Below the pieces are notes generated by a model. It did no database searches and was not told the origin of the DNA. It saw only the letters and a program-made list of their open reading frames with translations. The translations under genes and the position numbers were made by a program. A stretch of 64,000 bases of DNA from assembly GCA_003209165.1 (NCBI GenBank), contig QCSL01000006.1, forward strand, positions 1-64,000, in the 5' to 3' direction. The DNA is from Synechococcus sp. AG-670-B23. GTDB lineage: Bacteria > Cyanobacteriota > Cyanobacteriia > PCC-6307 > Cyanobiaceae. Positions 1 through 64,000 of this stretch are shown here, piece by piece (the first letter of the stretch is position 1; the number at the start of each line of letters is the position of its first letter).

Positions 1-188
1 CTGCTGAAGATGAAGTACTGGTGGAGGACGAGATCGTCATTGAAGTGAAAGAGATTGCCGCTGAAGAAACACTGCCTCAACGGAGCTTCTCGTCTGTTCC
101 TGTGCCGGCCCCCCCGATCAGCACCCCCCGTTCGCTGCGGCGTTGGCTCCCGCGCCTGGAGGATGACGCTTTTCCTAAGGCGTCCTGA
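1..188 (+). CDS. 3' end of an unidentified protein (partial)
   Basis: An open frame enters from the left edge (codons in phase with position 3) and ends at TGA 186-188, giving about 61 C-terminal residues. The visible part is a low-complexity acidic stretch rich in Glu, Asp and Val, then a Pro/Ser-rich linker, then a basic patch with Arg-Arg-Trp. It has no domain I recognise. The tail looks like a disordered C-terminus. It ends 5 bases before the next ATG, so it may be co-transcribed with the epimerase that follows. Confidence 0.7.
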   Translation, partial: AEDEVLVEDEIVIEVKEIAAEETLPQRSFSSVPVPAPPISTPRSLRRWLPRLEDDAFPKAS

Positions 189-193
189 ACACC

Positions 194-883
194 ATGATTT
201 CAAACCCTGAATCCCTGGATCAGGGGCTAATCGTTTCGGTGCAGGCACCCCAGGGTTCGCCGATGCGCGATCCCGATGTGATCGCTGCCATGGCGGATGC
301 CGCACTCCGCAATGGGGCTGTGGGCGTGCGGTTGGAAAGCCCTGAACACATCGGTGCGGTGCGTCGTCGCTGCCCTGAAGCCTTGATCATCGGCCTATGG
401 AAATGCTCGTTCCCCGACAGCTCGGTTTACATCACCCCGGGCTGGAAAGAAATACAAGCTGTGTGGTCTGCAGGGGCCGATGTGATTGCGATCGATGCAA
501 CAGCCCGTCAGCGTCCTGCGGGGCAGGACCTGGCAGCGTTGATTCAACGCACCCGTGATGAGTTGCGGGCTCCCCTCATGGCTGATGTGGATTCGCTGGA
601 GAATGGGTTGAGAGCAGCCGAACTCGGCTGTGACTGGGTTGGAACCACTCTCTATGGCTACACGGACGACACAGCAGAGCAGCTCCCCCCCGCATTTGAA
701 TTGCTTCCCCAACTTCGCGCTGAACTTCCCAGCTCGGTTCGTTTGATCTGTGAGGGGGGAATTGCGTCTCCAGCAGATGCACGATTGGCCTTGCTGGCCG
801 GTGCAGACACGGTGGTGGTGGGGACGGCGATCACCGGAGTGGATATCCAGGTGATCGCGTATTGCCAGGGAATGATCAGCTGA
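194..883 (+). CDS. nanE: Putative N-acetylmannosamine-6-phosphate 2-epimerase (NanE family)
   Basis: A 229-residue TIM-barrel protein. NanE interconverts ManNAc-6-phosphate and GlcNAc-6-phosphate in the cytoplasm. Visible family marks are the strand ending in Lys70 followed by the PDSSVYITP segment (residues 74-82), the DATARQRP motif (101-108), and EGGIASPADA near 187-196 followed by a phosphate-binding GADTVVVGTAI. Length is typical of the family. No sialic-acid catabolic genes lie beside it, so the physiological substrate is inferred from the family only. It starts 5 bases after the upstream stop and ends exactly where the convergent groEL ends (883/884). Confidence 0.85.
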   Translation: MISNPESLDQGLIVSVQAPQGSPMRDPDVIAAMADAALRNGAVGVRLESPEHIGAVRRRCPEALIIGLWKCSFPDSSVYITPGWKEIQAVWSAGADVIAIDATARQRPAGQDLAALIQRTRDELRAPLMADVDSLENGLRAAELGCDWVGTTLYGYTDDTAEQLPPAFELLPQLRAELPSSVRLICEGGIASPADARLALLAGADTVVVGTAITGVDIQVIAYCQGMIS

Positions 884-2590
<1,707 letters not shown>

Positions 2591-2720
2591 AGTCGCGGGC
2601 ACGCCGTTGGCCACTGTCCCATAGCGGTGTGTTGCTCGTGGAGAGGCCTTGTGGTGGGGAAAGCCGAATGGTTGTGGCTGCCCGGCTGCCGCTCTCAAAT
2701 GAACTCATTAAGGTCCGGAT

Positions 2721-2897
2721 ATGGGTGAATCCGGAGCGCTGTTTTTTGTCCTGATGGCGGGGCTGGCCGGATCGATGGCCCTTGTTTACGTGCCCCTGCG
2801 CATCTTTCTCACTGCCACCGCCCGCAGCCGTCGTCTAAGGCTGCTCCAGCGTATCCGCCGTCTGCGGGATGAGTTGGCCCAACCACTGGATTCCTGA
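2721..2897 (+). CDS. Small conserved membrane protein, 58 residues
   Basis: ATG 2721 to TGA 2895-2897 encodes 58 residues. A hydrophobic helix (about residues 5-31) is followed by a strongly basic stretch with repeated Arg-Arg and Arg-Leu-Arg, so the protein is probably anchored in the membrane with a cationic cytoplasmic tail that could form an amphipathic helix. It fills the gap between the start of groEL (divergent) and the end of fabG (convergent). I do not recognise a named family. It is called because the frame, codon use and membrane-segment logic are convincing in a region otherwise empty. Confidence 0.65.
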   Translation: MGESGALFFVLMAGLAGSMALVYVPLRIFLTATARSRRLRLLQRIRRLRDELAQPLDS

Positions 2898-2906
2898 TGC
2901 TTTAGG

Positions 2907-3659
2907 TCAGGCCATCACCATGCCGCCATCCACTTGCAGCACCTGACCTGTGATGTAGGCCGCGGCTGGATCGGCTGCAAGGAAGCGCACGGCACCGGCC
3001 ACCTGCTCCTGGGTCCCAAAGGTCCCCAGGGGGATGTCTTTGAGGATGGCCTCTGCATCGAGGTCCTTTGTCATGTCCGTGGCAATAAAACCTGGAGCCA
3101 CAGCGTTCACGGTGATCCCACGGCTTGCCAGTTCCTTGGCGGTGCTGCGGGTGAGACCGATCACGCCTGCTTTGGCCGCGGCGTAGTTGGCCTGCCCCGC
3201 GTTACCCATCAGCCCCACAACGGAGGTGATGTTGATGATCCGACCGCTTTTCTGTTTGAGCATCGGGCGTGCCACGGCTCGCGTGCAGAGGAACACTCCA
3301 CTGAGGTTGAGGTCGATCACCGATTGCCAATCGTCGGTTTTCATTCGCATCAGTAGGCCGTCCCGTGTGATGCCGGCGTTGTTCACCAACACATCCAGAC
3401 GGCCGCTGCGTTCCAACACCGTTTTGATCAGGCCATCCACCTCGGCCTCGACCGACACATTGGCTTGCAGGGCGTATGCCTGGCCACCTGCAACTGTGAT
3501 CGCAGCGACCACCTCGTCCGCTGCAGCGGCGGAATTGGAGTAGTTCACCACCACTTCTGCACCCAATTCGCCAAGGGCCAGGGCGATAGCGCGGCCGATG
3601 CCGCGCCCTCCTCCCGTCACCAGGGCGGTCTGTCCGGCAAGAGAAGCGCTGGGAGACAT
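2907..3659 (-). CDS. fabG: 3-oxoacyl-[acyl-carrier-protein] reductase FabG
   Basis: A 250-residue short-chain dehydrogenase that performs the NADPH-dependent first reduction of fatty-acid elongation in the cytoplasm. The nucleotide-binding GGGRGIG motif lies near residue 17, NNAG in the middle, and the Ser...Tyr-x3-Lys catalytic set in the segment SVVGLMGNAGQANYAAAK. The C-terminal QVLQVDGGMVM matches FabG. The ATG at 3659 gives the usual family length; the frame extends to 3710, where another ATG at 3701 is possible. The gene lies 48 bases after the stop of the upstream channel gene on the same strand. Confidence 0.93.
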   Translation of the reverse strand: MSPSASLAGQTALVTGGGRGIGRAIALALGELGAEVVVNYSNSAAAADEVVAAITVAGGQAYALQANVSVEAEVDGLIKTVLERSGRLDVLVNNAGITRDGLLMRMKTDDWQSVIDLNLSGVFLCTRAVARPMLKQKSGRIINITSVVGLMGNAGQANYAAAKAGVIGLTRSTAKELASRGITVNAVAPGFIATDMTKDLDAEAILKDIPLGTFGTQEQVAGAVRFLAADPAAAYITGQVLQVDGGMVMA

Positions 3660-3706
3660 GGAAGCACCGTTGATCGCAGGATCGTACGGAGCCGTCGTCA
3701 TCCACC

Positions 3707-4762
3707 TCAACCGGGCATGGTTTCAATTGTGTCGACGGCCTCCCCAAGCAACGCTTGAAAGGTGGCGAGTTGGGTCTTGCTTCCCAACACGATAAGGAGC
3801 TGCCCCGGTGCCATCTGGGTGTCGCCCCCTGGATTGGCGATCAGCTTCCCGTTCTCCCGGATCGCCAAAACCATGGCACCACTGCGGCGGCCCAGCTCCA
3901 GTTCAGCCAGGCTTTGCCCCTGGATCTCTTTGAGAAGTAGTGGGTTATGACTCAGCTGGAATTCCTCGATTTCATAATCGGAGCCCGCTAGTAGCTCCAT
4001 GAAGTTGAGGGCCAGGGGGCGTAGAGCCGAGGCCGCCATCACACGCCCACCGGCCACATAGGGACTGACTACCACACTGGCTCCGGCCAGCCGCAGCTTT
4101 GAGGCGGCTTCATTGCTGTTAGCGCGAGCAATCAAGCGGCAATCTGGTCGTAGATCCTTGGCGCTGAGGATCACGTAAAGATTGGAGGCATCGCTGGGAA
4201 GGGCTGCCACGAGGCTGCAGCAGCGTTCGAGTCCTGCATCTAGCAATGTTTCGTCAAGGGTTGCATCGGCTTGAAGCACCCAAAGGCCATTCTCATCTGC
4301 CACTGCTCGCCGTTCTGGGTCGGTTTCGATCACGACAAGTGGCACCGCGTCCTGTTGCAGCTGGGCTGCAATCTCCTGCCCGATTCGGCCATAGCCGCAA
4401 AGAATCACGTGGTCCTTCAGGCCTTCCAGCATGCGGAGAAAGCGGAGTTCACGCAGTCTGCGGAAATATCCTGATTCCTTCAGCCCAAGAATGCGTTGGA
4501 TGGCCAGTTGAACAACCACCAATCCACCCACCACGATCAAAACGGTGACCAGGCGGCCTTGAGGAGAAAGTGGGGCGACTTCTCCGAAGCCAATGGTGCT
4601 GATGGTGATTAACACCATCCAGAGGCAATCTCCCCAGTCCCACCCCTCAGTGATCCGATATCCGAGGGCACCCGCGAAGATCACGGCGCTAAGGGCACTG
4701 AAGGGGCCCCGCCATGGAGCCGTGATCAGTTTCAGATTTCCCCTGGCTCGGCGCCGCCCCAT
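3707..4762 (-). CDS. Two-TM potassium channel with RCK (TrkA-N/TrkA-C) domains
   Basis: A 351-residue channel subunit. Two membrane helices (about residues 20-38 and 73-90) flank a pore loop with the filter-like TIGFGE (about 56-61), a variant of the classical TVGYG. A cytoplasmic RCK_N Rossmann domain follows (VILCGYGRIGQEIA, about 118-131, an NAD-type GxGxxG), then RCK_C at the C-terminus. It resembles MthK/Kch-type ligand-gated K+ channels and likely moves K+ across the plasma membrane under nucleotide or Ca2+ control. The gene lies 10 bases after the stop of the upstream transferase gene, suggesting co-transcription. Ion selectivity is inferred from the filter. Confidence 0.88.
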   Translation of the reverse strand: MGRRRARGNLKLITAPWRGPFSALSAVIFAGALGYRITEGWDWGDCLWMVLITISTIGFGEVAPLSPQGRLVTVLIVVGGLVVVQLAIQRILGLKESGYFRRLRELRFLRMLEGLKDHVILCGYGRIGQEIAAQLQQDAVPLVVIETDPERRAVADENGLWVLQADATLDETLLDAGLERCCSLVAALPSDASNLYVILSAKDLRPDCRLIARANSNEAASKLRLAGASVVVSPYVAGGRVMAASALRPLALNFMELLAGSDYEIEEFQLSHNPLLLKEIQGQSLAELELGRRSGAMVLAIRENGKLIANPGGDTQMAPGQLLIVLGSKTQLATFQALLGEAVDTIETMPG

Positions 4763-4772
4763 GGAAAGTCCT

Positions 4773-5606
4773 CTAGAAACCGAGGGCCGTCAGAACATCA
4801 CTGCTCTGCAGCGTTGAGAGCGCTTGCGGGCGGCCGAGGCAGCGGATCTCCTGGCGTTCGGGGAGGTCTGCGGCCTCGGCTCCTAGGGCAACTAGGGGAG
4901 TTTCGCAATAGGCCGCTAGTCGTTGCGAAACTGCGCAGCTGCTGAGCACGACATCGGCACAAGCAACCAGTGCCGCACGCTTGGCCAGGCTGAGCTCCAC
5001 AGGAAGCACCATGCTGCGCAGTGCCGGCAGACGGCTTTTGATCGTTTCAGGCAGCTTGTGCCATTCCATTGCAGGCCAGTCATTAGCCCCGCCTGATGGG
5101 GATAGAAGCAGCATGGGGCCATCACCGCTGGGCAGTGCGTCTCGGGCTTCATCGAGAATTTCTACTGCCAGGGGCAGTCGGAATTGATTGGCCTCGAGTT
5201 CAAGACCCAGGGCTTGGAGAAAGGGGCTTAGACGCTGCGCCGTCCAGCCGGAACCGACGCTGACCCGGTCGGTGCAGGCAAAACCCTCCGCAGCCAGCCG
5301 TTTGGGGATATGGCTCATCGACAGCATCAGGTTCACCTGCTGCCCTTCTGCAAAGTTGATGCACACCTGAAAGTCGGGTTCGCGCACACAGCCGAGCAGG
5401 TTGGCCCAGTCCGCAAGGGTGGGGTTGGCCTCGAAGCTGAACGGAAGAAGCTTCTCCAGGCACGGCAAAAGCTTCCATGGGGCTGCTTGCTGGGGATCAC
5501 AAGCCACCTGCAATGTGGCGTTGAGCTTCTGGCAGATGCCGGCCAGAGCCGGTAGACGGTCCAGCTGTTCTTCGAGCGAACCCGGGCTCAGGGCAAGAAC
5601 TCGCAT
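4773..5606 (-). CDS. Glycosyltransferase family 9-like (heptosyltransferase-like) protein
   Basis: A 277-residue protein started at the ATG at 5606 ([10 protein letters not shown]). The upstream open frame to 5978 is only the antisense shadow of ispD. The order of features (N-terminal Rossmann-like strand, a central LLLSPSGG followed by Asn-Asp-Trp-Pro, and a C-terminal [25 protein letters not shown] segment) matches GT-B transferases of the ADP-heptose:LPS type. This C-terminal segment usually contacts the sugar nucleotide. It is somewhat short for the family and shows weak conservation, so donor and acceptor are unknown; lipopolysaccharide or glycan assembly is an inference. It is divergent from ispD. 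Confidence 0.7.
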
Positions 5607-5678
5607 GCAGCGCCGCCATCCATGGTGCGAGCTGATTGTATGGAGGTCGTTTACGCCTGCCCGGGGCAGGAGTCGCTT

Positions 5679-6359
5679 GTGCATCTGTTGATTGCTGCAG
5701 CAGGAAGCGGTCGGCGCATGGGTGCGGATCGCAACAAGCTGCTTCTGCCATTGGCTGGACGCCCCGTCATTGCCTGGACTCTCGAGGCGGCTTTGCGGGC
5801 ACAGCGGATTGAATGGATTGGGATCGTCGGCCAGGAAGTCGATCGAGAAGCCATACTGGCTGAGCTGGATGAACCAATCAAACCGGTGCAGTGGATCCAG
5901 GGCGGCAGCACGCGACAGGAGTCGGTTCTGTGTGGCCTGGCAGGGTTGCCGGAGCAGGCACGCCACGTCTTGATTCATGACGGAGCACGCTGTCTGGCTG
6001 AGCCGGAGTTGTTCGATCGTTGCGCCTACGTGGTTGAGGATGGCACCGCTCTGATTGCTGCAACACCGGTTAGCGACACGATTAAGCGTGTGGGAACCAA
6101 CGGTGTGATTTGCGATACCCCTGAGCGATCAGAGTTGTGGGCGGCGCAGACGCCGCAGGGCTTTGCTGTCGATCAACTACGTCGCGGCCACGCTGAGGCG
6201 GTTGCCCAAGGATGGACTGTCACTGACGACGCGTCGTTATACGAGCTTCTGGGGTGGCCTGTGCAGGTCTTGGATGCTGGCCCAGCCAACATCAAAGTCA
6301 CCACGCCGTTTGACCTCACCGTTGCGGAGGCAGTGCTCGCACTCAGGTCAGCAAAGTGA
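5679..6359 (+). CDS. ispD: 2-C-methyl-D-erythritol 4-phosphate cytidylyltransferase IspD
   Basis: A 226-residue enzyme of the MEP isoprenoid pathway that joins CTP and MEP. The N-terminal nucleotidyltransferase motif [20 protein letters not shown] (CTP binding) is intact, followed by VLIHDGARC and an AAQTPQGF segment typical of IspD. I chose the GTG at 5679 because an AGGAG Shine-Dalgarno (5668-5672) lies 6 bases upstream and the protein then begins directly at the first beta strand. An in-frame ATG at 5622 adds 19 residues without family support. The 3' end overlaps the convergent carboxypeptidase gene by 17 bases. Confidence 0.93.
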
Positions 6360-7230
6360 GCCGACCGGTCTCGCCGTCGAGGCGTGCCATCGCTCCCATG
6401 GGCAGGGCTGCGTTTCCGCATCGGTGACCAACGGGCAGGTCCATCACCCTGGGAATGCCTAGATCAGCCGTGCGCTCTTCAAGAACCTGCTCAAGGTTGA
6501 AGCTTTCAGAGGCATCTCCCGTTGCGTCTGCGCACCCTTCGAAATTGCCAAACGCAAGACCCGCTAAGCCCTGCAAGGTGCCATTCAGCCTCCACTGGGT
6601 CAGCATCCGATCAATGCGGTAAGGGGCTTCGTCGACATCCTCCAATACCAGAATCGCTCCCTTGAGGGGGGGCACGAAACGGCTTCCCAAAAGGTGGCTG
6701 GCCACGGTCAGATTGGCCACGAGCAGGGGACCGCTCCCCATCCCTCCGCCGCCACCAAGACCTTGCAGGTAGGGGACGGCGTTGCCAAAGAGCAGGTTGC
6801 GCAAGCGGTCACGACTCCATTCCGGCTCCTCTGCAAGTGTTGTTAGCAAGGGGCCATGGATGCCCCCTGCAAATCCTGCTGCCTGGCGGGCCCAGAGCAG
6901 AGCTGTCACGTCTGAGAAGCCCAGCAACCAGCCGCTCCGCCAGCGGATGGGTTGCTCCAGCAGCCGAGAAGCACCCCAGCCACCGCGGGCACAGACGAGC
7001 AGCGCTGCGGATGGGTCAGAGTGCAGGTCAGCAACGCGTTCCTCGTCCCGACCTGCGAAGTAGCCCCACCGCCTGGTGGCCAAGGCCTGGGGTTGAACAT
7101 CAAGGCCCCAGCTCTGCAGAAGAGCAATGCCCTGCTGCAGCTTGATGTCGTCCTGCAGCGCTGAACTGGGGGCCACGCAGGCCACACGGTCACCTTTGCG
7201 GAGTGGTGGAGCCTGGGTGATTCGCGTCAC
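6343..7230 (-). CDS. LD-carboxypeptidase (peptidase family S66)
   Basis: A 295-residue protein of the LdcA/MccF family, which cleaves L,D-bonds in murein tetrapeptides during cell-wall recycling. The [12 protein letters not shown] segment and the following [11 protein letters not shown] carry the family's nucleophile-region signature, and the C-terminal half has GNFEGC and a late LPVGHRCGN with the catalytic histidine. I place the start at GTG 7230, which overlaps the TGA of the upstream ubiA by four bases (GTGA), a typical translational coupling. The longer frame to 7392 is ubiA antisense or coding overlap. Confidence 0.85.
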
Positions 7231-8120
7231 GCTCCCCACCCCTTGGCCAGAACCAGGCCGAGCCAAAGCAGCGTCCCCGCTTGGACCTGCTGTGCAAAGT
7301 GCCGCCCGTAGGTACCCATAGAGGCATCTTGTTTGTTCAAGGGGTTGCAGCTGATCTGCATGAAGGCTGCGGCAAGCAACCAGAGAGGCCAAAACGGTGC
7401 TCGGATCTGAGCCGACCAGGCAGCGATGGCGAGAGTGACTGCTGTCACGAAGTAGCAGCCCCGCACCACAGGCACCACAATGGGTCCGAGGCTCAGGGCG
7501 CTGCTTCTTAGACCTAGATTGGCATCGTCACGTCGGTCGGCCATGGCATAGACCGTGTCGAAGCCGAAGGTCCAGACCACGGTTGCAAGCCAACTGAAAA
7601 CTAACGCAGGACTCCAGCTCAAGGAGGCCGTTGCAGCGCCCCAGGGGATTAGTACCGCAAAGCCCCAGCACAGCGCCAAGATGGCTTGTGGAAAGGCGAA
7701 CCAACGCTTTGCTGATGGATACCCAAGGATCGGCAGCACGGCCGTGCAAGCCAAGGAAAGGCAGATGCTGAGGCTGGAGGTCGGAAGACTCAGCACGACA
7801 GCCAGGCTGAGGATCAGCAAGATCAGCAGCAAAGCGATGGCTGGGCCTCGATGTAGCGCACCCCTGGCAAGAGGTCGGCGTTTTGTACGTTCCACCTTGC
7901 TATCGAAGCGCTGGTCCCACAGGTCATTGGCGATGCAGCCCGCACCGCTTACCACCAGCCCCCCCAGCAGGATCTGCAGGGTCAGCACAACACTGGGAGG
8001 AGCGGTTGGATTCAGCCAGAGGGCCCAGCCTGCTGGAATCAGCAGGATCAGTCGGCCTGTGGGTTTGTTCCATCGGAGCAGTTCGATCCAGGGCTGAAGA
8101 TGTGCAGAGCTTCTGATCAC
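7227..8120 (-). CDS. ubiA: 4-hydroxybenzoate polyprenyltransferase (UbiA family)
   Basis: A 297-residue integral membrane prenyltransferase with about eight helices. The two Asp-rich motifs are visible: NDLWDQRFD after the second helix and DTVYAMADRRDD later; they bind Mg2+-prenyl diphosphate. In cyanobacteria this enzyme prenylates 4-hydroxybenzoate for plastoquinone synthesis. The GTG at 8120 starts the protein shortly before the first helix; the frame stays open to 8249 but would then run into the divergent ppx gene. Its stop overlaps the GTG of the LD-carboxypeptidase. Confidence 0.9.
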   Translation of the reverse strand: MIRSSAHLQPWIELLRWNKPTGRLILLIPAGWALWLNPTAPPSVVLTLQILLGGLVVSGAGCIANDLWDQRFDSKVERTKRRPLARGALHRGPAIALLLILLILSLAVVLSLPTSSLSICLSLACTAVLPILGYPSAKRWFAFPQAILALCWGFAVLIPWGAATASLSWSPALVFSWLATVVWTFGFDTVYAMADRRDDANLGLRSSALSLGPIVVPVVRGCYFVTAVTLAIAAWSAQIRAPFWPLWLLAAAFMQISCNPLNKQDASMGTYGRHFAQQVQAGTLLWLGLVLAKGWGA

Positions 8121-8205
8121 AATTAACGAGGTTTGAAGAACCCTAGTCAGGGCCTGATAGCTCCGGCTGTCAGTGGCAGAGTGGGTAATTGCCGCTGTGA
8201 CGTTG

Positions 8206-9843
8206 ATGCTGGATGCAGAGGCCCCAGCCAAGCCAACGGAACAGAACAACGGTGTGTTTCAGGCGGCAAACGCTGATCTGCGTCGGATCGCAGCTATCGA
8301 TATCGGGACCAACTCCTTTCATCTTCTGGTGGCAGCCGTTGATCCGAAGCTGCGCACGTTTCGTATCGTCCAGGCCGAAAAGGTCACCACGCGACTGGGG
8401 GAGCGTGATCCCGAGACCGGTGACCTGACCGTAGAGGCGATGCGACGGGGACTTGAAACCCTTCGCCAGTTCAGAGATCTCTCCGCTAGTCACCAGGTTG
8501 AGCAGATCATCACGGCGGCGACGAGTGCCGTTCGTGAAGCGAATAATGGTCGCGATTTCCTCCAGACCATCCTTGATGAGCTCGGTATGGAGGTGGATTT
8601 GGTCAGCGGCCCCGAGGAGGCCCGGCTGATCTATCTGGGTGTCCTCTCAGGAATGCCCTTTGGAGATTGTCCGCATCTTCTGCTTGACATCGGCGGAGGC
8701 TCCACGGAACTGATCCTTGCCGATGGTCGCGATGCCCGTGCCCTTACTAGCACCCGTGTGGGGGCTGTGCGACTCCAGCGGGACTTTGTTAAAGATGATC
8801 CGATGCCTCCCCAACGGCGATCGTTTCTGCAGGCCTTCATTCAGGGATCGCTTGAACCTGCGGTCGACAAAGTCCGTCGCAGAATCAAACCCGGTGAAAC
8901 CCCTGTGTTGGTGGCCACGAGCGGCACGGCGATGGCAATTGGTTCCCTTGCAGCGAGTGAAGAGGAGCGTCCGCCGCGCAAATTGCATGGTTATTGCGTC
9001 ACCCGGCAGCGCCTGGACCGGTTGGTCGATCGCCTGATCAAGATGACCCCTGGCCAGCGGCGGGAGTTGGCTCCCATCAATGATCGTCGGGCCGAAATCA
9101 TTGTTCCCGGCGCGCTGATCCTGCAAACCACCATGAAGATGCTGGGTGTGGAGGAGTTGGTGCTGAGTGAGCAGGCGCTCAGGGAAGGTCTCATCGTCGA
9201 TTGGATGATTCGTCAGGGACTTCTGGAAGACCGCTTCAGCTTTCAGAGCAGCATTAGGCAACGCACTGTGATTCATCAGGTGCAGCGGTTTGCGGTGAAT
9301 CAGCGCAGGGCTGAACGGGTCGCTAGCCATGCCCTAAGCCTCTACGACGCCACGCGAGGGGTGATGCATGACGACGGTGGCGAAGGTCGTGAACTGCTTT
9401 GGGCTGCCGCCATGCTCCATTCCTGTGGCCAGCACATCAACATCAGCGCTTACCACAAGCACACCTGGTACTTGATACGTCATGGTGAGCTGCTGGGCTA
9501 TTCCGAAGCGGAACATCTGATGGTGGCGGCGATTGCCCGCTATCACCGCCGCAGCTTGCCCAAAAAACGCCATGAGTCTTGGCAGCTTGTGGCCACCCGG
9601 GAAAACCGTTGTTGCGTATATCAGATGGCCCTGCTGCTGCGTTTGGCCGCTGCCCTAGATCGCAGGCCTGAACCGGTGATCTCAGGACTTCGCATTCACG
9701 CCGTGAAGGGAACTCTGGATCTGGAGATCGTCCCCGAGCGGGTAAATCAGAACATCAGCCTTGAGCAGTGGAGTTTGGAGAGCTGCACTGAGGTGGTGAA
9801 GGAGGCGGTCGGGGTGAATCTGCGCGTCAGCGTTCAATATTGA
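8206..9843 (+). CDS. ppx: Exopolyphosphatase / guanosine pentaphosphate phosphatase family (Ppx/GppA)
   Basis: A 545-residue ASKHA-fold phosphatase that trims polyphosphate and/or pppGpp. The N-terminal phosphate-1 motif AIDIGTNSFHLL, the LLDIGGGSTEL phosphate-2 motif and the GVGAVR-like GAVRLQ segment are clear, followed by the helical C-terminal HD-like domain (LLWAAAMLHSCGQHINISAYHKH) typical of the long Ppx form. The start is uncertain: ATG 8206 is chosen, with an in-frame GTG at 8173. The 3' end overlaps the convergent RodZ-like gene by 17 bases. Confidence 0.92.
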   Translation: MLDAEAPAKPTEQNNGVFQAANADLRRIAAIDIGTNSFHLLVAAVDPKLRTFRIVQAEKVTTRLGERDPETGDLTVEAMRRGLETLRQFRDLSASHQVEQIITAATSAVREANNGRDFLQTILDELGMEVDLVSGPEEARLIYLGVLSGMPFGDCPHLLLDIGGGSTELILADGRDARALTSTRVGAVRLQRDFVKDDPMPPQRRSFLQAFIQGSLEPAVDKVRRRIKPGETPVLVATSGTAMAIGSLAASEEERPPRKLHGYCVTRQRLDRLVDRLIKMTPGQRRELAPINDRRAEIIVPGALILQTTMKMLGVEELVLSEQALREGLIVDWMIRQGLLEDRFSFQSSIRQRTVIHQVQRFAVNQRRAERVASHALSLYDATRGVMHDDGGEGRELLWAAAMLHSCGQHINISAYHKHTWYLIRHGELLGYSEAEHLMVAAIARYHRRSLPKKRHESWQLVATRENRCCVYQMALLLRLAAALDRRPEPVISGLRIHAVKGTLDLEIVPERVNQNISLEQWSLESCTEVVKEAVGVNLRVSVQY

Positions 9844-10603
9844 GGGGGATCCAGCGGATGTCGTCCACGGCGCCGAGTGTTCTTGTTTCCGCATCGGGAG
9901 AACTCAGCTGCACCAGATCCGGCCGGCCGGCGTAGATCTCAACTAGCTCGGGATCTTCAATCCAGCGCTCACCGTTTAGGAGCCCTTCGAATTCAACAAT
10001 TCCCTCACGCCGCAAAGCTATCCAGCTGGGTTCGCTGCTTCTGATCGTGAGACCCCGGTCTGTGGTCGGTGGCGCTGGAACGATGAGGGCATCGAGCTCA
10101 TTTACAACCTCGGCCACCTCGAGATCTTTTTCGCTTGCCTCAAGAGTTTGATTCCTAGGCCTTAAACCTTGGGCGAAGCGCGTCAACTCTGAGGCGTTGC
10201 TCCACACAACAACCCCGAGGCCAGCAATCCCAGCGAGTGCCACGAGGGGAAGCGGGTTGAATGTTGTCTGTTTCGGAGGGGTGATGCTTAGCTTTGTTAG
10301 CCCGGAAGCCGGACGTTTGGGTTGGTTGGTGGTGAGGGGGGCCAGGCTTTTGACCATGGTGTCTGCATCCAAACCCAGATAGGAGCTGAGCCGTCGCACC
10401 ATTGCCTTGATGAAGACGGGTTCAGGAAGTCCGATTTGATCGCCGCATTCCAGTGCTGCCAGTTGCTCCTCACCCATGTGCATTTGGCCTGCGAGCTGGC
10501 TCCGGGTGAGGCCGGCTGCAGCACGTGCCTCGGCCAACTGTTGCCCTGCTACAACCAAGCATTTTGATTTGCCTTGGTCGTCCGCAAGACTACGCTCTTC
10601 CAT
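9827..10603 (-). CDS. RodZ-like helix-turn-helix membrane protein
   Basis: A 258-residue protein started at ATG 10603. An N-terminal Xre-type helix-turn-helix of the HTH_25 class (about residues 20-85: LAEARAAAGLTRSQLAGQMH...) is followed by a linker, a single membrane helix (about 117-135) and a periplasmic domain ending in a DUF4115-like beta fold with ETRTLGAVDDIRW. This architecture matches RodZ, which links MreB to the cell-wall machinery. In picocyanobacteria lacking a rod shape the role may be reduced. The assignment rests on architecture. Confidence 0.75.
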   Translation of the reverse strand: MEERSLADDQGKSKCLVVAGQQLAEARAAAGLTRSQLAGQMHMGEEQLAALECGDQIGLPEPVFIKAMVRRLSSYLGLDADTMVKSLAPLTTNQPKRPASGLTKLSITPPKQTTFNPLPLVALAGIAGLGVVVWSNASELTRFAQGLRPRNQTLEASEKDLEVAEVVNELDALIVPAPPTTDRGLTIRSSEPSWIALRREGIVEFEGLLNGERWIEDPELVEIYAGRPDLVQLSSPDAETRTLGAVDDIRWIPLNIER

Positions 10604-10702
10604 CGATGAGTAAGTCAACTTACCTGAGGCTGAACTTAAGCCCAAACCACAGTTCAGTCAGCCCTTGATGAACACCAAAGGATTAAATTCCACCAAAAAA
10701 TA

Positions 10703-10774
<72 letters not shown>

Positions 10775-10799
10775 GCACAAATCGATCCTAAACCACCGC

Positions 10800-11561
10800 C
10801 TATTGGGCTTTCGGACGAAACAGGTGGTCGTGGTCAGGCGAGTAGAGACGTGAGCGCTGAGGCCCTCCGGCCAGGGCCGGACTCACCACGTAAAGCGTCG
10901 TTCGAATCAGATTGCACTTTCGACTGACCGAAGCCATCTCCCTCAGTGGAACCACCGTAAGCATTTGATCAGGCCAGCTCACCCTATGTCCGATGGCCAC
11001 GGGGGTGTCGGCGGGGTAGTGCTCCAGAAGGGTGGTTTGCACCTCTTCAACGTGCCTAGCACTTAGATATATGCAAAGGCTGGCGCGCATGCCTGCCAGC
11101 CGATTCAGCTGTTCCCGTTCCGGCACGCCGGTGCGACCTCCAGCGCGACTGAGAACGATGGTCTGCACCACGCCGGGAAGGGTGAGTTCGCTGGCGAGTC
11201 CTGCAGCTGCCGCTTGGTAAGCGCTGATCCCGGGAATCACCTCCACGGGGATTTCGGTGTCACTTAAAGCGCAGATCTGCTCGTTGATGGCGCTGTAGAG
11301 CGCCGTGTCTCCATCGTGAAGTCGCACCACTCGTTTGCCCGCCCGATGCCGATCAATCAGCAGCGGGATCAGATCTTCGAGCGTTGTGGTGCTGGTGCGG
11401 ATCCGTTCGCAATTGGAAGGAGCCAGATCCGCTATGGATGGACAGACCAGGGAATCCGTCCAGATCAGCACGTCGGCCTGCTTGAGACGTTCGGCAGCGC
11501 GAAGTGTAAGCAGGTCTGGAGCACCTGGACCTGCTCCAACGAAACTGACGACGTGACTCAA
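10800..11561 (-). CDS. cobM: Precorrin-4 C11-methyltransferase (CobM/CbiF)
   Basis: A 253-residue SAM-dependent methyltransferase of corrin-ring synthesis. It begins with [19 protein letters not shown] (SAM-binding GxGxG), carries the [11 protein letters not shown] segment and the [13 protein letters not shown] loop characteristic of precorrin methyltransferases. The start ATG overlaps the lgt stop by four bases (11558-11561), so the two are translationally coupled. The cell needs it for cobamide synthesis; no other cob genes are adjacent. Confidence 0.92.
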
Positions 11562-12439
11562 CTGCGTTGGCCTGATGGATCAGGCAGGGGTAGCTTCCGC
11601 CCATATAACCACCAAAGCCCGATTGCGCCGAGTGCCGCCAAGGTGCAACTCATTAGTTGGGCAATGCGGATTCCTCCTTCGCATGCCGGGGGAAGCGATC
11701 CGATGCAGAGAGGATCAATGCGCAGACCTTCGATCCAAACGCGGCCCAGGCTGTAACCCACCAAGTAGAAGCAGCTCATGGCGCCCCCCGATGGGAGCAT
11801 CCCCGGGGCTTTCAGTCCGCGGTGGAAGAGCAGGAGCAGCAGCCCGAAAAGGAGCAGGTTCCAAATCGATTCATAAAGGAACGTCGGGTGGAAAAACTCC
11901 GACGTGCTGTAGATCACCGGGCGGCTCTGCGCCGGTATGAACAGCTTCCAAGGCAGATCTGTTGGAACACCAAAGGCTTCCGAATTGAAGAAGTTGCCCC
12001 AGCGACCAATTGCCTGCCCCAAGGCCACGGAGGGCACCAACACGTCCAGCACATCCCAGAAGGGTTGCCGACGCCAGCGACAGAACAGGATCAACGTGAG
12101 TGTCCCTGCGAGCAAGGCACCGTGGATGGCAATCCCTCCCTCCCAGATGGCCAGTGCCTTGAGCGGGTTGGTGGCGTAGTTATGCCACTCGAAGGCCACG
12201 TAATAGATGCGTGCTCCCATGACAGCAAACAGCACCAGCACTGGCAGCAGATCGCTGATCAGGCCGTTTTCCAGCTGTCGCAGTTTGGCGAGGCGACTGG
12301 AGAGGTTCAGACCGATCAGCACGGCTGTGGCGATCAGCAGTCCATACCAACGAAGAGGGAGAAACCAGTTTTCGGTATGAGGCAAAAATTCCCCTGGCGA
12401 CTGGAAAGTCGCCAGGGGAAACAGGGCTTCAACAGCCAT
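11558..12439 (-). CDS. lgt: Prolipoprotein diacylglyceryl transferase Lgt
   Basis: A 293-residue polytopic enzyme that transfers diacylglycerol from phosphatidylglycerol to the lipobox cysteine of prolipoproteins in the plasma membrane. Family marks are LRWYGLLIA near residue 28, the catalytic signature [13 protein letters not shown], and a C-terminal [12 protein letters not shown] segment. It begins 5 bases after petA ends on the same strand. Residues 7-17 are encoded by a perfect hairpin with a T-run, which looks like an intrinsic terminator for the upstream petCA transcript (see separate entry). Coupled by a 4-base overlap to cobM. Confidence 0.94.
12384..12420 (-). terminator. Intrinsic-terminator hairpin inside the 5' coding end of lgt
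   Basis: A 14-bp perfect stem (12389-12402 with 12407-12420, arm CCCCTGGCGACT plus flanking TT/AA) closes a 4-nt loop. On the minus strand it is followed directly by a T5 run (12384-12388). It lies about 40 bases after the petA stop, where a terminator for petCA is expected, but it also encodes residues 7-17 of Lgt. Confidence 0.75.
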
Positions 12440-12444
12440 ATCAA

Positions 12445-13380
12445 TCAGAAGTTGCCTTCAGCAGCCTGAACTTTTTCGATCTGCCTCTTCTTCAGCACCA
12501 ACATGATCTGAGCCAGAGCAACAGCCGCAAAGAAGGCGAGAAGTCCGTAGATCCGAACAGGGTTCTGCAGAACGATTTCTGCATCCACCTGGCCAAAGCC
12601 GCCCACATTGGGGTCGTTGGTCAGGGCAGCACCAGCTTCGATGCTGTCACCAACGCCGACCAGAACTTCAGGGCCGACCGGAATGGTCTCGTTCACGCTG
12701 TTCCCATCAGCGGACGTGATGCTGACCACGCTGGCGCCGTTATCACCGGGCTCGATGGAGGCGATTGTGCCGCTGGCTGGAGCTGTGTAGACGGTGTTGT
12801 TGCTCTTCTCACCGGTGGGGTACACCTGGCCGCGGCCGCGGTTGCCACCCACGTGGATCTGGTATTTGCCGAAGTGGATATTGCTGTCGGTGGCTGGATC
12901 TGGGGAGAGCACAGGGAAGACAACTTCCTGGTGCTGGTCTCCGGGGATCGGCCCCACCAGCAGGATGTTTGGCTGGTCGTCGCTGTACTGGGTGAAGTAG
13001 ACCCCTTCCGTCTCTTCCTTGATCTCATCGGTCCAGCGGTCCTGAGGGGCCAGGGTGAAGCCATCGGGAAGCATCACAACAGCACCCACTTGGAGGCCCA
13101 CGTCGCTGCCGTCTGCTCCGATCTCTTGAAGACCCTCCTCATAGGGAATTTTGACACTGGCAGTGAAGACACTGTCGGGCAGTACCGATTGGGGGACTTC
13201 AGCTTGGGTCAGCTTTTTAGCCAGGTGGCAGTTGGCGCAAACAATCTTGCCGGTGGCTTCACGAGGGCTTTCGTAATTCTGTTGAGCCCAGAACGGATAG
13301 GCCCAGCTGGCAGAGGGGGCCACGAGCAAAGCCAGTCCGATGACCAGCGATCCAAGGAAAAGCGAGAGGTGACGACGCAT
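12445..13380 (-). CDS. petA: Cytochrome f (apocytochrome f, PetA)
   Basis: A 311-residue precursor started at ATG 13380. A signal peptide ends in SASWA, so the mature protein begins YPFWAQ, whose Tyr alpha-amino group is the sixth heme ligand in the family. The heme attachment motif CANCH is at residues 48-52. A large lumenal beta domain follows, then a C-terminal membrane helix (about 280-300) and a short basic stromal tail. It carries electrons from the Rieske centre to plastocyanin or cytochrome c6 in the thylakoid lumen. It follows petC on the same strand. Confidence 0.98.
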
Positions 13381-13418
13381 GGGACGGTGAGGGGATGCAG
13401 GCGTAGGGGAGGGAAAGA

Positions 13419-13955
13419 TCAGGCCCACCAGGGCTTATCACCAGTTCGGAAGTCGGTCTCAGTCCACTGGCTCACGAACACGTTGTCGTTCTCAACGCTG
13501 ACATTGGCCAGGGCTAGGGAGAGAGGTGCAGGGCCGCGGACCACCTTGCCGGTGGCGTCGTACTGACTGCCATGGCAAGGGCACATGAACTTATTCGCGC
13601 CGCTGTTCCAAGGAACGACACAGCCCAGGTGGGTGCAGATGGCATTGATGCCATAGCTGCCGATGGCGTCTTCGCCTTCAACAATCAAATAGGTGGGATC
13701 ACCTTTGAGACCCTGCACCAGGCTGCGATCGCCCTCGGGGTGGCTCGAGAGCCAGCCACTGGCTGTGATCGGATTGCCAAGCTCATCCTTGGCACTGGTG
13801 CCACCACCGCTGCCAGCGGCTTTGGGGGGGATGAAGTAATTCGCCACTGGGTAGAGGGCTCCCAGTGCCACACCAGTGACGGAGCCGAACGTCAGAAGAT
13901 TCATGAACTGACGACGACCCATTCCGGGCACATCGCTCGAGGAGAGTTGGGTCAT
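13419..13955 (-). CDS. petC: Cytochrome b6f Rieske iron-sulfur subunit PetC
   Basis: A 178-residue protein with an N-terminal twin-arginine-like segment ([10 protein letters not shown], residues 12-21) that also forms the membrane anchor, followed by a flexible Gly-rich hinge and the Rieske domain. The 2Fe-2S ligand motifs CTHLGC (107-112) and CPCHGS (125-130) are intact. It oxidises plastoquinol in the b6f complex. Overlaps or closely precedes petA (38 bases), the standard cyanobacterial petCA operon. tatC, whose product exports folded Rieske protein, lies 450 bases upstream. Confidence 0.98.
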
Positions 13956-14059
13956 GGCGGACGTTCATCCAGCTCGGATTGCCATCCATTATGGATGCTT
14001 AGGTGCCTGTCAAGCTTTGCAACGACTGGTGTCTTCCTGTTCCTGCTGCTTAAGCTTCT

Positions 14060-14419
14060 GTGCTTGAAATTGCCAATGCCGCGCCTGAGCCGCCGCTCAG
14101 CGTTGACGAGGTAATCGGCTGCCTACGCCAGCGCTGGCGGGCGACTTACGACCTTCAGCTGGTGGTTAGACGCCGTCGTTTGTACCTCCAGGTGATGTGG
14201 GCCTATCTCGAACAACAGTCGTTTCCGATGGACCTTGAGGGTTATCGGCAGCATCTCGCTGAGGTGCTGGATGTTGTGAATCGTCTTGGTTTGGCGGCTG
14301 AGGTGCGCCAATGGCTCGGTTGCACCCGTGACAAGCCGCGTCTGGGCAAGGCGTTGAGTTTTCCGCTGGAGGCGACGGGGCCGGAGGCTGAAACGCTGAT
14401 TAAGGAGTTTCTGGTCTGA
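14060..14419 (+). CDS. Conserved hypothetical protein (DUF3067-like)
   Basis: A 119-residue soluble protein with a GTG start. It is rich in Trp, Arg and aliphatic residues (VDEVIGCLRQRWRATYDL, then VMWAYLEQQSFP) and matches my memory of DUF3067, a cyanobacterial and plastid family of unknown function often found close to petC and tatC. No catalytic motif is visible. It is divergent from petC and converges on tatC with a 20-base overlap. Confidence 0.75.
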   Translation: MLEIANAAPEPPLSVDEVIGCLRQRWRATYDLQLVVRRRRLYLQVMWAYLEQQSFPMDLEGYRQHLAEVLDVVNRLGLAAEVRQWLGCTRDKPRLGKALSFPLEATGPEAETLIKEFLV

Positions 14420-15233
14420 AGAATTCGGTCAGGGCCACGAGGCCGACGCCAATCAAAAACAGTGCCGTGATGGCTCCAGCCAGCAGCAACATCGTGATCG
14501 GATCGGTGGATGGCGTGAGCACAGCTCCAGCCAGGGCTGAACCCAGCACAACCCAGCGCCAGGCCCCAATCATGGGCCGCCAGCGCACCAGCCCCAGGGC
14601 CCCAAGGAGCAGTTGCAGCACCGGCAGCTGAAACGCCAGCCCGGTGGCCAGCATCAGCAGCAGAACAAAATCCAGATAGCGCTCGATTGACCAAAGCGGT
14701 TCAACTACGTCGGCGCCGTAGCTCACGAGAAATCTCAGGGCGGCCGGCACAAGGGCCCACCAGGCGAAAGCCAAACCAGCCATGAATAGAACAGCTGATC
14801 CGGCGACGGCAGGTGCGATAAGGCGTCGTTCGCGGATCGTCAGGCCCGGCAGTACGAAAGCTAGGGTCTGATAAATCACATAGGGCAGGGCCAGGGTGAG
14901 GCCGGCATACCCGGCCACCTTGAGCGAGACGAATAAAAATTCGCCAGGTGCGAGCTGGAGGAAATGTATGCCCCTGGCTGGCGCTTCCAGCAGCCGCACC
15001 AGCGGCTTGACGCCCAGCAGGCAGGCCAGTGCCGCAATCACCACAGCCAACAAGCTGCGCAGAACCCGCTGCCGCAGTTCCTCCAGGTGATCCACAAGTG
15101 GCATCTCCACCTCATTGGGCAGATCGGCATCTCCAGGCACCCTCCCAATGCGAATGGGTGGTGGTGGTTGTAAAGCTGGGGGGCCGTCGGGGCGCTCAGA
15201 CACGGATGCGGGTCGGGGGGCGCAACAGGTCAA
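14400..15233 (-). CDS. tatC: Twin-arginine translocase subunit TatC
   Basis: A 277-residue protein with six predicted membrane helices. The hallmark NEVEMPLVDHLEELRQRVLRS (about residues 40-60) precedes the first helix, and the conserved cytoplasmic Phe/Pro-rich loops follow. It forms the signal-peptide receptor of the Tat pathway. The start is uncertain: a TTG at 15233 overlaps the upstream stop by 4 bases (TTGA), and a GTG at 15203 is an alternative; the NEVEM segment is conserved in cyanobacteria, so a start at the later ATG (15104) is unlikely. No tatA is nearby. Confidence 0.92.
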   Translation of the reverse strand: MTCCAPRPASVSERPDGPPALQPPPPIRIGRVPGDADLPNEVEMPLVDHLEELRQRVLRSLLAVVIAALACLLGVKPLVRLLEAPARGIHFLQLAPGEFLFVSLKVAGYAGLTLALPYVIYQTLAFVLPGLTIRERRLIAPAVAGSAVLFMAGLAFAWWALVPAALRFLVSYGADVVEPLWSIERYLDFVLLLMLATGLAFQLPVLQLLLGALGLVRWRPMIGAWRWVVLGSALAGAVLTPSTDPITMLLLAGAITALFLIGVGLVALTEFFRPETP

Positions 15234-16909
15234 CCCAAATTTGGGTTCAGGTTAGGGGCAAGCAGACATTCTTTCGCGCGCTGTGGATCCCCCCAGCGGA
15301 TTTCAGCTTGGCCATGGCGCACGGTGCCAAGGCCGGCACCGGGAATCCGCTGCAGCTGATCGGTGGGCACCATGACCACCGCCACACGCGTGTTGCCACG
15401 AGCGCGACTGAAATAGGCCGCCAGATCCGTTGCCATCGCCAGGTCGGATTCCTCCGCCAGCCCGTTGGAGCTCTTCAACACCACATGACTCCCCGGACAT
15501 TCCTGGGCGTGGAACCAGAGGTCACCACTGCGGGCCTGGCGCAGCGAGATCCAGTCGTTCTGGCGGTGGTTCCGCCCCACCTGTACCTTGAGCCCTCCCG
15601 GCGTGCTCAGATCCAGCGGATTGGGCTGATCCCGTTGACGTTGCTGTCGCGTGTTTCGACGTCTTCCCTTAGGCTGCAACAGCTCATCGAGTTCCTCCCG
15701 CAGATCATTCAGGGCGGTAAGTCGTGCTGAGCAGTCTTGCCAGGTCGCGCTGAGTTGATCCTCGATGAATGCTTCACTCTCGCTAATCAGCTCAAGACGT
15801 CGCTGATGGTGCTCCAGCCGTTGCTCAAGGATCGGGCGTGATCGTCTTAGTTTCTTGGCACGGCGATAGAGCGATTGGGCTTCATCGACCTGGTCGCGGC
15901 TTGGGTTGCCCAGGCATAAGAGAGCGTCCGCCTGGCGTTGAAGGGCCCCGTGCCCTTCGGTGGCGTTCAAGCGAAGGCGTTGGTCCTCGTGGGCGGCCTG
16001 TTCTTTTTTATGCCAACGCTCCAAATGTTGACGCAAGTCATGGTTTACCCGTGCCATGGCCCTTTGCTCCAGGCACTGCTGGTGAAGGGAACCCAGCGTG
16101 AACGCCAGAGCGGGTTGTGGATGGACTTCACCATGAGGAGATCCCCAGACCCTGTATCGCCCGTCGTTCTCCACCACGAGGGTGAACTGTTCGTTTTCGA
16201 GCTGATCCAACCAGAGAGACCAGCGCTTATAGAGATGGCTCCACTGGCAGGCATCCAGATTGTCCACCGGGGTGTTCAAGTGGTCGCCGGCGAGCTGTGC
16301 CGCCAGGGCTGGACTGATCCCTTGATAGGTCTGCTGAAAGGCCTTGCGCAGGGGGATCGGGACGAGAGAGAGCCGCTCCTTCCAGCGTTCAAAGCCCTCC
16401 GTTTGATCCGGTGCCAACCCCTTAAGTGTCGGGGGTTGGCTGTAGGAATCGCCGGTTGAGAGAGGGCGCACGCGGGACTGATGGTCCCTGACCTGACGAC
16501 CCAGGGCAATGATGCGGCGTTGCTCATCGAGGAGCAGCAGGTTGCTGTGCCGTCCCATCAGCTCCAGCACGAGCACCCGCTGGATCGGTTCCCCAGGGCG
16601 TTTGGCAAACCTGAATTCCACCACACGTTCAAAGCCGATCTGGTGAAGCTCCACAAGAGCCAGCTGGCGGAGGCTGTGTTGCAGCTGTTGCGCGAAGGTG
16701 CTGCCGCTGCCGCTGCGCGGGGGAGGGTTGACTTCAACTAACCGTGGAGCCTCGGCTTGCCAGCTCAGTTCCAGCCACACCATCCCCTTGAGGCTGCGGT
16801 ATCCAAGCTGAATAGTAGTTGGGTCGGGTTGTTGGGCCTTTTCGAAGCGGCTGGGCACCAGCCTTGGACGCAGATCCCAGAGCACCGCGCGAAGCGTGGT
16901 GAGATCCAT
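15230..16909 (-). CDS. NFACT-family ribosome quality control protein (RqcH/Rqc2-like)
   Basis: A 559-residue protein started at ATG 16909 (MDLTTLRAVL...), the canonical position for NFACT-N. Two HhH-like regions, a long coiled coil (about residues 300-420, many Arg/Gln/Glu heptads) and a C-terminal NFACT-R domain with DLWFHAQECPGSHVVLK are visible. RqcH homologues bind the 50S subunit with peptidyl-tRNA and direct alanine tailing of stalled chains; older annotation calls the family fibronectin-binding proteins. Function is inferred from the domain order. Divergent from gmk. Confidence 0.85.
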   Translation of the reverse strand: MDLTTLRAVLWDLRPRLVPSRFEKAQQPDPTTIQLGYRSLKGMVWLELSWQAEAPRLVEVNPPPRSGSGSTFAQQLQHSLRQLALVELHQIGFERVVEFRFAKRPGEPIQRVLVLELMGRHSNLLLLDEQRRIIALGRQVRDHQSRVRPLSTGDSYSQPPTLKGLAPDQTEGFERWKERLSLVPIPLRKAFQQTYQGISPALAAQLAGDHLNTPVDNLDACQWSHLYKRWSLWLDQLENEQFTLVVENDGRYRVWGSPHGEVHPQPALAFTLGSLHQQCLEQRAMARVNHDLRQHLERWHKKEQAAHEDQRLRLNATEGHGALQRQADALLCLGNPSRDQVDEAQSLYRRAKKLRRSRPILEQRLEHHQRRLELISESEAFIEDQLSATWQDCSARLTALNDLREELDELLQPKGRRRNTRQQRQRDQPNPLDLSTPGGLKVQVGRNHRQNDWISLRQARSGDLWFHAQECPGSHVVLKSSNGLAEESDLAMATDLAAYFSRARGNTRVAVVMVPTDQLQRIPGAGLGTVRHGQAEIRWGDPQRAKECLLAPNLNPNLG

Positions 16910-16995
16910 TGGCTGCAGGCTTGTGGAGGCGATCACCTGGAGCACCGGGCGGGGCATAGGGGCTTCCTACTCTGCTGACCCACGCAGACGCCGCG

Positions 16996-17568
16996 ATGTC
17001 CACCAGTGGAAAACTCACCTTGATCACTGGCCCAAGCGGTGTCGGTAAGGGAACGTTGGTGAACAAGCTGCTGAAGCGCCATCCCAAGATCTGGCTATCG
17101 GTGTCGGCCACCACCCGTTCTCCGCGCCAGGGGGAGCAAGAGGGCATTCAATATTTTTTTCACTCCCGTGATCGTTTTGATGCCCTTGTGGCAAGTGGTG
17201 GATTGTTGGAGTGGGCGGAATTCGCGGGGAATTGCTACGGCACGCCTCGTAAGCCCGTCGAAGAGCGCTTGGCGGAAGGGCGACCTGTGCTCCTCGAGAT
17301 TGAGTTAGAAGGTGCTCGTCAAGTGCGCCGCAGTTTTCCTGAAGGGTTTCAGATTTTTCTGGCCCCGCCCAGTTTTGAGGAATTGGAGCGCCGGATTCGT
17401 GGCCGTGGAACAGATTCTGAGGAAGCCATACAACGTCGTCTTTTGCGAGCACAGGATGAACTCAAGGCCCAGGCCGAATTTGATGCTGTCGTTGTCAACG
17501 ACAACCTTGATTCTGCACTGCAACAGTTTGAGCGCTACATGGGCATAATTTCTAGGGACTTTAATTGA
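16996..17568 (+). CDS. gmk: Guanylate kinase
   Basis: A 190-residue enzyme phosphorylating GMP to GDP with ATP. The P-loop GPSGVGKGT (residues 13-21), the GMP-binding [11 protein letters not shown] and the lid segment are all present, and the length fits. In marine picocyanobacteria gmk is commonly followed by psaJ-psaF-tsaD; here a putative carbonic anhydrase gene on the opposite strand separates them. Confidence 0.97.
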
Positions 17569-17577
17569 GAGGGTGAC

Positions 17578-18174
17578 TCAGCGTGCATCAACCGGTGCAG
17601 ATGAGTGATGAAGAACAATGCGCAGTTTGCCGGGTGTTGGCTGCCAAAAAGTCCAGGTTTTCTCGACCATGCCCCTATACCCAGAGGAGTCTGTCATCGT
17701 GACTGTGCCCATGGAGTTGGCCGTATTTCCAAGCAACTGAATCGTGTCATTTGCAATAGTGCACATCTGCCAATGTCTGTAGGTCGCGAAACCTTGTTTG
17801 GGCCCAAACTGCCTTATGTCTGGATCAGTCCCGACAAAATAGGCCAAAGCTCCTTCGCGGCTCGGTCGGAAGGTTGATTCTCCTACGGCATAGGTTGGCT
17901 TGAATGCCACAGGGCCGTATTGGTAGCCATAGGCAGCGTCAATAATGGCTGATGCTTCGGCCTTTGCTGCCTCGTATCCACCCTGTTGGTATGCAGCGCT
18001 GATTGTTATAAGTGCATTGCACCAGCCCCTTTGAGCTGCTTTGACTTCTTCAATAGTGATCTGGGTGTCAAACAACTGAACCCCTGCATTGGCTGCAGGG
18101 GATTGAGCGGCTGTACTGCCAAGAACAACGGCAGAGATGGTGCTACAAGCTCCAATCCACGAAGAGAACTTCAT
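17578..18174 (-). CDS. Putative exported iota-class carbonic anhydrase (COG4337-like)
   Basis: A 198-residue protein started at ATG 18174. An N-terminal signal peptide ends at an Ala-x-Ala site (AANA-GV, about residues 28-30), so the product is probably periplasmic. The mature part shows the ordered motifs I associate with the COG4337/iota-carbonic-anhydrase family: an opening Val-x-Ala-Ala-Gln-x2-Trp helix, AAYGYQYGPVAFKPT, FRPSREGALAYFVG, GFATYRHW, and a terminal LRIVLHHSSAPV. The HHSS motif near the C-terminus forms part of the active site in that family. It would interconvert CO2 and bicarbonate outside the plasma membrane. It sits between gmk and psaJ and breaks a usually tight cluster. 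Called from memory of motifs, without a search. Confidence 0.7.
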   Translation of the reverse strand: MKFSSWIGACSTISAVVLGSTAAQSPAANAGVQLFDTQITIEEVKAAQRGWCNALITISAAYQQGGYEAAKAEASAIIDAAYGYQYGPVAFKPTYAVGESTFRPSREGALAYFVGTDPDIRQFGPKQGFATYRHWQMCTIANDTIQLLGNTANSMGTVTMTDSSGYRGMVEKTWTFWQPTPGKLRIVLHHSSAPVDAR

Positions 18175-18227
18175 TTTCAATTCACAGCAACTAACAAGAG
18201 ATAGCGATATTCATGTTTGATGGCAAT

Positions 18228-18270
18228 AAAAAAAAAGGGGGTGAACTCATGAGCTCTCCCCCTTTTTTTG
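18228..18270 (-). terminator. Terminator downstream of psaJ
   Basis: An A-run, GGGGGTGAACTC, a short loop, GAGCTCTCCCCC and a T-run form an imperfect hairpin with homopolymer flanks on both sides. On the minus strand it ends the psaF-psaJ transcript 18-60 bases after the psaJ stop. The symmetric A and T runs mean it could work in both directions. Confidence 0.8.
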
Positions 18271-18287
18271 GTGTTGACCTAAAAAGA

Positions 18288-18404
18288 TCACATCGGGTGG
18301 AACAGGAGATCTGGGAAGAAGCGGTTCCACTCGATCAGGATTCCTGCGGTGGCTGTGAACCAGATAGCTGCAACCACTGGAGCTGCGGTCAGAAACTTGT
18401 TCAT
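18288..18404 (-). CDS. psaJ: Photosystem I reaction centre subunit IX (PsaJ)
   Basis: A 38-residue single-helix protein, too short for routine ORF lists. It reads [20 protein letters not shown], then a segment with the conserved Ile-Glu-x-Asn-Arg-Phe-Phe-Pro-Asp ending at Pro-Met. These features identify PsaJ, which binds chlorophyll and stabilises PsaF in the thylakoid membrane. It lies 32 bases after psaF on the same strand, as in other cyanobacteria. Confidence 0.96.
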
Positions 18405-18436
18405 TGTTGATGGAGCAATGGTTGAAGTCGTTTGAA

Positions 18437-18913
18437 TCAGCGCGGTGAAACCGTCACTTTGCTGTCGTCTTCGAGCAGCTTGCCGCTGGTGAATTCACCG
18501 AAAGCAGCGAGAGGCCAGCTGGCGGCTGCCAGAAGGCTCTTGATGGCGATGCTGCGGTCGATGAAGATTTCGTAGTTGGAAGCATTTTTGCCGCGAGTTG
18601 CTTTCAGGTACTCACGACCCGCCCAACCGATGCAGCCTGTGACGTACAGGAACATGATCCCGGGATACACAAAATCACCGGCATGGCTCCAACGGCCATC
18701 GACGATCAGATGGGGCAGGCCATCCTCACCACAGGACGCCTGGCTATACATCTCGAAACGGGCTTTGGCCTGAGGCGTTGTGGCAGCGGCAGCACGCTGC
18801 TGGAAGCGGGCACTTTCTGAGCAGGGTGTGAGGCCAGCCACATCCGCCTTGGCGACGGGGGCGAAGCCGAACACCAGGAGTGCTGAAAGCACGACGGCGA
18901 AGAGACGACGCAT
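18437..18913 (-). CDS. psaF: Photosystem I subunit III (PsaF)
   Basis: A 158-residue precursor started at ATG 18913 ([16 protein letters not shown]...). The signal peptide ends at [11 protein letters not shown], and the mature lumenal domain holds the two family cysteines (TPCSES and [11 protein letters not shown]), followed by a hydrophobic hairpin and membrane helix and a C-terminal amphipathic region. PsaF lies on the lumenal side of PSI near the plastocyanin/cytochrome c6 docking site. Co-transcribed with psaJ; divergent from tsaD. Confidence 0.97.
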
Positions 18914-18990
18914 CGGAACGATTCCTCTGAACGGTGCCCCGAAAGGGCAAAATGTCACAAGTCGGAGATTAGGGGAGGGGCATCGCTTCG

Positions 18991-20064
18991 ATGCATGCAG
19001 TGCTTGCCCTCGAAACAAGTTGTGACGAGTCCGCTGCCGCGGTTCTGCGCCGTCACGCTGATGGTCGGATCGACGTTCTGGCCTCATGTATTTCATCACA
19101 GGTTAAGGAGCATGCCCGTTGGGGCGGTGTAGTCCCCGAAATCGCTTCGCGCCGCCACGTCGAGGCCCTGCCTGGGCTGGTGGAGGCCGTTGTTGGCGAG
19201 GCGGGTCTTGCTTTGGGGCAGCTGGACGCCATTGCAGCCACGATCACTCCAGGTCTGGCCGGGGCTCTGATGGTGGCCTCGGTGACCGGCCGCACCCTGG
19301 CGGCATTGCATCAGCGCCCCTTCCTCGGCATCCATCATCTGGAGGGTCATCTCGCGTCAGTGATGCTTGGAGATGACCCTCCGCGAACTCCCTATTTGGT
19401 GTTGCTTGTGAGTGGGGGGCACACCGAACTGATCATGGTGGCTGACGACGGGGGGATGAAGCGTCTTGGGCGAAGTCATGACGACGCCGTTGGAGAAGCC
19501 TTCGACAAAGTGGCGCGCCTGCTGGGTCTGGGATACCCCGGAGGCCCTGCCATCCAGGCTATCGCCGAAACGGGTGATGCAACGCGCTTCCGTCTGCCTA
19601 AGGGGCGGATTTCGTTGCCGGGCGGTGGGTTTCACCCTTACGACTTTTCCTTCAGCGGTCTGAAGACGGCCATGCTCCGCACCGTGGAAACACTGCGGCA
19701 GACTACCGATCCGCTGCCTCTTGCCGATCTGGCAGCAAGTTTCGAACAAGTGGTGGCCGATGTTCTGGTGCAGCGCAGCCTCCGCTGTGCTGAGGACCAT
19801 GTTGTTCAGCGCTTGGTCGTGGTGGGCGGTGTCGCGGCGAACCGACGCCTGCGCGAATGCATGCTCGAACAGGGGAAGCAGCGGGGAATTGCGGTCTCCA
19901 TCGCTCCATTGGCCTTCTGCACCGACAACGCCGCGATGATCGGAGCTGCGGCCTTGATGCGTCTGGGCCAGGACATGGCTTCGACCTCCCTTGAAGCGGG
20001 AGTTGCAGCCCGCTGGCCCCTTGACCAGGCCAATGCTCTTTACACAACTGACCCACCCTTCTAA
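18991..20064 (+). CDS. tsaD: tRNA N6-adenosine threonylcarbamoyltransferase TsaD
   Basis: A 357-residue ASKHA-fold enzyme that makes t6A37 in ANN-decoding tRNAs with TsaB, TsaC and TsaE. The signature [15 protein letters not shown] at the N-terminus, the metal-binding HHLEGH (about residue 111) and [10 protein letters not shown] are intact. Formerly called gcp. The divergent position next to psaF matches other marine picocyanobacteria. Confidence 0.97.
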
Positions 20065-20079
20065 GGGAGCCTTTTAGGC

Positions 20080-20283
20080 TTGGACACGCAGTACGGTATC
20101 TGCGTCGTGGACCAACCGGAAACCAGATCAGATTCTCCAGAGCCCGTGGAGGCAGAAGAGCTGAACGCCTGGAAGCGTGGCTTTACTCCGCAGGCCGAAA
20201 TCTGGAACGGCCGCCTGGCGATGATCGGCCTGTCTGCAGGGATTGCTGTCGTTCTTTTGGTGCGTGTGTTCAGTGGTGGATGA
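20080..20283 (+). CDS. hli: High-light-inducible chlorophyll-binding protein (Hli/Scp)
   Basis: A single-helix stress protein with the LHC motif AEIWNGRLAMIGLSAG (about residues 38-53), whose Glu and Asn/Arg ligate chlorophyll. It protects photosystems and chlorophyll intermediates in the thylakoid. The start is uncertain: TTG 20080 gives 67 residues and has an AGGGAG-like element 11 bases upstream, while GTG 20107 gives 58 residues. It lies 15 bases after tsaD, so the two may share a transcript, and its stop abuts the end of the decayed pilT. Confidence 0.92.
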   Translation: MDTQYGICVVDQPETRSDSPEPVEAEELNAWKRGFTPQAEIWNGRLAMIGLSAGIAVVLLVRVFSGG

Positions 20284-21547
20284 TTAGCTTCGGCCCCGCA
20301 AGGCTTGAGCCAGCTCGTTGAGTTTGAGGCTGACGGCCACCGCCTGTTCGCCGTTGATGCGATCCGCCTCCATCAGGGCATGCAGCTACTGGACTGATGG
20401 TCACCGTCCCATCAAATCCGTTGCGTTCCATGATTTCCTCCGCTTCATCGAGCGCCCCCCGCTGGATGTAGACCTTGCAGGCTTCTGTGTTGATCAGATT
20501 GTCGTGATACACCGCTCGTTTTCCATCTTTTGTCTTGATCAATCCCTGGGAGATCACCACCCACAGCGACTCCGACAACGAACGGCGGACACTCACCGGC
20601 TCCTCAGGTGGATACATACCAAGGACCCGTTCGAAGGTCTTCACCGCTGAATTGGTGTGGAGCGTCCCGAACCAGGTGGCCAGTTTGGGCTGCTTCAAGG
20701 GCCGTTGAAAGAGTCTCTTGGTCCCGGATTTCACCCACCAACATCACATCAGGGTCTTCTCGCAGGGCGGCCCTCAGAGCGTTGTGGAATTTGAGGGTGT
20801 GCAATCCAACTTCCCGGTGCCGAATGAGGGACTTGCAGCTCTTGTGCACGAACTCGACGGGATCCTCGATCGTGAGGATGTGACGTGCTTCGTTGCGGTT
20901 GATCCAGTCGATCATGGCCGCCAGGGTTGTGCTTTTGCCTGACCCTGTCGGTCCGGTCACCAGGATCAGTCCCTGCTGCAGGGCCGCGAGGCTCTGCAGG
21001 ACGCTCGGGAGATCCAGCTGCTCCATGGTGAGGATCGTCTGTGGAATCAGGCGCAGCACCATGGCCGGGCCCCGCAGAGAATCCATCAGGTTGATGTGCA
21101 CGTGCACGTAGGGGAAGGCATGGGAGTGGGAGCCGTTGAATTCCTTGTCGCGGTTGAAGTCATCGATCTGTTGAGGCGTCAGGATTTCTTGGAGCCATCC
21201 CTGAAAGGCATCGGCGCGGGTCACAGGCCATTCCGAGCCCTGCATGTTTCCTCGGGCGCGGTAGCGCGGCACTTCCCCAACCCCCAGGTGGACGTCGGAA
21301 TTGCCGGCAAGTGCGATGAGAACGATCTCTTCGAGGTTTGGAGAGCCATCTGCAGCGGCCTTGGGCTCTCAACCGTCCGAGATCTTCCTGAGGTCTCGAC
21401 GGATGGCTCCGGGGTCCCCACGGACTGCTGAGATGTACTGACGGACTGCTCGGATGTTCTGACGGACGGTGGGCGGTGGGCGCGGCGGGAAGCTGGCGGG
21501 GAAACCGGCTGAGCCACGGTGATGGTTGAGGATCTCTTCGGGATCAT
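20284..21547 (-). pseudogene. pilT: Frameshifted pilT (type IV pilus retraction ATPase)
   Basis: Three successive reading frames join into one PilT-like protein. Frame 1 (from about 21547) gives a Ser/Thr/Pro-rich leader. After a frameshift near 21350-21370 frame 2 gives LEEIVLIALAGNSDVHLGVGEV, Walker A GPTGSGKST, the Asp box and Walker B LVGEIRDQETL. After a second shift near 20670 (about 2 bases lost in the GHLV-FGTLHTNS segment) frame 3 gives SAVKTFERVLGMYPPEE. After a third shift near 20380 the normal C-terminus ADRINGEQAVAVSLKLNELAQALRG ends at TAA 20284-20286. Three lesions in conserved segments make it non-functional. An intact PilT powers pilus retraction, twitching and DNA uptake. 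Confidence 0.88.
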
Positions 21548-21628
21548 CTCGATGCTGGGGCTGGCAAGGATTTCTCACTGTTCTCTCCGGGTTGACGCCC
21601 GTAAACTCCAGCTGTCCGTCTGGATGGA

Positions 21629-22741
21629 ATGGCTGAACAGCCCCGCGTCACGATCGTTCTGGGAACGCGTCCGGAGGCGATCAAGCTGGCTCCGGTCATC
21701 CAGAAGTTCCAAGCCTTTGATGGGTTAAAAACACGTGTCGTCTTGACCGGTCAGCACCGTGAGATGGTGGGCCAGGTGATGGACCTGTTCCATTTCCAGG
21801 CCGATCGGGATCTCAACTTGATGGCACCCCGCCAGACCCTGACGCATGTCACCTGTGCAGTGCTGCAAGGGCTGCGGGAAGACTTTCAGGCCTATCCCCC
21901 GCAGTTGGTCCTTGTGCAGGGTGACACCACCACGGCGTTCGCCGCTGGTTTGGCCGCGTTTTATGAGCAGATCCCGGTTGGCCATGTGGAGGCCGGTCTG
22001 CGCACCGACAATCTTCTGGATCCCTTCCCGGAAGAAGCCAACCGTCGTCTCCTCTCCCAGATCGCGACCCTTCATTTCGCGCCGACAGTTAAGGCAGAAT
22101 CCAACCTGAAGGCATCCGGTGTGGTCGGGGAAATCTTCGTGACCGGCAACACCGTCATCGATGCGTTGTTGTTAATGGCGGAATCGGCTCCGGAGGTTCA
22201 GTTCGATGGCCTCGACTGGGCCCAACAGAGGGTGATCCTCGCCACGGTGCATCGGCGTGAAAATTGGGGTGAGCGTCTGCACGACATCGCTGCAGGAATG
22301 CTCCAAGTGCTTGAGCGTTATCCCGACACGGCGCTTCTGCTGCCCATGCATCGCAACCCGACGGTGCGTGAACCTCTGAAGGCTCTTCTCGGGAGCCATC
22401 CCCGTGTCGTTCTGACCGAACCTTTGGACTACGACCGCCTCGTCGCAGCGATGAAAGGTTGCTGCCTGTTGCTCACCGATTCCGGTGGTCTGCAGGAGGA
22501 GGCCCCTGCGCTCGGTAAGCCCGTTCTGGTTCTGCGGCGCACCACAGAGCGGCCGGAGGCCGTTGATGCGGGAACAGCTCGACTGGTGGGCACCGACCCC
22601 AATGTGATTCTGGAAGAGACCTCGCGGCTGCTTGGGGATGCCACGGCCTATGAAGAGATGTCCCGCGCCGTTAACCCCTTCGGCGATGGTCACGCCAGCG
22701 AACGCATCCTTGAGCGCTGCCGCAGCCATCTCGGGGTCTGA
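21629..22741 (+). CDS. wecB: UDP-N-acetylglucosamine 2-epimerase (non-hydrolysing)
   Basis: A 370-residue GT-B-fold enzyme making UDP-ManNAc from UDP-GlcNAc for surface polysaccharides. The N-terminal VLGTRPEAIKLAPVI, the central VQGDTTTAFA, HVEAGLRT and the C-terminal LTDSGGLQEEAPALGKPVLVLR are all diagnostic. The start ATG at 21629 places the first strand right at the N-terminus. No other polysaccharide genes are adjacent. The DUF1643 gene follows and appears to overlap its 3' end. Confidence 0.96.
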   Translation: MAEQPRVTIVLGTRPEAIKLAPVIQKFQAFDGLKTRVVLTGQHREMVGQVMDLFHFQADRDLNLMAPRQTLTHVTCAVLQGLREDFQAYPPQLVLVQGDTTTAFAAGLAAFYEQIPVGHVEAGLRTDNLLDPFPEEANRRLLSQIATLHFAPTVKAESNLKASGVVGEIFVTGNTVIDALLLMAESAPEVQFDGLDWAQQRVILATVHRRENWGERLHDIAAGMLQVLERYPDTALLLPMHRNPTVREPLKALLGSHPRVVLTEPLDYDRLVAAMKGCCLLLTDSGGLQEEAPALGKPVLVLRRTTERPEAVDAGTARLVGTDPNVILEETSRLLGDATAYEEMSRAVNPFGDGHASERILERCRSHLGV

Positions 22742-23312
22742 GGCGTCCATTAGTAGCGATGGCTTTTACCGCTGGTGGCTGCGGCGCTGCTTGGGCACTG
22801 GGGAAGGCTGCCTGCTCTTCCTGGGTCTGAATCCCTCAAGGGCGGATGGCCAGCGCGATGACCCGACCCTGCGCCGTTTGATCGGCTTCACAAGGCAGTG
22901 GGGATATCGGGAGTTGCTGGTGCTGAATTTGTTCGCCCGGATGTCGCCGTCTCCGGCGGTTCTGCTGCGGGTGAAGGACCCCATCGGTGAGCACAACGAC
23001 GCGATCGTGAACCGTTTGCTCAACCACTGGTCCCGTACGTCTGGGATCGAGCTCTGGTGTGGATGGGGTGTGAATGGGGCCCGGCTGGACCGGGCTCAGG
23101 TGGTTCTTGAAGCGATTCAGCGCTTGTTGCCAGAACGCCGACGCTCAGTTCCCGATTCGCCGCATCCTTTGATGCTGGGACGTACGGCCTCCGGACAACC
23201 TCGCCATCCCCTTTACGCCCCGCGAAATGCTTGTCTTCGCCCTTTTCTCTGGGCAGACCCTGAACCGATCCGTCATCCTGTGAAGACCCTGACGGATGTC
23301 TTTCCGAGCTGA
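22686..23312 (+). CDS. DUF1643 family protein
   Basis: A soluble protein of about 208 residues from ATG 22686, or slightly shorter. Conserved landmarks are FYRWWLRR, LLFLGLNPSRADGQRDDPTLRR and the C-terminal PRHPLYAPRNACLRPF; the family is of unknown function and sometimes resembles uracil-DNA-glycosylase-like folds. The start is unclear because family similarity begins only after the wecB stop, where no ATG or GTG exists; TTG 22710 and ATG 22686 lie inside wecB. Its TGA shares a base with the next ATG (23312). Confidence 0.75.
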   Translation: MVTPANASLSAAAAISGSEASISSDGFYRWWLRRCLGTGEGCLLFLGLNPSRADGQRDDPTLRRLIGFTRQWGYRELLVLNLFARMSPSPAVLLRVKDPIGEHNDAIVNRLLNHWSRTSGIELWCGWGVNGARLDRAQVVLEAIQRLLPERRRSVPDSPHPLMLGRTASGQPRHPLYAPRNACLRPFLWADPEPIRHPVKTLTDVFPS

Positions 23313-23560
23313 TGTCTCGTACGCCCCGCCGCTATGCCGTCCATCTCCACCTTGTGGGAGGGCAGTCCGAACGGGTGTTCCCTACGAAACTCGAGACCTT
23401 TCAAGAGTGGTGCCAGGGTGTGGTCAATGCCGAAAACCAAGGCGGTTTCGTCAATGTCCCCATCAGCGATCTAGAGGGTGAATATCTGGTCGTGCGCCCC
23501 CAAGCTTTGATCGGCGTGCGCGTGGTGGAACCTCAGTTCTCCTCCGTCGATGACGCCTGA
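23312..23560 (+). CDS. Conserved small hypothetical protein, 82 residues
   Basis: An 82-residue soluble protein, beta-rich by eye (YAVHLHLVGG, then GFVNVPISDLEGEYLVVRPQALIGVRVVEP). No motif or membrane helix is visible. The start shares one base with the previous stop, and its end overlaps the antiporter start by 11 bases, so it sits in a tight wecB - DUF1643 - this gene - antiporter run. The coupling makes it a real gene; its function is unknown. Confidence 0.8.
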   Translation: MSRTPRRYAVHLHLVGGQSERVFPTKLETFQEWCQGVVNAENQGGFVNVPISDLEGEYLVVRPQALIGVRVVEPQFSSVDDA

Positions 23561-24815
23561 GCGTTTGGGTCTCCTCTGGGGCGTCACGGTCTTCTCAGGT
23601 GCTATGGCACGGCTTTTTGCAGCGAAGACCGAAATTTCCGGGGTGGTATTGCTGCTCCTCTCGGGGCTGCTGATCGGTCGCTCTGGTCTGGGTTGGGTGG
23701 AACCCCTCGACCTCGGCTCCGGGCTTGGGACCGTGGTGGGTCTTCTGGTGAGCCTGGTGCTGTTCGACGGCGGTCTGAATCTCCGTCTGCCTGGCGACAC
23801 GATCAAGGCTACGGTGCAACGGATCGCAGCCCTGCGTCTGTTGATCTCCCTGGGAGGCGGTCTGTTGGCCGCCCATTGGCTTGCAGGACTCAGCTGGTCG
23901 CTCTCTGCTGTGTTCAGCGCCATCGTATTGGCCACAGGGCCAACGGTGGTCACCCCTCTGGTGCGTCAGATTCGACTCGCGCCCCCTCTGGGTGAAGTCC
24001 TGGAGGCTGAGGGTCTGGTGCTCGAGCCCATCGGCGCTGTTTTAGCCCTGCTGCTTTTGGAGCTTGCCTTAGGCAATCTGCATGGCTGGCGTGAGGTGAT
24101 GCTCGGCCTGTTGTATCGATTGGGTGGCGGTGTGCTGATTGGGGCAAGCGTCGGCTGGCTGCTGTCGGAGGTTCTGCGACGGCTCAATCCCGATCAGTTG
24201 AAGGGGCTCCCTCTTCAGCTCAGCCTGGGTTTGCTGTTTCTGATGTATGGCGTCAGTGAGTGGGTGCTGCCGGAATCCGCACTGCCTGCTTCGGTGGCGG
24301 CGGGCATCGTCGTCGGTCGCCGTCCAGGACCCCACACCGCTGAATTGGATGGCCTGATTCAGGAACTGGCGCAGTTGGCTATCACGATGCTGTTTCCGCT
24401 TCTTGCCGCTGACGTGTCTTGGGCTGAACTCAGCCCGCTCGGCTGGGGCGGCATTCTTTGTGTGCTGTCGTTGATGCTGGTGGTTCGTCCGATTGGAGTG
24501 GGGTTGGCCACCATTGGGCTGCCCTTCAGGCTTGAGCAACGCCTGTTTCTTGGTTGGCTTGCTCCGCGAGGCATTGTCACCGCTGCGGTGGCCTCGCTGT
24601 TTTCCATTCGCCTGGAGCAGGCCGGCATTCTGGGGGCTGGACGTCTTCAGGGGCTGGTGTTTCTGACCATCCTGATGACCGTTGGTCTCCAGGGCCTTAC
24701 GGCCCAGCCGTTGGCTCGAGCTCTTGGCCTGGTCAAAGCCGACCACAATGAGTTGTCTTCAGTCGAGGCAGCGGCGCAGACGCGGCAGGTCCTTACCGAT
24801 TCGAGCCAGCAGTGA
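23550..24815 (+). CDS. Monovalent cation/H+ antiporter, CPA1 (NhaP-like)
   Basis: A 421-residue membrane protein with about 12-13 hydrophobic helices. The FDGGLNLRL segment and [14 protein letters not shown] are the family motifs; the latter corresponds to the ion-binding region, where the classical Asp pair of NhaP appears here as a Thr-Gly-Pro-Thr stretch. The [16 protein letters not shown] motif near the C-terminus is well conserved. It probably exchanges Na+ or K+ for H+ across the plasma membrane. Ion specificity is not readable. Its 3' end overlaps the convergent gltX by 57 bases. Confidence 0.87.
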
Positions 24816-26192
24816 CCATGTGGTGATCAGGTCTGGTCCCTGCAGACGCCCCAGCAGAGCGGCGCGCAGGGTTTTCATCACCACGCCCCTTTTTACTCCG
24901 GCTGATTTGGCGGCATCCCCCAGCCAAGCCTTGGCAAGATCGCTGTCGCTTCCATCCCAAGATTCGCTCTCGAGCCGCTGTACGAGTTCGGCCAGGGCCG
25001 CTTTGGCTCCTTCAATGGCGAGCTGCTCAAGAGCATCCTCCTGAAGGTCCGGACATTCAAAGAACGGTTCCGCCTGGTCTACGCCATCCTTCAAAAGGGT
25101 GAGGGATGGCCCCAGCAAGGTGCAGAGGTCGAGGCACCAGCTGGTGTCGCTGGGAGGCGTCCAACCGCGTTCGGCCCACAGGGGCGTCAGTTTTTCCAGG
25201 AGCTGTTCCGCCGTCCATCCATGCAGAACATGGGCATTGAGCCAGTTGAGCTTGTCCCAGTCGAAGCGTGCCCCAGCTTTATTGACGCGATCGAAACCAA
25301 AGACGGCTGCGGCCTCACTCAAGCTGAATCTTTCCTCCATGCCCTCAGGCACGGACCAACCCAACAACGTCATGTAGTTGGCGATGGCGTCAGGGGTGTA
25401 CCCCATGGCGCGGAAGTCATTGATGGAGGTCACCCCATCCCGTTTAGAGAGTTTGCGTCCCTCGGCATTGAGGATGAGAGGTGCGTGAGCAAAGGTCGGC
25501 AATGGCAGTCCCAACGCTTCGTAGAGGAGCAGTTGCTTGGCTGTGTTGGCAATGTGATCTTCCCCGCGGATCACGTGGGTGATCTCCATCGCGGCGTCAT
25601 CCACCACAACCACAAGGTTGTAGAGAGGGTTCCCAATTTGATCCGCCGGCGCACGACGGGCAATCACCATGTCTCCGCCGAGGTCAGAGCCACGCCAGCT
25701 CATGGCTCCACGCACAAGATCGTTCCAGCGAATTTCGGCAGTGTCATCGATGCGAAAGCGAATCACCGCTTCACGGCCTTCCGCCTGAAACGCTTGCTCT
25801 TGCTCAGGCGTCAGATGCCTGTGGCGGTTGTCGTAGCGCGGAGCTTGATTGGCCGCTTTCTGCGCGTCGCGCATCGCGGTGAGTTCCGTTTCGCTGGCAT
25901 AGCAGCGGTAGGCCAATCCTCGATCGAGTAGGGCCTGAATCGCTTCGTGATGCTCTGACACCCTTTCGCTCTGGATGACTGGCTCCTCGTCCCAATTGAT
26001 CCCGAGCCACTGCAAGCCCTCGAGAATGTTTTGGGTGTACTCCGGTTTGGATCGTTCCTTGTCGGTGTCTTCAATGCGAAGCACGAAGCTCCCATGCTCG
26101 TGCTTGGCGTAAAGCCAGTTGAAAACAGCGGTTCGCGCCGTTCCAATATGAAGCGTACCCGTTGGGCTGGGGGCCAATCGAACGCGCACCAT
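24759..26192 (-). CDS. gltX: Glutamyl-tRNA synthetase
   Basis: A 477-residue class I synthetase started at ATG 26192 ([12 protein letters not shown]). The HIGH-type motif HIGT (15-18) and the KLSKRDG lid motif are present, with a discriminating-type C-terminal anticodon-binding domain. In cyanobacteria it also charges tRNA-Gln for the amidotransferase pathway, and its Glu-tRNA feeds the C5 tetrapyrrole path, which links it to hemL and hemC in this window. It lies just downstream of tRNA-Asp. Confidence 0.97.
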
Positions 26193-26213
26193 CGAGGCTT
26201 TTGGTGGTGAGAA

Positions 26214-26287
26214 CGGGACCGACGGGATTCGAACCCGCAACTTCCGCCGTGACAGGGCGGTGCTCTAACCGGTTGAACTACGGTCCC
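26214..26287 (-). tRNA. tRNA-Asp (GTC)
   Basis: A 74-nt cloverleaf on the minus strand. Acceptor GGGACCG pairs with CGGTCCC, the anticodon arm is CCGCC-CTGTCAC-GGCGG (anticodon GTC), and the T-arm contains GGTTCGAATCC. Discriminator G73 fits the aspartyl identity set. It lies 22 bases upstream of the gltX start on the same strand. Confidence 0.96.
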
Positions 26288-26430
26288 AGATCGGATTCAG
26301 AACTCGCGAGACGCGCTCCGAAGAATCTGATCTGAGTCGCTTGCGCGACCAAATCAGTATCAACTGTTGCCCTGCCCTCCGTCAACAACTGAACGCTGGA
26401 TCACAACTGTTTTGTCATCGGCGTGCTGGC

Positions 26431-26466
26431 ATAAAAAAAGTTCCCGACAACACTGTCGTCGGGAAC
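26431..26466 (-). terminator. Intrinsic terminator downstream of the 62-residue protein gene
   Basis: A 9-bp perfect stem GTTCCCGAC (26440-26448) with GTCGGGAAC (26458-26466) is flanked on the minus-strand exit side by a T7 run (26433-26439 reads as an A-run on the plus strand). It lies about 40 bases after the stop of the upstream small gene. Confidence 0.85.
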
Positions 26467-26504
26467 AGTAAGGACCATCGGCTCATGACCGTGTGCCCAA
26501 TGAT

Positions 26505-26693
26505 TCAGGGACGGAATCCAGCAGGTTCGATGAGTCGAACCTGATTACCGCGGGCGGTGAATTCACGACCTTGATCACTTTGAACGACCACACGGCCGCC
26601 GGACTTGACTCGTATCACTCGGGCACGGACCCAGCCTAGGGCGGCTGACTCCAACACCTTCACAACATCACCAGGTTGAAGATCCAACTCCAT
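26505..26693 (-). CDS. 62-residue hyper-conserved protein of marine picocyanobacteria (HCP-like)
   Basis: A 62-residue protein started at ATG 26693 (MELDLQPGDVVKVLESAALG...). It reads as a small beta-barrel (QPGDVVKVLES, GWVRARVIRVKSGGRVVVQS), which suggests an SH3/KOW-like fold that could bind RNA. Length, composition and position between gltX, tRNA-Trp and rplS match the hyper-conserved ribosome-associated protein reported from Prochlorococcus and marine Synechococcus. That identity is from memory of length and context, not alignment. Bounded by tRNA-Trp upstream and its own terminator downstream. Confidence 0.75.
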   Translation of the reverse strand: MELDLQPGDVVKVLESAALGWVRARVIRVKSGGRVVVQSDQGREFTARGNQVRLIEPAGFRP

Positions 26694-26730
26694 GCTCAGA
26701 ACCGGGAAACTGCACGAGGGGAACATCGGA

Positions 26731-26803
26731 CGCGCCGTGGAGGACTCGAACCCCCGACATCAGGTTTTGGAGACCTGCGTTCTACCAACTGAACTAACGG
26801 CGC
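26731..26803 (-). tRNA. tRNA-Trp (CCA)
   Basis: A 73-nt cloverleaf on the minus strand. The acceptor GCGCCGT pairs with ACGGCGC, the anticodon arm CAGGT-CTCCAAA-ACCTG gives anticodon CCA, and the T-arm contains GGTTCGAGTCC. Discriminator G73 fits Trp. It lies between rplS and the 62-residue protein gene on the same strand. Confidence 0.96.
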
Positions 26804-26863
26804 AAGGCGATGTACCCCTTAGCCAACGTTGAAATTGGCAACTGATTGAACGAGGTCGAAACC

Positions 26864-27340
26864 TCAGCGATCGAAGCGCTGCTTCACGCGGGTGGCCTTG
26901 CCCACCCGTTCCCGCAGATAGAAAAGCTTCGCCCTACGCACTTTACCGCGCCGTTCCACCTTGACGGAAGCTACTTGTGGGCTGTGCAGCATGAACACCC
27001 GCTCAACGCCGATGCCCTGGAAAATCCGGCGCACGGTGATGGTCAGATTGAGACCGCCATGGCGCTTGGCAATCACCACTCCTTCGTAGGGCTGAACACG
27101 CTCTTTGTTGCCTTCGCTGATGCGAACACCAACGCGCACGGTGTCTCCTACATAGATCTCGGGAAGATCTTCTTTCTGCTGAGCAGACTCAAAGGCTCGA
27201 ATCAGCGCTTCGGGGCTCAGTTTTTTGGCAGGAGCACTGGAAGCCATGCTGGGCTTCGTTCCTGTGGCCTCAGTTGCTGTTTCCACAGCCGTTTCGGTGT
27301 TCTCGTCGGTCACCGCTGTGTCCTTCGAATCGGCTGCCAT
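26864..27340 (-). CDS. rplS: 50S ribosomal protein L19
   Basis: A 158-residue L19. The core (about residues 40-158) has [31 protein letters not shown] and the [12 protein letters not shown] and [14 protein letters not shown] motifs. L19 sits at the 30S-50S interface. An N-terminal extension of about 40 residues rich in Ala, Thr, Glu and Ser, likely disordered, is added to the usual 115 or so residues; an internal ATG (MASSAPAKK) could be an alternative start. Followed by tRNA-Trp and the HCP-like gene. Confidence 0.95.
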
Positions 27341-27365
27341 CCCAGCTCCGCGTTAAATCGCCAAA

Positions 27366-27662
27366 TTAAGAGTGTACCTTTCGACGCCATCGTTGGATAA
27401 GAAGCACTGCCCCTGTGATCAGCATCCACAGCAGGCCGATGGCATTGAGAAGAACGACGACCGGCTCAAGCGTGGGTCCAAGCCATTCCCCTTCATGCAC
27501 CACCATTAACCAGTGAACTTGCTCGCGGCTTGCTCCGAACCAATCCCGGGCGAGGCGGTAACTGACGCCGGAGAACACCGTCACTAGCAATGGCGCCAGA
27601 ACAAAAGGTGCAACGCTTAGGTGCAGTTCGCGCAAGCGCACAAGCAGCGACATGACCGGCAT
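27366..27662 (-). CDS. Small membrane protein (PepSY-associated TM-like)
   Basis: A protein of 98 residues from ATG 27662, or 95 from ATG 27653. Two hydrophobic helices (LSVAPFVLAPLLVTVFSGV and VVVLLNAIGLLWMLITGAVLL) flank a loop containing HWLMVVHEGEWLGP. This helix-HEG-helix pattern resembles half of a PepSY-associated membrane domain. The function is unknown. It is divergent from map and lies just upstream of rplS on the same strand. The open frame to 27734 is not used because it overlaps the map start. Confidence 0.68.
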   Translation of the reverse strand: MPVMSLLVRLRELHLSVAPFVLAPLLVTVFSGVSYRLARDWFGASREQVHWLMVVHEGEWLGPTLEPVVVLLNAIGLLWMLITGAVLLIQRWRRKVHS

Positions 27663-27706
27663 GAATTCGGTTGCTGTTGATAGCGTGACGGATATTGGCC
27701 TGAGCC

Positions 27707-28552
27707 ATGAATCTCTTTGCTGATCTTCTGGCATCCGCCCAGGCCGCCCAGGGGCAAGTGACAGCTACGGGCCCTCGGATTCAGAAGCGTCGCGGTGTTG
27801 AGATCAAATCGGCGCGCGAGGTGAAGATCATGCGCCAGGCCAGCCAGATCGTCGCCACCGTGCTTCGGGAAGTGATGGGGATGGTGGAGCCCGGTCAAAC
27901 CACGGGGGATATCGATGCTTATGCCGAAAAACGCATTCGAGAGATGGGGGCGACCCCTAGTTTCAAGGGATATCACGGTTTCCCGGCCAGCATCTGCGCC
28001 AGCATCAACAACGAAGTGGTGCATGGCATCCCAAGCCCGAAGCGGGTGATTCGGCAAGGCGATCTGCTGAAGGTTGACACCGGCGCTTACTTCGAGGGGT
28101 ATCACGGCGATAGCTGCATCACGATCTGTGTGGGTGATGCGCCTAAGGAAGCGCAGACGTTGAGCCGTGTGGCCAAAGAAGCATTGATGGCTGGACTTGG
28201 CCAAGTCAAAGCGGGCAACACCCTGCTGGACATTGCCGGAGCCGTTGAAGACCACGTCAAGGCCAACGGTTTCAGTGTTGTGGAGGATTACACCGGCCAC
28301 GGAGTGGGTCGGAATCTGCACGAAGAACCTTCTGTGTTCAATTTCCGCACCGATGAGCTTCCCAACGTCACCTTGCGTTCTGGCATGACCCTGGCGATTG
28401 AGCCCATCCTCAATGCTGGCAGCAATGCATGCCGCACCCTTCGGGATCAGTGGACCGTCGTGACCCGCGATGGCTCTCTTTCCGCGCAGTGGGAGCACAC
28501 CGTCCTGGTCACCAGTGATGGATGCGAAATCCTTACGGATCGGGGCGACTGA
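27707..28552 (+). CDS. map: Methionine aminopeptidase (type I)
   Basis: A 281-residue metalloprotease that removes the initiator Met. The pita-bread fold is clear from residue 35 on, with the metal ligands in [18 protein letters not shown], the His in [14 protein letters not shown] and the Glu in MTLAIEPI and WEHTVLV. An N-terminal extension of about 35 residues precedes the catalytic domain. It overlaps the convergent SDR gene by 20 bases. Confidence 0.96.
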
Positions 28553-29252
28553 GGATCCGGCTGTAGACCCGTCGCGCCAGTTCGCTCATAGGCATCAACA
28601 CATAGGTCAGCGGGTTGGGCGTCACGATCACAAGGCGAAACCCCCAGCTCGCTTGGCGCATCACCTGTGTGGCCACAAATTCGGCGTTCATCACCCCAAT
28701 CGGATTGAGCGATGAGCGAAAAGGGCCGAGCACAAGCTTGCGCAGGATCAGGGCCTCGCGACCTGAAACATCGAGCACCGCACCACGGATGCTCACCAGC
28801 TGGCCCAGCATCCGCTTGGTGAGTTCGTATACCGGACTGACGGCAGGCTGTATTTCTGCCTCAGAAGTGTTGATCCATATCTCCCTCGGGCAACCTTGCG
28901 GCGAGGATCTGCTGATCGCCTCAAAACGCTGCATCAGCCGCCAGCTGCTCAAGGTGTTGATCTCCAGGATCTGATTGATCACGTCAGGCCTTTGGTCGCC
29001 TTGAGGATTGACACCGTGGTTGAGGATGAGAACATCGATTTCAACCAGATCGGCATCCAGGCTGGCTTCGTCACCGCAACTCCATCTCACCCAGCGGTGG
29101 GGGCCATCGGATTGCTCTGGGGGTGGGGGTCCGTGTGTGAAACCGACCACGTGGGCGCCTGCGGCACGAAAGCAGCGGGCTAGGGCCACGCCAAGGGCTC
29201 CGCGAGCGCCTGTGATGCCGACTCGTTTGCCATGAAAGGGGGACTGGGCCAT
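28533..29252 (-). CDS. Short-chain dehydrogenase/reductase family protein
   Basis: A 239-residue Rossmann protein started at ATG 29252. The N-terminal [14 protein letters not shown] is an NADP-type glycine motif, and LILNHGVNP corresponds to the NNAG strand. The catalytic Tyr-x3-Lys is visible as VYELTKRML, preceded by INTSEAEI for the Ser. The C-terminus has a hydrophobic stretch ([18 protein letters not shown]) that may attach to membrane. Substrate unknown; the divergence from FabG and the VxPN segment point to a lipid or terpenoid oxidoreductase at most. Confidence 0.75.
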
Positions 29253-29349
29253 AAGGCCAGCTTGGGGCATCCTTGAAGCGATCGGAGCTCGGAAAAATCA
29301 CCCGCCGTTTCGGATGCTGCCCAATTGGCTCTAGTCGCTCACTACTGCG

Positions 29350-29676
29350 GTGGCATTAGTCGTGAGCAGGATTCTCTCCGCAGCCCTGAAGATTCTGGGC
29401 CGTGGTGAACTGCAAGGGCGCCGTCCGGTAGCCGGAGGCGATGGACACCCCTATACGCTCCGCTGGAACAGGGTTGCTGCCACCATGGAGAGGCAGGACT
29501 GCCAACCTCGTTTCCCCGTTCATCCCGAGGTGGATGTTGATTTCGCCGTGACCACCCATCAATTGGTGGCCTGGTTCATGGATCGTTCCCATGTGCAGCG
29601 ATCGGAGCCGGATCTGCCCAATGGGTTCTGGCAGTGGTTGTTGATCAAGCGCGGAGATGCTCCTGAACAGGCCTAG
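29350..29676 (+). CDS. Conserved hypothetical protein, 108 residues
   Basis: A 108-residue soluble protein with a GTG start, ending 26 bases before the next gene. It has a basic N-terminal third, RFPVHPEVDVDFAVTTHQLVAWFMDRS in the middle and a Trp-rich C-terminal segment. No known motif. Its position just ahead of the P-loop/DRTGG gene and the matched strand support it over the mirror-image open frame on the other strand. Confidence 0.65.
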   Translation: MALVVSRILSAALKILGRGELQGRRPVAGGDGHPYTLRWNRVAATMERQDCQPRFPVHPEVDVDFAVTTHQLVAWFMDRSHVQRSEPDLPNGFWQWLLIKRGDAPEQA

Positions 29677-29702
29677 ATTCATTGTTGACAGGCATCACTT
29701 CC

Positions 29703-30800
29703 ATGGGAACGACACTGTTGATCGGATCGTGTGAGCCGTTCAGTGGGAAGTCGGCCTTAGTTCTTGGAATTGCTCAGCAGCTTGCTCGTGCTGGACAGCA
29801 GATCAGGTTCGGCAAGCCCTTGGCCACAAGCCTGGATTGGGATCCGAACCAGGGTCCGTTGCCGCAACCTCTGATCGACGACGATGTTCGCTTTATTGGT
29901 GAAACGCTGAATCTGCCGCCTGAGCGTCTGATTCCTTCGATGCATTTGTTGTCTCCGACGACAGCTGCTCAACGCCTCGGCCAGGGCGAGTTAGAGGCCG
30001 GCCAAGGATTCGCTGAGCTACGCCAGCTCATTCAGGCGAACGAAGGGTTCACCCTCTTGGAATGTGCGGGAAGCCTGCAGGAAGGATTGCTCTACGGCCT
30101 CAGTCTTCCGCAGCTGGCGACTGGCTTGGATGCCAAGGTCGTGCTGGTGCATCTGTGGCAAGACAGCCGCAGTGTGGATGCGCTGCTGGCTGCCAAGCAG
30201 ACCCTTGGCGACTGCTTAGTCGGTGTGGTTTTAAACGCTGTCACCCCAGAGGAAGTCGAGAGCTTGGAGCGTCAGGTGGTTCCTGCTCTGCAGGGACTGG
30301 GCTTGCAGGTGTTTGGCGTCATGCCCCGTTCCCCGTTGTTGCGCAGCGTCACCGTTGGCGAGTTGGTGCGGCGGCTGAATGCCCGGGTGATTTGTTGCCA
30401 GGAACGGCAGGAGCTTCTGGTTGAAACCCTAAGCATCGGGGCGATGAATGTGAATTCAGCCATGGAGTTCTTCCGAAAACGACGCAACATGGCTGTCGTT
30501 ACGGGAGCTGATCGCACCGATATCCAGTTGGCTGCTCTCGAGGCTTCAACTCAATGTTTGATCCTTACTGGAGCTGGAGAACCTCTCCCTCAGTTGATTA
30601 ATCGCGCCGAGGAGTTGGACGTGCCGTTGCTCAAGGTGGAGCACGACACCCTCGCCACGGTAGGGGTGATTGAGCAGGCCTTTGGCCATGTACGGCTGCA
30701 TGAAGCTGTGAAGGCAACCTACGCCTTCCGTCTAGTGGAGGAGCACTGCAAGCTTGATCAGCTCTTCAAGGCATTGAATCTGACGGTTCAGCACGCCTGA
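29703..30800 (+). CDS. P-loop/DRTGG-domain protein (BioD-like, phosphotransacetylase N-terminal type)
   Basis: A 365-residue protein started at ATG 29703. An N-terminal dethiobiotin-synthetase-like NTPase (LLIGSCEPFSGKSALVLGIA, a P-loop) extends to about residue 210, followed by a DRTGG domain (VTVGELVRRLNARVIC, then VVTGADRTDIQLAALEAS). The same architecture occurs in the N-terminal half of some phosphotransacetylases and in cyanobacterial regulators. DRTGG domains may sense nucleotides. The next gene encodes a Rossmann/LOG-like protein 16 bases downstream, suggesting one transcript. Confidence 0.8.
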   Translation: MGTTLLIGSCEPFSGKSALVLGIAQQLARAGQQIRFGKPLATSLDWDPNQGPLPQPLIDDDVRFIGETLNLPPERLIPSMHLLSPTTAAQRLGQGELEAGQGFAELRQLIQANEGFTLLECAGSLQEGLLYGLSLPQLATGLDAKVVLVHLWQDSRSVDALLAAKQTLGDCLVGVVLNAVTPEEVESLERQVVPALQGLGLQVFGVMPRSPLLRSVTVGELVRRLNARVICCQERQELLVETLSIGAMNVNSAMEFFRKRRNMAVVTGADRTDIQLAALEASTQCLILTGAGEPLPQLINRAEELDVPLLKVEHDTLATVGVIEQAFGHVRLHEAVKATYAFRLVEEHCKLDQLFKALNLTVQHA

Positions 30801-30816
30801 TGGTTGCTAACTTCCG

Positions 30817-31353
30817 ATGAAATCAGGCGGCGGGTTTTCCTTGGGTCAGTCACTGGATTTGCCAGCTCTTGATCGGGTTGACACACTTGCGCAGGAACTC
30901 GCTCTGTTGCAAGACAAAAGTCAGCGAAGAATAGCCATTCTCGGTAGCCGCCATGTGCCTGTAGTGGCGGTTCATCTGATCGAGTTAGTGGCCCGCTCTC
31001 TCGTCCAGGAAGGTCATTCCTTGGTCACATCAGGATCCCAGGGCGTGAATGCTGCTGTCATTCGCGGATGTTTGGAGGTGGATCCTTCCAAGCTCACCGT
31101 GCTCTTGCCCCAGAGCCTTGATCGACAGGTCCCTGAAATCCGTGATCTCCTGGATCGGGTGCTGCACCTGGTTGATAAGCCAGAGCAGGACGATCTGCCT
31201 CTTCCAATGGCCAGCAGTTTGTGCAATCAAGAGATCATCAACCGCTGTGATCAGTTGATATGCCTTGCTTTTCATGACAGTGAAACGCTGCTGGCGAGTG
31301 CACGAACTGCCGAGGATATGGGGAAGGTGGTGAGTTTGTTGTATTTCGATTGA
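30817..31353 (+). CDS. DprA/LOG-like Rossmann-fold protein
   Basis: A 178-residue protein. The fold looks like the SMF/DprA or LOG Rossmann domain: an N-terminal leader, then RRIAILGSRHVPVVAVHLIELVA, a SGSQGVNAAVIRGCLE loop similar to the nucleotide- or DNA-binding GxxGID of DprA, and LTVLLPQSLDRQ. It lacks the extra DprA domains. If it is a DprA relative it would bind single-stranded DNA, but a nucleotide-monophosphate enzyme of the LOG type is equally possible. Directly downstream of the DRTGG protein. Confidence 0.6.
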   Translation: MKSGGGFSLGQSLDLPALDRVDTLAQELALLQDKSQRRIAILGSRHVPVVAVHLIELVARSLVQEGHSLVTSGSQGVNAAVIRGCLEVDPSKLTVLLPQSLDRQVPEIRDLLDRVLHLVDKPEQDDLPLPMASSLCNQEIINRCDQLICLAFHDSETLLASARTAEDMGKVVSLLYFD

Positions 31354-32047
31354 AACGTAATACAGGGTCAATAGTTGACTTCTTGAGCATCTGCATGGTC
31401 CATATCGTTGGAATTAATTCGCTTTTGGTTTATGCTTTGTCCGGGTCATTATTAAGACCCTTCTGGGTTCAATCAACCACTTTCTGCTGACCTTGCTCGA
31501 GTCTCCGGCAAGACTTGATTTGTTGGTTAATTAGAAAATGCTGTGGCATGATTAGTTAGATTTGGCTTTAGCAGTAGTTTTGATATATTAGTAATTAGTT
31601 CACTTTTTGGTACATGTGTATTCGCTTTTCTTGTTTTGGTGGGATTGTTCGGGAGGCATTAATAATCATCGAGAAGGGCATAATCAGTCGCTTCGATACA
31701 TGGAAATCCATGGGGGTTTCGTCTTCAGATGTGGGGATTGGCGAAATTCCCTTCAGTGAGTTCCTGGTGCTAATGCAGTGGTCAGTACTTACGGTTCCGA
31801 GCTCCTGGATGTCTTGCTTCTGGGTTGTATAATTTACTGTGAAAAGGATCAGGTTTTGTGACTTTTCTCGTCGGCGAAGTTAGATTGTAAGTCTTCCTTG
31901 ACACGCACTATTTAGATTTGATGGGAGGGACGAATGTCACTCTTTGGTTTGACAAGTGTCACAAGCTTGTCAAAAATTGTTGGCATAACAAGGGAAGAAG
32001 TCGTAGACAAAAGACTTTGGATAACTTCATCTGATCTCTTGGCTTGA
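31354..32047. other. AT-rich gap with one possible small ORF
   Basis: About 690 bases of low GC between the DprA-like gene and the convergent serine hydrolase. It holds a 9-bp perfect inverted repeat, TTTGACAAG...CTTGTCAAA (31948-31974), and a 37-codon ORF with a good ribosome-binding site (31934-32047, separate entry). A 72-codon frame at 31614-31832 has no supporting feature. Otherwise nothing is recognised. Confidence 0.6.
31934..32047 (+). CDS. Possible 37-residue small protein
   Basis: ATG 31934 to TGA 32045-32047. A GGGAGGG sequence at 31923-31929 lies 4-5 bases upstream, a strong Shine-Dalgarno in a stretch with few others. The peptide starts MSLFGLTSVTSLSKIVGI, then an acidic-basic middle, and ends LLA. 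Its stop abuts the stop of the convergent hydrolase. No family is known to me; the ribosome-binding site is the only strong support. Confidence 0.3.
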   Translation: MSLFGLTSVTSLSKIVGITREEVVDKRLWITSSDLLA

Positions 32048-33217
32048 TTAGTTGGGCCACTCGGCCTCGATATTGATCAACTTAAGGCTTTCCTTGATGA
32101 AACCGTACTGTGGAATGTTTGTCGTCAGCCAGGGGTTTGGTCCTTTGTTGATCAAGAACACAGCCCCGTGATTTCCATCAATGCTGATGATTGACAGGCT
32201 AACGGCACCGTTGCCTGTTCCTGAGTGGAATAGATAATCGCCCCTTGCTTTGGCGTCTGCGTCGCGGTTACCTAGAAAAAATCCCACTGTTCGGCTATCA
32301 GTGGAACTGGGGATGCTGAGCTGCTTGGCGAGGGCTTGATCGATCAGTGAGTGGCCAAAGTTCAGCGCCTTTGTATAGGCGAGGTTAAACCGGGCCAGAT
32401 CGCTCGCTGTGCTCCACATCAAACCGGTGGAGAGGATGGGATGCCGCATCGGTGCTCGATCGTGGGGCTTCCCATCAACGTCATAGGGGATAGCGATGGT
32501 GCTGGTGTCGTTGAGAAAAAAGGTGTTGTCAAAGGTGCTCTTGTTCATGCCTGCTGGTGTGAGCACCAACTCCTGCATCAAGCTGTGGAATGGTTTTTGG
32601 CTGATTGATTCCAAGGCCGGCTGCAGCACCGTGTAACAGCCGTTGCAGTAGTTGAAGTCTGTTCCTGGGATCCGTTCAACGGTGAGGGGTTTGTTCGTTG
32701 CTGGCGGTAATCCACGCAACACTTGCTGCATTGTCGGCAATGTCTCCATCGGGCCGCAGCACCCGTCTGGGTAGGGATTGCTCAAACCGCCGGTGTGGTT
32801 CAGCAGCATGCGGAAACTGACCGGAACCTTTTTGGTGTAGGCGTTCTCTGGGATCGTCCAACCCTTCAAGTAACGGTTAACGGGTTCATCCAAGGCAATA
32901 TCACGGCTGGCGAGGAGCTTGACCGTTGCTAAGGATGTAAGGGTTTTGGTGATTGACTGAGCTTGAAACAGGGTGTCGGCAGTGACCGGTCGACCGCTGG
33001 ACAGATCCGCAAATCCGAAGCCTCGCGCCCAGGCGATCTGTCCGTCGTCAATCACGGCGATCGAAGCCCCGGGAATGTCGTGCTCCCGCCGCAACTGTTC
33101 AATCCGTTGTTGCAGCTGGCTGAGCGGGACCTCTGCCAGAGCTGGTTTGGAGCTCAAACCTATTGAAACAGTGATGAATCCCGCAAGGCAGACCCTGCGA
33201 ATGCATCCGAAAGACAT
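32048..33217 (-). CDS. Exported serine hydrolase, beta-lactamase/class C (AmpC/EstB-like) superfamily
   Basis: A 389-residue protein with an N-terminal signal peptide (ending near KPALA-EV, about residue 28). The catalytic Ser-x-x-Lys is SITK (88-91), the Tyr-x-Asn is seen as YCN in the FNYCNGCY segment, and the late HSGTG provides the third motif (H-x-G). Such proteins are D-aminopeptidases, carboxypeptidases, esterases or penicillin-binding relatives acting in the periplasm. True beta-lactamase activity is not implied. Neighbouring cysteines (CCGP, CNGC) may form disulfides. It stands alone between an AT-rich gap and a MAPEG gene. Confidence 0.85.
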   Translation of the reverse strand: MSFGCIRRVCLAGFITVSIGLSSKPALAEVPLSQLQQRIEQLRREHDIPGASIAVIDDGQIAWARGFGFADLSSGRPVTADTLFQAQSITKTLTSLATVKLLASRDIALDEPVNRYLKGWTIPENAYTKKVPVSFRMLLNHTGGLSNPYPDGCCGPMETLPTMQQVLRGLPPATNKPLTVERIPGTDFNYCNGCYTVLQPALESISQKPFHSLMQELVLTPAGMNKSTFDNTFFLNDTSTIAIPYDVDGKPHDRAPMRHPILSTGLMWSTASDLARFNLAYTKALNFGHSLIDQALAKQLSIPSSTDSRTVGFFLGNRDADAKARGDYLFHSGTGNGAVSLSIISIDGNHGAVFLINKGPNPWLTTNIPQYGFIKESLKLINIEAEWPN

Positions 33218-33266
33218 GGCCGATGCATTCAGTTGACCTGAAACTAGGGCGAATAAATGGTTGCCA

Positions 33267-33719
33267 TCAACCGTTGAGTAGTGCTTTTAAGCCTTCGCTG
33301 TAGAGAATTCCGCTGCAGAGAAGGCCGGTGGCCCAGCACAGTCCCCGAGCGGGGGGAATGTTGCCCACGTAGGCAGCGATGTAGGCGATACGCAGGGCTG
33401 GATGGGCGAACGCGGCTACCACTGCTGTTGCAGGCAGCGAACCAGTCTGAAGAGAGGCGATCAGAGCCAATACAGCAGCAGGGGCATGCAGGCTGAAGGC
33501 CTCGAAGCTGTTCTGATGGGCCCAGCTAGCTCTCTTGCCCCAAGCTGGATAGCGATCGAACATTGCCCGGGGTGCGGCCATGTCTTTCATTTCGAAGTTT
33601 GCAGCTGAACGCGCGGCCCCCAACGGAAGAATGCTGGCTAACACTGAGCCGCCCGAGAGCACCAGCGACCAGGCATAAGGAGCCGCATCCGTGGCGGTGA
33701 ACAGCTGCAGCAGCGACAT
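33267..33719 (-). CDS. MAPEG family membrane protein
   Basis: A 150-residue protein with four hydrophobic helices, an early Asn/Arg-rich loop (RSAANFEMKDMAAPRAMFDRYPAWGKRA) and HQNSFEAFSLHAPAAVLA, the characteristic MAPEG pattern with the Asn-Ser-x-Glu motif and a following aliphatic helix. MAPEG proteins use glutathione or eicosanoid-type substrates in eukaryotes; in cyanobacteria the role is unknown. Length fits. Confidence 0.88.
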   Translation of the reverse strand: MSLLQLFTATDAAPYAWSLVLSGGSVLASILPLGAARSAANFEMKDMAAPRAMFDRYPAWGKRASWAHQNSFEAFSLHAPAAVLALIASLQTGSLPATAVVAAFAHPALRIAYIAAYVGNIPPARGLCWATGLLCSGILYSEGLKALLNG

Positions 33720-33774
33720 CGTTGAAGCTTTAGACAGCGCCTTTCTAAGCTGGGGCTAGGTAATAGCGCGAGTC

Positions 33775-34272
33775 ATGGCCAGCACTTATTCTTTTGACGT
33801 GGTTTCCGATTTCGACCGGCAGGAGCTGGTGAACACCCTGGATCAGGTGAGGCGCGATGTTGGGAATCGTTATGACCTCAAGGATTCCGGTACCGAGATT
33901 GATCTGGAGGAGACGGAGCTGGTGATCACTACGGCCAGCGATATGACGCTTCAAGCTGTGGAGGATGTACTCCGAACCAAAGCGACCAAACGCAACCTGT
34001 CCCTCAAGATTTTTGATTTTCAAGCCCCCGAAACAGCCGGAGGCAATCGGGTGAAGCAAGTGGTGAAGCTGCGCAGGGGTCTGAGTCAGGAGATCGCGAA
34101 GAAGCTGAGCAAGATGGTGCGTGACGAGCTCAAAAAGGTAACTGTGGCGATCCAGGGTGAAAGTATGCGGATCACGGGCAAGAGCAAGGATGATCTCCAG
34201 ACCGCGATTCAGCTCGTCAAGAGTAAGGAGGATGAGCTGGATGTTCCCCTTCAGTTCGAGAATTACCGCTGA
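33775..34272 (+). CDS. YajQ-family nucleotide-binding protein (UPF0234)
   Basis: A 165-residue protein with two ferredoxin-like beta-alpha-beta domains. It starts MASTYSFDVVSDFDRQELVNTLDQ and has YDLKDSGTEIDL, VKLRRGLSQEIAKKLSKMVRD, VTVAIQGESMRITGKSKDDLQ and the C-terminal DVPLQFENYR, the YajQ signature set. Members bind c-di-GMP, GTP or RNA and interact with transcription factors in some bacteria. Here the target is unknown. Confidence 0.95.
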   Translation: MASTYSFDVVSDFDRQELVNTLDQVRRDVGNRYDLKDSGTEIDLEETELVITTASDMTLQAVEDVLRTKATKRNLSLKIFDFQAPETAGGNRVKQVVKLRRGLSQEIAKKLSKMVRDELKKVTVAIQGESMRITGKSKDDLQTAIQLVKSKEDELDVPLQFENYR

Positions 34273-34799
34273 TCAGCAGAACGCAAGGTTTGCCTTTGAG
34301 CTGATGTATGCACCAAAGCGCGGTTGATATTGGTGGCATTGAGAATACCTGAAGTAATCAAGGCTTCTTATTTGTTTCCTGAAAATTGAGAGTGGTTAGT
34401 TTTGCCTGGCGGTAATTCTTCCCATAGACTCGGGGCTCAATATGTTTTGGGGTGGTATTTGTGGCAATCTGAGTTGAAATCTTTGGTTTGACCGAACAGT
34501 CTCGCTATCGCGGTTCGTGTTTTTGATAGTGGGGTTCAGGCTTCCAAGCACGAGCTACGAGAGAGTATTGTCAAGATTCAAAGTGTTTTCTTAAATCGCA
34601 CGATCCATTGCACGATCCATCGCGAGATCAGAGTAATACAACAGCTGCTTGCTTCCGATCCGCGCAAGGTCAGTTAGTAAAAACGGGTGCTGAAATTGCT
34701 CCGGCTTTAGTTTCGTCGATCATGGTTGGGAGGCTTTAAAAATGCTCGGGACTCATTGTTGATGCATTCGATTTGAGCAGCATGGGTGTGGGGCGACGC
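34273..34799. other. Gap without a supported gene
   Basis: About 530 bases of lower GC. A short direct repeat gcacgatccat occurs twice (about 34598-34608 and 34612-34622). An open plus-strand frame ending near 34678 has no start or family support. No tRNA, terminator or regulatory site is clear. Confidence 0.5.
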
Positions 34800-35081
34800 C
34801 TAGCCACTCTGTTCTCTAGCGCGTCGAGCATCGATGATCCGGGCGAGTTCCAGCACATAGCCAGCGGTGCACCAGCGCCCATGACTGCGGGATCGGTTGT
34901 CTGAATCCGAGCGGATCTCAGCGGTCTCGGCCATCAGTAGATCCAATTCTCCCTGCGGCAGGTCATAGAGCTCCTGCAACTCCAGTTCCCGGTTGAGCAG
35001 ATGGCTACGAAACCATTTGCGGTTTTGTTCCTGAGGTGGGATGTCTCGGCTCAAGGGGGAATCACATCGTGAATGTGTCAT
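34800..35081 (-). CDS. Hypothetical protein, 93 residues
   Basis: A soluble basic protein from ATG 35081. LLNRELELQELYDLPQGEL and VLELARIIDARRAREQ suggest two helices, and the middle has an unusual RSDSDNRSRSHGRW stretch. No family is recognised. The gene is divergent from the phosphoribosyltransferase gene (ATG 35091), so the two must share a very short control region. Confidence 0.6.
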   Translation of the reverse strand: MTHSRCDSPLSRDIPPQEQNRKWFRSHLLNRELELQELYDLPQGELDLLMAETAEIRSDSDNRSRSHGRWCTAGYVLELARIIDARRAREQSG

Positions 35082-35090
35082 TGTCCGGCT

Positions 35091-35483
35091 ATGCAAGTAC
35101 TCAGCTGGGCCCAATTTGATCAGGCTGTGCAGCTGATGGCCTCATACTTTGCCAATTCTCCGGTGACTGGGGTTTACGGGGTTCCCCGGGGTGGGCTGTG
35201 CCTCGCCGTAGCGCTCAGCCATGCCATCGATCGCCCCTTGCTCTCAGCACCCGAACAATCAGCCTTGATTGTGGATGATGTTTATGAGACCGGACGCACG
35301 TTACAGGCGTTGAAAGCTCAAGTACCGCAGGCATCCTTCGCTGTGTGGGTCAGTAAGGAGCCTCCTGATTGGTGGACGGCAGCCTTGGTTGTCGAGTCGT
35401 CGGAATGGGTTGTCTTCCCTTGGGAAAACCTTGAACAGGCCCGTACTGATGAGCAGGCCTATCGCACCACCCGTGGCCTCTGA
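35091..35483 (+). CDS. Type I phosphoribosyltransferase-like protein
   Basis: A 130-residue protein started at ATG 35091. The PRPP-binding signature SALIVDDVYETGRTL is intact (about residues 62-76), and an early VYGVPRGGLCLAVAL is the PPi-loop region. It is short for the family and lacks a hood domain. It likely transfers phosphoribose to a base or releases it; no specificity can be read. The stop overlaps the start of the deoxyribosyltransferase gene (TGATG), so they are translationally coupled, suggesting a two-enzyme base salvage unit. Confidence 0.8.
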   Translation: MQVLSWAQFDQAVQLMASYFANSPVTGVYGVPRGGLCLAVALSHAIDRPLLSAPEQSALIVDDVYETGRTLQALKAQVPQASFAVWVSKEPPDWWTAALVVESSEWVVFPWENLEQARTDEQAYRTTRGL

Positions 35484-35953
35484 TGAACAACACCTCTCGC
35501 AAAATTTATCTAGCGTCTCCATATGGGTTTTCTGATCAGTGGAAGCGGCTGTTGTTGCCTGAGTTCATTAGGGCGTTAGAAGCCCTGGGTTTGGAGGTAT
35601 GGGAGCCTTTTGCGCGTAATGGTCAGGTGAATCTGGCGGAACCGGGATGGGCTTATCGCGTCGCACAGCAGGATCTCCAGGATGTGCGTGATGCTGACGC
35701 CATTTTCGCGATCGTGAACGGAGCGCCACCCGATGAAGGGGTCATGGTGGAGCTTGGTGCTGCCATTGCCCTAGGTAAACCCACCTTTTTGTTTCGTGAT
35801 GATTTCCGCAGGTGCACCGATTCCGAGCAGTATCCGCTCAACTTAATGTTGTTTGCTGGTCTCCCCGAAGTGGACTGGCAGAAGTACGTCTACAACGATT
35901 TATCTGAAATCAATGATCCCAAGAAAGCCTTGGCATGTTGGGCTCAATCTTGA
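35483..35953 (+). CDS. Nucleoside 2-deoxyribosyltransferase
   Basis: A 156-residue enzyme of the NDT family, moving 2-deoxyribose between bases. It begins with KIYLASPYGFSD (the N-terminal strand and binding loop), has VWEPFARNG, and the catalytic Glu/Asp region DADAIFAIVNGAPPDEGVMVELGAAIALGKP, where the Asp and Glu of PPDEG-x3-ELG match the family. It follows the phosphoribosyltransferase with a 1-base overlap. Two decayed cytidine deaminase genes lie nearby, which suggests a pyrimidine or deoxynucleoside salvage region. Confidence 0.88.
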   Translation: MNNTSRKIYLASPYGFSDQWKRLLLPEFIRALEALGLEVWEPFARNGQVNLAEPGWAYRVAQQDLQDVRDADAIFAIVNGAPPDEGVMVELGAAIALGKPTFLFRDDFRRCTDSEQYPLNLMLFAGLPEVDWQKYVYNDLSEINDPKKALACWAQS

Positions 35954-36080
35954 CCGTATTCAGTGCATCAATGGTGAATCGTTGTTGATAATCGTCTTGT
36001 GATCTTCTGAGGGGTGATCCCCTCTCAAGCTTGATCTTGTTCGCTCTTCGATGATGGCTTAAGGGTTCTGAGGTTGATGA

Positions 36081-36475
36081 TCAGTTGATGTTTGGTTGTC
36101 TCAGTTCAAAGGGTGTGAGAAGCAGTTCATTGAGTTGTCTTGTCCCCAAACCATCGATGCTCACAGTGGCCTTGCTGGGCAGAAGTTCCTGCATCACCTG
36201 ACGGCAGGCGCCGCATGGCTCTGGACATGCCATGCAGCTCACGGCCAGATTCAATCGTTCGTTTACCCTGGCTGATCGCAGTGAAAAGGGCGACCTCCTC
36301 GGGACAAATGCTAAGCCCATAAATGGCATTTTCTACGTTGCAGTCTTCGATCACACTGCCGTCATCACATCGCGCAGCTGCCCCCACAAGAAAGGCCGAA
36401 TAGGGGCAATGGGTACGGTTGGCGGCCTCACGAGCCCGAGCCAGTGAAGCCTCAGCGTTTCGCGGCAGGAGCCAT
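36081..36475 (-). pseudogene. cdd: Decayed cytidine deaminase, copy 1
   Basis: Three frames join into one cytidine deaminase: ATG 36475 starts MAPAA, a 2-base loss near 36460 shifts frame, AREAANRTHCPYSAFLVGAAARCDDG and DCNVENAIYGLS follow, and after a 1-base insertion (extra A near 36249 relative to copy 2) the C-terminal ACPEPCGACRQVMQELL is read. The usual catalytic Cys-Ala-Glu-Arg is changed to CPEE here. The second zinc-binding PCGACR is intact. Cdd normally deaminates cytidine and deoxycytidine. Both lesions and the altered motif argue for a dead gene. Confidence 0.85.
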
Positions 36476-36684
36476 GGGCTGCCAGAGACCCTGAGATGAC
36501 TGGTGAAACCATCAAAGAGAAACGAGGAGAGACTGCCCTGTTGAGTCCTCGCTGGCACCTCAACACTGATCCCACAAATCAGCCATTCCCTTACGTTCGA
36601 CCAAGCACTTAGAGCTTCCAAGAAGGCTGCTCAGGGTTTGCGGCCCGCCACCCGCCCCGATTGGGTTAGGCGGGATTGCTGGCT
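36137..36684. repeat. Duplicated segment A1 (cdd copy 1 and mscS 3' end)
   Basis: This segment resembles 39043-39470 in the same orientation across the cdd coding part, the sequence ctgctcagggtttgcg just upstream and the tail attgggttagg-ggattg-tggctg, which holds the stop codon and last codons of the channel gene. A1 is longer by about 150 bases between the cdd start and the boundary. The two segments flank the MscS-type gene. Confidence 0.8.
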
Positions 36685-38912
36685 GGATCACGGTTGATGA
36701 TGGCCTGTTCGCTAGTGTCGTTGACGGGGTGAATTTCAATCGAGGTTGGGAACGGGATATCAATGTTTTGATCTTCAAAGGCCCGTAAAATTCCTTCTTT
36801 CATTGTCGCGATCGAATTGAAGAAATCTCCTACATTGTCATGCTCAGAGCCTAGAAGGAAGGTGAAGTCCAGGCTGTATTCCGACAGGGCTGATAGTCGG
36901 CAGGATGTCATTGAAAGATTGGGGTCTGCATCGATCACCGTCTGAATAATATTTGGAATTTCCTGTCGCTTTTCTCTCGCTGTTTGGTAGGCGATGCTGA
37001 TCGAGTGCTTGAGGTTTTTGACGATGGCAATGATTGTTTTCGATTCGGCAGTCAGATTTTGCTTGGCCTCAAGAAAGTCTTCCCAGTTATCTGTTGATGT
37101 CTTTGCACTGATGATGATTCTTGACTGAGTTGCGCTTTCCTGGCTGTAGTGCACGACTGGGTATGTCAGCTTCTCCTGGTCGAGGATGAAAGTTTTAATT
37201 CGGCGAACGACTTCATTGAGCTGACCGCTACCAAAGTCCTCTGGGGTTTGAATCTCGATTTCGATGCCTTGCTGGATTGCCTGGTCATCAAAGGGAACGG
37301 CGCTCATGCGCTCTGAGTAGTTGAAGATAGTTGCATCTTCGACTTTGTTGTTCGGTATTGTGACCCTGCCGGTGAGTGTGATCATGTCAATTGAACGTAG
37401 GCCAATTCGAGAAACAAAGCCTGTGTCAATACCTATTTTGCAGAATTCCCCGACGCGGATGGGGCGGTCTGATTGAATTGCAATGCCTGCAAAGAGATTG
37501 CTCAGAAGGCGAGAACCTCCAAGGCCAATTGCAAGGCCAGGTACGGCAGAAAATGCAATGACAGCATTAGGAGGCATGCCAAGGCGTAGCAGCAGTTGAT
37601 ACAAAATGATCACGGCTGAGATGGCACCCAGAGCTCGTGAGAATGGCAAAATAAGATTTCGCATTCTCCGCAGGTCGAGGTCAGACTGTCTGCAACGGAA
37701 TTTCATAAGCCACAGAGCGCCTGAGGTACTGATTGCTTCGAAGAAAAGGACGATAGTGATGCCCAGAAAAATATATGTAGAGATGTCGAAAAACCAGTTG
37801 GAGTTCACTAAGGCATTTCCTGTAAAATTTATTCGATTGGCGATCAGGATTCTTGAAATGGTGGATAGTGGTGCCAGTGGGAGAATATAGACGAAGCGTT
37901 TCCAGCTGATGTCAAGTTTTTGCTTTGAATGGGCCCCGTGATTTGCTCGCTCCTGAGGATTCTTTCTTTGGTAAGTGCTTATAAATGCCTTGATGCATAC
38001 CCAGGTGATCGGCAGGTAGACCAGAGCAATGAAGGTCGCCATGATGTATTGAAGAATGCTTTGATCTCCAATTGGGTGTTGCAATGTTGCTTTGAGTCCT
38101 TCTGGCAGGCGTTCGTACCACTTCGGTGGAACCAGGTAGCCCGGAGTGTACGTGAAGTGGTCGTAGAGATTGGGGGATGCATAGGGATTAATCAGTGTCA
38201 GCTCATCGAGTTGCTCCAGTTGCTCCGCGCCCGAGGAGTTGTCGATGAAGCGGTACATTCGATCGATATTTTCAACGGTTTCTTGTGAAAATAAGTAGTC
38301 TTCGTTATTTTTGTCGCTGTCAATCAGTCTGGTAACAGTGATTGCAGTTCCTGGCATTGTCCAGGAGGGAAATGATTTATCATTTGGGATGTTGATCTTT
38401 TCCTTGGAGTGTGTGAAGGCGTAGTCAAGGATCTCCTTGAGCTTTAATGCCGATTCTTCTTTGACATCATTCCGAATGCTTGCTGGGATGGCGGAATCGT
38501 CAATAGTGCGAGTTGCTGTTTGGAAAAGGATTTCCGCTTCTTGGATTTGTTGCAGGCTGGCTTCGCTCCAGAAAAATCCAGGTTCTGACTCGGCGTTATT
38601 ACTAACTGCATCAATGATTTCGCCGACGCGTGCCATGGCTGCGTAGAACCGCAGCAAAGTGGCCTCTGGTGTGTACCCGGTGATTTTCCCCAAATATGAT
38701 TGTTCCCAGTTATCCGCGTAAATCTCAATATCTTCGAAGAATGGTTGGTCTTCAAGGGGAATCAATGCCTTCGTGGTTTTTGGATCAACCTGGCTCAAGG
38801 AGCTGTCGTGGGTGCGAGTGTTTGCATGTGTGCGATTCAGATTCGCCTGAGTCAGTGGCAAGCCAATGGCAATCAGCACCCCGAAAAGCCAGTAGATCGC
38901 TTGCCTTCGCAT
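36666..38912 (-). CDS. Mechanosensitive ion channel, MscS family (large form)
   Basis: A 748-residue protein started at ATG 38912 after rejecting an 18-residue extension. A signal-like helix is followed by a large periplasmic region of about 250 residues (Glu/Asn-rich, predicted helical), then several helices, and the MscS core: the pore-lining ALGAISAVIILYQLLLRLG helix and PGLAIGLGGSRLLSNLFAGIAI, GEFCKIGIDTGFVSRIGLRSI and the beta domain TLTGRVTIPNN. It gates solute release on osmotic downshock. Lower GC than its flanks and its place between two cdd remnants suggest insertion or segmental duplication. Its last codons lie in repeat A1. Confidence 0.88.
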   Translation of the reverse strand: MRRQAIYWLFGVLIAIGLPLTQANLNRTHANTRTHDSSLSQVDPKTTKALIPLEDQPFFEDIEIYADNWEQSYLGKITGYTPEATLLRFYAAMARVGEIIDAVSNNAESEPGFFWSEASLQQIQEAEILFQTATRTIDDSAIPASIRNDVKEESALKLKEILDYAFTHSKEKINIPNDKSFPSWTMPGTAITVTRLIDSDKNNEDYLFSQETVENIDRMYRFIDNSSGAEQLEQLDELTLINPYASPNLYDHFTYTPGYLVPPKWYERLPEGLKATLQHPIGDQSILQYIMATFIALVYLPITWVCIKAFISTYQRKNPQERANHGAHSKQKLDISWKRFVYILPLAPLSTISRILIANRINFTGNALVNSNWFFDISTYIFLGITIVLFFEAISTSGALWLMKFRCRQSDLDLRRMRNLILPFSRALGAISAVIILYQLLLRLGMPPNAVIAFSAVPGLAIGLGGSRLLSNLFAGIAIQSDRPIRVGEFCKIGIDTGFVSRIGLRSIDMITLTGRVTIPNNKVEDATIFNYSERMSAVPFDDQAIQQGIEIEIQTPEDFGSGQLNEVVRRIKTFILDQEKLTYPVVHYSQESATQSRIIISAKTSTDNWEDFLEAKQNLTAESKTIIAIVKNLKHSISIAYQTAREKRQEIPNIIQTVIDADPNLSMTSCRLSALSEYSLDFTFLLGSEHDNVGDFFNSIATMKEGILRAFEDQNIDIPFPTSIEIHPVNDTSEQAIINRDPASNPA

Positions 38913-39042
38913 GTCATCAGGTTCTGCTACTAGCCGAAAGTTACAGACGGTTATTAGACTTGTCACATCAAATTTGTTGGGTTTGTTTTGCCTTCAGGGC
39001 TCATTTCAAATCCCTCTAGCTGGAGCAGCTGCACTCCTCTCA

Positions 39043-39400
39043 TCCCGACGCCGGTGATGTGAACCTTCGACTGGTGCGGCATCAATTCCTGCCTCACCTG
39101 ACGTCAGGTGACGCATTGCATGCGGGATCCTTGGGTTGCATCGCTCTGAGCACCGATGCAGCTCACGGCCAGTTCAATCGGTCGTCTGCCCTGGCCGATC
39201 GCAGTGAAAATGGCGACCCTCTCGGCGCAAATGCTGAGCCCATAACTGGCATTTTCCACGTTGCAGCCTTCGATCACACTGCCGTCATCACATCGCACAG
39301 CTGCCCCCACGTAGAAGGCCTAATTGGGGCAATGGGCACGGTTGGCGGCCTCACGAGCCCGAGCCAGTAGAGCCTCAGCGTTGTTCGCGGCAGGAGCCAT
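39043..39400 (-). pseudogene. cdd: Decayed cytidine deaminase, copy 2
   Basis: From ATG 39400 the frame reads MAPAANNAEALLARAREAAN, then hits an in-frame TAG (39320-39322) where copy 1 has Tyr-Ser of CPYSAF. Downstream it continues [32 protein letters not shown] (intact Cys-Ala-Glu-Arg) and ELAVSCIG, after which the zinc-binding PCxxC region is replaced by unrelated sequence; only a scrap CLTSG...RQ-like tail can be aligned. Neither copy is functional. It is the duplicate of 36081-36475. Confidence 0.85.
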
Positions 39401-39470
39401 GAGCCGTTTCAAAAAGGCTGCTCAGGGTTTGCGTCCCCCACCGATTGGGTTAGGTGGGATTGATGGCTGA
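39043..39470. repeat. Duplicated segment A2 (second cdd copy)
   Basis: Direct-orientation relative of A1 (36137-36684), sharing the cdd body, the ctgctcagggtttgcg motif and the attgggttagg-ggattg tail including a second copy of the channel's stop codon context. Mismatches and small indels throughout suggest an old event. Confidence 0.8.
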
Positions 39471-39850
39471 GTTTGAACCCATTTTGTGGATCAATGATTA
39501 CATCTCCGCTGACAGCGACATGACTCTCCCGGGCAGGTTTTCTGGAGATTTCGGAGCCATCGAAGTTCAGTGTTCTCAAGGGAGCTTTGTACGGCCAGTG
39601 ATAGGTCATGTGTGTCCCTTCCATATGCTCAACATTGGAACTGCTGAAGCGTTCCACCCAGTGTGTGAGCCTGCTATCGATCACCGTTTCCGGTTCAATT
39701 CCCGGGTCATCACTCCGCTCAACCCGGAACTGTTGCTACTGAAGCTGACGGTTGCCAGGAATGGTCTGGACTGACTACCTGGCCTTCACGGTCAGGATCG
39801 TGCAGACCAGTGGAGGTGGAGAAGGTGCTGAGACCGACAGGTGGCAGCGA
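39471..39850. other. Gap with a possible gene remnant
   Basis: About 380 bases between the duplicated segment and hemL. A minus-strand frame (39409-39684) encodes a 91-residue peptide with HWVERFSSSNVEHMEGTHM and PQNGFKLSHQ, interrupted upstream by a TAG, so it may be a decayed gene. The plus-strand frame 39454-39774 is not supported either. Nothing else is recognised. Confidence 0.35.
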
Positions 39851-41152
39851 TCAGGCCACGGCCGCGAAGCTTTCGCGGAAGGCGTTGATCGTCGCCTCGA
39901 TATCGGCGTCGGAGTGCGCGAGGGAGGTGAAACCGGCTTCGAAGGCCGACGGTGCGAGGTAAACACCCCGCTCGAGCATGGCGCGATGCAACTTGCCGAA
40001 GCGTTCAGAATCCGTGGCCTTGGCTTCTTCAAAGTTGCGCACCGGGCCTTCGCACAGGAAGAAGCCGAACATGGCGCTGACGCTGGCGGCTGTGATCGAA
40101 ATGCCAGCGGATTGGGCGCTGTCTTTGATGCCCGCCACGAGCTTGTGGGTTGTGGCCGTCAGCTTTTCGTAAGTGCCGGGCTGTTTGAGCAGTTCCAGCG
40201 TCTTGATGCCAGCGGTCATCGCCAGGGGGTTACCGCTGAGGGTTCCGGCCTGATACATAGGGCCAGCCGGAGCAACCATCCCCATGATGTCGGCGCGGCC
40301 GCCGTAGGCGCCCACGGGCAGTCCGCCACCAATGACCTTGCCCATAGTCGTGAGGTCTGGAGTGACGCCGAAATGCTCCTGGGCACCGCCGTAACTGATC
40401 CGGAATCCGGTCATCACTTCGTCGAAGACGAGCAGTGCACCGTTCTCTTTGGTGAGTTCCCGCAGACCTTCGAGGAAGCCTGGTTCCGGCTGAATGAAGC
40501 CGGCGTTGCCAACAATGGGCTCGAGAATCACGCCAGCAATGGCGTCGGGGTTCTCGGCGAACAAAGCCTTAACGGCCTCGAGATCGTTGTAGGGCGCCGT
40601 CAGGGTGTTGGCTGTGGTGCTGCGGGGCACCCCTGGGGAATCGGGCAGGCCAAGGGTGGCAACGCCAGAACCAGCCTTCACAAGGAACATGTCCGCATGG
40701 CCGTGGTAACAGCCCTCGAACTTGATCACCTTGTCGCGGCCGGTGTAGGCGCGGATCAGGCGCAACACAGCCATGCAGGCTTCGGTGCCGCTGTTGACGA
40801 ATCGCACCATCTCAACGCTGGGCACAGCGTCGATCACCATTTCGGCCAAGGTGTTTTCCAGGGCACAGGGTGCTCCGAAGCTTGTGCCCTTCTCGATCGC
40901 CTCCTGCAGTGCTGAGATCACCTCGGGGTGGGCGTGGCCGCAGATGGCCGGTCCCCAGCTGCCGATGTAGTCGATGTATTTATTGCCATCCACGTCCCAG
41001 GCATAGGGTCCCTTTACCCGATCGAACACGATCGGCTGACCGCCTACAGACTTGAACGCCCGCACAGGAGAGCTGACACCTCCGGGCATCAGGGCTTGTG
41101 CTGCGCCGAAGATGTCCTGGGAGTGGCTGGTATTCAACGCGGGAGCTGTCAC
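39851..41152 (-). CDS. hemL: Glutamate-1-semialdehyde 2,1-aminomutase
   Basis: A 433-residue PLP enzyme making 5-aminolevulinate, the last step of the C5 path to chlorophyll, heme and bilins. It starts at GTG 41152 ([17 protein letters not shown]), which gives the usual length; a TTG at 41167 is less likely. The [17 protein letters not shown] segment, the [19 protein letters not shown] region, and the PLP-lysine in [18 protein letters not shown] are intact. hemC at 60.8 kb and gltX serve the same pathway. Confidence 0.97.
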
Positions 41153-41288
41153 TGGAACCGACGCCAAAGGGCTGATGCAAACCGAGCAACATCCTGACTC
41201 AGGAACGACCGGTTCCGATTGCTGTGTTTCTTAATTGCCCACTTCGCAAGCATTTTGATGCGTAATCTTTGATCAGATCGAGATCGAT

Positions 41289-42740
41289 GTGTCCCACGAC
41301 TGGTCAGTACTGGAGAGGGATTTACGCCACTGTCTGCCCCCTCGGGCCATTGTGGCGAAGCGTCAAGAACTACTTAGTTACGACTGTGACGGACTGACGC
41401 TTGAGCGCCACTGTCCTCCCCTGGCGGTCCTGCCGGAAACCACCGAGCAGGTCGCCGCGGTGTTGCAGTGCTGCCATCAACGTGGCGTGCCGTTTGTGGC
41501 TCGCGGCAGCGGTACTGGCCTCTCGGGGGGAGCGCTGGTGGATCAGCAGGCGCTCCTGGTCGTAACCAGCCGCATGCGTCGGGTGCTTGAACTTGATTTG
41601 GCCAATCAGAGGATCACGGTTCAGCCCGGGGTCATCAACAGCTGGGTGACGCGCGCTGTTGCAGGTGATGGGTTTTATTACGCCCCGGATCCGTCCAGCC
41701 AGGTGGTCTGCAGCATCGGCGGCAATGTGGCGGAAAACTCGGGCGGGGTGCATTGCCTCAAATACGGCGTGACCAGCAACCACGTCCTGGGGCTTGAGGT
41801 GGTGCTGCCCGACGGAACCATCATGCAGTTGGGGAACGGGCTGGCTGAATCCTGCGAATTGGATCTACGTGGTGCGTTCATCGGAAGTGAAGGCACGCTG
41901 GGCATCGCGACGGCCATCACCCTGCGCCTGCTTCGGGCGCCGGAGTGCGTGAACGTGCTGTTGGCTGATTTCGCCACGATGGAAGCTGCAGGGGAAGCGG
42001 TGCGATCGGTGACCGCGAGCGGTCTCTTGCCGGCGGGGATGGAAATCATGGACAACGTCACCATCAATGCCGTCAATGATTATTTCGGCTACGACGAGTA
42101 CCCCCGTGACGCTGCGGCGGTTCTGCTGATTGAGCTCGATGGCCAGGAGGCTGAAGTTCAGGAGTCTTCAGAACGGGCCGAAGCGCTTTGTCGAGCGTCA
42201 GGGGCCCGAGGTCTGCGTCGGGCTCAGGACCCCACTGAGTGCGCGATGCTCTGGAAAGGACGTAAATCGGCGTTTTCAGCGGTCGGCAAAATCACGCCGA
42301 CCTACTACGTGCAAGACGGTGTGGTGCCTCGCAGCAGCCTTCCGTCGGTGCTTGCGGCCATTGAACGGCTCAGCCAGCTGCACGGCCTGCCCGTGGCCAA
42401 TGTTTTCCATGCGGGCGATGGCAACCTTCATCCACTGATTCTTTATTCCCTGGACCAGCCCAATGTGGAGCGGAGCGTCAAGGAGCTCGGTGCCGCCATC
42501 CTGCGGGTTTGTCTTGATGCCGGTGGCAGCATCAGTGGAGAGCATGGTGTCGGCGCCGACAAGCGTTGCTACCTCGACTGGATGTTCAACCCCGACGACC
42601 TGGAAACGATGGGGCTGTTGCGGTCCGCCTTCGACCCAGACAACCATGCCAATCCGGGCAAGGTGCTTCCCACGCCGCGCACCTGCGGTGAATCGGCCAA
42701 ACGCAGGGTCACGCTGCCTGCAGGAGTTGAGCTCTACTGA
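41289..42740 (+). CDS. glcD: Glycolate oxidase FAD-linked subunit GlcD
   Basis: A 483-residue FAD_binding_4 protein of the VAO family. The PP-loop region FVARGSGTGLSGGALVDQQALLV and CSIGGNVAENSGGVHCLKYG bind FAD, and the C-terminal FHAGDGNLHPLILY and GSISGEHGVGADKRCYLDWMF hold the metal/substrate histidines. It oxidises glycolate in photorespiration, linked to the plasma-membrane electron chain with GlcE/GlcF, which are not adjacent here. Starts after a short gap from divergent hemL. Confidence 0.95.
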   Translation: MSHDWSVLERDLRHCLPPRAIVAKRQELLSYDCDGLTLERHCPPLAVLPETTEQVAAVLQCCHQRGVPFVARGSGTGLSGGALVDQQALLVVTSRMRRVLELDLANQRITVQPGVINSWVTRAVAGDGFYYAPDPSSQVVCSIGGNVAENSGGVHCLKYGVTSNHVLGLEVVLPDGTIMQLGNGLAESCELDLRGAFIGSEGTLGIATAITLRLLRAPECVNVLLADFATMEAAGEAVRSVTASGLLPAGMEIMDNVTINAVNDYFGYDEYPRDAAAVLLIELDGQEAEVQESSERAEALCRASGARGLRRAQDPTECAMLWKGRKSAFSAVGKITPTYYVQDGVVPRSSLPSVLAAIERLSQLHGLPVANVFHAGDGNLHPLILYSLDQPNVERSVKELGAAILRVCLDAGGSISGEHGVGADKRCYLDWMFNPDDLETMGLLRSAFDPDNHANPGKVLPTPRTCGESAKRRVTLPAGVELY

Positions 42741-42746
42741 ACTGGA

Positions 42747-43580
42747 TCAGAACATCAACTCATTGCTCTCGTCGTCGTCGGCTGGTGGCCAGTCCAGCTC
42801 AACGCTGACCGGAGCATGGTCACTGGGCTGTGGGTTTCCGCGGATGCCTTTGTGGATGACGCAGCTGCGGGCAAGTTCCAACAGTTCCTCACATACATAA
42901 ATGTGATCGATGCGCCAGCCGCGGTCTCGGTCCCAGGCACCGCTGCGGTAGTCCCACCAGCTCCAGTGACCAGAATCCGGTTCAAACACCCGGAACACGT
43001 CTTGAAGCCGCTCACCCAGGGCTTCACGGAGAGCATTACGTTCGGCATCGCTCGCCATGATTCCGCCGGTCTGTCGATCGGGGTCGGGAAGATCGCGTGC
43101 TTCGAGGCCGATGTTGAAGTCGCCAACCATGCACAGCGGCTCGCCGCGTTCCTGCTGAGCATCGAGATAACGCTTTAAGCAGCCGAGCCAGGTCAATTTG
43201 TAGGGGTATTTATCCGACTTCAGGCTCGATCCGTTCGGCACATAGAGGTTGAGCACGCGAACACCGTTCAGCAATGCGCTGATCACGCGCCTCTGTGTGC
43301 CGAGACCTTGCGCTTCAGCATCATTCGGGAGCTCCCCAACAAAGCCGCAGCGCACATCCTCCAAGGGCTCGCGGCTGATTAGGGCAACGCCGTTGTAGGC
43401 CTTTTGGCCATGGATGTGCACTTGCCAGCCAGCAGCTTTGAAGCTTTCAAGGGGGAATAGGGGGTCATCCACCTTGGTCTCCTGCAGACAGAGCAGATCC
43501 GGTTGCTCGTTCTCCAGCCAGCTGAGCACTTGGTCCAGTCGCGTGCGAACCGAGTTCACGTTCCAGGTGGCGATCTGCAC
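42747..43580 (-). CDS. xth: Exodeoxyribonuclease III (Xth)
   Basis: A 277-residue EEP-fold nuclease for base excision repair. It is taken from GTG 43580, so the protein begins VQIATWNVNSVRTRL, the family N-terminus; ATG 43613 adds 11 residues. LCLQETKVDD has the metal-binding Glu, MVGDFNIGLEARDL, IDHIYVCEEL and GNPQPSDHAPVSVEL hold the remaining catalytic Asp, Asn and His. It is convergent with glcD and diverges from the exported protein gene. Confidence 0.95.
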   Translation of the reverse strand: MQIATWNVNSVRTRLDQVLSWLENEQPDLLCLQETKVDDPLFPLESFKAAGWQVHIHGQKAYNGVALISREPLEDVRCGFVGELPNDAEAQGLGTQRRVISALLNGVRVLNLYVPNGSSLKSDKYPYKLTWLGCLKRYLDAQQERGEPLCMVGDFNIGLEARDLPDPDRQTGGIMASDAERNALREALGERLQDVFRVFEPDSGHWSWWDYRSGAWDRDRGWRIDHIYVCEELLELARSCVIHKGIRGNPQPSDHAPVSVELDWPPADDDESNELMF

Positions 43581-43634
43581 GGTTGATCGAGTGTTGTCAA
43601 AGACCCTTAGCATCAGGCAACCCGGATTCCGCTG

Positions 43635-43919
43635 ATGTCTCCCCGTCTTGCGGCTGTCGCGCAACTTGTTCTGTCGTCCCTGGTGGCAACGTCCATCCCG
43701 GTAGGCGCACGTGCCCAGGTGGAAGCGCCTTTTCAGAACCGCGAAGAACGCGAGATCTATGGTGAAACCAATGGCAGCGGCTCAATTTTGGATGCCGCCA
43801 ACCCAATGGATTTCCTGAATCAGATCCGGAGGGCGACGGCCATGGATGACGCCACTCCACCCTCCGATGCGATTGATGCGGCGCTTAAGGCCTATCAGAA
43901 CCCTCCTGAAACGCCGTAG
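43635..43919 (+). CDS. Exported hypothetical protein, 94 residues
   Basis: A signal peptide of about 27 residues (QLVLSSLVATSIPVGARAQ-VE) precedes a short hydrophilic mature part with ETNGSGSILDAANPMDFLNQIRRATAM. It is probably a small periplasmic or lipid-associated protein, conserved in cyanobacteria as far as I recall. No motif is known. It lies between the divergent xth and the decayed TPR gene (convergent). Confidence 0.68.
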   Translation: MSPRLAAVAQLVLSSLVATSIPVGARAQVEAPFQNREEREIYGETNGSGSILDAANPMDFLNQIRRATAMDDATPPSDAIDAALKAYQNPPETP

Positions 43920-43987
43920 TGCTGGGATGTTCAGAAGCAGTATTGAGGGCTTGCACTTATATCCGAGCTGTCCTGCCACCAAATCGA

Positions 43988-44696
43988 TCAAAGGATTGTT
44001 TCGTCCGTTTGAATCCCACGTTCCCGGGCCTGCTTCACCAGGGCGTGAACAGCTTCCGGATCCCCTTGCTCTTGCTGCAACAGCGCTAGGGCCAACAGGG
44101 GCCTTGCGTCATTCGCGTCCTCTTGGGCCAGTTCTCCATACAGCTCTATCGCGGCCTGATTGGATCCGCCTTGTCGCAGAAGATCAGCCAAAAGCAAACC
44201 GATCTCTAAACGCTGGCCAGGCTCCAGGGCTTTGAACCGGGGGGTGAGCTCCGCTTTGGCCTGGTGATGGCGTCCCTGCTCTTGATCCAGTAGCACCAGC
44301 AGCTGCAGCACCTGCAGATCATTCGGATGCAGTCGCATCAGATATTGAAGGCTGCGCCGAGCTGCTTCTAGCTGGCCATTCCGACGTTGCAGTTCCGCTT
44401 TGAACAGGGTGAGTTTTCGCGGCCTGGAGCGACCAGATAGCCATGGTTGCAGCATCACTTCGGCCTCTTGCAGGCTTCATTGCAACCAGGCGTTCCAGCA
44501 GCAGGCGCCGCTCTGCCTCGCCGAGGTTTTGCTGATCCTGGAGTTGCCGCAGCAGCGTTTCATCCTGCTGATCGTCAGCCAGGCGACTCGCTCGCGCACG
44601 GGTTTCCGGGGCCATGGAGGCCGCGGCGATCCATCCGACCAGTGCAGCACTACCCATGGACGCCATCAACAACAGAATCCTGCGCGGGATCGGCAT
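43988..44696 (-). pseudogene. TPR-repeat protein gene split by a frameshift
   Basis: Two frames join to one protein. The first part begins at ATG 44696 with a signal-anchor-like MPIPRRILLLMASMGSAALVG and an Arg/Gln-rich region, QQNLGEAERRLLLERLVAMK. After a frameshift at about 44478-44483 the second frame continues LQEAEVMLQPWLSGRSR and then two to three TPR-like helical pairs (ELQRRNGQLEAARRSLQYLM, ELAQEDANDARPLLALAL). The join reads naturally across the shift, so this was one TPR protein of about 235 residues. A single lesion means a sequencing error is possible. Confidence 0.7.
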
Positions 44697-44789
44697 CCGA
44701 TTTCGAATCAGCCACTCCAGTCCGAGGAGATTGCGGTGGGCTGGCTACAGTCTTCACAAGGGTTTTTGACTACGCCAGGATCAGCATCA

Positions 44790-45410
44790 ATGCGCGCCCA
44801 TCCGATTCCCCCGGTCACAGAGCCGTTGCAGTACCGGGCCATCGGGCTTGTGCGCGGCACTTATGCCCCAACCGATACCGAGCAACTTACCCGTGGCACC
44901 TTGACCGATGCCCGAGGGGTGCCCCTGGAAACTGTTGTGCTTGGTCGAGTGCTCACCCTGATTCGGCGGCATCTGCCCTTGGATCAACCCCACCTCTGGG
45001 TCGTATACCCCAGAAGTCGTGAAAGTGATCATCTGCATTTGCAGATTGCTGGGGTCTGGGAACCCAGCACCCTTGCTCCGGACCAAGCCAATGCCTCTGA
45101 CACCTTGCCTGAGGGTGATGACTTTTTCTCCGTCAGGGGGGAGTTGATCTTCACCAAGCCTGAAACCGGCGAAATGGTGGTGAAGGTGCGGCAGCAGGCT
45201 CGCGCTGACGGCCACCGTCCTCTTCCTTTCAAACTACAGATCAAGGGCGAGCTTCCCCTCGCACACCTGCGTCACTTTGTCAGCCTGGACCTGCGCCGAC
45301 AGGGCCAGGAACTGCACCTGGAACAGCACGAGGTGATTGCACCCATGCCGACGCGTGGTGGCAAATCCAAGGGAGGACGTGGGCGTGCAACCTCCCGCGC
45401 TCGCAGCTGA
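44790..45410 (+). CDS. Conserved hypothetical protein, 206 residues
   Basis: Started at ATG 44790 (MRAHPIPPVTEPLQYRAIG). It is soluble, with conserved-looking GLVRGTYAPTDTEQLTRGTLTD, LWVVYPRSRE, GEMVVKVRQQ and a basic Gly/Arg/Ser-rich C-terminal tail (RGGKSKGGRGRATSRA) that may bind nucleic acid. I do not recognise the family, though it seems typical of cyanobacteria. It overlaps the next start by one base, beginning a run of co-directional genes to 49.2 kb. Confidence 0.7.
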   Translation: MRAHPIPPVTEPLQYRAIGLVRGTYAPTDTEQLTRGTLTDARGVPLETVVLGRVLTLIRRHLPLDQPHLWVVYPRSRESDHLHLQIAGVWEPSTLAPDQANASDTLPEGDDFFSVRGELIFTKPETGEMVVKVRQQARADGHRPLPFKLQIKGELPLAHLRHFVSLDLRRQGQELHLEQHEVIAPMPTRGGKSKGGRGRATSRARS

Positions 45411-46057
45411 TGGCAGAGGGGGGGCAGGGCTCCACGGGGGCACTTCGAGCTGGAGTCGCTGTTGCCGGCATTACGGTCCTCGGCGCTTTTGGTCCTGCCC
45501 TGGGCCTATCGGCTGCCTGGATCGTGGTGGCCGTTGGGGGTGCCTTGGTCACGCTGAGCGTTGATGCCGCCAGCTGGGAAGGCATGGGCGGACACATCCT
45601 TGCCGAAACTTTGCCTGGTGGGCAGGAGCGTTTGCGTCGGATTGCGGTGCATGAGGCGGGTCATGTTCTGATCGCGGAAGAGGAGCAACTTCCGGTTCAA
45701 CAGGTGCTGGTGGGAACCCTGGCCTGTTTTCGTGCGGGTTTGCGCAGCAGCGGCGCCACTGAGTTCGCCGTGCCCGACAGCGTCCGCATGCCCCTTGAGG
45801 ATCTAAGGCGTTGGAGCCGGGTGCTTCAGGCCGGCATCGCTGCTGAGACTGTGGTCTTCGGCAAGGCCCGCGGAGGTGCCGATGACCGTGCCTTGTTGGG
45901 ACGGCTTTGGGGGCTGTCGGGCCATGATTTGGCTACGGCTCAAAGGGAGCAGCGTCGCGCCCGCCGGGAGATTGAGCAGCAGTTGCGTCAGCAGCGTGAA
46001 GCGCTTGACCTGCAAGCCGGTGTTCTGTTGGAGGCGGCCCCGCGTCTAGGGCGATGA
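45410..46057 (+). CDS. Membrane metalloprotease-like protein with HEAGH motif (M41-like, AAA domain absent)
   Basis: A 215-residue protein with two hydrophobic segments (AVAGITVLGAFGPALGL and AAWIVVAVGGALVTLSV), then AVHEAGHVLIAEEEQL (about residues 79-95), which is the HExxH zinc motif of FtsH-type M41 peptidases, and AGIAAETVVFGKARGGADDRALLG, similar to the third-ligand region of FtsH. No AAA domain is present. It may be a membrane peptidase or a partner of FtsH. Overlaps larC by 4 bases. Confidence 0.72.
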   Translation: MAEGGQGSTGALRAGVAVAGITVLGAFGPALGLSAAWIVVAVGGALVTLSVDAASWEGMGGHILAETLPGGQERLRRIAVHEAGHVLIAEEEQLPVQQVLVGTLACFRAGLRSSGATEFAVPDSVRMPLEDLRRWSRVLQAGIAAETVVFGKARGGADDRALLGRLWGLSGHDLATAQREQRRARREIEQQLRQQREALDLQAGVLLEAAPRLGR

Positions 46058-47262
46058 GCGCTCTTTGGATTGACGCACCAACGGGCTTGGCGGGAGACAT
46101 GCTCCTGGCCGCAATGTTTGATTTGGGCGTGGATCAGGCTGTGGTGGAGTCGTCTCTGACGACCCTCGGTTTGGCAGGCCGCTACCGCATCACCCTGCAC
46201 GAGTCGCGCAGCGGCGGTCTCCGGGGGGTACGCGTTCATGTGCAGGGTCTTGAGGATCAGCCCCACCACCGCCACTGGTCGGGGATCCGCGATCAGATCA
46301 ATGCAGCTGCCTTGGCTCCAATGCTGAAACAACGGGTGCTCGCCGTGTTCACCCGTCTGGCGGAAGCCGAAGCCAGCGTGCATGGCACTTCGGTAGAGGC
46401 CGTTCACTTCCATGAGGTCGGAGCCATCGATGCCCTCGTGGATGTGGTGGGCGTCTGTGCGGCGATTGACGATCTCAACCCGTCAGAGATCGTCTGTTCC
46501 CCGTTGCCTGCAGGGAGCGGAACGGTGGCAACCGCCCATGGCCTGTTGCCCGTGCCTGTTCCTGCCGTGCTTGAACTAGCGCGCCGTCACCGCATCCCTT
46601 TGCTTCAGGGCGGAGACCTTTCCACCGGAGAGCTGGTGACGCCCACGGGTCTTGCCCTGGTGTCGGTTCTGGCAGATCAGTTTGTCGCTCCTGATCGTTT
46701 CGTGGCCGAAAAGATTGGCATCGGCCTCGGCCATCGCCAGCTTGATCGCCCCAACCTGGTGCGCTTGGTGCTGCACACCCAAGCGGCGAATGCTGTGGAA
46801 GGCCCCCGTTGGGAGTCGTTGGTCGTGCAGGAAGCCTGGATTGATGACGCCACCCCTGAAGAGGTTGCGGTCTTGGCCAATCGCTTGCGTGATGAAGGCG
46901 CGATTGATGTGGCAGTGCAGCCGTTGTTGATGAAAAAGGGCCGCAGTGGTCAGTTGCTGACGGCACTGGTTCGGGATGGGGATGCCGACCAGCTCCGCAG
47001 CCTCTGGCTTAGTGCTGGTAGCAGTATTGGCTTGCGGGAGCGGCGACAAGGCCGTTGGGTGTTGCCGAGGCGGCAGGGCGTGCTCGAAACCCCCTGGGGG
47101 CCCGTCGCCGCCAAACAGGTGCGTCGCCCCGATGGCCGTTGCACCGTCAAAGCCGAAGCGGATGCCCTTGAGGCCCTTCAGGCCAGCACCGGGTGTGCTT
47201 TGGATGAGCTGCGGGCTGCTGTTGCTGTTGCACCATTTGCCAGCACAGAAGATTGGGGCTGA
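46054..47262 (+). CDS. larC: Nickel-pincer cofactor biosynthesis protein LarC (DUF111/TIGR00299)
   Basis: A 402-residue protein beginning MSALWIDAPTGLAGDMLLAAM, with VEAVHFHEVGAIDALVDVVGVC, PLPAGSGTVATAHGLLPVPVPAVLELAR and a GELVTPTGLAL segment, the LarC signature. LarC inserts nickel into the pyridinium-3,5-bisthiocarboxylic mononucleotide with CTP. No larA, larB or larE is adjacent. ATGA-coupled to the upstream membrane protease and TGATG-coupled to the downstream membrane protein. Confidence 0.9.
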   Translation: MSALWIDAPTGLAGDMLLAAMFDLGVDQAVVESSLTTLGLAGRYRITLHESRSGGLRGVRVHVQGLEDQPHHRHWSGIRDQINAAALAPMLKQRVLAVFTRLAEAEASVHGTSVEAVHFHEVGAIDALVDVVGVCAAIDDLNPSEIVCSPLPAGSGTVATAHGLLPVPVPAVLELARRHRIPLLQGGDLSTGELVTPTGLALVSVLADQFVAPDRFVAEKIGIGLGHRQLDRPNLVRLVLHTQAANAVEGPRWESLVVQEAWIDDATPEEVAVLANRLRDEGAIDVAVQPLLMKKGRSGQLLTALVRDGDADQLRSLWLSAGSSIGLRERRQGRWVLPRRQGVLETPWGPVAAKQVRRPDGRCTVKAEADALEALQASTGCALDELRAAVAVAPFASTEDWG

Positions 47263-48176
47263 TGTGTGGATTTTTCCGTCAACCTAAGCTCTGGATCACG
47301 CTGGCCAGCCTGATCTTCATCGCTGTGGCTTTGGCCCAGCAGGCGGGTCAACTTCGCCAGCTGAGCTTGGTGGCTAACGGTTGGTGGTGGCTGGTGCTGG
47401 GGCTGGGACTGACCTGGCTCAGCATCCTGATCAATGGTCTGGCCTGGCGGGATCTGCTGGTTTGGTTGAGACACCATCCCCAGGACTTCGCCGTGGTGCC
47501 GCTTTTTGTGCGCAGCAATCTGCTCAAGTACCTGCCGGGAGGGATTTGGCATCTGGTGGAACGGGTCCGGGTGCTGCGCCCAGCAATTGGAGGCGGCCCG
47601 GCCCTGGCCGGAGTGATCCTTGATCCACTCCTGATCGTGGCGGCATCCGTTCTCGTTGTAGTTGCTGGTGGATGGCAGCAGGGCCTTGTCCTGCTATCAC
47701 CCTGGCCTGCACTTCTGATGATTCCGCGCTGGCGGGAGCCGCTGCTGCGTCGGCTCGAGCGCTCGAAGGCCGCGCAGCTGCAGTCGGCTGGCAGTGGGCC
47801 CCTGGAGAGTGAGGGGAGTGGCCGCGGCGGCTATCCCTGGAGGCCCCTAAGCCTTCAGTTGCTGTTTGTGCTCTGCCGCTTTGCCGGGTTCTGGTGCAGC
47901 GTGCAGGCCTTCGGCATTCACAGCCCGGCGCCATTCACCTGGCTTGCGGCCTTTGGACTGGCCTACGCCGTTGGGCTGGTGGTTCCAGGAGCACCCGGGG
48001 GGCTGGGGGTGTTTGAGGCCACCCTGCTGCTGCGTTTGGGTTCTGCCGTGCCAGAGGCTCAGCTGCTCGCGGTTGTTCTTAGTTACCGGCTCCTCTCCAC
48101 CCTGGCCGATGTTCTTGCCAGCGGTGCACTGGTGGCTGATCGGATGGTGGGGCAACGTTTGAAACGCCCCCGCTGA
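47262..48176 (+). CDS. Lysylphosphatidylglycerol synthetase-type membrane protein (UPF0104-like)
   Basis: A 304-residue protein with about eight hydrophobic helices; starts at ATG 47262, which shares a base with the larC stop. FVRSNLLKYLPGGIWHLVERVRVLRP and AFGLAYAVGLVVPGAPGGLGVFEATLLLR are hallmarks of the MprF flippase-like/UPF0104 family. It may act in lipid or glycan transfer across the membrane. It is part of the co-directional group from 44.8 kb, with the phosphoesterase following 13 bases later. Confidence 0.8.
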   Translation: MCGFFRQPKLWITLASLIFIAVALAQQAGQLRQLSLVANGWWWLVLGLGLTWLSILINGLAWRDLLVWLRHHPQDFAVVPLFVRSNLLKYLPGGIWHLVERVRVLRPAIGGGPALAGVILDPLLIVAASVLVVVAGGWQQGLVLLSPWPALLMIPRWREPLLRRLERSKAAQLQSAGSGPLESEGSGRGGYPWRPLSLQLLFVLCRFAGFWCSVQAFGIHSPAPFTWLAAFGLAYAVGLVVPGAPGGLGVFEATLLLRLGSAVPEAQLLAVVLSYRLLSTLADVLASGALVADRMVGQRLKRPR

Positions 48177-48189
48177 CCCCCGTGCTGTT

Positions 48190-49182
48190 GTGCTGCTAAG
48201 TCGTCGCCGGATGCTGCAGTTGGTTCTTGGCACCGGTCTCACTGCAACGGCCCTGCCCTTGAACGCCGCCAAGCGGACTGTTCTCCGGGTTGCGCTGATC
48301 AGCGACCTCAACAGCAGCTATGGCTCCACCAGCTACATCCCTGCCGTTGATCAGGGGCTCGAGCAGCTGATTGCCCTTGAGCCGAATCTTGTTGTGTGCG
48401 CTGGCGACATGGTCGCGGGTCAGATGCGAGGCCTCAGTGGCCAGCATCTGGATGCGATGTGGCGGAGTTTCGAAAGGTCTGTTCTGCAGCGGCTTCAGGC
48501 GGCGGACATACCACTGCTCCCAGCGATCGGGAACCATGACGGTTCACCTGGGTTCCCAGCGGATCGTGCGGCTGTGCGTCGGTTCTGGACCCCGATCCGT
48601 TTACGCATGGGATTGGCGTTTGTGGATGCCTCGCAGTTCCCGTTTCGCTACACGGTGCTGCAGGACGGGATCTTTTGGCTGGTCTGGGATGCCAGCTCAG
48701 CCCGTGTTCCTGAGGCTCAGCTGGCCTGGGCACGAAAGCAGTTGGCCAGTCCCCAGGCACAAGCGGCTCGCGCTCGGTTTGTGGTGGGTCATCTCCCCCT
48801 GGTCGGCGTTGGTCAGGGCAAGGATCGCCCCGGTGAGGTGTTGGAAAAGGAACGCGCGCTTCAGGCCTTGATGGACGCCGCCGGAGTGCAGGCCTACATC
48901 AGTGGTCATCACCACGCCTGGTTCTCCAGCCGTCGTGGCCAGCTCGATCTGATCCAACTCGGCGCCTTGGGCAGTGGCCCGCGGCGCCTGCTGGACGGTG
49001 TAGCGCCAGCACAGCAGACCTTCACGTTGCTGGAGATCGATGCTGAGAGGGGCACACTCTCGGAGATCACCTATGCCGTCTCTTCAGGACAGCCGCTGTC
49101 CTGGTCAACACTTCCTCCCCATCTCAGCACCCGTGCTGGGCTGCTTCAACGCAATGCATCAAAGCGGTTGTTGCGGGGATGA
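48190..49182 (+). CDS. Exported metallophosphoesterase (Tat-type signal)
   Basis: A 330-residue protein. The N-terminus LLSRRRMLQLVLGTGLTATALP has a twin-arginine-like motif followed by a hydrophobic stretch, so it may leave through the Tat system (tatC is in this window). The calcineurin-like signature is complete: VALISDLN, VVCAGDMV, PAIGNHDG, VVGHLPLVG and ISGHHHAW. Substrate is unknown; purple-acid-type or 5'-nucleotidase activity is possible. GTG start. Confidence 0.87.
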   Translation: MLLSRRRMLQLVLGTGLTATALPLNAAKRTVLRVALISDLNSSYGSTSYIPAVDQGLEQLIALEPNLVVCAGDMVAGQMRGLSGQHLDAMWRSFERSVLQRLQAADIPLLPAIGNHDGSPGFPADRAAVRRFWTPIRLRMGLAFVDASQFPFRYTVLQDGIFWLVWDASSARVPEAQLAWARKQLASPQAQAARARFVVGHLPLVGVGQGKDRPGEVLEKERALQALMDAAGVQAYISGHHHAWFSSRRGQLDLIQLGALGSGPRRLLDGVAPAQQTFTLLEIDAERGTLSEITYAVSSGQPLSWSTLPPHLSTRAGLLQRNASKRLLRG

Positions 49183-50850
49183 CGGTCTCTCACGTCTGGA
49201 GGCTTGATCCAGCGTTGGCACCAAGGCGATGGCGGCGAACAGCCCCAGAACGAGGATCATCAGGGCAGGCAACATCGCTTCTGCCAACCGTTCATCGCCG
49301 GCGTACTGGAACACGCGCACCGAGAGGGTGTCGAAGTCGAAAGGCCGCAGAGCGAAGGTGAGGGGAAGCTCCTTCACCGTGTCGACAAATACCAGCAGGA
49401 GCCCGACTGTGATAGGTCCGCGCAAGAGGGGAAGGTGCACGCGTTGGAGCACGCGCTGCCACGGTGATCCCATCCCCGTAGCCGCCTCATCGAGGCTTGG
49501 GCTGATCCGCTCAAGGGCCGCGTCCAGGCCACCTTTCGCCACCGCCAGAAATCGATCGCTGTAGCCCCACAGCAGCAGGAACAAGGGGGCGACCTGCCAG
49601 GGGGCACCGGTGAGCAACAGGGCCAGAGCTAGGACGGTGCCCGGGATGGCGTATCCCGTTCCAGCTAGGAAGGTGAGGCTCTTCAGCCATGGGGCACTGG
49701 ACCAGCGTTTGGCAATAGCCAGCACCAGCGCTGCTGTGACAGCCAAAAAGGCAGCAACTAGGGCCAGCAAAAGACTTCGGCCGCTAAGGCTGATCAAATC
49801 GTCGTTCCAGCTGTTTTGGAGCTGATCCAAGTTGCTGGCGGCCCACAGCAGCGGTGTTCCCAGACTCACGATCGGAGGGATAACAGCAAGCAGTTGCGCT
49901 AACCCAGCACGGAGTCCATGCAGGCGCCAAGCGGTTGCGTCCCCGCCGGCCACGCCATCGCTCCAGCGTCGACTGCGCCAGCGCAGGCTGCGTTCACAAA
50001 ACACCAACGTCAGCACGATCACCAGCGTGATCAAGGCCAAGCTGATGGCTCCTGCGGGATCGCCATTGGACTGCCAGGTTTCCAGGATGCCTGCGGAGAG
50101 ACTTGGAATGCCGAGGAGCTGGACGGCGCCCAGCTCATTGACCACTTCCATGCCCATGAGAGCGACGCCGGCTCCGATCGCGGGCAGTGCAATAGGTAAG
50201 GCCACACGCCGGAAGGCTGACCAGGGACCGACCCCCAAGCTGCGACATGCCTCTAACTGACGCTGGCCGCTAACGGAGAAACTTTCGGTGCTCAGCAGGA
50301 ACACGTAGGGGTAGGTAGTCAGGGCCATCACAGCGATGCCCCAACCCATGCCGTGAATGGTCCAGCTGTGGCGACTTCCCAGATCGACAAGGGTGGCTGA
50401 GAGGAGATAGGCCGGCGTTGCCAGGGGAATCAGCTGGGCAATGCGCAGCCATTGCCGACCAGGAAAACGGCAGTTGCAAAGCAGCCAACCATTGGCTGTG
50501 CCGAGAACGGTGCCTAGCGTTGCTGTACCAAGCAGCAGCTCGACTGTGCCAAAGATTTGGCGCATGCCGTCGGGGCCAAGATCGCTGAAGCCGCTGTGCA
50601 GGGACGTCAGGGCTTCCTTCACCAGCGTCAGCACGGGCCAGATGGCGACGAGGCCAGTGATAGAGGCGATCAGAATGAGGACCAGCCGGCTCGGGCTTGG
50701 AACAATCCGGTTGGGCAGCAACTTCAATTCAGCGATGGGCCGGACACCGTTGTCGCGACATGGCGTTGTGACATTGCCATGAAACGAGTCTGGCGATGAA
50801 CGAACTAGATCTGGTTCATGGCGTGCAAACCGCACGCCAGCTTCGATCAT
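49159..50850 (-). CDS. futB: Ferric-iron ABC transporter permease (FutB/SfuB-like, fused two-lobe type)
   Basis: A permease with about 12 membrane helices in two homologous halves, each carrying an EAA-type loop (LEACRSLGVGPWSAFRRVALPIALPAIG and LDEAATGMGSPWQRVLQRVHLPLLRGPITVG). This duplicated layout is typical of bacterial Fe3+ importers. The start is unclear: the open frame begins at ATG 50850 (563 residues), while TTG 50724 gives about 521 and starts just before the first helix; I favour a start near 50724 because the upstream part has no family character. Divergent from futC. Confidence 0.87.
   Translation of the reverse strand: MIEAGVRFARHEPDLVRSSPDSFHGNVTTPCRDNGVRPIAELKLLPNRIVPSPSRLVLILIASITGLVAIWPVLTLVKEALTSLHSGFSDLGPDGMRQIFGTVELLLGTATLGTVLGTANGWLLCNCRFPGRQWLRIAQLIPLATPAYLLSATLVDLGSRHSWTIHGMGWGIAVMALTTYPYVFLLSTESFSVSGQRQLEACRSLGVGPWSAFRRVALPIALPAIGAGVALMGMEVVNELGAVQLLGIPSLSAGILETWQSNGDPAGAISLALITLVIVLTLVFCERSLRWRSRRWSDGVAGGDATAWRLHGLRAGLAQLLAVIPPIVSLGTPLLWAASNLDQLQNSWNDDLISLSGRSLLLALVAAFLAVTAALVLAIAKRWSSAPWLKSLTFLAGTGYAIPGTVLALALLLTGAPWQVAPLFLLLWGYSDRFLAVAKGGLDAALERISPSLDEAATGMGSPWQRVLQRVHLPLLRGPITVGLLLVFVDTVKELPLTFALRPFDFDTLSVRVFQYAGDERLAEAMLPALMILVLGLFAAIALVPTLDQASRRERPSSPQQPL
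50819..50839. promoter_or_regulatory. Inverted repeat between futB and futC
   Basis: TGGCGTGC-AAACC-GCACGCCA, an 8-bp perfect inverted repeat with a 5-nt loop, in the divergent region of the two transporter genes. It could be an operator or part of a small hairpin. It does not match a Fur box. Evidence is only the repeat itself. Confidence 0.35.
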
Positions 50851-50914
50851 TTGTCACACTCATAAGCTCGGTCGGTTCCCAAGCTTCATCTGATCTGTGG
50901 AACAGCTGCTCCCG

Positions 50915-51982
50915 ATGGAGCCAACGGTTGCTTTATGCGGGGTCTGGCATAGCTACGGCGATGCATCCGAAGGCTGGACCCTTAAGGGGGTGGATCTTCA
51001 GGTAGAGCCTGGCGAGCTGCTGGGTCTGCTTGGGCCCTCGGGTTGCGGCAAAACCACCCTGTTGCGTTTGATTGCCGGCTTTGAACGTCCCTTGCGGGGC
51101 ACGGTGCAGCTGGATCAGCGCACCGTGGCTGGAAATGGGGTCTGGATGGAACCAGAACGCCGGGGCGTGGGCATGGTCTTCCAGGACTACGCGCTTTTTC
51201 CTCACCTGAATGCCTGGCAGAACGCCAGTTTTGGCTTGCCTCGGCGCCACCCCAACCTCGAGCGTGTGGCCTGGCTGTTTGAGTTGCTCGCACTGCATGG
51301 ACTCGAGCAGCGCTACCCGCACCAGCTGTCCGGCGGCCAGCGGCAACGGCTGGCGTTGGCGCGTGCTCTCGCTCCGGCTCCACGGGTTGTCTTGCTAGAT
51401 GAGCCTTTCTCAAGTCTTGATGTGGAGGTGAGGCTGCGCCTGCGCGGCGAGCTCTCCTCCGTGCTGGATGCCTGCGGCGCCAGCGGCGTGATCGTCACCC
51501 ATGACCCTGGAGAAGCCCTGGCAATCTGCGATCGCGTGGCTGTGATGCGGGATGGTGTGCTGCATCAATGTGCGTCGCCCCCCGAGATCGTGCGATCACC
51601 AGCGACGCCATTTGTAGGGTCCTTTGTGCTTCAGCGCAACCTGATTCCGGTGCACGCCGGCGACCAAGGGCAATTTTCTTGTCTGCTGGGAGATCTGAAT
51701 GCATCTGATCCTTGGTTGCAGGCCGACCGCAGAGCATCCGGTGATTATTCTGTGCTGGTGGACCCGCACGACATCAATGTCGTGGCCGATGCGGGAGGCG
51801 AGGCAATCGTGCTGGGACGTGAATTCCTGGGGGATGCCTGGGAATACCGACTCCTGATCGCCGACCTGCTTGTGCGTGCCCACTGCCCGATTGATCAAGA
51901 GCTTCCTCCGCAAACCCTTTGCCGTCTCACCTTCAGAGATGGGGCCCGGCACACGGTGCTTCCTCATGCCGAGCTGAACTGA
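50915..51982 (+). CDS. futC: Ferric-iron ABC transporter ATP-binding protein (FutC-like)
   Basis: A 355-residue ATPase started at ATG 50915; GTG 50897 is an alternative. Walker A GLLGPSGCGKTTLLRL, the signature LSGGQRQRLALARAL and Walker B VVLLDEPFSSLDVE with the switch His in VIVTHDPGEAL are intact, followed by a C-terminal TOBE-type regulatory domain (residues 235-355). It powers import across the plasma membrane with the divergent permease. No periplasmic iron-binding protein lies next to the pair. Confidence 0.9.
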   Translation: MEPTVALCGVWHSYGDASEGWTLKGVDLQVEPGELLGLLGPSGCGKTTLLRLIAGFERPLRGTVQLDQRTVAGNGVWMEPERRGVGMVFQDYALFPHLNAWQNASFGLPRRHPNLERVAWLFELLALHGLEQRYPHQLSGGQRQRLALARALAPAPRVVLLDEPFSSLDVEVRLRLRGELSSVLDACGASGVIVTHDPGEALAICDRVAVMRDGVLHQCASPPEIVRSPATPFVGSFVLQRNLIPVHAGDQGQFSCLLGDLNASDPWLQADRRASGDYSVLVDPHDINVVADAGGEAIVLGREFLGDAWEYRLLIADLLVRAHCPIDQELPPQTLCRLTFRDGARHTVLPHAELN

Positions 51983-52107
51983 GCAGTTCAAGGATTCCTG
52001 TTGCTTTCCCAGGTAATCGGGTCATTCAGCTTGATTCGCCCGGTGGCACGCACACTGAGCCGAACCCCAGCCGTGACGTTGTTGTGCCGTGCTGTGGCCC
52101 GCAGAAT

Positions 52108-52830
52108 CTACATCTCTTCAGGGAGTTCGGATTGGGCCAGGGTTGTGACGACGCAGCGGGGGCAGCCTCCGTCCACGTGAAGCTCTACTTGATCGCCGAT
52201 GCTTTGGATTCCTCCAATCCACTCTTCTTCCACAAAGCCGCTCTCAGTTCCCTTTGGCTCGACCAGAAGGTTGGGGCGAAAACGTTCCACTGCGAAATCA
52301 AGACTTGGTTCCAGTTCTTGAAGAGCCTTCAGGGTGGCGGTGCTGATGGCGTGGATCGGGCAGGCATCGAAGAAGGTTCCTTCCGGCATCCGCAGTTCTG
52401 TGATGACGTTCTGAAAATCCCGTTCGCGAATGTCGGGCCAATATTGATCCAAGCTGGCGTTTGGCAGTGCTTGATCCAGAAGCGCAATGTCACGTCCCAG
52501 CTGGGCGGAAAGCACCTGGATTAAGGCAGGGTCATCACTGCGTTTGGTGGTGGGTGCGGCTTCAGCGCCGGCGAAGGGACCATTAACAGTGATCGGCGGC
52601 AATGGCTCACCGCTTTTCGGCTCATCGGTGAAAGAGGCGGTATACGAGAGCAGATCCTTCCAGAGATGGGGATTCTTTGCGCTGGCCACACGGGAAGTCG
52701 CATGGTCCCAGAGGGCGTAGCAGCGATCTCCCACCACCCCATGGCTGTCGATATTCATGGACGTCATGGATTCTCCCAGCATCGACTTCACCGGGTAGCG
52801 CCAGAGGCTACGCACGCGTCCAACGATCAC
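52108..52830 (-). CDS. MOSC-domain protein
   Basis: A 240-residue protein with GTG start. It opens with VGRVRSLWRYPVKSMLGESM and GVVGDRCYALWD, the beta-barrel N-terminal part, and carries the MOSC Cys region in VDGGCPRCVVTTLAQ near the C-terminus. MOSC proteins handle molybdenum-cofactor sulfur or reduce N-hydroxylated compounds with a Moco-bound form. The Cys-Pro-x-Cys near the end fits the YiiM/mARC-like group. Convergent with futC. Confidence 0.85.
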   Translation of the reverse strand: MIVGRVRSLWRYPVKSMLGESMTSMNIDSHGVVGDRCYALWDHATSRVASAKNPHLWKDLLSYTASFTDEPKSGEPLPPITVNGPFAGAEAAPTTKRSDDPALIQVLSAQLGRDIALLDQALPNASLDQYWPDIRERDFQNVITELRMPEGTFFDACPIHAISTATLKALQELEPSLDFAVERFRPNLLVEPKGTESGFVEEEWIGGIQSIGDQVELHVDGGCPRCVVTTLAQSELPEEM

Positions 52831-52939
52831 CCCTCGTGCAATGTCGGATGCTCTTCTGAACCAAGTCAGTGTCGTCAGTCCATGAGGCGGGGACTGTCCC
52901 GGTCGTTACGGCGTGAACAGACTTGATCGATCCAGGGCA

Positions 52940-52966
52940 AAAAAATCCCCCGCCACAGCGAGGGAT
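52940..52966 (-). terminator. Terminator after the small membrane protein gene
   Basis: An 8-bp stem TCCCTCGC with GCGGGGGA (one G-U pair), loop TGTG, followed on the minus strand by a T-run of about seven (52939-52945 reads as an A-run). It lies about 25 bases after the stop of the small protein gene. Confidence 0.7.
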
Positions 52967-52989
52967 CGAAGAGATGAATATTGCTCTGC

Positions 52990-53151
52990 TTAGCGTTGGT
53001 GATGACGCACAGGGATTGGTACGAGTGCTGGCTGGCGTAAGCCTCCTCCCCCATTGTCGTCATCGGAATCAGCCAGGAGCCAAAGCAGCAAGCTGGCAAG
53101 ACCAAAGACCGCTGCGAGCAGCAGTGGTTCGACCATTAAGGTTTCTTCCAT
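52990..53151 (-). CDS. Small single-helix membrane protein, 53 residues
   Basis: MEETLMVEPLLLAAVFGLAS then LLLWLLADSDDDNGGGG and a basic tail. One helix is followed by an acidic DSDDDN turn and a glycine stretch; an ATG at 53136 would shorten it to 48 residues. A terminator directly downstream on the same strand and good frame logic support it, although no family is named. Confidence 0.65.
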   Translation of the reverse strand: MEETLMVEPLLLAAVFGLASLLLWLLADSDDDNGGGGLRQPALVPIPVRHHQR

Positions 53152-53189
53152 GCCACGCACAATAAGCAGCATTCCTGGGTTCTGCTGAA

Positions 53190-54338
53190 TCAGCTGAAAC
53201 CTTTTCCTGCATCTGTTGCCACACAGGCCTGGAGTTGCTCCCTCAAGGTGCTGTGGTCGATGTCACGGCCGATCAGCACCAATTGGTTTTTGCGATCATC
53301 GGTCCAGTCGGTGTCGTCAATGGAAAAGCGCTTGCCCGCCAAATGGAACACGTGGCGGCGTTCGCTTTCGTTGAACCACAAAACTCCTTTGGCGCGAAAC
53401 ACCTCCTGGGGCATTTGGTTGTCCAGGAAATTCTGGAACTTGCGCAGGGAAAAAGGCCCATCACTTTTAAAGGAGACGGAGGTGAATCCCTCGATGTCTT
53501 GATGGTCGCCATGGCTGTGTCCGTGCTCATGGCTGTGTCCGTGCTCATGACTGTGTCCGTGCTCATGGCTGTGTCCGTGCTCATGGCTGTGTCCGTGCTC
53601 ATGGCTGTGTCCGTGCCCATGGCTGTGATCGTGCTTATGGTCATGGCTGCAGTGGCCATGGTCGTGGTCGCAGTCGCTGTGATCCAGGCTCGGATCATCC
53701 GAAGGCGCACTCACCTTGTCGGACTCAAACAGTCCGACGCTGAGCAGCAGGGCCAGGGGCACGTCTCCTTTCACAGACCTCAGGATGCGGGCGTCGTTTT
53801 TGACGTCTCTGAGTTGCTGCTCAAGGGCCTCAAGCCGCTGCTCGGAGACCAGGTCGCATTTGTTCAGCAGCAGGATGTCGCCGTAAATCACCTGGGCTCG
53901 GCCAACTTCCGTGTCCAGTACAACTTCATCGAAGTTTTCTGCATCGATCAACGTGATGATCGAATCAAGGCGGGTTTGATCCCGCAGCTCACTGCCAAGA
54001 AAAGTCATAGCTACCGGCAGGGGATCGGCCAGACCGGTCGTTTCGACGACGATGTAATCGAGCGGCTCAGGGCGTTCAATCACCCTTTCCACCGCCTCCA
54101 TCAGCTCGTCGTTGATTGAGCAGCAGATGCAACCGTTGCTTAGCTCCACCATGTCTTCATCGGTGGTGACGATCAGATCGTTGTCGATGCCAATTTCACC
54201 AAACTCGTTCACCAGCACCGCGGTCTTCACCCCTTGCTGGTTGGTGAGGATGTGATTCAGCAGCGTGGTCTTCCCCGCTCCAAGGAAGCCGCTGAGAATG
54301 GTGACGGGGATGTTGGCGGTGGCTGGTGCAGTGGTCAT
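53190..54338 (-). CDS. CobW/COG0523-family GTP-binding metallochaperone with His-rich loop
   Basis: A 381-residue G3E GTPase started at ATG 54338. The P-loop GFLGAGKTTLLNH, the CxCC motif ELSNGCICCSI and NKCDL (as LLLNKCDL) are present, with the C-terminal CobW_C domain (FRAKGVLWFNESERRHVFHLAGKRFS). Between them lies a long His/Asp loop (about residues 220-290: HDHGHCSHDHKHDHSHGHG then repeated HSHEHG). It likely loads Zn, Co or Ni into an acceptor. It overlaps the pterin dehydratase gene region in the same direction (only 19 bases separate them). Confidence 0.92.
   Translation of the reverse strand: MTTAPATANIPVTILSGFLGAGKTTLLNHILTNQQGVKTAVLVNEFGEIGIDNDLIVTTDEDMVELSNGCICCSINDELMEAVERVIERPEPLDYIVVETTGLADPLPVAMTFLGSELRDQTRLDSIITLIDAENFDEVVLDTEVGRAQVIYGDILLLNKCDLVSEQRLEALEQQLRDVKNDARILRSVKGDVPLALLLSVGLFESDKVSAPSDDPSLDHSDCDHDHGHCSHDHKHDHSHGHGHSHEHGHSHEHGHSHEHGHSHEHGHSHEHGHSHGDHQDIEGFTSVSFKSDGPFSLRKFQNFLDNQMPQEVFRAKGVLWFNESERRHVFHLAGKRFSIDDTDWTDDRKNQLVLIGRDIDHSTLREQLQACVATDAGKGFS
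53521..53610. repeat. Five tandem 18-bp repeats encoding HSHEHG
   Basis: Five 18-bp units based on ccgtgctcatggctgtgt (one unit with a G to A change), followed by a sixth degenerate unit. Each encodes His-Ser-His-Glu-His-Gly on the minus strand inside the metal-binding loop of the CobW-type protein. Copy number can vary in frame, changing the number of histidines. Confidence 0.92.
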
Positions 54339-54357
54339 TTGCAAGAACCCTCTCGAC

Positions 54358-54648
54358 TCATGCTGGCAGCAGCGCCTCGATTGCGGCAGCCAGCTCCACA
54401 TCAAGACTGCTGAGGCCGCCCAGATCATGGGTGGTCAGGTCGATCGACACGCGGTTGTAGACATTGCTCCAGTGGGGATGGTGATTCTTGGATTCGGCCA
54501 GCAGGGCCACCTTTGCCATGAATCCAAAGGCCTCCACAAAGCTGTTGAATTCCAGATCGCGGTGCAGGCATTCCCCTTTCGTAGTCCAATCTGGCAAGAG
54601 TTTGGAAAGCTCCGACTTTTGGGAGGCATCAAGACGTTTAACCGGCAT
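54358..54648 (-). CDS. phhB: Pterin-4a-carbinolamine dehydratase
   Basis: A 96-residue PCD/DCoH fold. The active-site segment [20 protein letters not shown] contains the conserved His-His and Pro-His-Trp, with Asn-x-Val-x-Val-x-Leu following. It dehydrates the carbinolamine form of tetrahydropterin; in bacteria without phenylalanine hydroxylase it may support Moco or pterin metabolism. It lies just upstream of the CobW-type gene on the same strand. A poly-C tract (11 Cs) sits about 60 bases upstream of its start. Confidence 0.9.
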
Positions 54649-55085
54649 CAGCTCGCAGATTCACCCAACCATTCTGGCGAGTGAAAAGCACGTTCAAGAC
54701 GTTTTGAATCCCCCCCCCCCTCCGAGCTAGCTCTGCAATATTTGTGGGTTTTGTTCGAGGCAGGGTCAGCGAGCTTGCTGATCAGGTTGTGTGTTGATCA
54801 GTGATTGATGCCATCGATTTGACTTGTCGTGTTAAAAGAGAAAGTTGTAGTCAGGTTTTGAGCAAAAAAACATGACTTTTCGATTCGATGCGGGTTGTGT
54901 TTGATCTTGGCAATGGTATTTCTCTTCAAAATGTTGTTTTGATGAATTACATTTCTGCTTTTCTCCTCTAATTCTAGTAAAGATTATTTCGCTCTAGGGC
55001 CGTGTTCTCAGCATGACATTCCTGTGATGATTGTAACTTGTGTGGCCAAGTGCGTGTGGTAAGTTCAGTTGCCGCAGAATGCAGA
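54649..55085. other. AT-rich gap with a poly-C tract
   Basis: About 440 bases without a gene. It includes an 11-base C run at 54710-54720 close to the phhB start. The remainder is AT-rich with no clear hairpin, tRNA or repeat. Confidence 0.5.
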
Positions 55086-55793
55086 ATGCTTAACGCTCCA
55101 GGAAGGGATTCAGAGCCATCCCGTGAGAATTTTGAAAAGGCAGTTGTGATGATGGCTGCATCAATTTCTGGATGGATTAGCGACCAGAAATTGGAAAAAA
55201 GTACGGTAAATGAGGATGTTGAGTCCATAAGGAAATCGCAACTCCTTCTGCAGGCAACTGATCATTTGAGGCAGTACGGAATTATGGGTGCTCGAACAGC
55301 AGGCTTCGTCGCTTTAGTTGTGGCAGGTTTGTGGGCGCAAACCCAATTCAGAATTGGCTCATTGAGGGAGGAAGATGTTAAAAGCCAAATGTCATGGGTG
55401 ATGCAATCTCCAGTAGTGCAGGTTTCTATTCAAGAAACTTTTAAGCCTCTTGATGATGAAAGCAAGCGTGATGCTCAGAACTTTGCGAGAGGTTCAGAAT
55501 CGATAATCTTCTTGTTCGTCAGTACAGCACTGGAGAAATACTCTTCTATCGTAAAAGATGATGCTGATCTCTTCATTGAAAACAATCTAGCGGATCTTAG
55601 AGATTTAAGCGGTTTCTTTGCTGCTATTGATGAAGGTGGTTTGAGTTACCTTGCTAAGGTGCTGGAGCTTGCAGTGGTAACGACAATGAATAGCGCTTTG
55701 TTTGGTCGTGAATTCAGTTCTGAGAATTCATTATTTTATTCCGGAACAATCGAGTTGATTGGAGAGATTTTGGAGTTGGAGGCTTCTGTATAG
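55086..55793 (+). CDS. Hypothetical membrane-anchored protein
   Basis: A 235-residue protein from ATG 55086 (or 251 from GTG 55038). Residues about 1-75 are hydrophilic and probably helical, one hydrophobic segment follows (IMGARTAGFVALVVAGLWAQ, about 83-102), and the rest is mostly helical and acidic. GC is clearly lower than in neighbouring core genes, suggesting acquisition. No domain is recognised. It stands alone between two AT-rich gaps. Confidence 0.6.
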   Translation: MLNAPGRDSEPSRENFEKAVVMMAASISGWISDQKLEKSTVNEDVESIRKSQLLLQATDHLRQYGIMGARTAGFVALVVAGLWAQTQFRIGSLREEDVKSQMSWVMQSPVVQVSIQETFKPLDDESKRDAQNFARGSESIIFLFVSTALEKYSSIVKDDADLFIENNLADLRDLSGFFAAIDEGGLSYLAKVLELAVVTTMNSALFGREFSSENSLFYSGTIELIGEILELEASV

Positions 55794-56577
55794 GTATTGC
55801 CTCTAAGGTACGTCGCAGCGCATGTGAAACTTCATTGCGATTAAAGTTGAGATTGCCTTCGACGTGTTGAAGTTGCTTAGACATAAAGTTATTTTATGGG
55901 ACGGCGTGTAGAGGCAAAAGAGCTGCTCGCACGGCAGCAAACAGAAGCGGTGTTGCTGCTGCGTCGGGTGAAGTTGATTTATTTTCGTCAGAGCACTGCA
56001 GCAAAATTTCTAATATCTATCGCGTCTGGGATAGCTGTCGCGCAAGACTACTGCCTAACTTGTGAAAGTGATTGAATCATCCAAAGACTACATTGTCGGT
56101 TGCCATCTTTTGGATGTCTTTTGCATTCCTCTTTGAGTGCGCATGCACAGAGGGATTTGTTGATCGGATCATGCTTATCCAGCTATCCCGTTCATGTTTC
56201 CGAACCCGCGGTAATTGTGGACAATGCGCAGCGACGTCGTTGTCCTATCCGATGGCTTGATTCACGTCATGGGAGTTGGTCAGTGCGACATGCCGAGGTA
56301 GCGGAAATGGAAAGCAGCCCCAACAGCGTCCTGTCGAGACTGGCTAACGCGAACAAGATTGGTTGATAGTGCCCGCTTCATAATGATAATCATTCTCACT
56401 TTTATTTTGCAATGGCCTGGTTGCTCGTTTTCACGGGTGGAGTCAGATCAGCGTTATTTCACCTGTGGTGAGCAGAGCTGCCAGGAACAGTATGTGGTGG
56501 TCTTGAGGTGACCGGCGAAGTTCTGGGCGTATGAGAGTTGCTGCCCATTCGGGTGAACCGCACAATCCAAAAAGGTG
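55794..56577. other. Accessory gap with weak ORFs and a Fur box
   Basis: About 780 bases of mixed GC. ATG 55896 opens a 59-codon frame with LLARQQTEAVLLLRRV, ending 56075; an 88-codon plus-strand frame (56100-56366) ends in LANANKIG; a 42-codon frame starts inside the Fur box (56383-56511). None has good start signals, so none is called. The Fur box at 56379-56397 is the only clear feature. Confidence 0.45.
56379..56397. promoter_or_regulatory. Fur box
   Basis: The 19-mer cataatgataatcattctc matches 17 of 19 positions of the classical Fur consensus gataatgataatcattatc. An iron-repressed promoter is expected around it. No intact gene begins within 300 bases in either direction, so the target may be a decayed gene, a small peptide or an RNA. 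Confidence 0.8.
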
Positions 56578-57198
56578 TCAATCGCTCAGATCGTGCAGAC
56601 GATCAATCATCAGGTCGGTGTCTGTATCGATGCCGTCGTCGGTCTTCCAGGCATTGGGGTCGTGGCGAGCCTGAATCGCTTGATTGATTCGTTCTCTATT
56701 GCGAAGGCTCAGCAGGGTTTGAGGCTTAGCTGAGGCGTTCTGAGGAGAATCTGCGCCTGCTGAAACGTTTGCTGGCGTACCGAGCAGGTGGCAAGCAATT
56801 GTTCTGGTGTGAGCAGCACTGCGGTGTTCCCAGAGGTACACGGCTTGCCAGATGCCCAGCAGCAGCTTGCCTTCACTCACGCTCAGGCTGAGGGTCTGGC
56901 TGGTGAGAGCTGTTCGGATGTGGGCCGGCATGTCATCGGCTCCCTCGTCGTCATGGATATAACGGCGGTGTTCTGGAACGGCATCGGCCATCCATGCATC
57001 GAGGTCCTGCAGCACCCGTGGATCTGCGTTCTCGTTGATCGTGAGGCTGGCGCTGGTGTGCAGACATGTGAGGTGCAGGACGCCTTGGTCGAGGCCTGTG
57101 CTCTGGATCCAGGCGTTCAATCTGGCATCGAGACGGGTGAAGCCCTTCCCCGGGGTTTGGACTGATAGCCGATGCAGGATTTGCTGCACACCCACCAC
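56578..57198 (-). CDS. YjbQ-like (UPF0047) protein with C-terminal extension
   Basis: A 206-residue protein with GTG start. The YjbQ/UPF0047 core covers residues 1-150: GVLHLTCLHTSASLTINENADPRVLQDLDAW, then AHIRTALTSQTLSLSVSEGKLLLGIWQAVYLWEHR, with the conserved His and Asn residues of the family (some members hydrolyse thiamine phosphate). About 55 extra C-terminal residues follow, Ala/Gln/Asp-rich and probably disordered. Overlaps no gene; divergent from the DUF393 gene. Confidence 0.87.
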   Translation of the reverse strand: MVGVQQILHRLSVQTPGKGFTRLDARLNAWIQSTGLDQGVLHLTCLHTSASLTINENADPRVLQDLDAWMADAVPEHRRYIHDDEGADDMPAHIRTALTSQTLSLSVSEGKLLLGIWQAVYLWEHRSAAHTRTIACHLLGTPANVSAGADSPQNASAKPQTLLSLRNRERINQAIQARHDPNAWKTDDGIDTDTDLMIDRLHDLSD

Positions 57199-57247
57199 TC
57201 TCCAGCGTTCTCTTCTTACTTTGCGTGCTGAAGCTACGTCTGACCCA

Positions 57248-57655
57248 ATGACTGGTTCCTCTGCCCCTGAACTAACAGTTCTATTCGATGGGGGCTGTCC
57301 GTTGTGTCTGAGAGAAGTGCGGTTTTTGCAGGGGCGTGACAGTCGGGGCCGGCTTGCTTTTGTTGATATCGATGCTGCTGATTACGACGCTGAGGCCCAT
57401 GCCAGCATCAGTTACCGGGTTGCCATGGGCCGCATCCATGCCATTGCTGGCAGCGGGGAGGTGCTGCGGGATGTCGCTGTTTTTCGGGAGGCCTATCGCC
57501 TGATCGGCCTGGGCTGGCTGTACGCCCCGACTCGCTGGCCCGTGATCGGCGGTGCGGTCGATTGGGTTTACGGCATCTGGGCCGACCGGCGACTTCAGAT
57601 CACAGGGCGTGCGGATTTGGAGACCCTGTGCCGGGGCCGATGTGAGTTGAGCTGA
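57248..57655 (+). CDS. DUF393/DCC-family thiol-disulfide oxidoreductase-like protein
   Basis: A 135-residue protein started at ATG 57248. It opens LTVLFDGGCPLCLREVRFLQGRD, the D-x3-Cys-Pro-x-Cys thioredoxin-like signature of the DCC family, and continues LAFVDIDAADYDAE and VFREAYRLIGLGWLYAPTRWPVIG. The pair of cysteines suggests redox activity; partner unknown. The upstream open frame is antisense to the YjbQ gene. Confidence 0.85.
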   Translation: MTGSSAPELTVLFDGGCPLCLREVRFLQGRDSRGRLAFVDIDAADYDAEAHASISYRVAMGRIHAIAGSGEVLRDVAVFREAYRLIGLGWLYAPTRWPVIGGAVDWVYGIWADRRLQITGRADLETLCRGRCELS

Positions 57656-57661
57656 GCAGCC

Positions 57662-57799
57662 TTACTGGAGGGTCGACGGCTGTCTGTAGATAAGTTTGAG
57701 CGGCCAAAGAGCCATGGGAAGGGCAAGCCCAACGGCCGCACGCAGCATCAGTCGGCGCATCGATGCAGGAAGACTCAACTTCTTCACCATGCCCTGCAT
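57662..57799 (-). CDS. Possible small membrane protein, 45 residues
   Basis: From ATG 57799: a basic N-terminus, VKKLSLPASMRRLMLRAA, followed by a short hydrophobic helix VGLALPMALWPLKLIY. It lies between two plus-strand genes on the other strand. The frame stays open far upstream inside the M32 peptidase gene, which weakens it. Not recognised. Confidence 0.3.
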   Translation of the reverse strand: MQGMVKKLSLPASMRRLMLRAAVGLALPMALWPLKLIYRQPSTLQ

Positions 57800-57852
57800 C
57801 GCTGCTTCGATGCCACCCCCAGAGTCGTTAAATTGATTGAAAGGAGAGTGAG

Positions 57853-59361
57853 ATGGCTTCTGCCGCAACGGCTTGGGGGCAGCTAGGAGCCCATCTGCGA
57901 GAGACCCAATTGCTGGGTTCAATCCAGAGCACGCTGTATTGGGATCAGAACACCCGCATGCCCTCTGCAGGGGCGTCCTGGCGGGGTGAGCAGCTCACGC
58001 TTCTCGCCACCCAGCTGCATGCGCGTCAGAGCTCGGCTGCTTATGCGGATGTGCTGGGTGCAGCCCGTGAACATTGGAACTCCGGTGAGCGCTGTCCCGA
58101 GCAGGGCCGCAATTTGGACCTGCTTGAGCAGGATCTTTGCCGGCAGCAGTCGCTCGACCCAGCCCTGGTCGCTGCCTTGGCAACGGCCAAGGCCGAGGGC
58201 TACAACCTGTGGCAGCAAGCTCGGGCGGCGTCTGATTTCAGCCTCTTTGTACCGGCTCTCCAGACGTTGATTGACCTGCGACAGGAGCAGGCCAAACAGT
58301 TGGATGAGCCTCGCTCCTGCTGGGAGACCCTGGCGCAACCCTTTGAACCGGACTTGCGTCTGGAGCGTCTCGAGACCTTGTTTGCTCCGTTACGGCAACG
58401 TTTGCCGCAATTGGTCGCTCAGGCATCGACCCGTCCGCGCCCCCGATCAGCGGACTGGGATCTCGCCGAGTCCAACCAGCAACAGCTCTGTGATGATCTG
58501 CTCGGTGCCTGGGGCCGCAACCCCGCCATCACGTGCATGGCGCGCTCCCCCCACCCCTTCTCGATCACCCTGGGACCGCGGGATTACCGCATCACCACGC
58601 GTGTGGTGCCAGGTCAGCCGTTGTCGTGCTTCCTTGCCACCGCCCATGAATGGGGGCACTCCCTCTACGAGCAGGGGTTGCCGGACCAGAGCCACCAATG
58701 GTTTGCCTGGCCGCTGGGCCAGGCCACCTCAATGGCTGTGCATGAAAGTCAGTCGTTGTTCTGGGAAAACCGTGTTGCCCGGAGCTATCCCTTCTCCGAG
58801 CAGTGGTGGCCCCGTTTTGCCGAGGCTGGAGCACCTTTCAGTTGTGCCCAGGACATGTGGCAAGCGATGAACCCCATTATTCCCGGTTTGAATCGCGTTG
58901 AGGCCGATGAACTCAGCTATGGCATCCACATTCTGATTCGCACCGATCTAGAGATCGCCTTGTTGGAGAAGGGTTTAGCGGTCAAGGATCTCCCTGGCGA
59001 ATGGAACCGGCTCTACAAGGAGCTCCTAGGAGTCCGCCCCATGAACGATGCCGAGGGATGCCTTCAGGATGTGCACTGGAGTGAAGGCCTGTTTGGCTAT
59101 TTCCCGTCGTATCTGTTGGGGCACCTCATTAGTGCGCAGTTGAGCGAAGCGATGGCGGAGGCTATAGGTGCTCCGGAAGAGCACGTGGATCGTGGCGATG
59201 TCACGCCCTTGTTGGATTGGCTGCGTGAGCATGTTCACCCGCTCGGTCGCGGTGTGAATGCCGAACAATTGGTGGACAGGGTCACCGGTCGGCCCCTGAG
59301 TACAGATGCCTTCCTTGGCTATTTGGAGAACAAGCTTGATCGGCTGCACCAGACGACATAG
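57853..59361 (+). CDS. Carboxypeptidase Taq-type metallopeptidase (M32)
   Basis: A 502-residue alpha-helical zinc carboxypeptidase. The zinc motif H265EWGH269 (TAHEWGHSLYEQG) is intact, followed by the third ligand region ESQSLFWENRVARS and DELSYGIHILIRTDLE, and the C-terminal FGYFPSYLLGHLISAQLSEAM that is diagnostic of M32. It trims C-terminal residues from peptides in the cytoplasm. It is followed by ppa at a distance of 62 bases. Confidence 0.95.
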   Translation: MASAATAWGQLGAHLRETQLLGSIQSTLYWDQNTRMPSAGASWRGEQLTLLATQLHARQSSAAYADVLGAAREHWNSGERCPEQGRNLDLLEQDLCRQQSLDPALVAALATAKAEGYNLWQQARAASDFSLFVPALQTLIDLRQEQAKQLDEPRSCWETLAQPFEPDLRLERLETLFAPLRQRLPQLVAQASTRPRPRSADWDLAESNQQQLCDDLLGAWGRNPAITCMARSPHPFSITLGPRDYRITTRVVPGQPLSCFLATAHEWGHSLYEQGLPDQSHQWFAWPLGQATSMAVHESQSLFWENRVARSYPFSEQWWPRFAEAGAPFSCAQDMWQAMNPIIPGLNRVEADELSYGIHILIRTDLEIALLEKGLAVKDLPGEWNRLYKELLGVRPMNDAEGCLQDVHWSEGLFGYFPSYLLGHLISAQLSEAMAEAIGAPEEHVDRGDVTPLLDWLREHVHPLGRGVNAEQLVDRVTGRPLSTDAFLGYLENKLDRLHQTT

Positions 59362-59423
59362 CTGCTTGCAACTAGGGGGGCTTAGAAGGCCCGTATGATG
59401 CCCCGCGCTGTCCATCGCCGTTT

Positions 59424-60011
59424 ATGGCCAACCTCGATCAGGCACCCAGCCGGAGCATGCCCAACCTGCTGCACGTGCTGCCGGCCTTCGCTGATGAAGC
59501 CGAACTTCGTCTCAACACGATCGTGGAGCTCAACTCCAACACGATCAACAAGTACGAGCTGATCACCGAAACCGGCCATCTGAAGCTGGACCGCGTCGGT
59601 TACTCCTCTCTGGCTTACCCCTTCGCCTACGGGTGCATTCCCCGCACCTGGGATGAAGACGGTGATCCCCTAGACATTGAAATCGTTGGTGTCACTGAGC
59701 CCCTGATTCCCGGTTCCATTGTGGAAGCCCGCATCATTGGAATCATGACCTTCGACGACGGTGGTGAAGTCGACGACAAGGTGATAGCTGTTCTTGCCGA
59801 CGACAAGCGCATGGATCACATCAAGAGCTGGGAAGATCTCGGTGATCACTGGAAGAAAGAGACGACCTACTACTGGGAGCACTACAAGGATCTGAAGAAG
59901 CCTGGTACCTGCTCGGTGAACGGTTTCTTCGGCACCCAGAAAGCGATTGAGATCATCAAGAGCTGCGAGGCTCGCTACACGGCTGAGATCGATCCCAAGT
60001 TGGTCGATTGA
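59424..60011 (+). CDS. ppa: Inorganic pyrophosphatase (soluble, family I)
   Basis: A 195-residue enzyme with the signature EDGDPLDIEIVGVTEPLIPGS (catalytic Asp cluster) preceded by YGCIPRTW, and KVIAVLADD and HYKDLKKPGTCSVNGF later. It drives biosynthesis by hydrolysing pyrophosphate. The N-terminus is about 20 residues longer than in E. coli but matches cyanobacterial forms. Terminated by a strong hairpin. Confidence 0.97.
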   Translation: MANLDQAPSRSMPNLLHVLPAFADEAELRLNTIVELNSNTINKYELITETGHLKLDRVGYSSLAYPFAYGCIPRTWDEDGDPLDIEIVGVTEPLIPGSIVEARIIGIMTFDDGGEVDDKVIAVLADDKRMDHIKSWEDLGDHWKKETTYYWEHYKDLKKPGTCSVNGFFGTQKAIEIIKSCEARYTAEIDPKLVD

Positions 60012-60042
60012 ACACGTCCTCTACTAGATCGACTGGTGATCA

Positions 60043-60066
60043 GGTGGGGTATGCCCCGCCTTTTTT
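60043..60066 (+). terminator. Intrinsic terminator after ppa
   Basis: GGTGGGG and CCCCGCC form a 7-bp stem (one G-T pair) with loop TATG, then six T residues (60061-60066). It lies 31 bases after the ppa stop. Confidence 0.85.
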
Positions 60067-60225
60067 ATGGCTCGGCGTTCAGGCTTCCCCTCGATCGCCG
60101 CGGAGGTCACCAGGGGAAAAGAGGGCTGGGCAAGCGGGCGCTGGATCACCGGTCTCATGCTTGAGACCAAAGAGATCCTGAAAAGTTCAACCTCTGACAC
60201 GACGCAGCTGTTTTTCCTCGAGGCA

Positions 60226-60764
60226 ATGAATGCGCTGAGACCAGCAAGTCTTGTGCGTCTCATGAGGTGGTCGTTGGTTCCGGCGCTGGTGGCTGGCCTG
60301 TTGGCGGGATCCGTTTCTCCATCCCTTGCTGCTGACCCTGCTGCTCTGGCGCTGTTGCGACCTGCTCGTGAGTCGCACATCGAGCTCGACCTCAGCAAGC
60401 GACAGATCAACCTTGTGCCGGGTGAGCAGCAGCTTGAAACCTGGCCTTTGGCGATTGGAGATCCCAAGACGCCAACACCAATGGGAGACTTTGCCATTCT
60501 CAACAAGAGGTCAATCAGATCTATGTGACCCATAAGTCGGGCCAGCGGCGGGAGTTGCGCGGACCCAGCAGCCCCATTGGCGATCGCTATCTGGCCTTCC
60601 ACCGCAATGGACGCGGCGAGTTTGGAATCCATGGAACGGCTTGGCCGCAGTGGGTTCAGATCCGTGCGGCCGTCAGCCTGGGCATCGTGCGGATGCTCAA
60701 CACCCACATGCGGCAGCTGTTTGATGCCGTGGATGTGGGACCACGCCTACAGATTCGCAGTTGA
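60226..60764 (+). pseudogene. Decayed L,D-transpeptidase (YkuD family)
   Basis: Frame 1 (from about 60226) gives a signal peptide (SLVPALVAGLLAGSVSPSLAA) and HIELDLSKRQINLVPGEQQ with PKTPTPMGDFAIL, the N-terminal part of a YkuD domain. A single G deletion near 60509 shifts the frame; frame 2 (60525-60764) continues SGQRRELRGPSSPIG, FGIHGTAW and SLGIVRMLNTHMRQLFDAV. The catalytic Ser-x-Gly-Cys motif has Ile (codon ATC at 60684-60686) in place of Cys. Frameshift plus loss of the nucleophile both mark it as dead. The living enzyme would cross-link peptidoglycan. Confidence 0.87.
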
Positions 60765-61718
60765 TCAGGCTTCAGGGCGAACGGTGTCGAAGATCTCCTT
60801 CAGGATCTCGCCGGCACCTTGACCTTTGAGGGTGTTGGCGAGGGAGACGCCGATGGCTTCGGCGTCTCTTGCGGCGCCGCTGGCTTGGTCGCGGATCAAG
60901 CGTTTGCCATCGAGGCTGGCCACCATCCCGGTGAGGATCAGTTGATCGCCCTCGAAAAGGGTGTTGACACCAATGGGAACCTGACAGCCACCCTCCAGTT
61001 CCCGCAGGAAAGCGCGTTCGGCCAAGCAGCGCTGGGAGGTGGGGGTGTGCTCCAGTACTTTGATCGCTTCCAGCACTTCAGGCTTGCCTTCAACGCATTC
61101 GATGCCCAGGGCTCCCTGGCCAACGGCGTGCAGGGAGATGTCACCGGGGATTAATTGATGAATCCGATCGGCAAAGCCCAGGCGGCCGAGGCCAGCCGCA
61201 GCCAGGATCAGGCAGTCGTAATCGCCGTTGTCCAATTTCTCTAGACGGGTAATCACGTTCCCCCGCACGTCCTTGAAGATCAGGTGGGGGTAGTGGTGAC
61301 GCAGTTGGGCGAGGCGGCGGAGGGAACTGGTTCCCACGACCGATCCTTCGGGAAGGGTGTCGAGCTTGTAGGCCTGGTTCTTGGTATTCACCACCAGCGC
61401 ATCAGCAGGGTCTTCCCGTTCGGTGATGCAACCGAGCATCAGCCCCTCAGGAAGGTTGGTGGGCAGGTCTTTCAGGGAGTGGACGGCGATGTCCGCCCGT
61501 TCCACCAGCATCTGGGCTTCCAGTTCCTTGGTGAACAAACCTTTGTCGCCGATCTTGGCCAGGGCGACATCCAGGATCTTGTCGCCCTGGGTGGCCATGG
61601 CTTCCACAGTGATCTTCAGGCCTGGGTGGGACTTTTCCAGTTCCGCTTTGACCCAATTGGTCTGCACCATGGCCAGCTTGCTGCGTCGTGAGGCGATGCG
61701 CAGTTCGGTGAGGGCCAT
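60765..61718 (-). CDS. hemC: Porphobilinogen deaminase (hydroxymethylbilane synthase)
   Basis: A 317-residue enzyme assembling four porphobilinogens. The N-terminal [53 protein letters not shown] and the dipyrromethane-carrying Cys in [12 protein letters not shown] are all present. It serves heme, chlorophyll and bilin synthesis. Convergent with the dead transpeptidase; its 3' end starts one base after that gene. Confidence 0.96.
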
Positions 61719-61855
61719 GGACAGGGCGAATCAGCCGACCAGCCTACGCTTTTGGGTTTGGGTTCCCTGATTGGGCTTCAGGAGGTTGTGAAGCTTCGAA
61801 AGGGAAGATCTCTTTATGAAGAACGCTTAACATTCGCGAGCAACGCAGGACATTC

Positions 61856-62323
61856 ATGCCCGGACCCGTCGTCAATGGCGTTCGTCAGGCAGGAGCGATT
61901 GGCTCGGTTGCCCCGGATCCCCAAGAGCAGGAAACCATGCTTCCACTGGTGGCTGAGGGCTGCATTCGTCTGATCCTGTTGTGCAGTGGCGATGTCCTGA
62001 TGGCACGGCTGCGCCACACCACAGATCGCGATGGAGACCATGCCTATCAATTGCTGCGCCCCCGTCTGGTGGGATCAGCGGCGGAGCCCTTGCACGACGG
62101 GCAGTCCAGCTGGGTGCTTCATCCTTACCTAGAGGGGCTGACATCGCAGCACAATCTGGTTCTGTTCAAGGGGGCAGTGGCCTCAGTGCTGGAGCCAGAT
62201 GCTCGCCTGCTTCAGGCCTACGCCCTGGAAACACGCCAAGAGTGTCCCTTGGAAGAAACCCCGGTGGAGCGGCTGAAGCGTGCCTTCCAAGAATTTACGG
62301 AGACTTTCGAGGACGCTCAGTGA
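61856..62323 (+). CDS. Conserved hypothetical protein, 155 residues
   Basis: From ATG 61856 (AGGA 5 bases upstream), or 128 residues from ATG 61937 (also with AGGA). The core MLPLVAEGCIRLILLCSGDVLMARL and SWVLHPYLEGLTSQHNLVLFKGAVASVLEPDAR looks like a small alpha/beta domain; the C-terminus is helical. No family is recognised. Divergent from hemC and followed by a hairpin that could end its transcript. Confidence 0.65.
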   Translation: MPGPVVNGVRQAGAIGSVAPDPQEQETMLPLVAEGCIRLILLCSGDVLMARLRHTTDRDGDHAYQLLRPRLVGSAAEPLHDGQSSWVLHPYLEGLTSQHNLVLFKGAVASVLEPDARLLQAYALETRQECPLEETPVERLKRAFQEFTETFEDAQ

Positions 62324-62344
62324 AGCCGTACCACTGATCAGTTG

Positions 62345-62411
62345 TATTCCGAAAGGAAAACCCCAGCCTCAAGCTGGGGTTTGATCTCTTCCGTGTGAGG
62401 AGGGCGTCTCA
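62345..62411 (-). ncRNA. Candidate small RNA with Yfr1-like core
   Basis: On the minus strand: a short stem GAGGG/CCCTC, then CTCCTCACACGG, then AACCCCAGC hairpin with TTTT, closing at about 62353. The CUCCUCACAC stretch is 10 of 11 bases of the Yfr1 core known from picocyanobacteria. The location differs from the usual Yfr1 locus. The right-hand hairpin (62357-62382) could alternatively just terminate the plus-strand gene. Weak call. Confidence 0.3.
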
Positions 62412-63105
62412 ATTCCCTCATGCAAGTTATAGGCGCTCATCATGCAATTGAGCTAGGGAGGATGTACTTATGTATTACTACGAAGACCGACTGTGCAGTC
62501 CTTGTTCGAAAGATCGAATGTAGTGCACTTCTCGGCTCGCTAGCTAAGGGCATAGATGCAAGCCTGTCGATCTCGAGAGACTTGGCCTTGACAAGTGGGG
62601 AATTGTTCCTCCATGCGTGAGAGACCTAAATCTGATAGATCCTCGATGGTTCGAGATCATGAATGGTTTGAGGCCTCGGCTGTTTTGGATTTTGTGGCTC
62701 TTGGTTGTATTTTCAGCTCGTAACGATTTGGAGGAAATGCATCCGCCGACGGCAAAGATAAGATTTTGCACTTTCCGCATGGCTTTCGTTTTTTAGAAAG
62801 AATACAAGCAATAGGCTTTTAAAATTGTTTCTTTGCTCCAGTAGTGTCGGCTTCGCCCTTTGATCGGAGCATAGGTTTAGCAGAAAAGCCCCATTTTTCT
62901 GATGAAACTTGATAGTTGCTATAGGGTTAGTGGAAACTGCTTTTGCCGAAGATGTGTAGTTAGTGTTTTTGGATTGCGTATCAATGGAAGTGGCCATCAT
63001 TATTGATATTCGAATTGAGCCCTGTCCATGCATATGGAAGTGTTAAAGATCAGATCTTGCGCTAACAAAAATATTTGATATGCCAGGTTTGATTTCTGAT
63101 ATGAC

Positions 63106-63210
63106 ATGCAAGATCTTCTTCTGTCAACCAATCCCATGCTTCTTGGTCTCATTGGGATCAATATGATTGCACTCGTATCGCTGCTGGTGCTGGTTTCCGT
63201 TGTCTACTAG
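63106..63210 (+). CDS. Possible 34-residue membrane protein
   Basis: ATG 63106 to TAG 63208-63210. It is almost entirely one hydrophobic helix (MLLGLIGINMIALVSLLVLV). Cyanobacteria carry many such tiny photosystem or NDH-1 subunits, but I cannot match this one. No Shine-Dalgarno is clear. Confidence 0.4.
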   Translation: MQDLLLSTNPMLLGLIGINMIALVSLLVLVSVVY

Positions 63211-63780
63211 CTTGTTGCTTTGAATCGTTTAGAGCAAGCGTTGAGGAATTCCCGTTTAGCCCCGCCCGAAAAAAATTCGCTGTTTTGTTCATGCCAGTCA
63301 TTAAGGATGATGAACTTCTTTCCTATGCTGGAGTGGAAATTGCCGATGTGCTTCAAGTGGACGAAAACAAACCTCAGGCCGAAGTCGTTGTCTTCTCCTG
63401 AGAAGCGATTGTGAAAACTGCTCTAATTTTTTTATAGATATAGACGCAAGGAGCCCTAGTAAAATCGCCTGAAATCAATATATTGATGTGCAATTATTGA
63501 CCTATTTTGTGACAGATTTAATGCGCACCAATTGTGATATGTATATGATCGAACAGGTTTTGATATGAAATCTTAAGAGCGTTTAGTGCATCTTGTTGTT
63601 TCAGTCATGGCTTTTGATGATTTTCGTTGGTTCGGTAGTATTAGTTGATTGTGCTGTTGGTATTGCGGCTTGTAGATGTGAGGTGACTTACAGTAATCGT
63701 GAGGCGTAATCTACCAATGAAGACCTGGGGAAGACCTAGGCCATTGCTATTTAACGATGTCGAGTTGACAGGATCTTCAT

Positions 63781-64000
63781 TTACTTAATGTATTCTTTCA
63801 ATACCCCATTGCGATTGGGGTGGCGCAACTTGCGCAGGGCCTTGGCTTCGATCTGACGAATTCGTTCTCGGGTCACATCGAAAATCTGTCCAATTTCCTC
63901 TAGGGTTTTCATGCGCCCGTCGTCCAGGCCGTAGCGGAGGCGAAGCACGTCGCGCTCGCGCGGACTCAGGGTAGCCAAAACGCCTTCAAGGTCTTCTCGA
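63781..64000 (-). CDS. rpoD: Principal sigma factor RpoD/SigA, C-terminal part (partial)
   Basis: The frame enters from the right edge on the minus strand and ends at TAA 63781-63783. The visible 72 residues are sigma region 4: [17 protein letters not shown], then the region 4.2 helix-turn-helix [24 protein letters not shown], ending [10 protein letters not shown] and a short basic tail. This C-terminus matches the housekeeping sigma factor of cyanobacteria. The remainder lies outside the window. It follows an AT-rich 1.4 kb gap downstream. Confidence 0.93.

Follow-up and report, generated by a model that had tools for sequence, protein, structure and literature searches.

Two carbonic anhydrases (CAs) of the COG4337 type, a metal-independent kind of iota-CA, have been characterised: all2909 of Anabaena sp. 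PCC 7120 (PDB 7c5v/7c5w) and Bn86287 of Bigelowiella (7c5x). These enzymes hydrate CO2; their dehydration activity is very low and esterase activity was not obvious, and all2909 is slow, at 16.7 WAU per mg (PMC8132391). Alanine mutants of all2909 at T106, Y124, H197 and S199 are inactive, and Lys180 is non-essential (PMC8132391). Prokaryotic COG4337 members are stated to consist of one domain and are predicted to be periplasmic (PMC8132391, Hirakawa et al. 2021); an advantage in metal-poor ocean water has been proposed for the family (PMC8132391). COG4337 genes were named in marine Synechococcus CC9605 and WH7805 in 2021 (PMC8132391), and the gene described here shares with them family, ecological setting and predicted periplasmic location. 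A sequence-only reading of this locus had held that marine picocyanobacteria are not generally credited with a CA outside the carboxysome; the published genes do not support this, nor does our detection of the family in 19 of 34 genomes of the genus (78 of 400 genomes at family level). The COG4875 iota-CAs, exemplified by LCIP63 of Thalassiosira and BteCA-iota of Burkholderia, have the HHSS motif and NTF2-like fold in common with the protein studied here, but form a separate superfamily, are described with metal and are only distantly similar to it.

The window, a 64,000-nucleotide stretch of contig QCSL01000006.1 of Synechococcus sp. AG-670-B23, carries an intact open reading frame at positions 17578–18174 of the minus strand, with an ATG start, 198 codons and the C-terminus ...VLHHSSAPVDAR. 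An in-frame TTG at 18180 is a possible alternative start that would add two residues. The protein matched the NCBIfam metal-independent CA model NF047901.1 with E 2.4e-51 and 174 bits, which falls short of the equivalog cut-off of 350 bits. Because a marine relative of the genus type has a similar score (177 bits, versus 346 bits for the Anabaena domain), we ascribe the low score to divergence of the marine members. Searches against the crystallised COG4337 enzymes gave E 1.8e-42 for 7c5v and E 1.7e-62 for 7c5x, values well outside what chance would give. When the AlphaFold model of the window protein (mean pLDDT 81.5, with low confidence over the N-terminal ~25 residues) was submitted to Foldseek, 7c5v was the top solved structure (E 3.7e-15, target TM 0.87, 50% identity). 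In this model the window protein is a cone-shaped alpha+beta barrel. It comprises a single iota-CA domain, fitting the ~160-residue one-domain prokaryotic form, and resembles all2909 in its single domain, signal-like N-terminus, NTF2-like barrel and T/Y/H/S site; the two are about 50% identical over the domain and belong to different clades.

The sequence-only reading had also pointed to ordered family motifs ending in HHSS and had named a conserved Thr/Tyr/His/Ser set to look for. Alignment with all2909 placed all four residues: T94 (codon 17893–17895) corresponds to T106, Y112 (17839–17841) to Y124, and H189 and S191, within the H189-H190-S191 portion of the HHSS motif (17602–17610), to H197 and S199, all codons being on the minus strand. 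T94, Y112, H189 and S191 are invariant across 26 aligned homologues. Together with the profile and structure matches, these residues uphold the proposed family identity, and by its sequence the window protein is a new addition to the COG4337 enzymes of the kind described in PMC8132391.

Other assignments within the NTF2-like fold fared poorly. Pfam returned PF08332 (CaMKII_AD) alone, below threshold (E 0.032, 14.8 bits), and the match to 3h51 reached only E 0.075, which disfavours a COG4875 identity. A best match to a SnoaL/DUF4440 protein without the active site, named in the sequence-only reading as contrary evidence, was looked for; no Pfam match to such families appeared up to E 1, and the corresponding fold hits were far weaker than 7c5v. 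The fold is nevertheless common to ketosteroid isomerase, CaMKII-association and SnoaL-like proteins, seen here as weak Foldseek hits and the CaMKII_AD match, and all2909 itself works slowly. An NTF2-like protein could have kept the COG4337 pocket to do something else, for instance to bind a small anion or carboxylate, and not to hydrate CO2 at a useful rate. We judge this quite improbable, given that the two characterised CAs are the best sequence and fold matches by a wide margin and that the catalytic residues are all invariant across the family. An esterase assay, suggested earlier, would be uninformative, because neither characterised COG4337 enzyme showed that activity (PMC8132391).

The N-terminus, MKFSSWIGACSTISAVVLGSTAAQSPAANA|G, looks like a Sec signal. 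Inspection and hydropathy predict a signal peptide of about residues 1–31 (18082–18174, minus strand), with a hydrophobic 11-mer (mean Kyte-Doolittle 1.89) and an AxA-like site for cleavage at ANA|G. The protein had previously been called exported outright; what these features support is likely export. Taken together, the data make it likely that the gene encodes a periplasm-exported, metal-independent COG4337 iota-CA with one NTF2-like domain, which arrived on an imported tract and seemingly replaces a decaying native copy. By analogy with characterised members, the most likely role of the window protein is metal-free hydration of CO2 in the periplasm. As in all2909, the hydroxyls of T94, Y112 and S191 and the side chain of H189 would deprotonate an active-site water, which would then attack CO2 to yield bicarbonate. 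With flux in this direction, extracellular or leaked CO2 would be held as HCO3- near the uptake systems, with no zinc spent.

The gene stands tail to tail with gmk (guanylate kinase, 16996–17568, plus strand) and is flanked on its other side by psaJ (18288–18404, minus strand) and psaF (18437–18913, minus strand). The gap between gmk and psaJ measures 725 bp in the window versus 55–151 bp across 29 further genomes from the genus. The site lacks the gene in 29 of the 30 other genus genomes in which the spacing was read; a single relative, G010, has a homologue there (70% identity). Likewise, in a DNA search of 400 family-level genomes, gmk and the gene were spanned together only in the window genome and G010 among the matches listed. 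The sequence-only reading had described the gene as an interruption of the gmk-psaJ cluster, to be doubted if all relatives carried it at this locus; the occupancy and spacing agree with an interruption, and the short gaps of the relatives, combined with the import tract described below, rule out an ancestral place in the cluster.

Between psaJ and the gene lies a strong terminator-like hairpin on the minus strand (18230–18269; -22.1 kcal/mol, z -4.8, none of 200 shuffles equally stable). A and T tracts flank it, one on each side, and the terminator is possibly bidirectional; a simple consensus scan did not include this hairpin in its list. Such a strong hairpin in this interval should limit read-through from psaFJ, which disfavours an operon with these genes. 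A promoter scan for the window gene gave nothing recognisable. Co-expression with psaF-psaJ, with the enzyme serving photosystem I or thylakoid CO2 handling, would suit a gene on the same strand and 113 bp downstream of psaJ. We consider it extremely improbable in view of the intervening terminator, the absence of the gene from this site in nearly all relatives and the fact that the import tract stops at psaJ. The photosystem I neighbours are a landing site only, and their adjacency, noted in the earlier reading, is purely positional.

Sliding identity and change-point analysis delimited a recombinant tract at 17139–18288 that covers the iota-CA gene, the terminator and the greater part of gmk. 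Within about 17139–18288 the window is 66–69% identical to five close relatives, and outside it 92–94%, with identical tract ends in all five pairwise comparisons. Over the same part of gmk those five relatives are 90–96% identical to each other. The tract has a GC content of about 0.51, versus 0.58 for the whole window. From the drop in identity it follows that gmk is a chimera of a native 5' end and an imported remainder. Judged on these sequence comparisons, homologous recombination is the most likely route by which the ~1.15-kb tract came in, between gmk and psaJ and from a G010-like donor lineage. Since the gmk reading frame is preserved over the junction, the window is unlikely to be a chimeric assembly. 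A phage origin found no support, with zero matches in 50,697 phage records and no confirmed relative among viral contigs. Between the window gene and its G010 counterpart, 117 of 197 changes fall at third codon positions, with dN 0.15 and dS saturated; the third-position bias and this dN indicate purifying selection on the window gene.

Many members of the genus possess a different iota-CA type, 42–50% identical to the window protein. In G002 this native-type gene comes directly downstream of yfiH, in a stretch over which G013-type relatives also align; the window gene, by contrast, is a member of the WH7803-type clade located between gmk and psaJ. The window genome retains its own native iota-CA downstream of yfiH, in synteny with G002, at the end of contig C4 (L032 3821–4206), where it is cut by the contig end. 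Its reading frame is broken by -2 and -1 frameshifts, and it is altered at the positions of P93, R103 and F113, which are invariant in the homologue alignment. The frameshifts could be assembly errors, since they are read at a contig end, but the substitutions at conserved residues argue against mere assembly error. As far as its sequence can tell, the native copy is probably a pseudogene. That an old iota-CA was lost and a new one acquired would point to retention of the function, the imported gene seeming to stand in for the decaying one. The window genome also encodes two beta-CA-like (Pro_CA) genes (G000:C30:11670-12083 and G000:C3:70470-70895) and CsoSCA. Alpha-CA and SbtA were not found in this genome, an absence that carries little weight at 87.7% completeness.

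The protein tree pairs the window protein with that of G010 as sisters (100/99); both fall in a 13-row clade (100/100) that also holds WH7803-type Synechococcus and four genes from Myxococcota, Thioglobus and TMED88 bins. The latter four (L095-L098), from metagenome-assembled genomes labelled Deltaproteobacteria/Myxococcota, Thioglobus and TMED88, are 57–62% identical to the window protein and nested in the cyanobacterial clade. The surroundings of the L095 gene do not look cyanobacterial, and no metal cluster was seen around any of the four. The WH7803 protein (L099) is 62% identical to the window protein and has the FATYRHW signature in common with it; its gene sits in a metal-acquisition cluster, whereas the window gene lies between gmk and psaJ.

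The genus also contains a second architecture. Eight genomes, several of them single-contig, encode proteins of ~390–440 residues with two iota-CA domains, each bearing FKPT, YF(V/I/M)G and HHSS motifs (L176 5105–6283, plus strand; also L020 and L022-L031). These proteins form one clade in the tree. Hydropathy revealed no clear signal peptide at their N-termini. A cytoplasmic form would be unexpected, as a cytosolic CA should short-circuit the CO2-concentrating mechanism. The two-domain forms depart from the published single-domain description of prokaryotic COG4337 proteins.

In nine relatives of the window clade (L005, L091, L092, L094, L099, that is WH7803, and L100-L103), the iota-CA gene adjoins a ZnuA/MntC-type ABC transporter. 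The cluster also holds genes for a DUF3721 protein, a cytochrome c, an ArsP_1 permease and TIGR03943, some fragments spanning only part of these genes. Neither this linkage nor a two-domain prokaryotic iota-CA was mentioned in the open-licence literature searched, which was mostly not in full text. When NCBIfam models were ranked, the adjoining transporter was closer to Mn/Fe models than to ZnuA; a plain ZnuABC name was therefore dropped in favour of the term Mn/Zn-type. In the longer stretches L186 and L187, a second transporter lies ~4–6 kb away, in L186 nearest the zinc models, and Zur-box-like sites scoring 12–14 of 14 occur near it (20 shuffles of L186 scored at most 12).

This context bears on a refinement of the explanation given above, in which starvation for metal (zinc) induces the enzyme, an external CA that spares metal as a metal-free stand-in for zinc CAs. 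The nine clusters and the Zur-box-like sites favour it, as does the Zur repression of the znuABC cluster of WH8102, synw0968-0973 (PMC9337993). However, the transporter that adjoins the iota-CA gene fits Mn/Fe models better than ZnuA, its possible counterpart in WH8102 is under neither zinc nor Zur control (PMC9337993), and no Zur box was found ahead of the clustered iota-CA genes. For the window gene the best upstream Zur score was 10 of 14, equalled by 46% of shuffles, so that Zur control of this gene was rejected for want of a site above chance. The window gene and the best-matching metal-transport cluster of its genome are, moreover, on different contigs. Since the gene has neither a metal context nor a Zur box above chance, we treat a role in metal starvation as hypothetical, and rate this refinement as possible, if rather doubtful.

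A broader proposal is that the metal-free CAs of picocyanobacteria are metal-sparing substitutes, with a periplasmic clade that derives from metal-acquisition islands, spreads by recombination and is able to take the place of a decayed older iota-CA, while sister genomes add a signal-less, apparently cytoplasmic two-domain form; in this general shape we think it unlikely to hold. Thanks to the linkage to metal clusters and to the two-domain proteins, metal sparing can be tested in cultured strains, WH7803 for example. External CA activity is relevant to the uptake of inorganic carbon by ocean Synechococcus, and a metal-free enzyme would decouple that uptake from scarce zinc.
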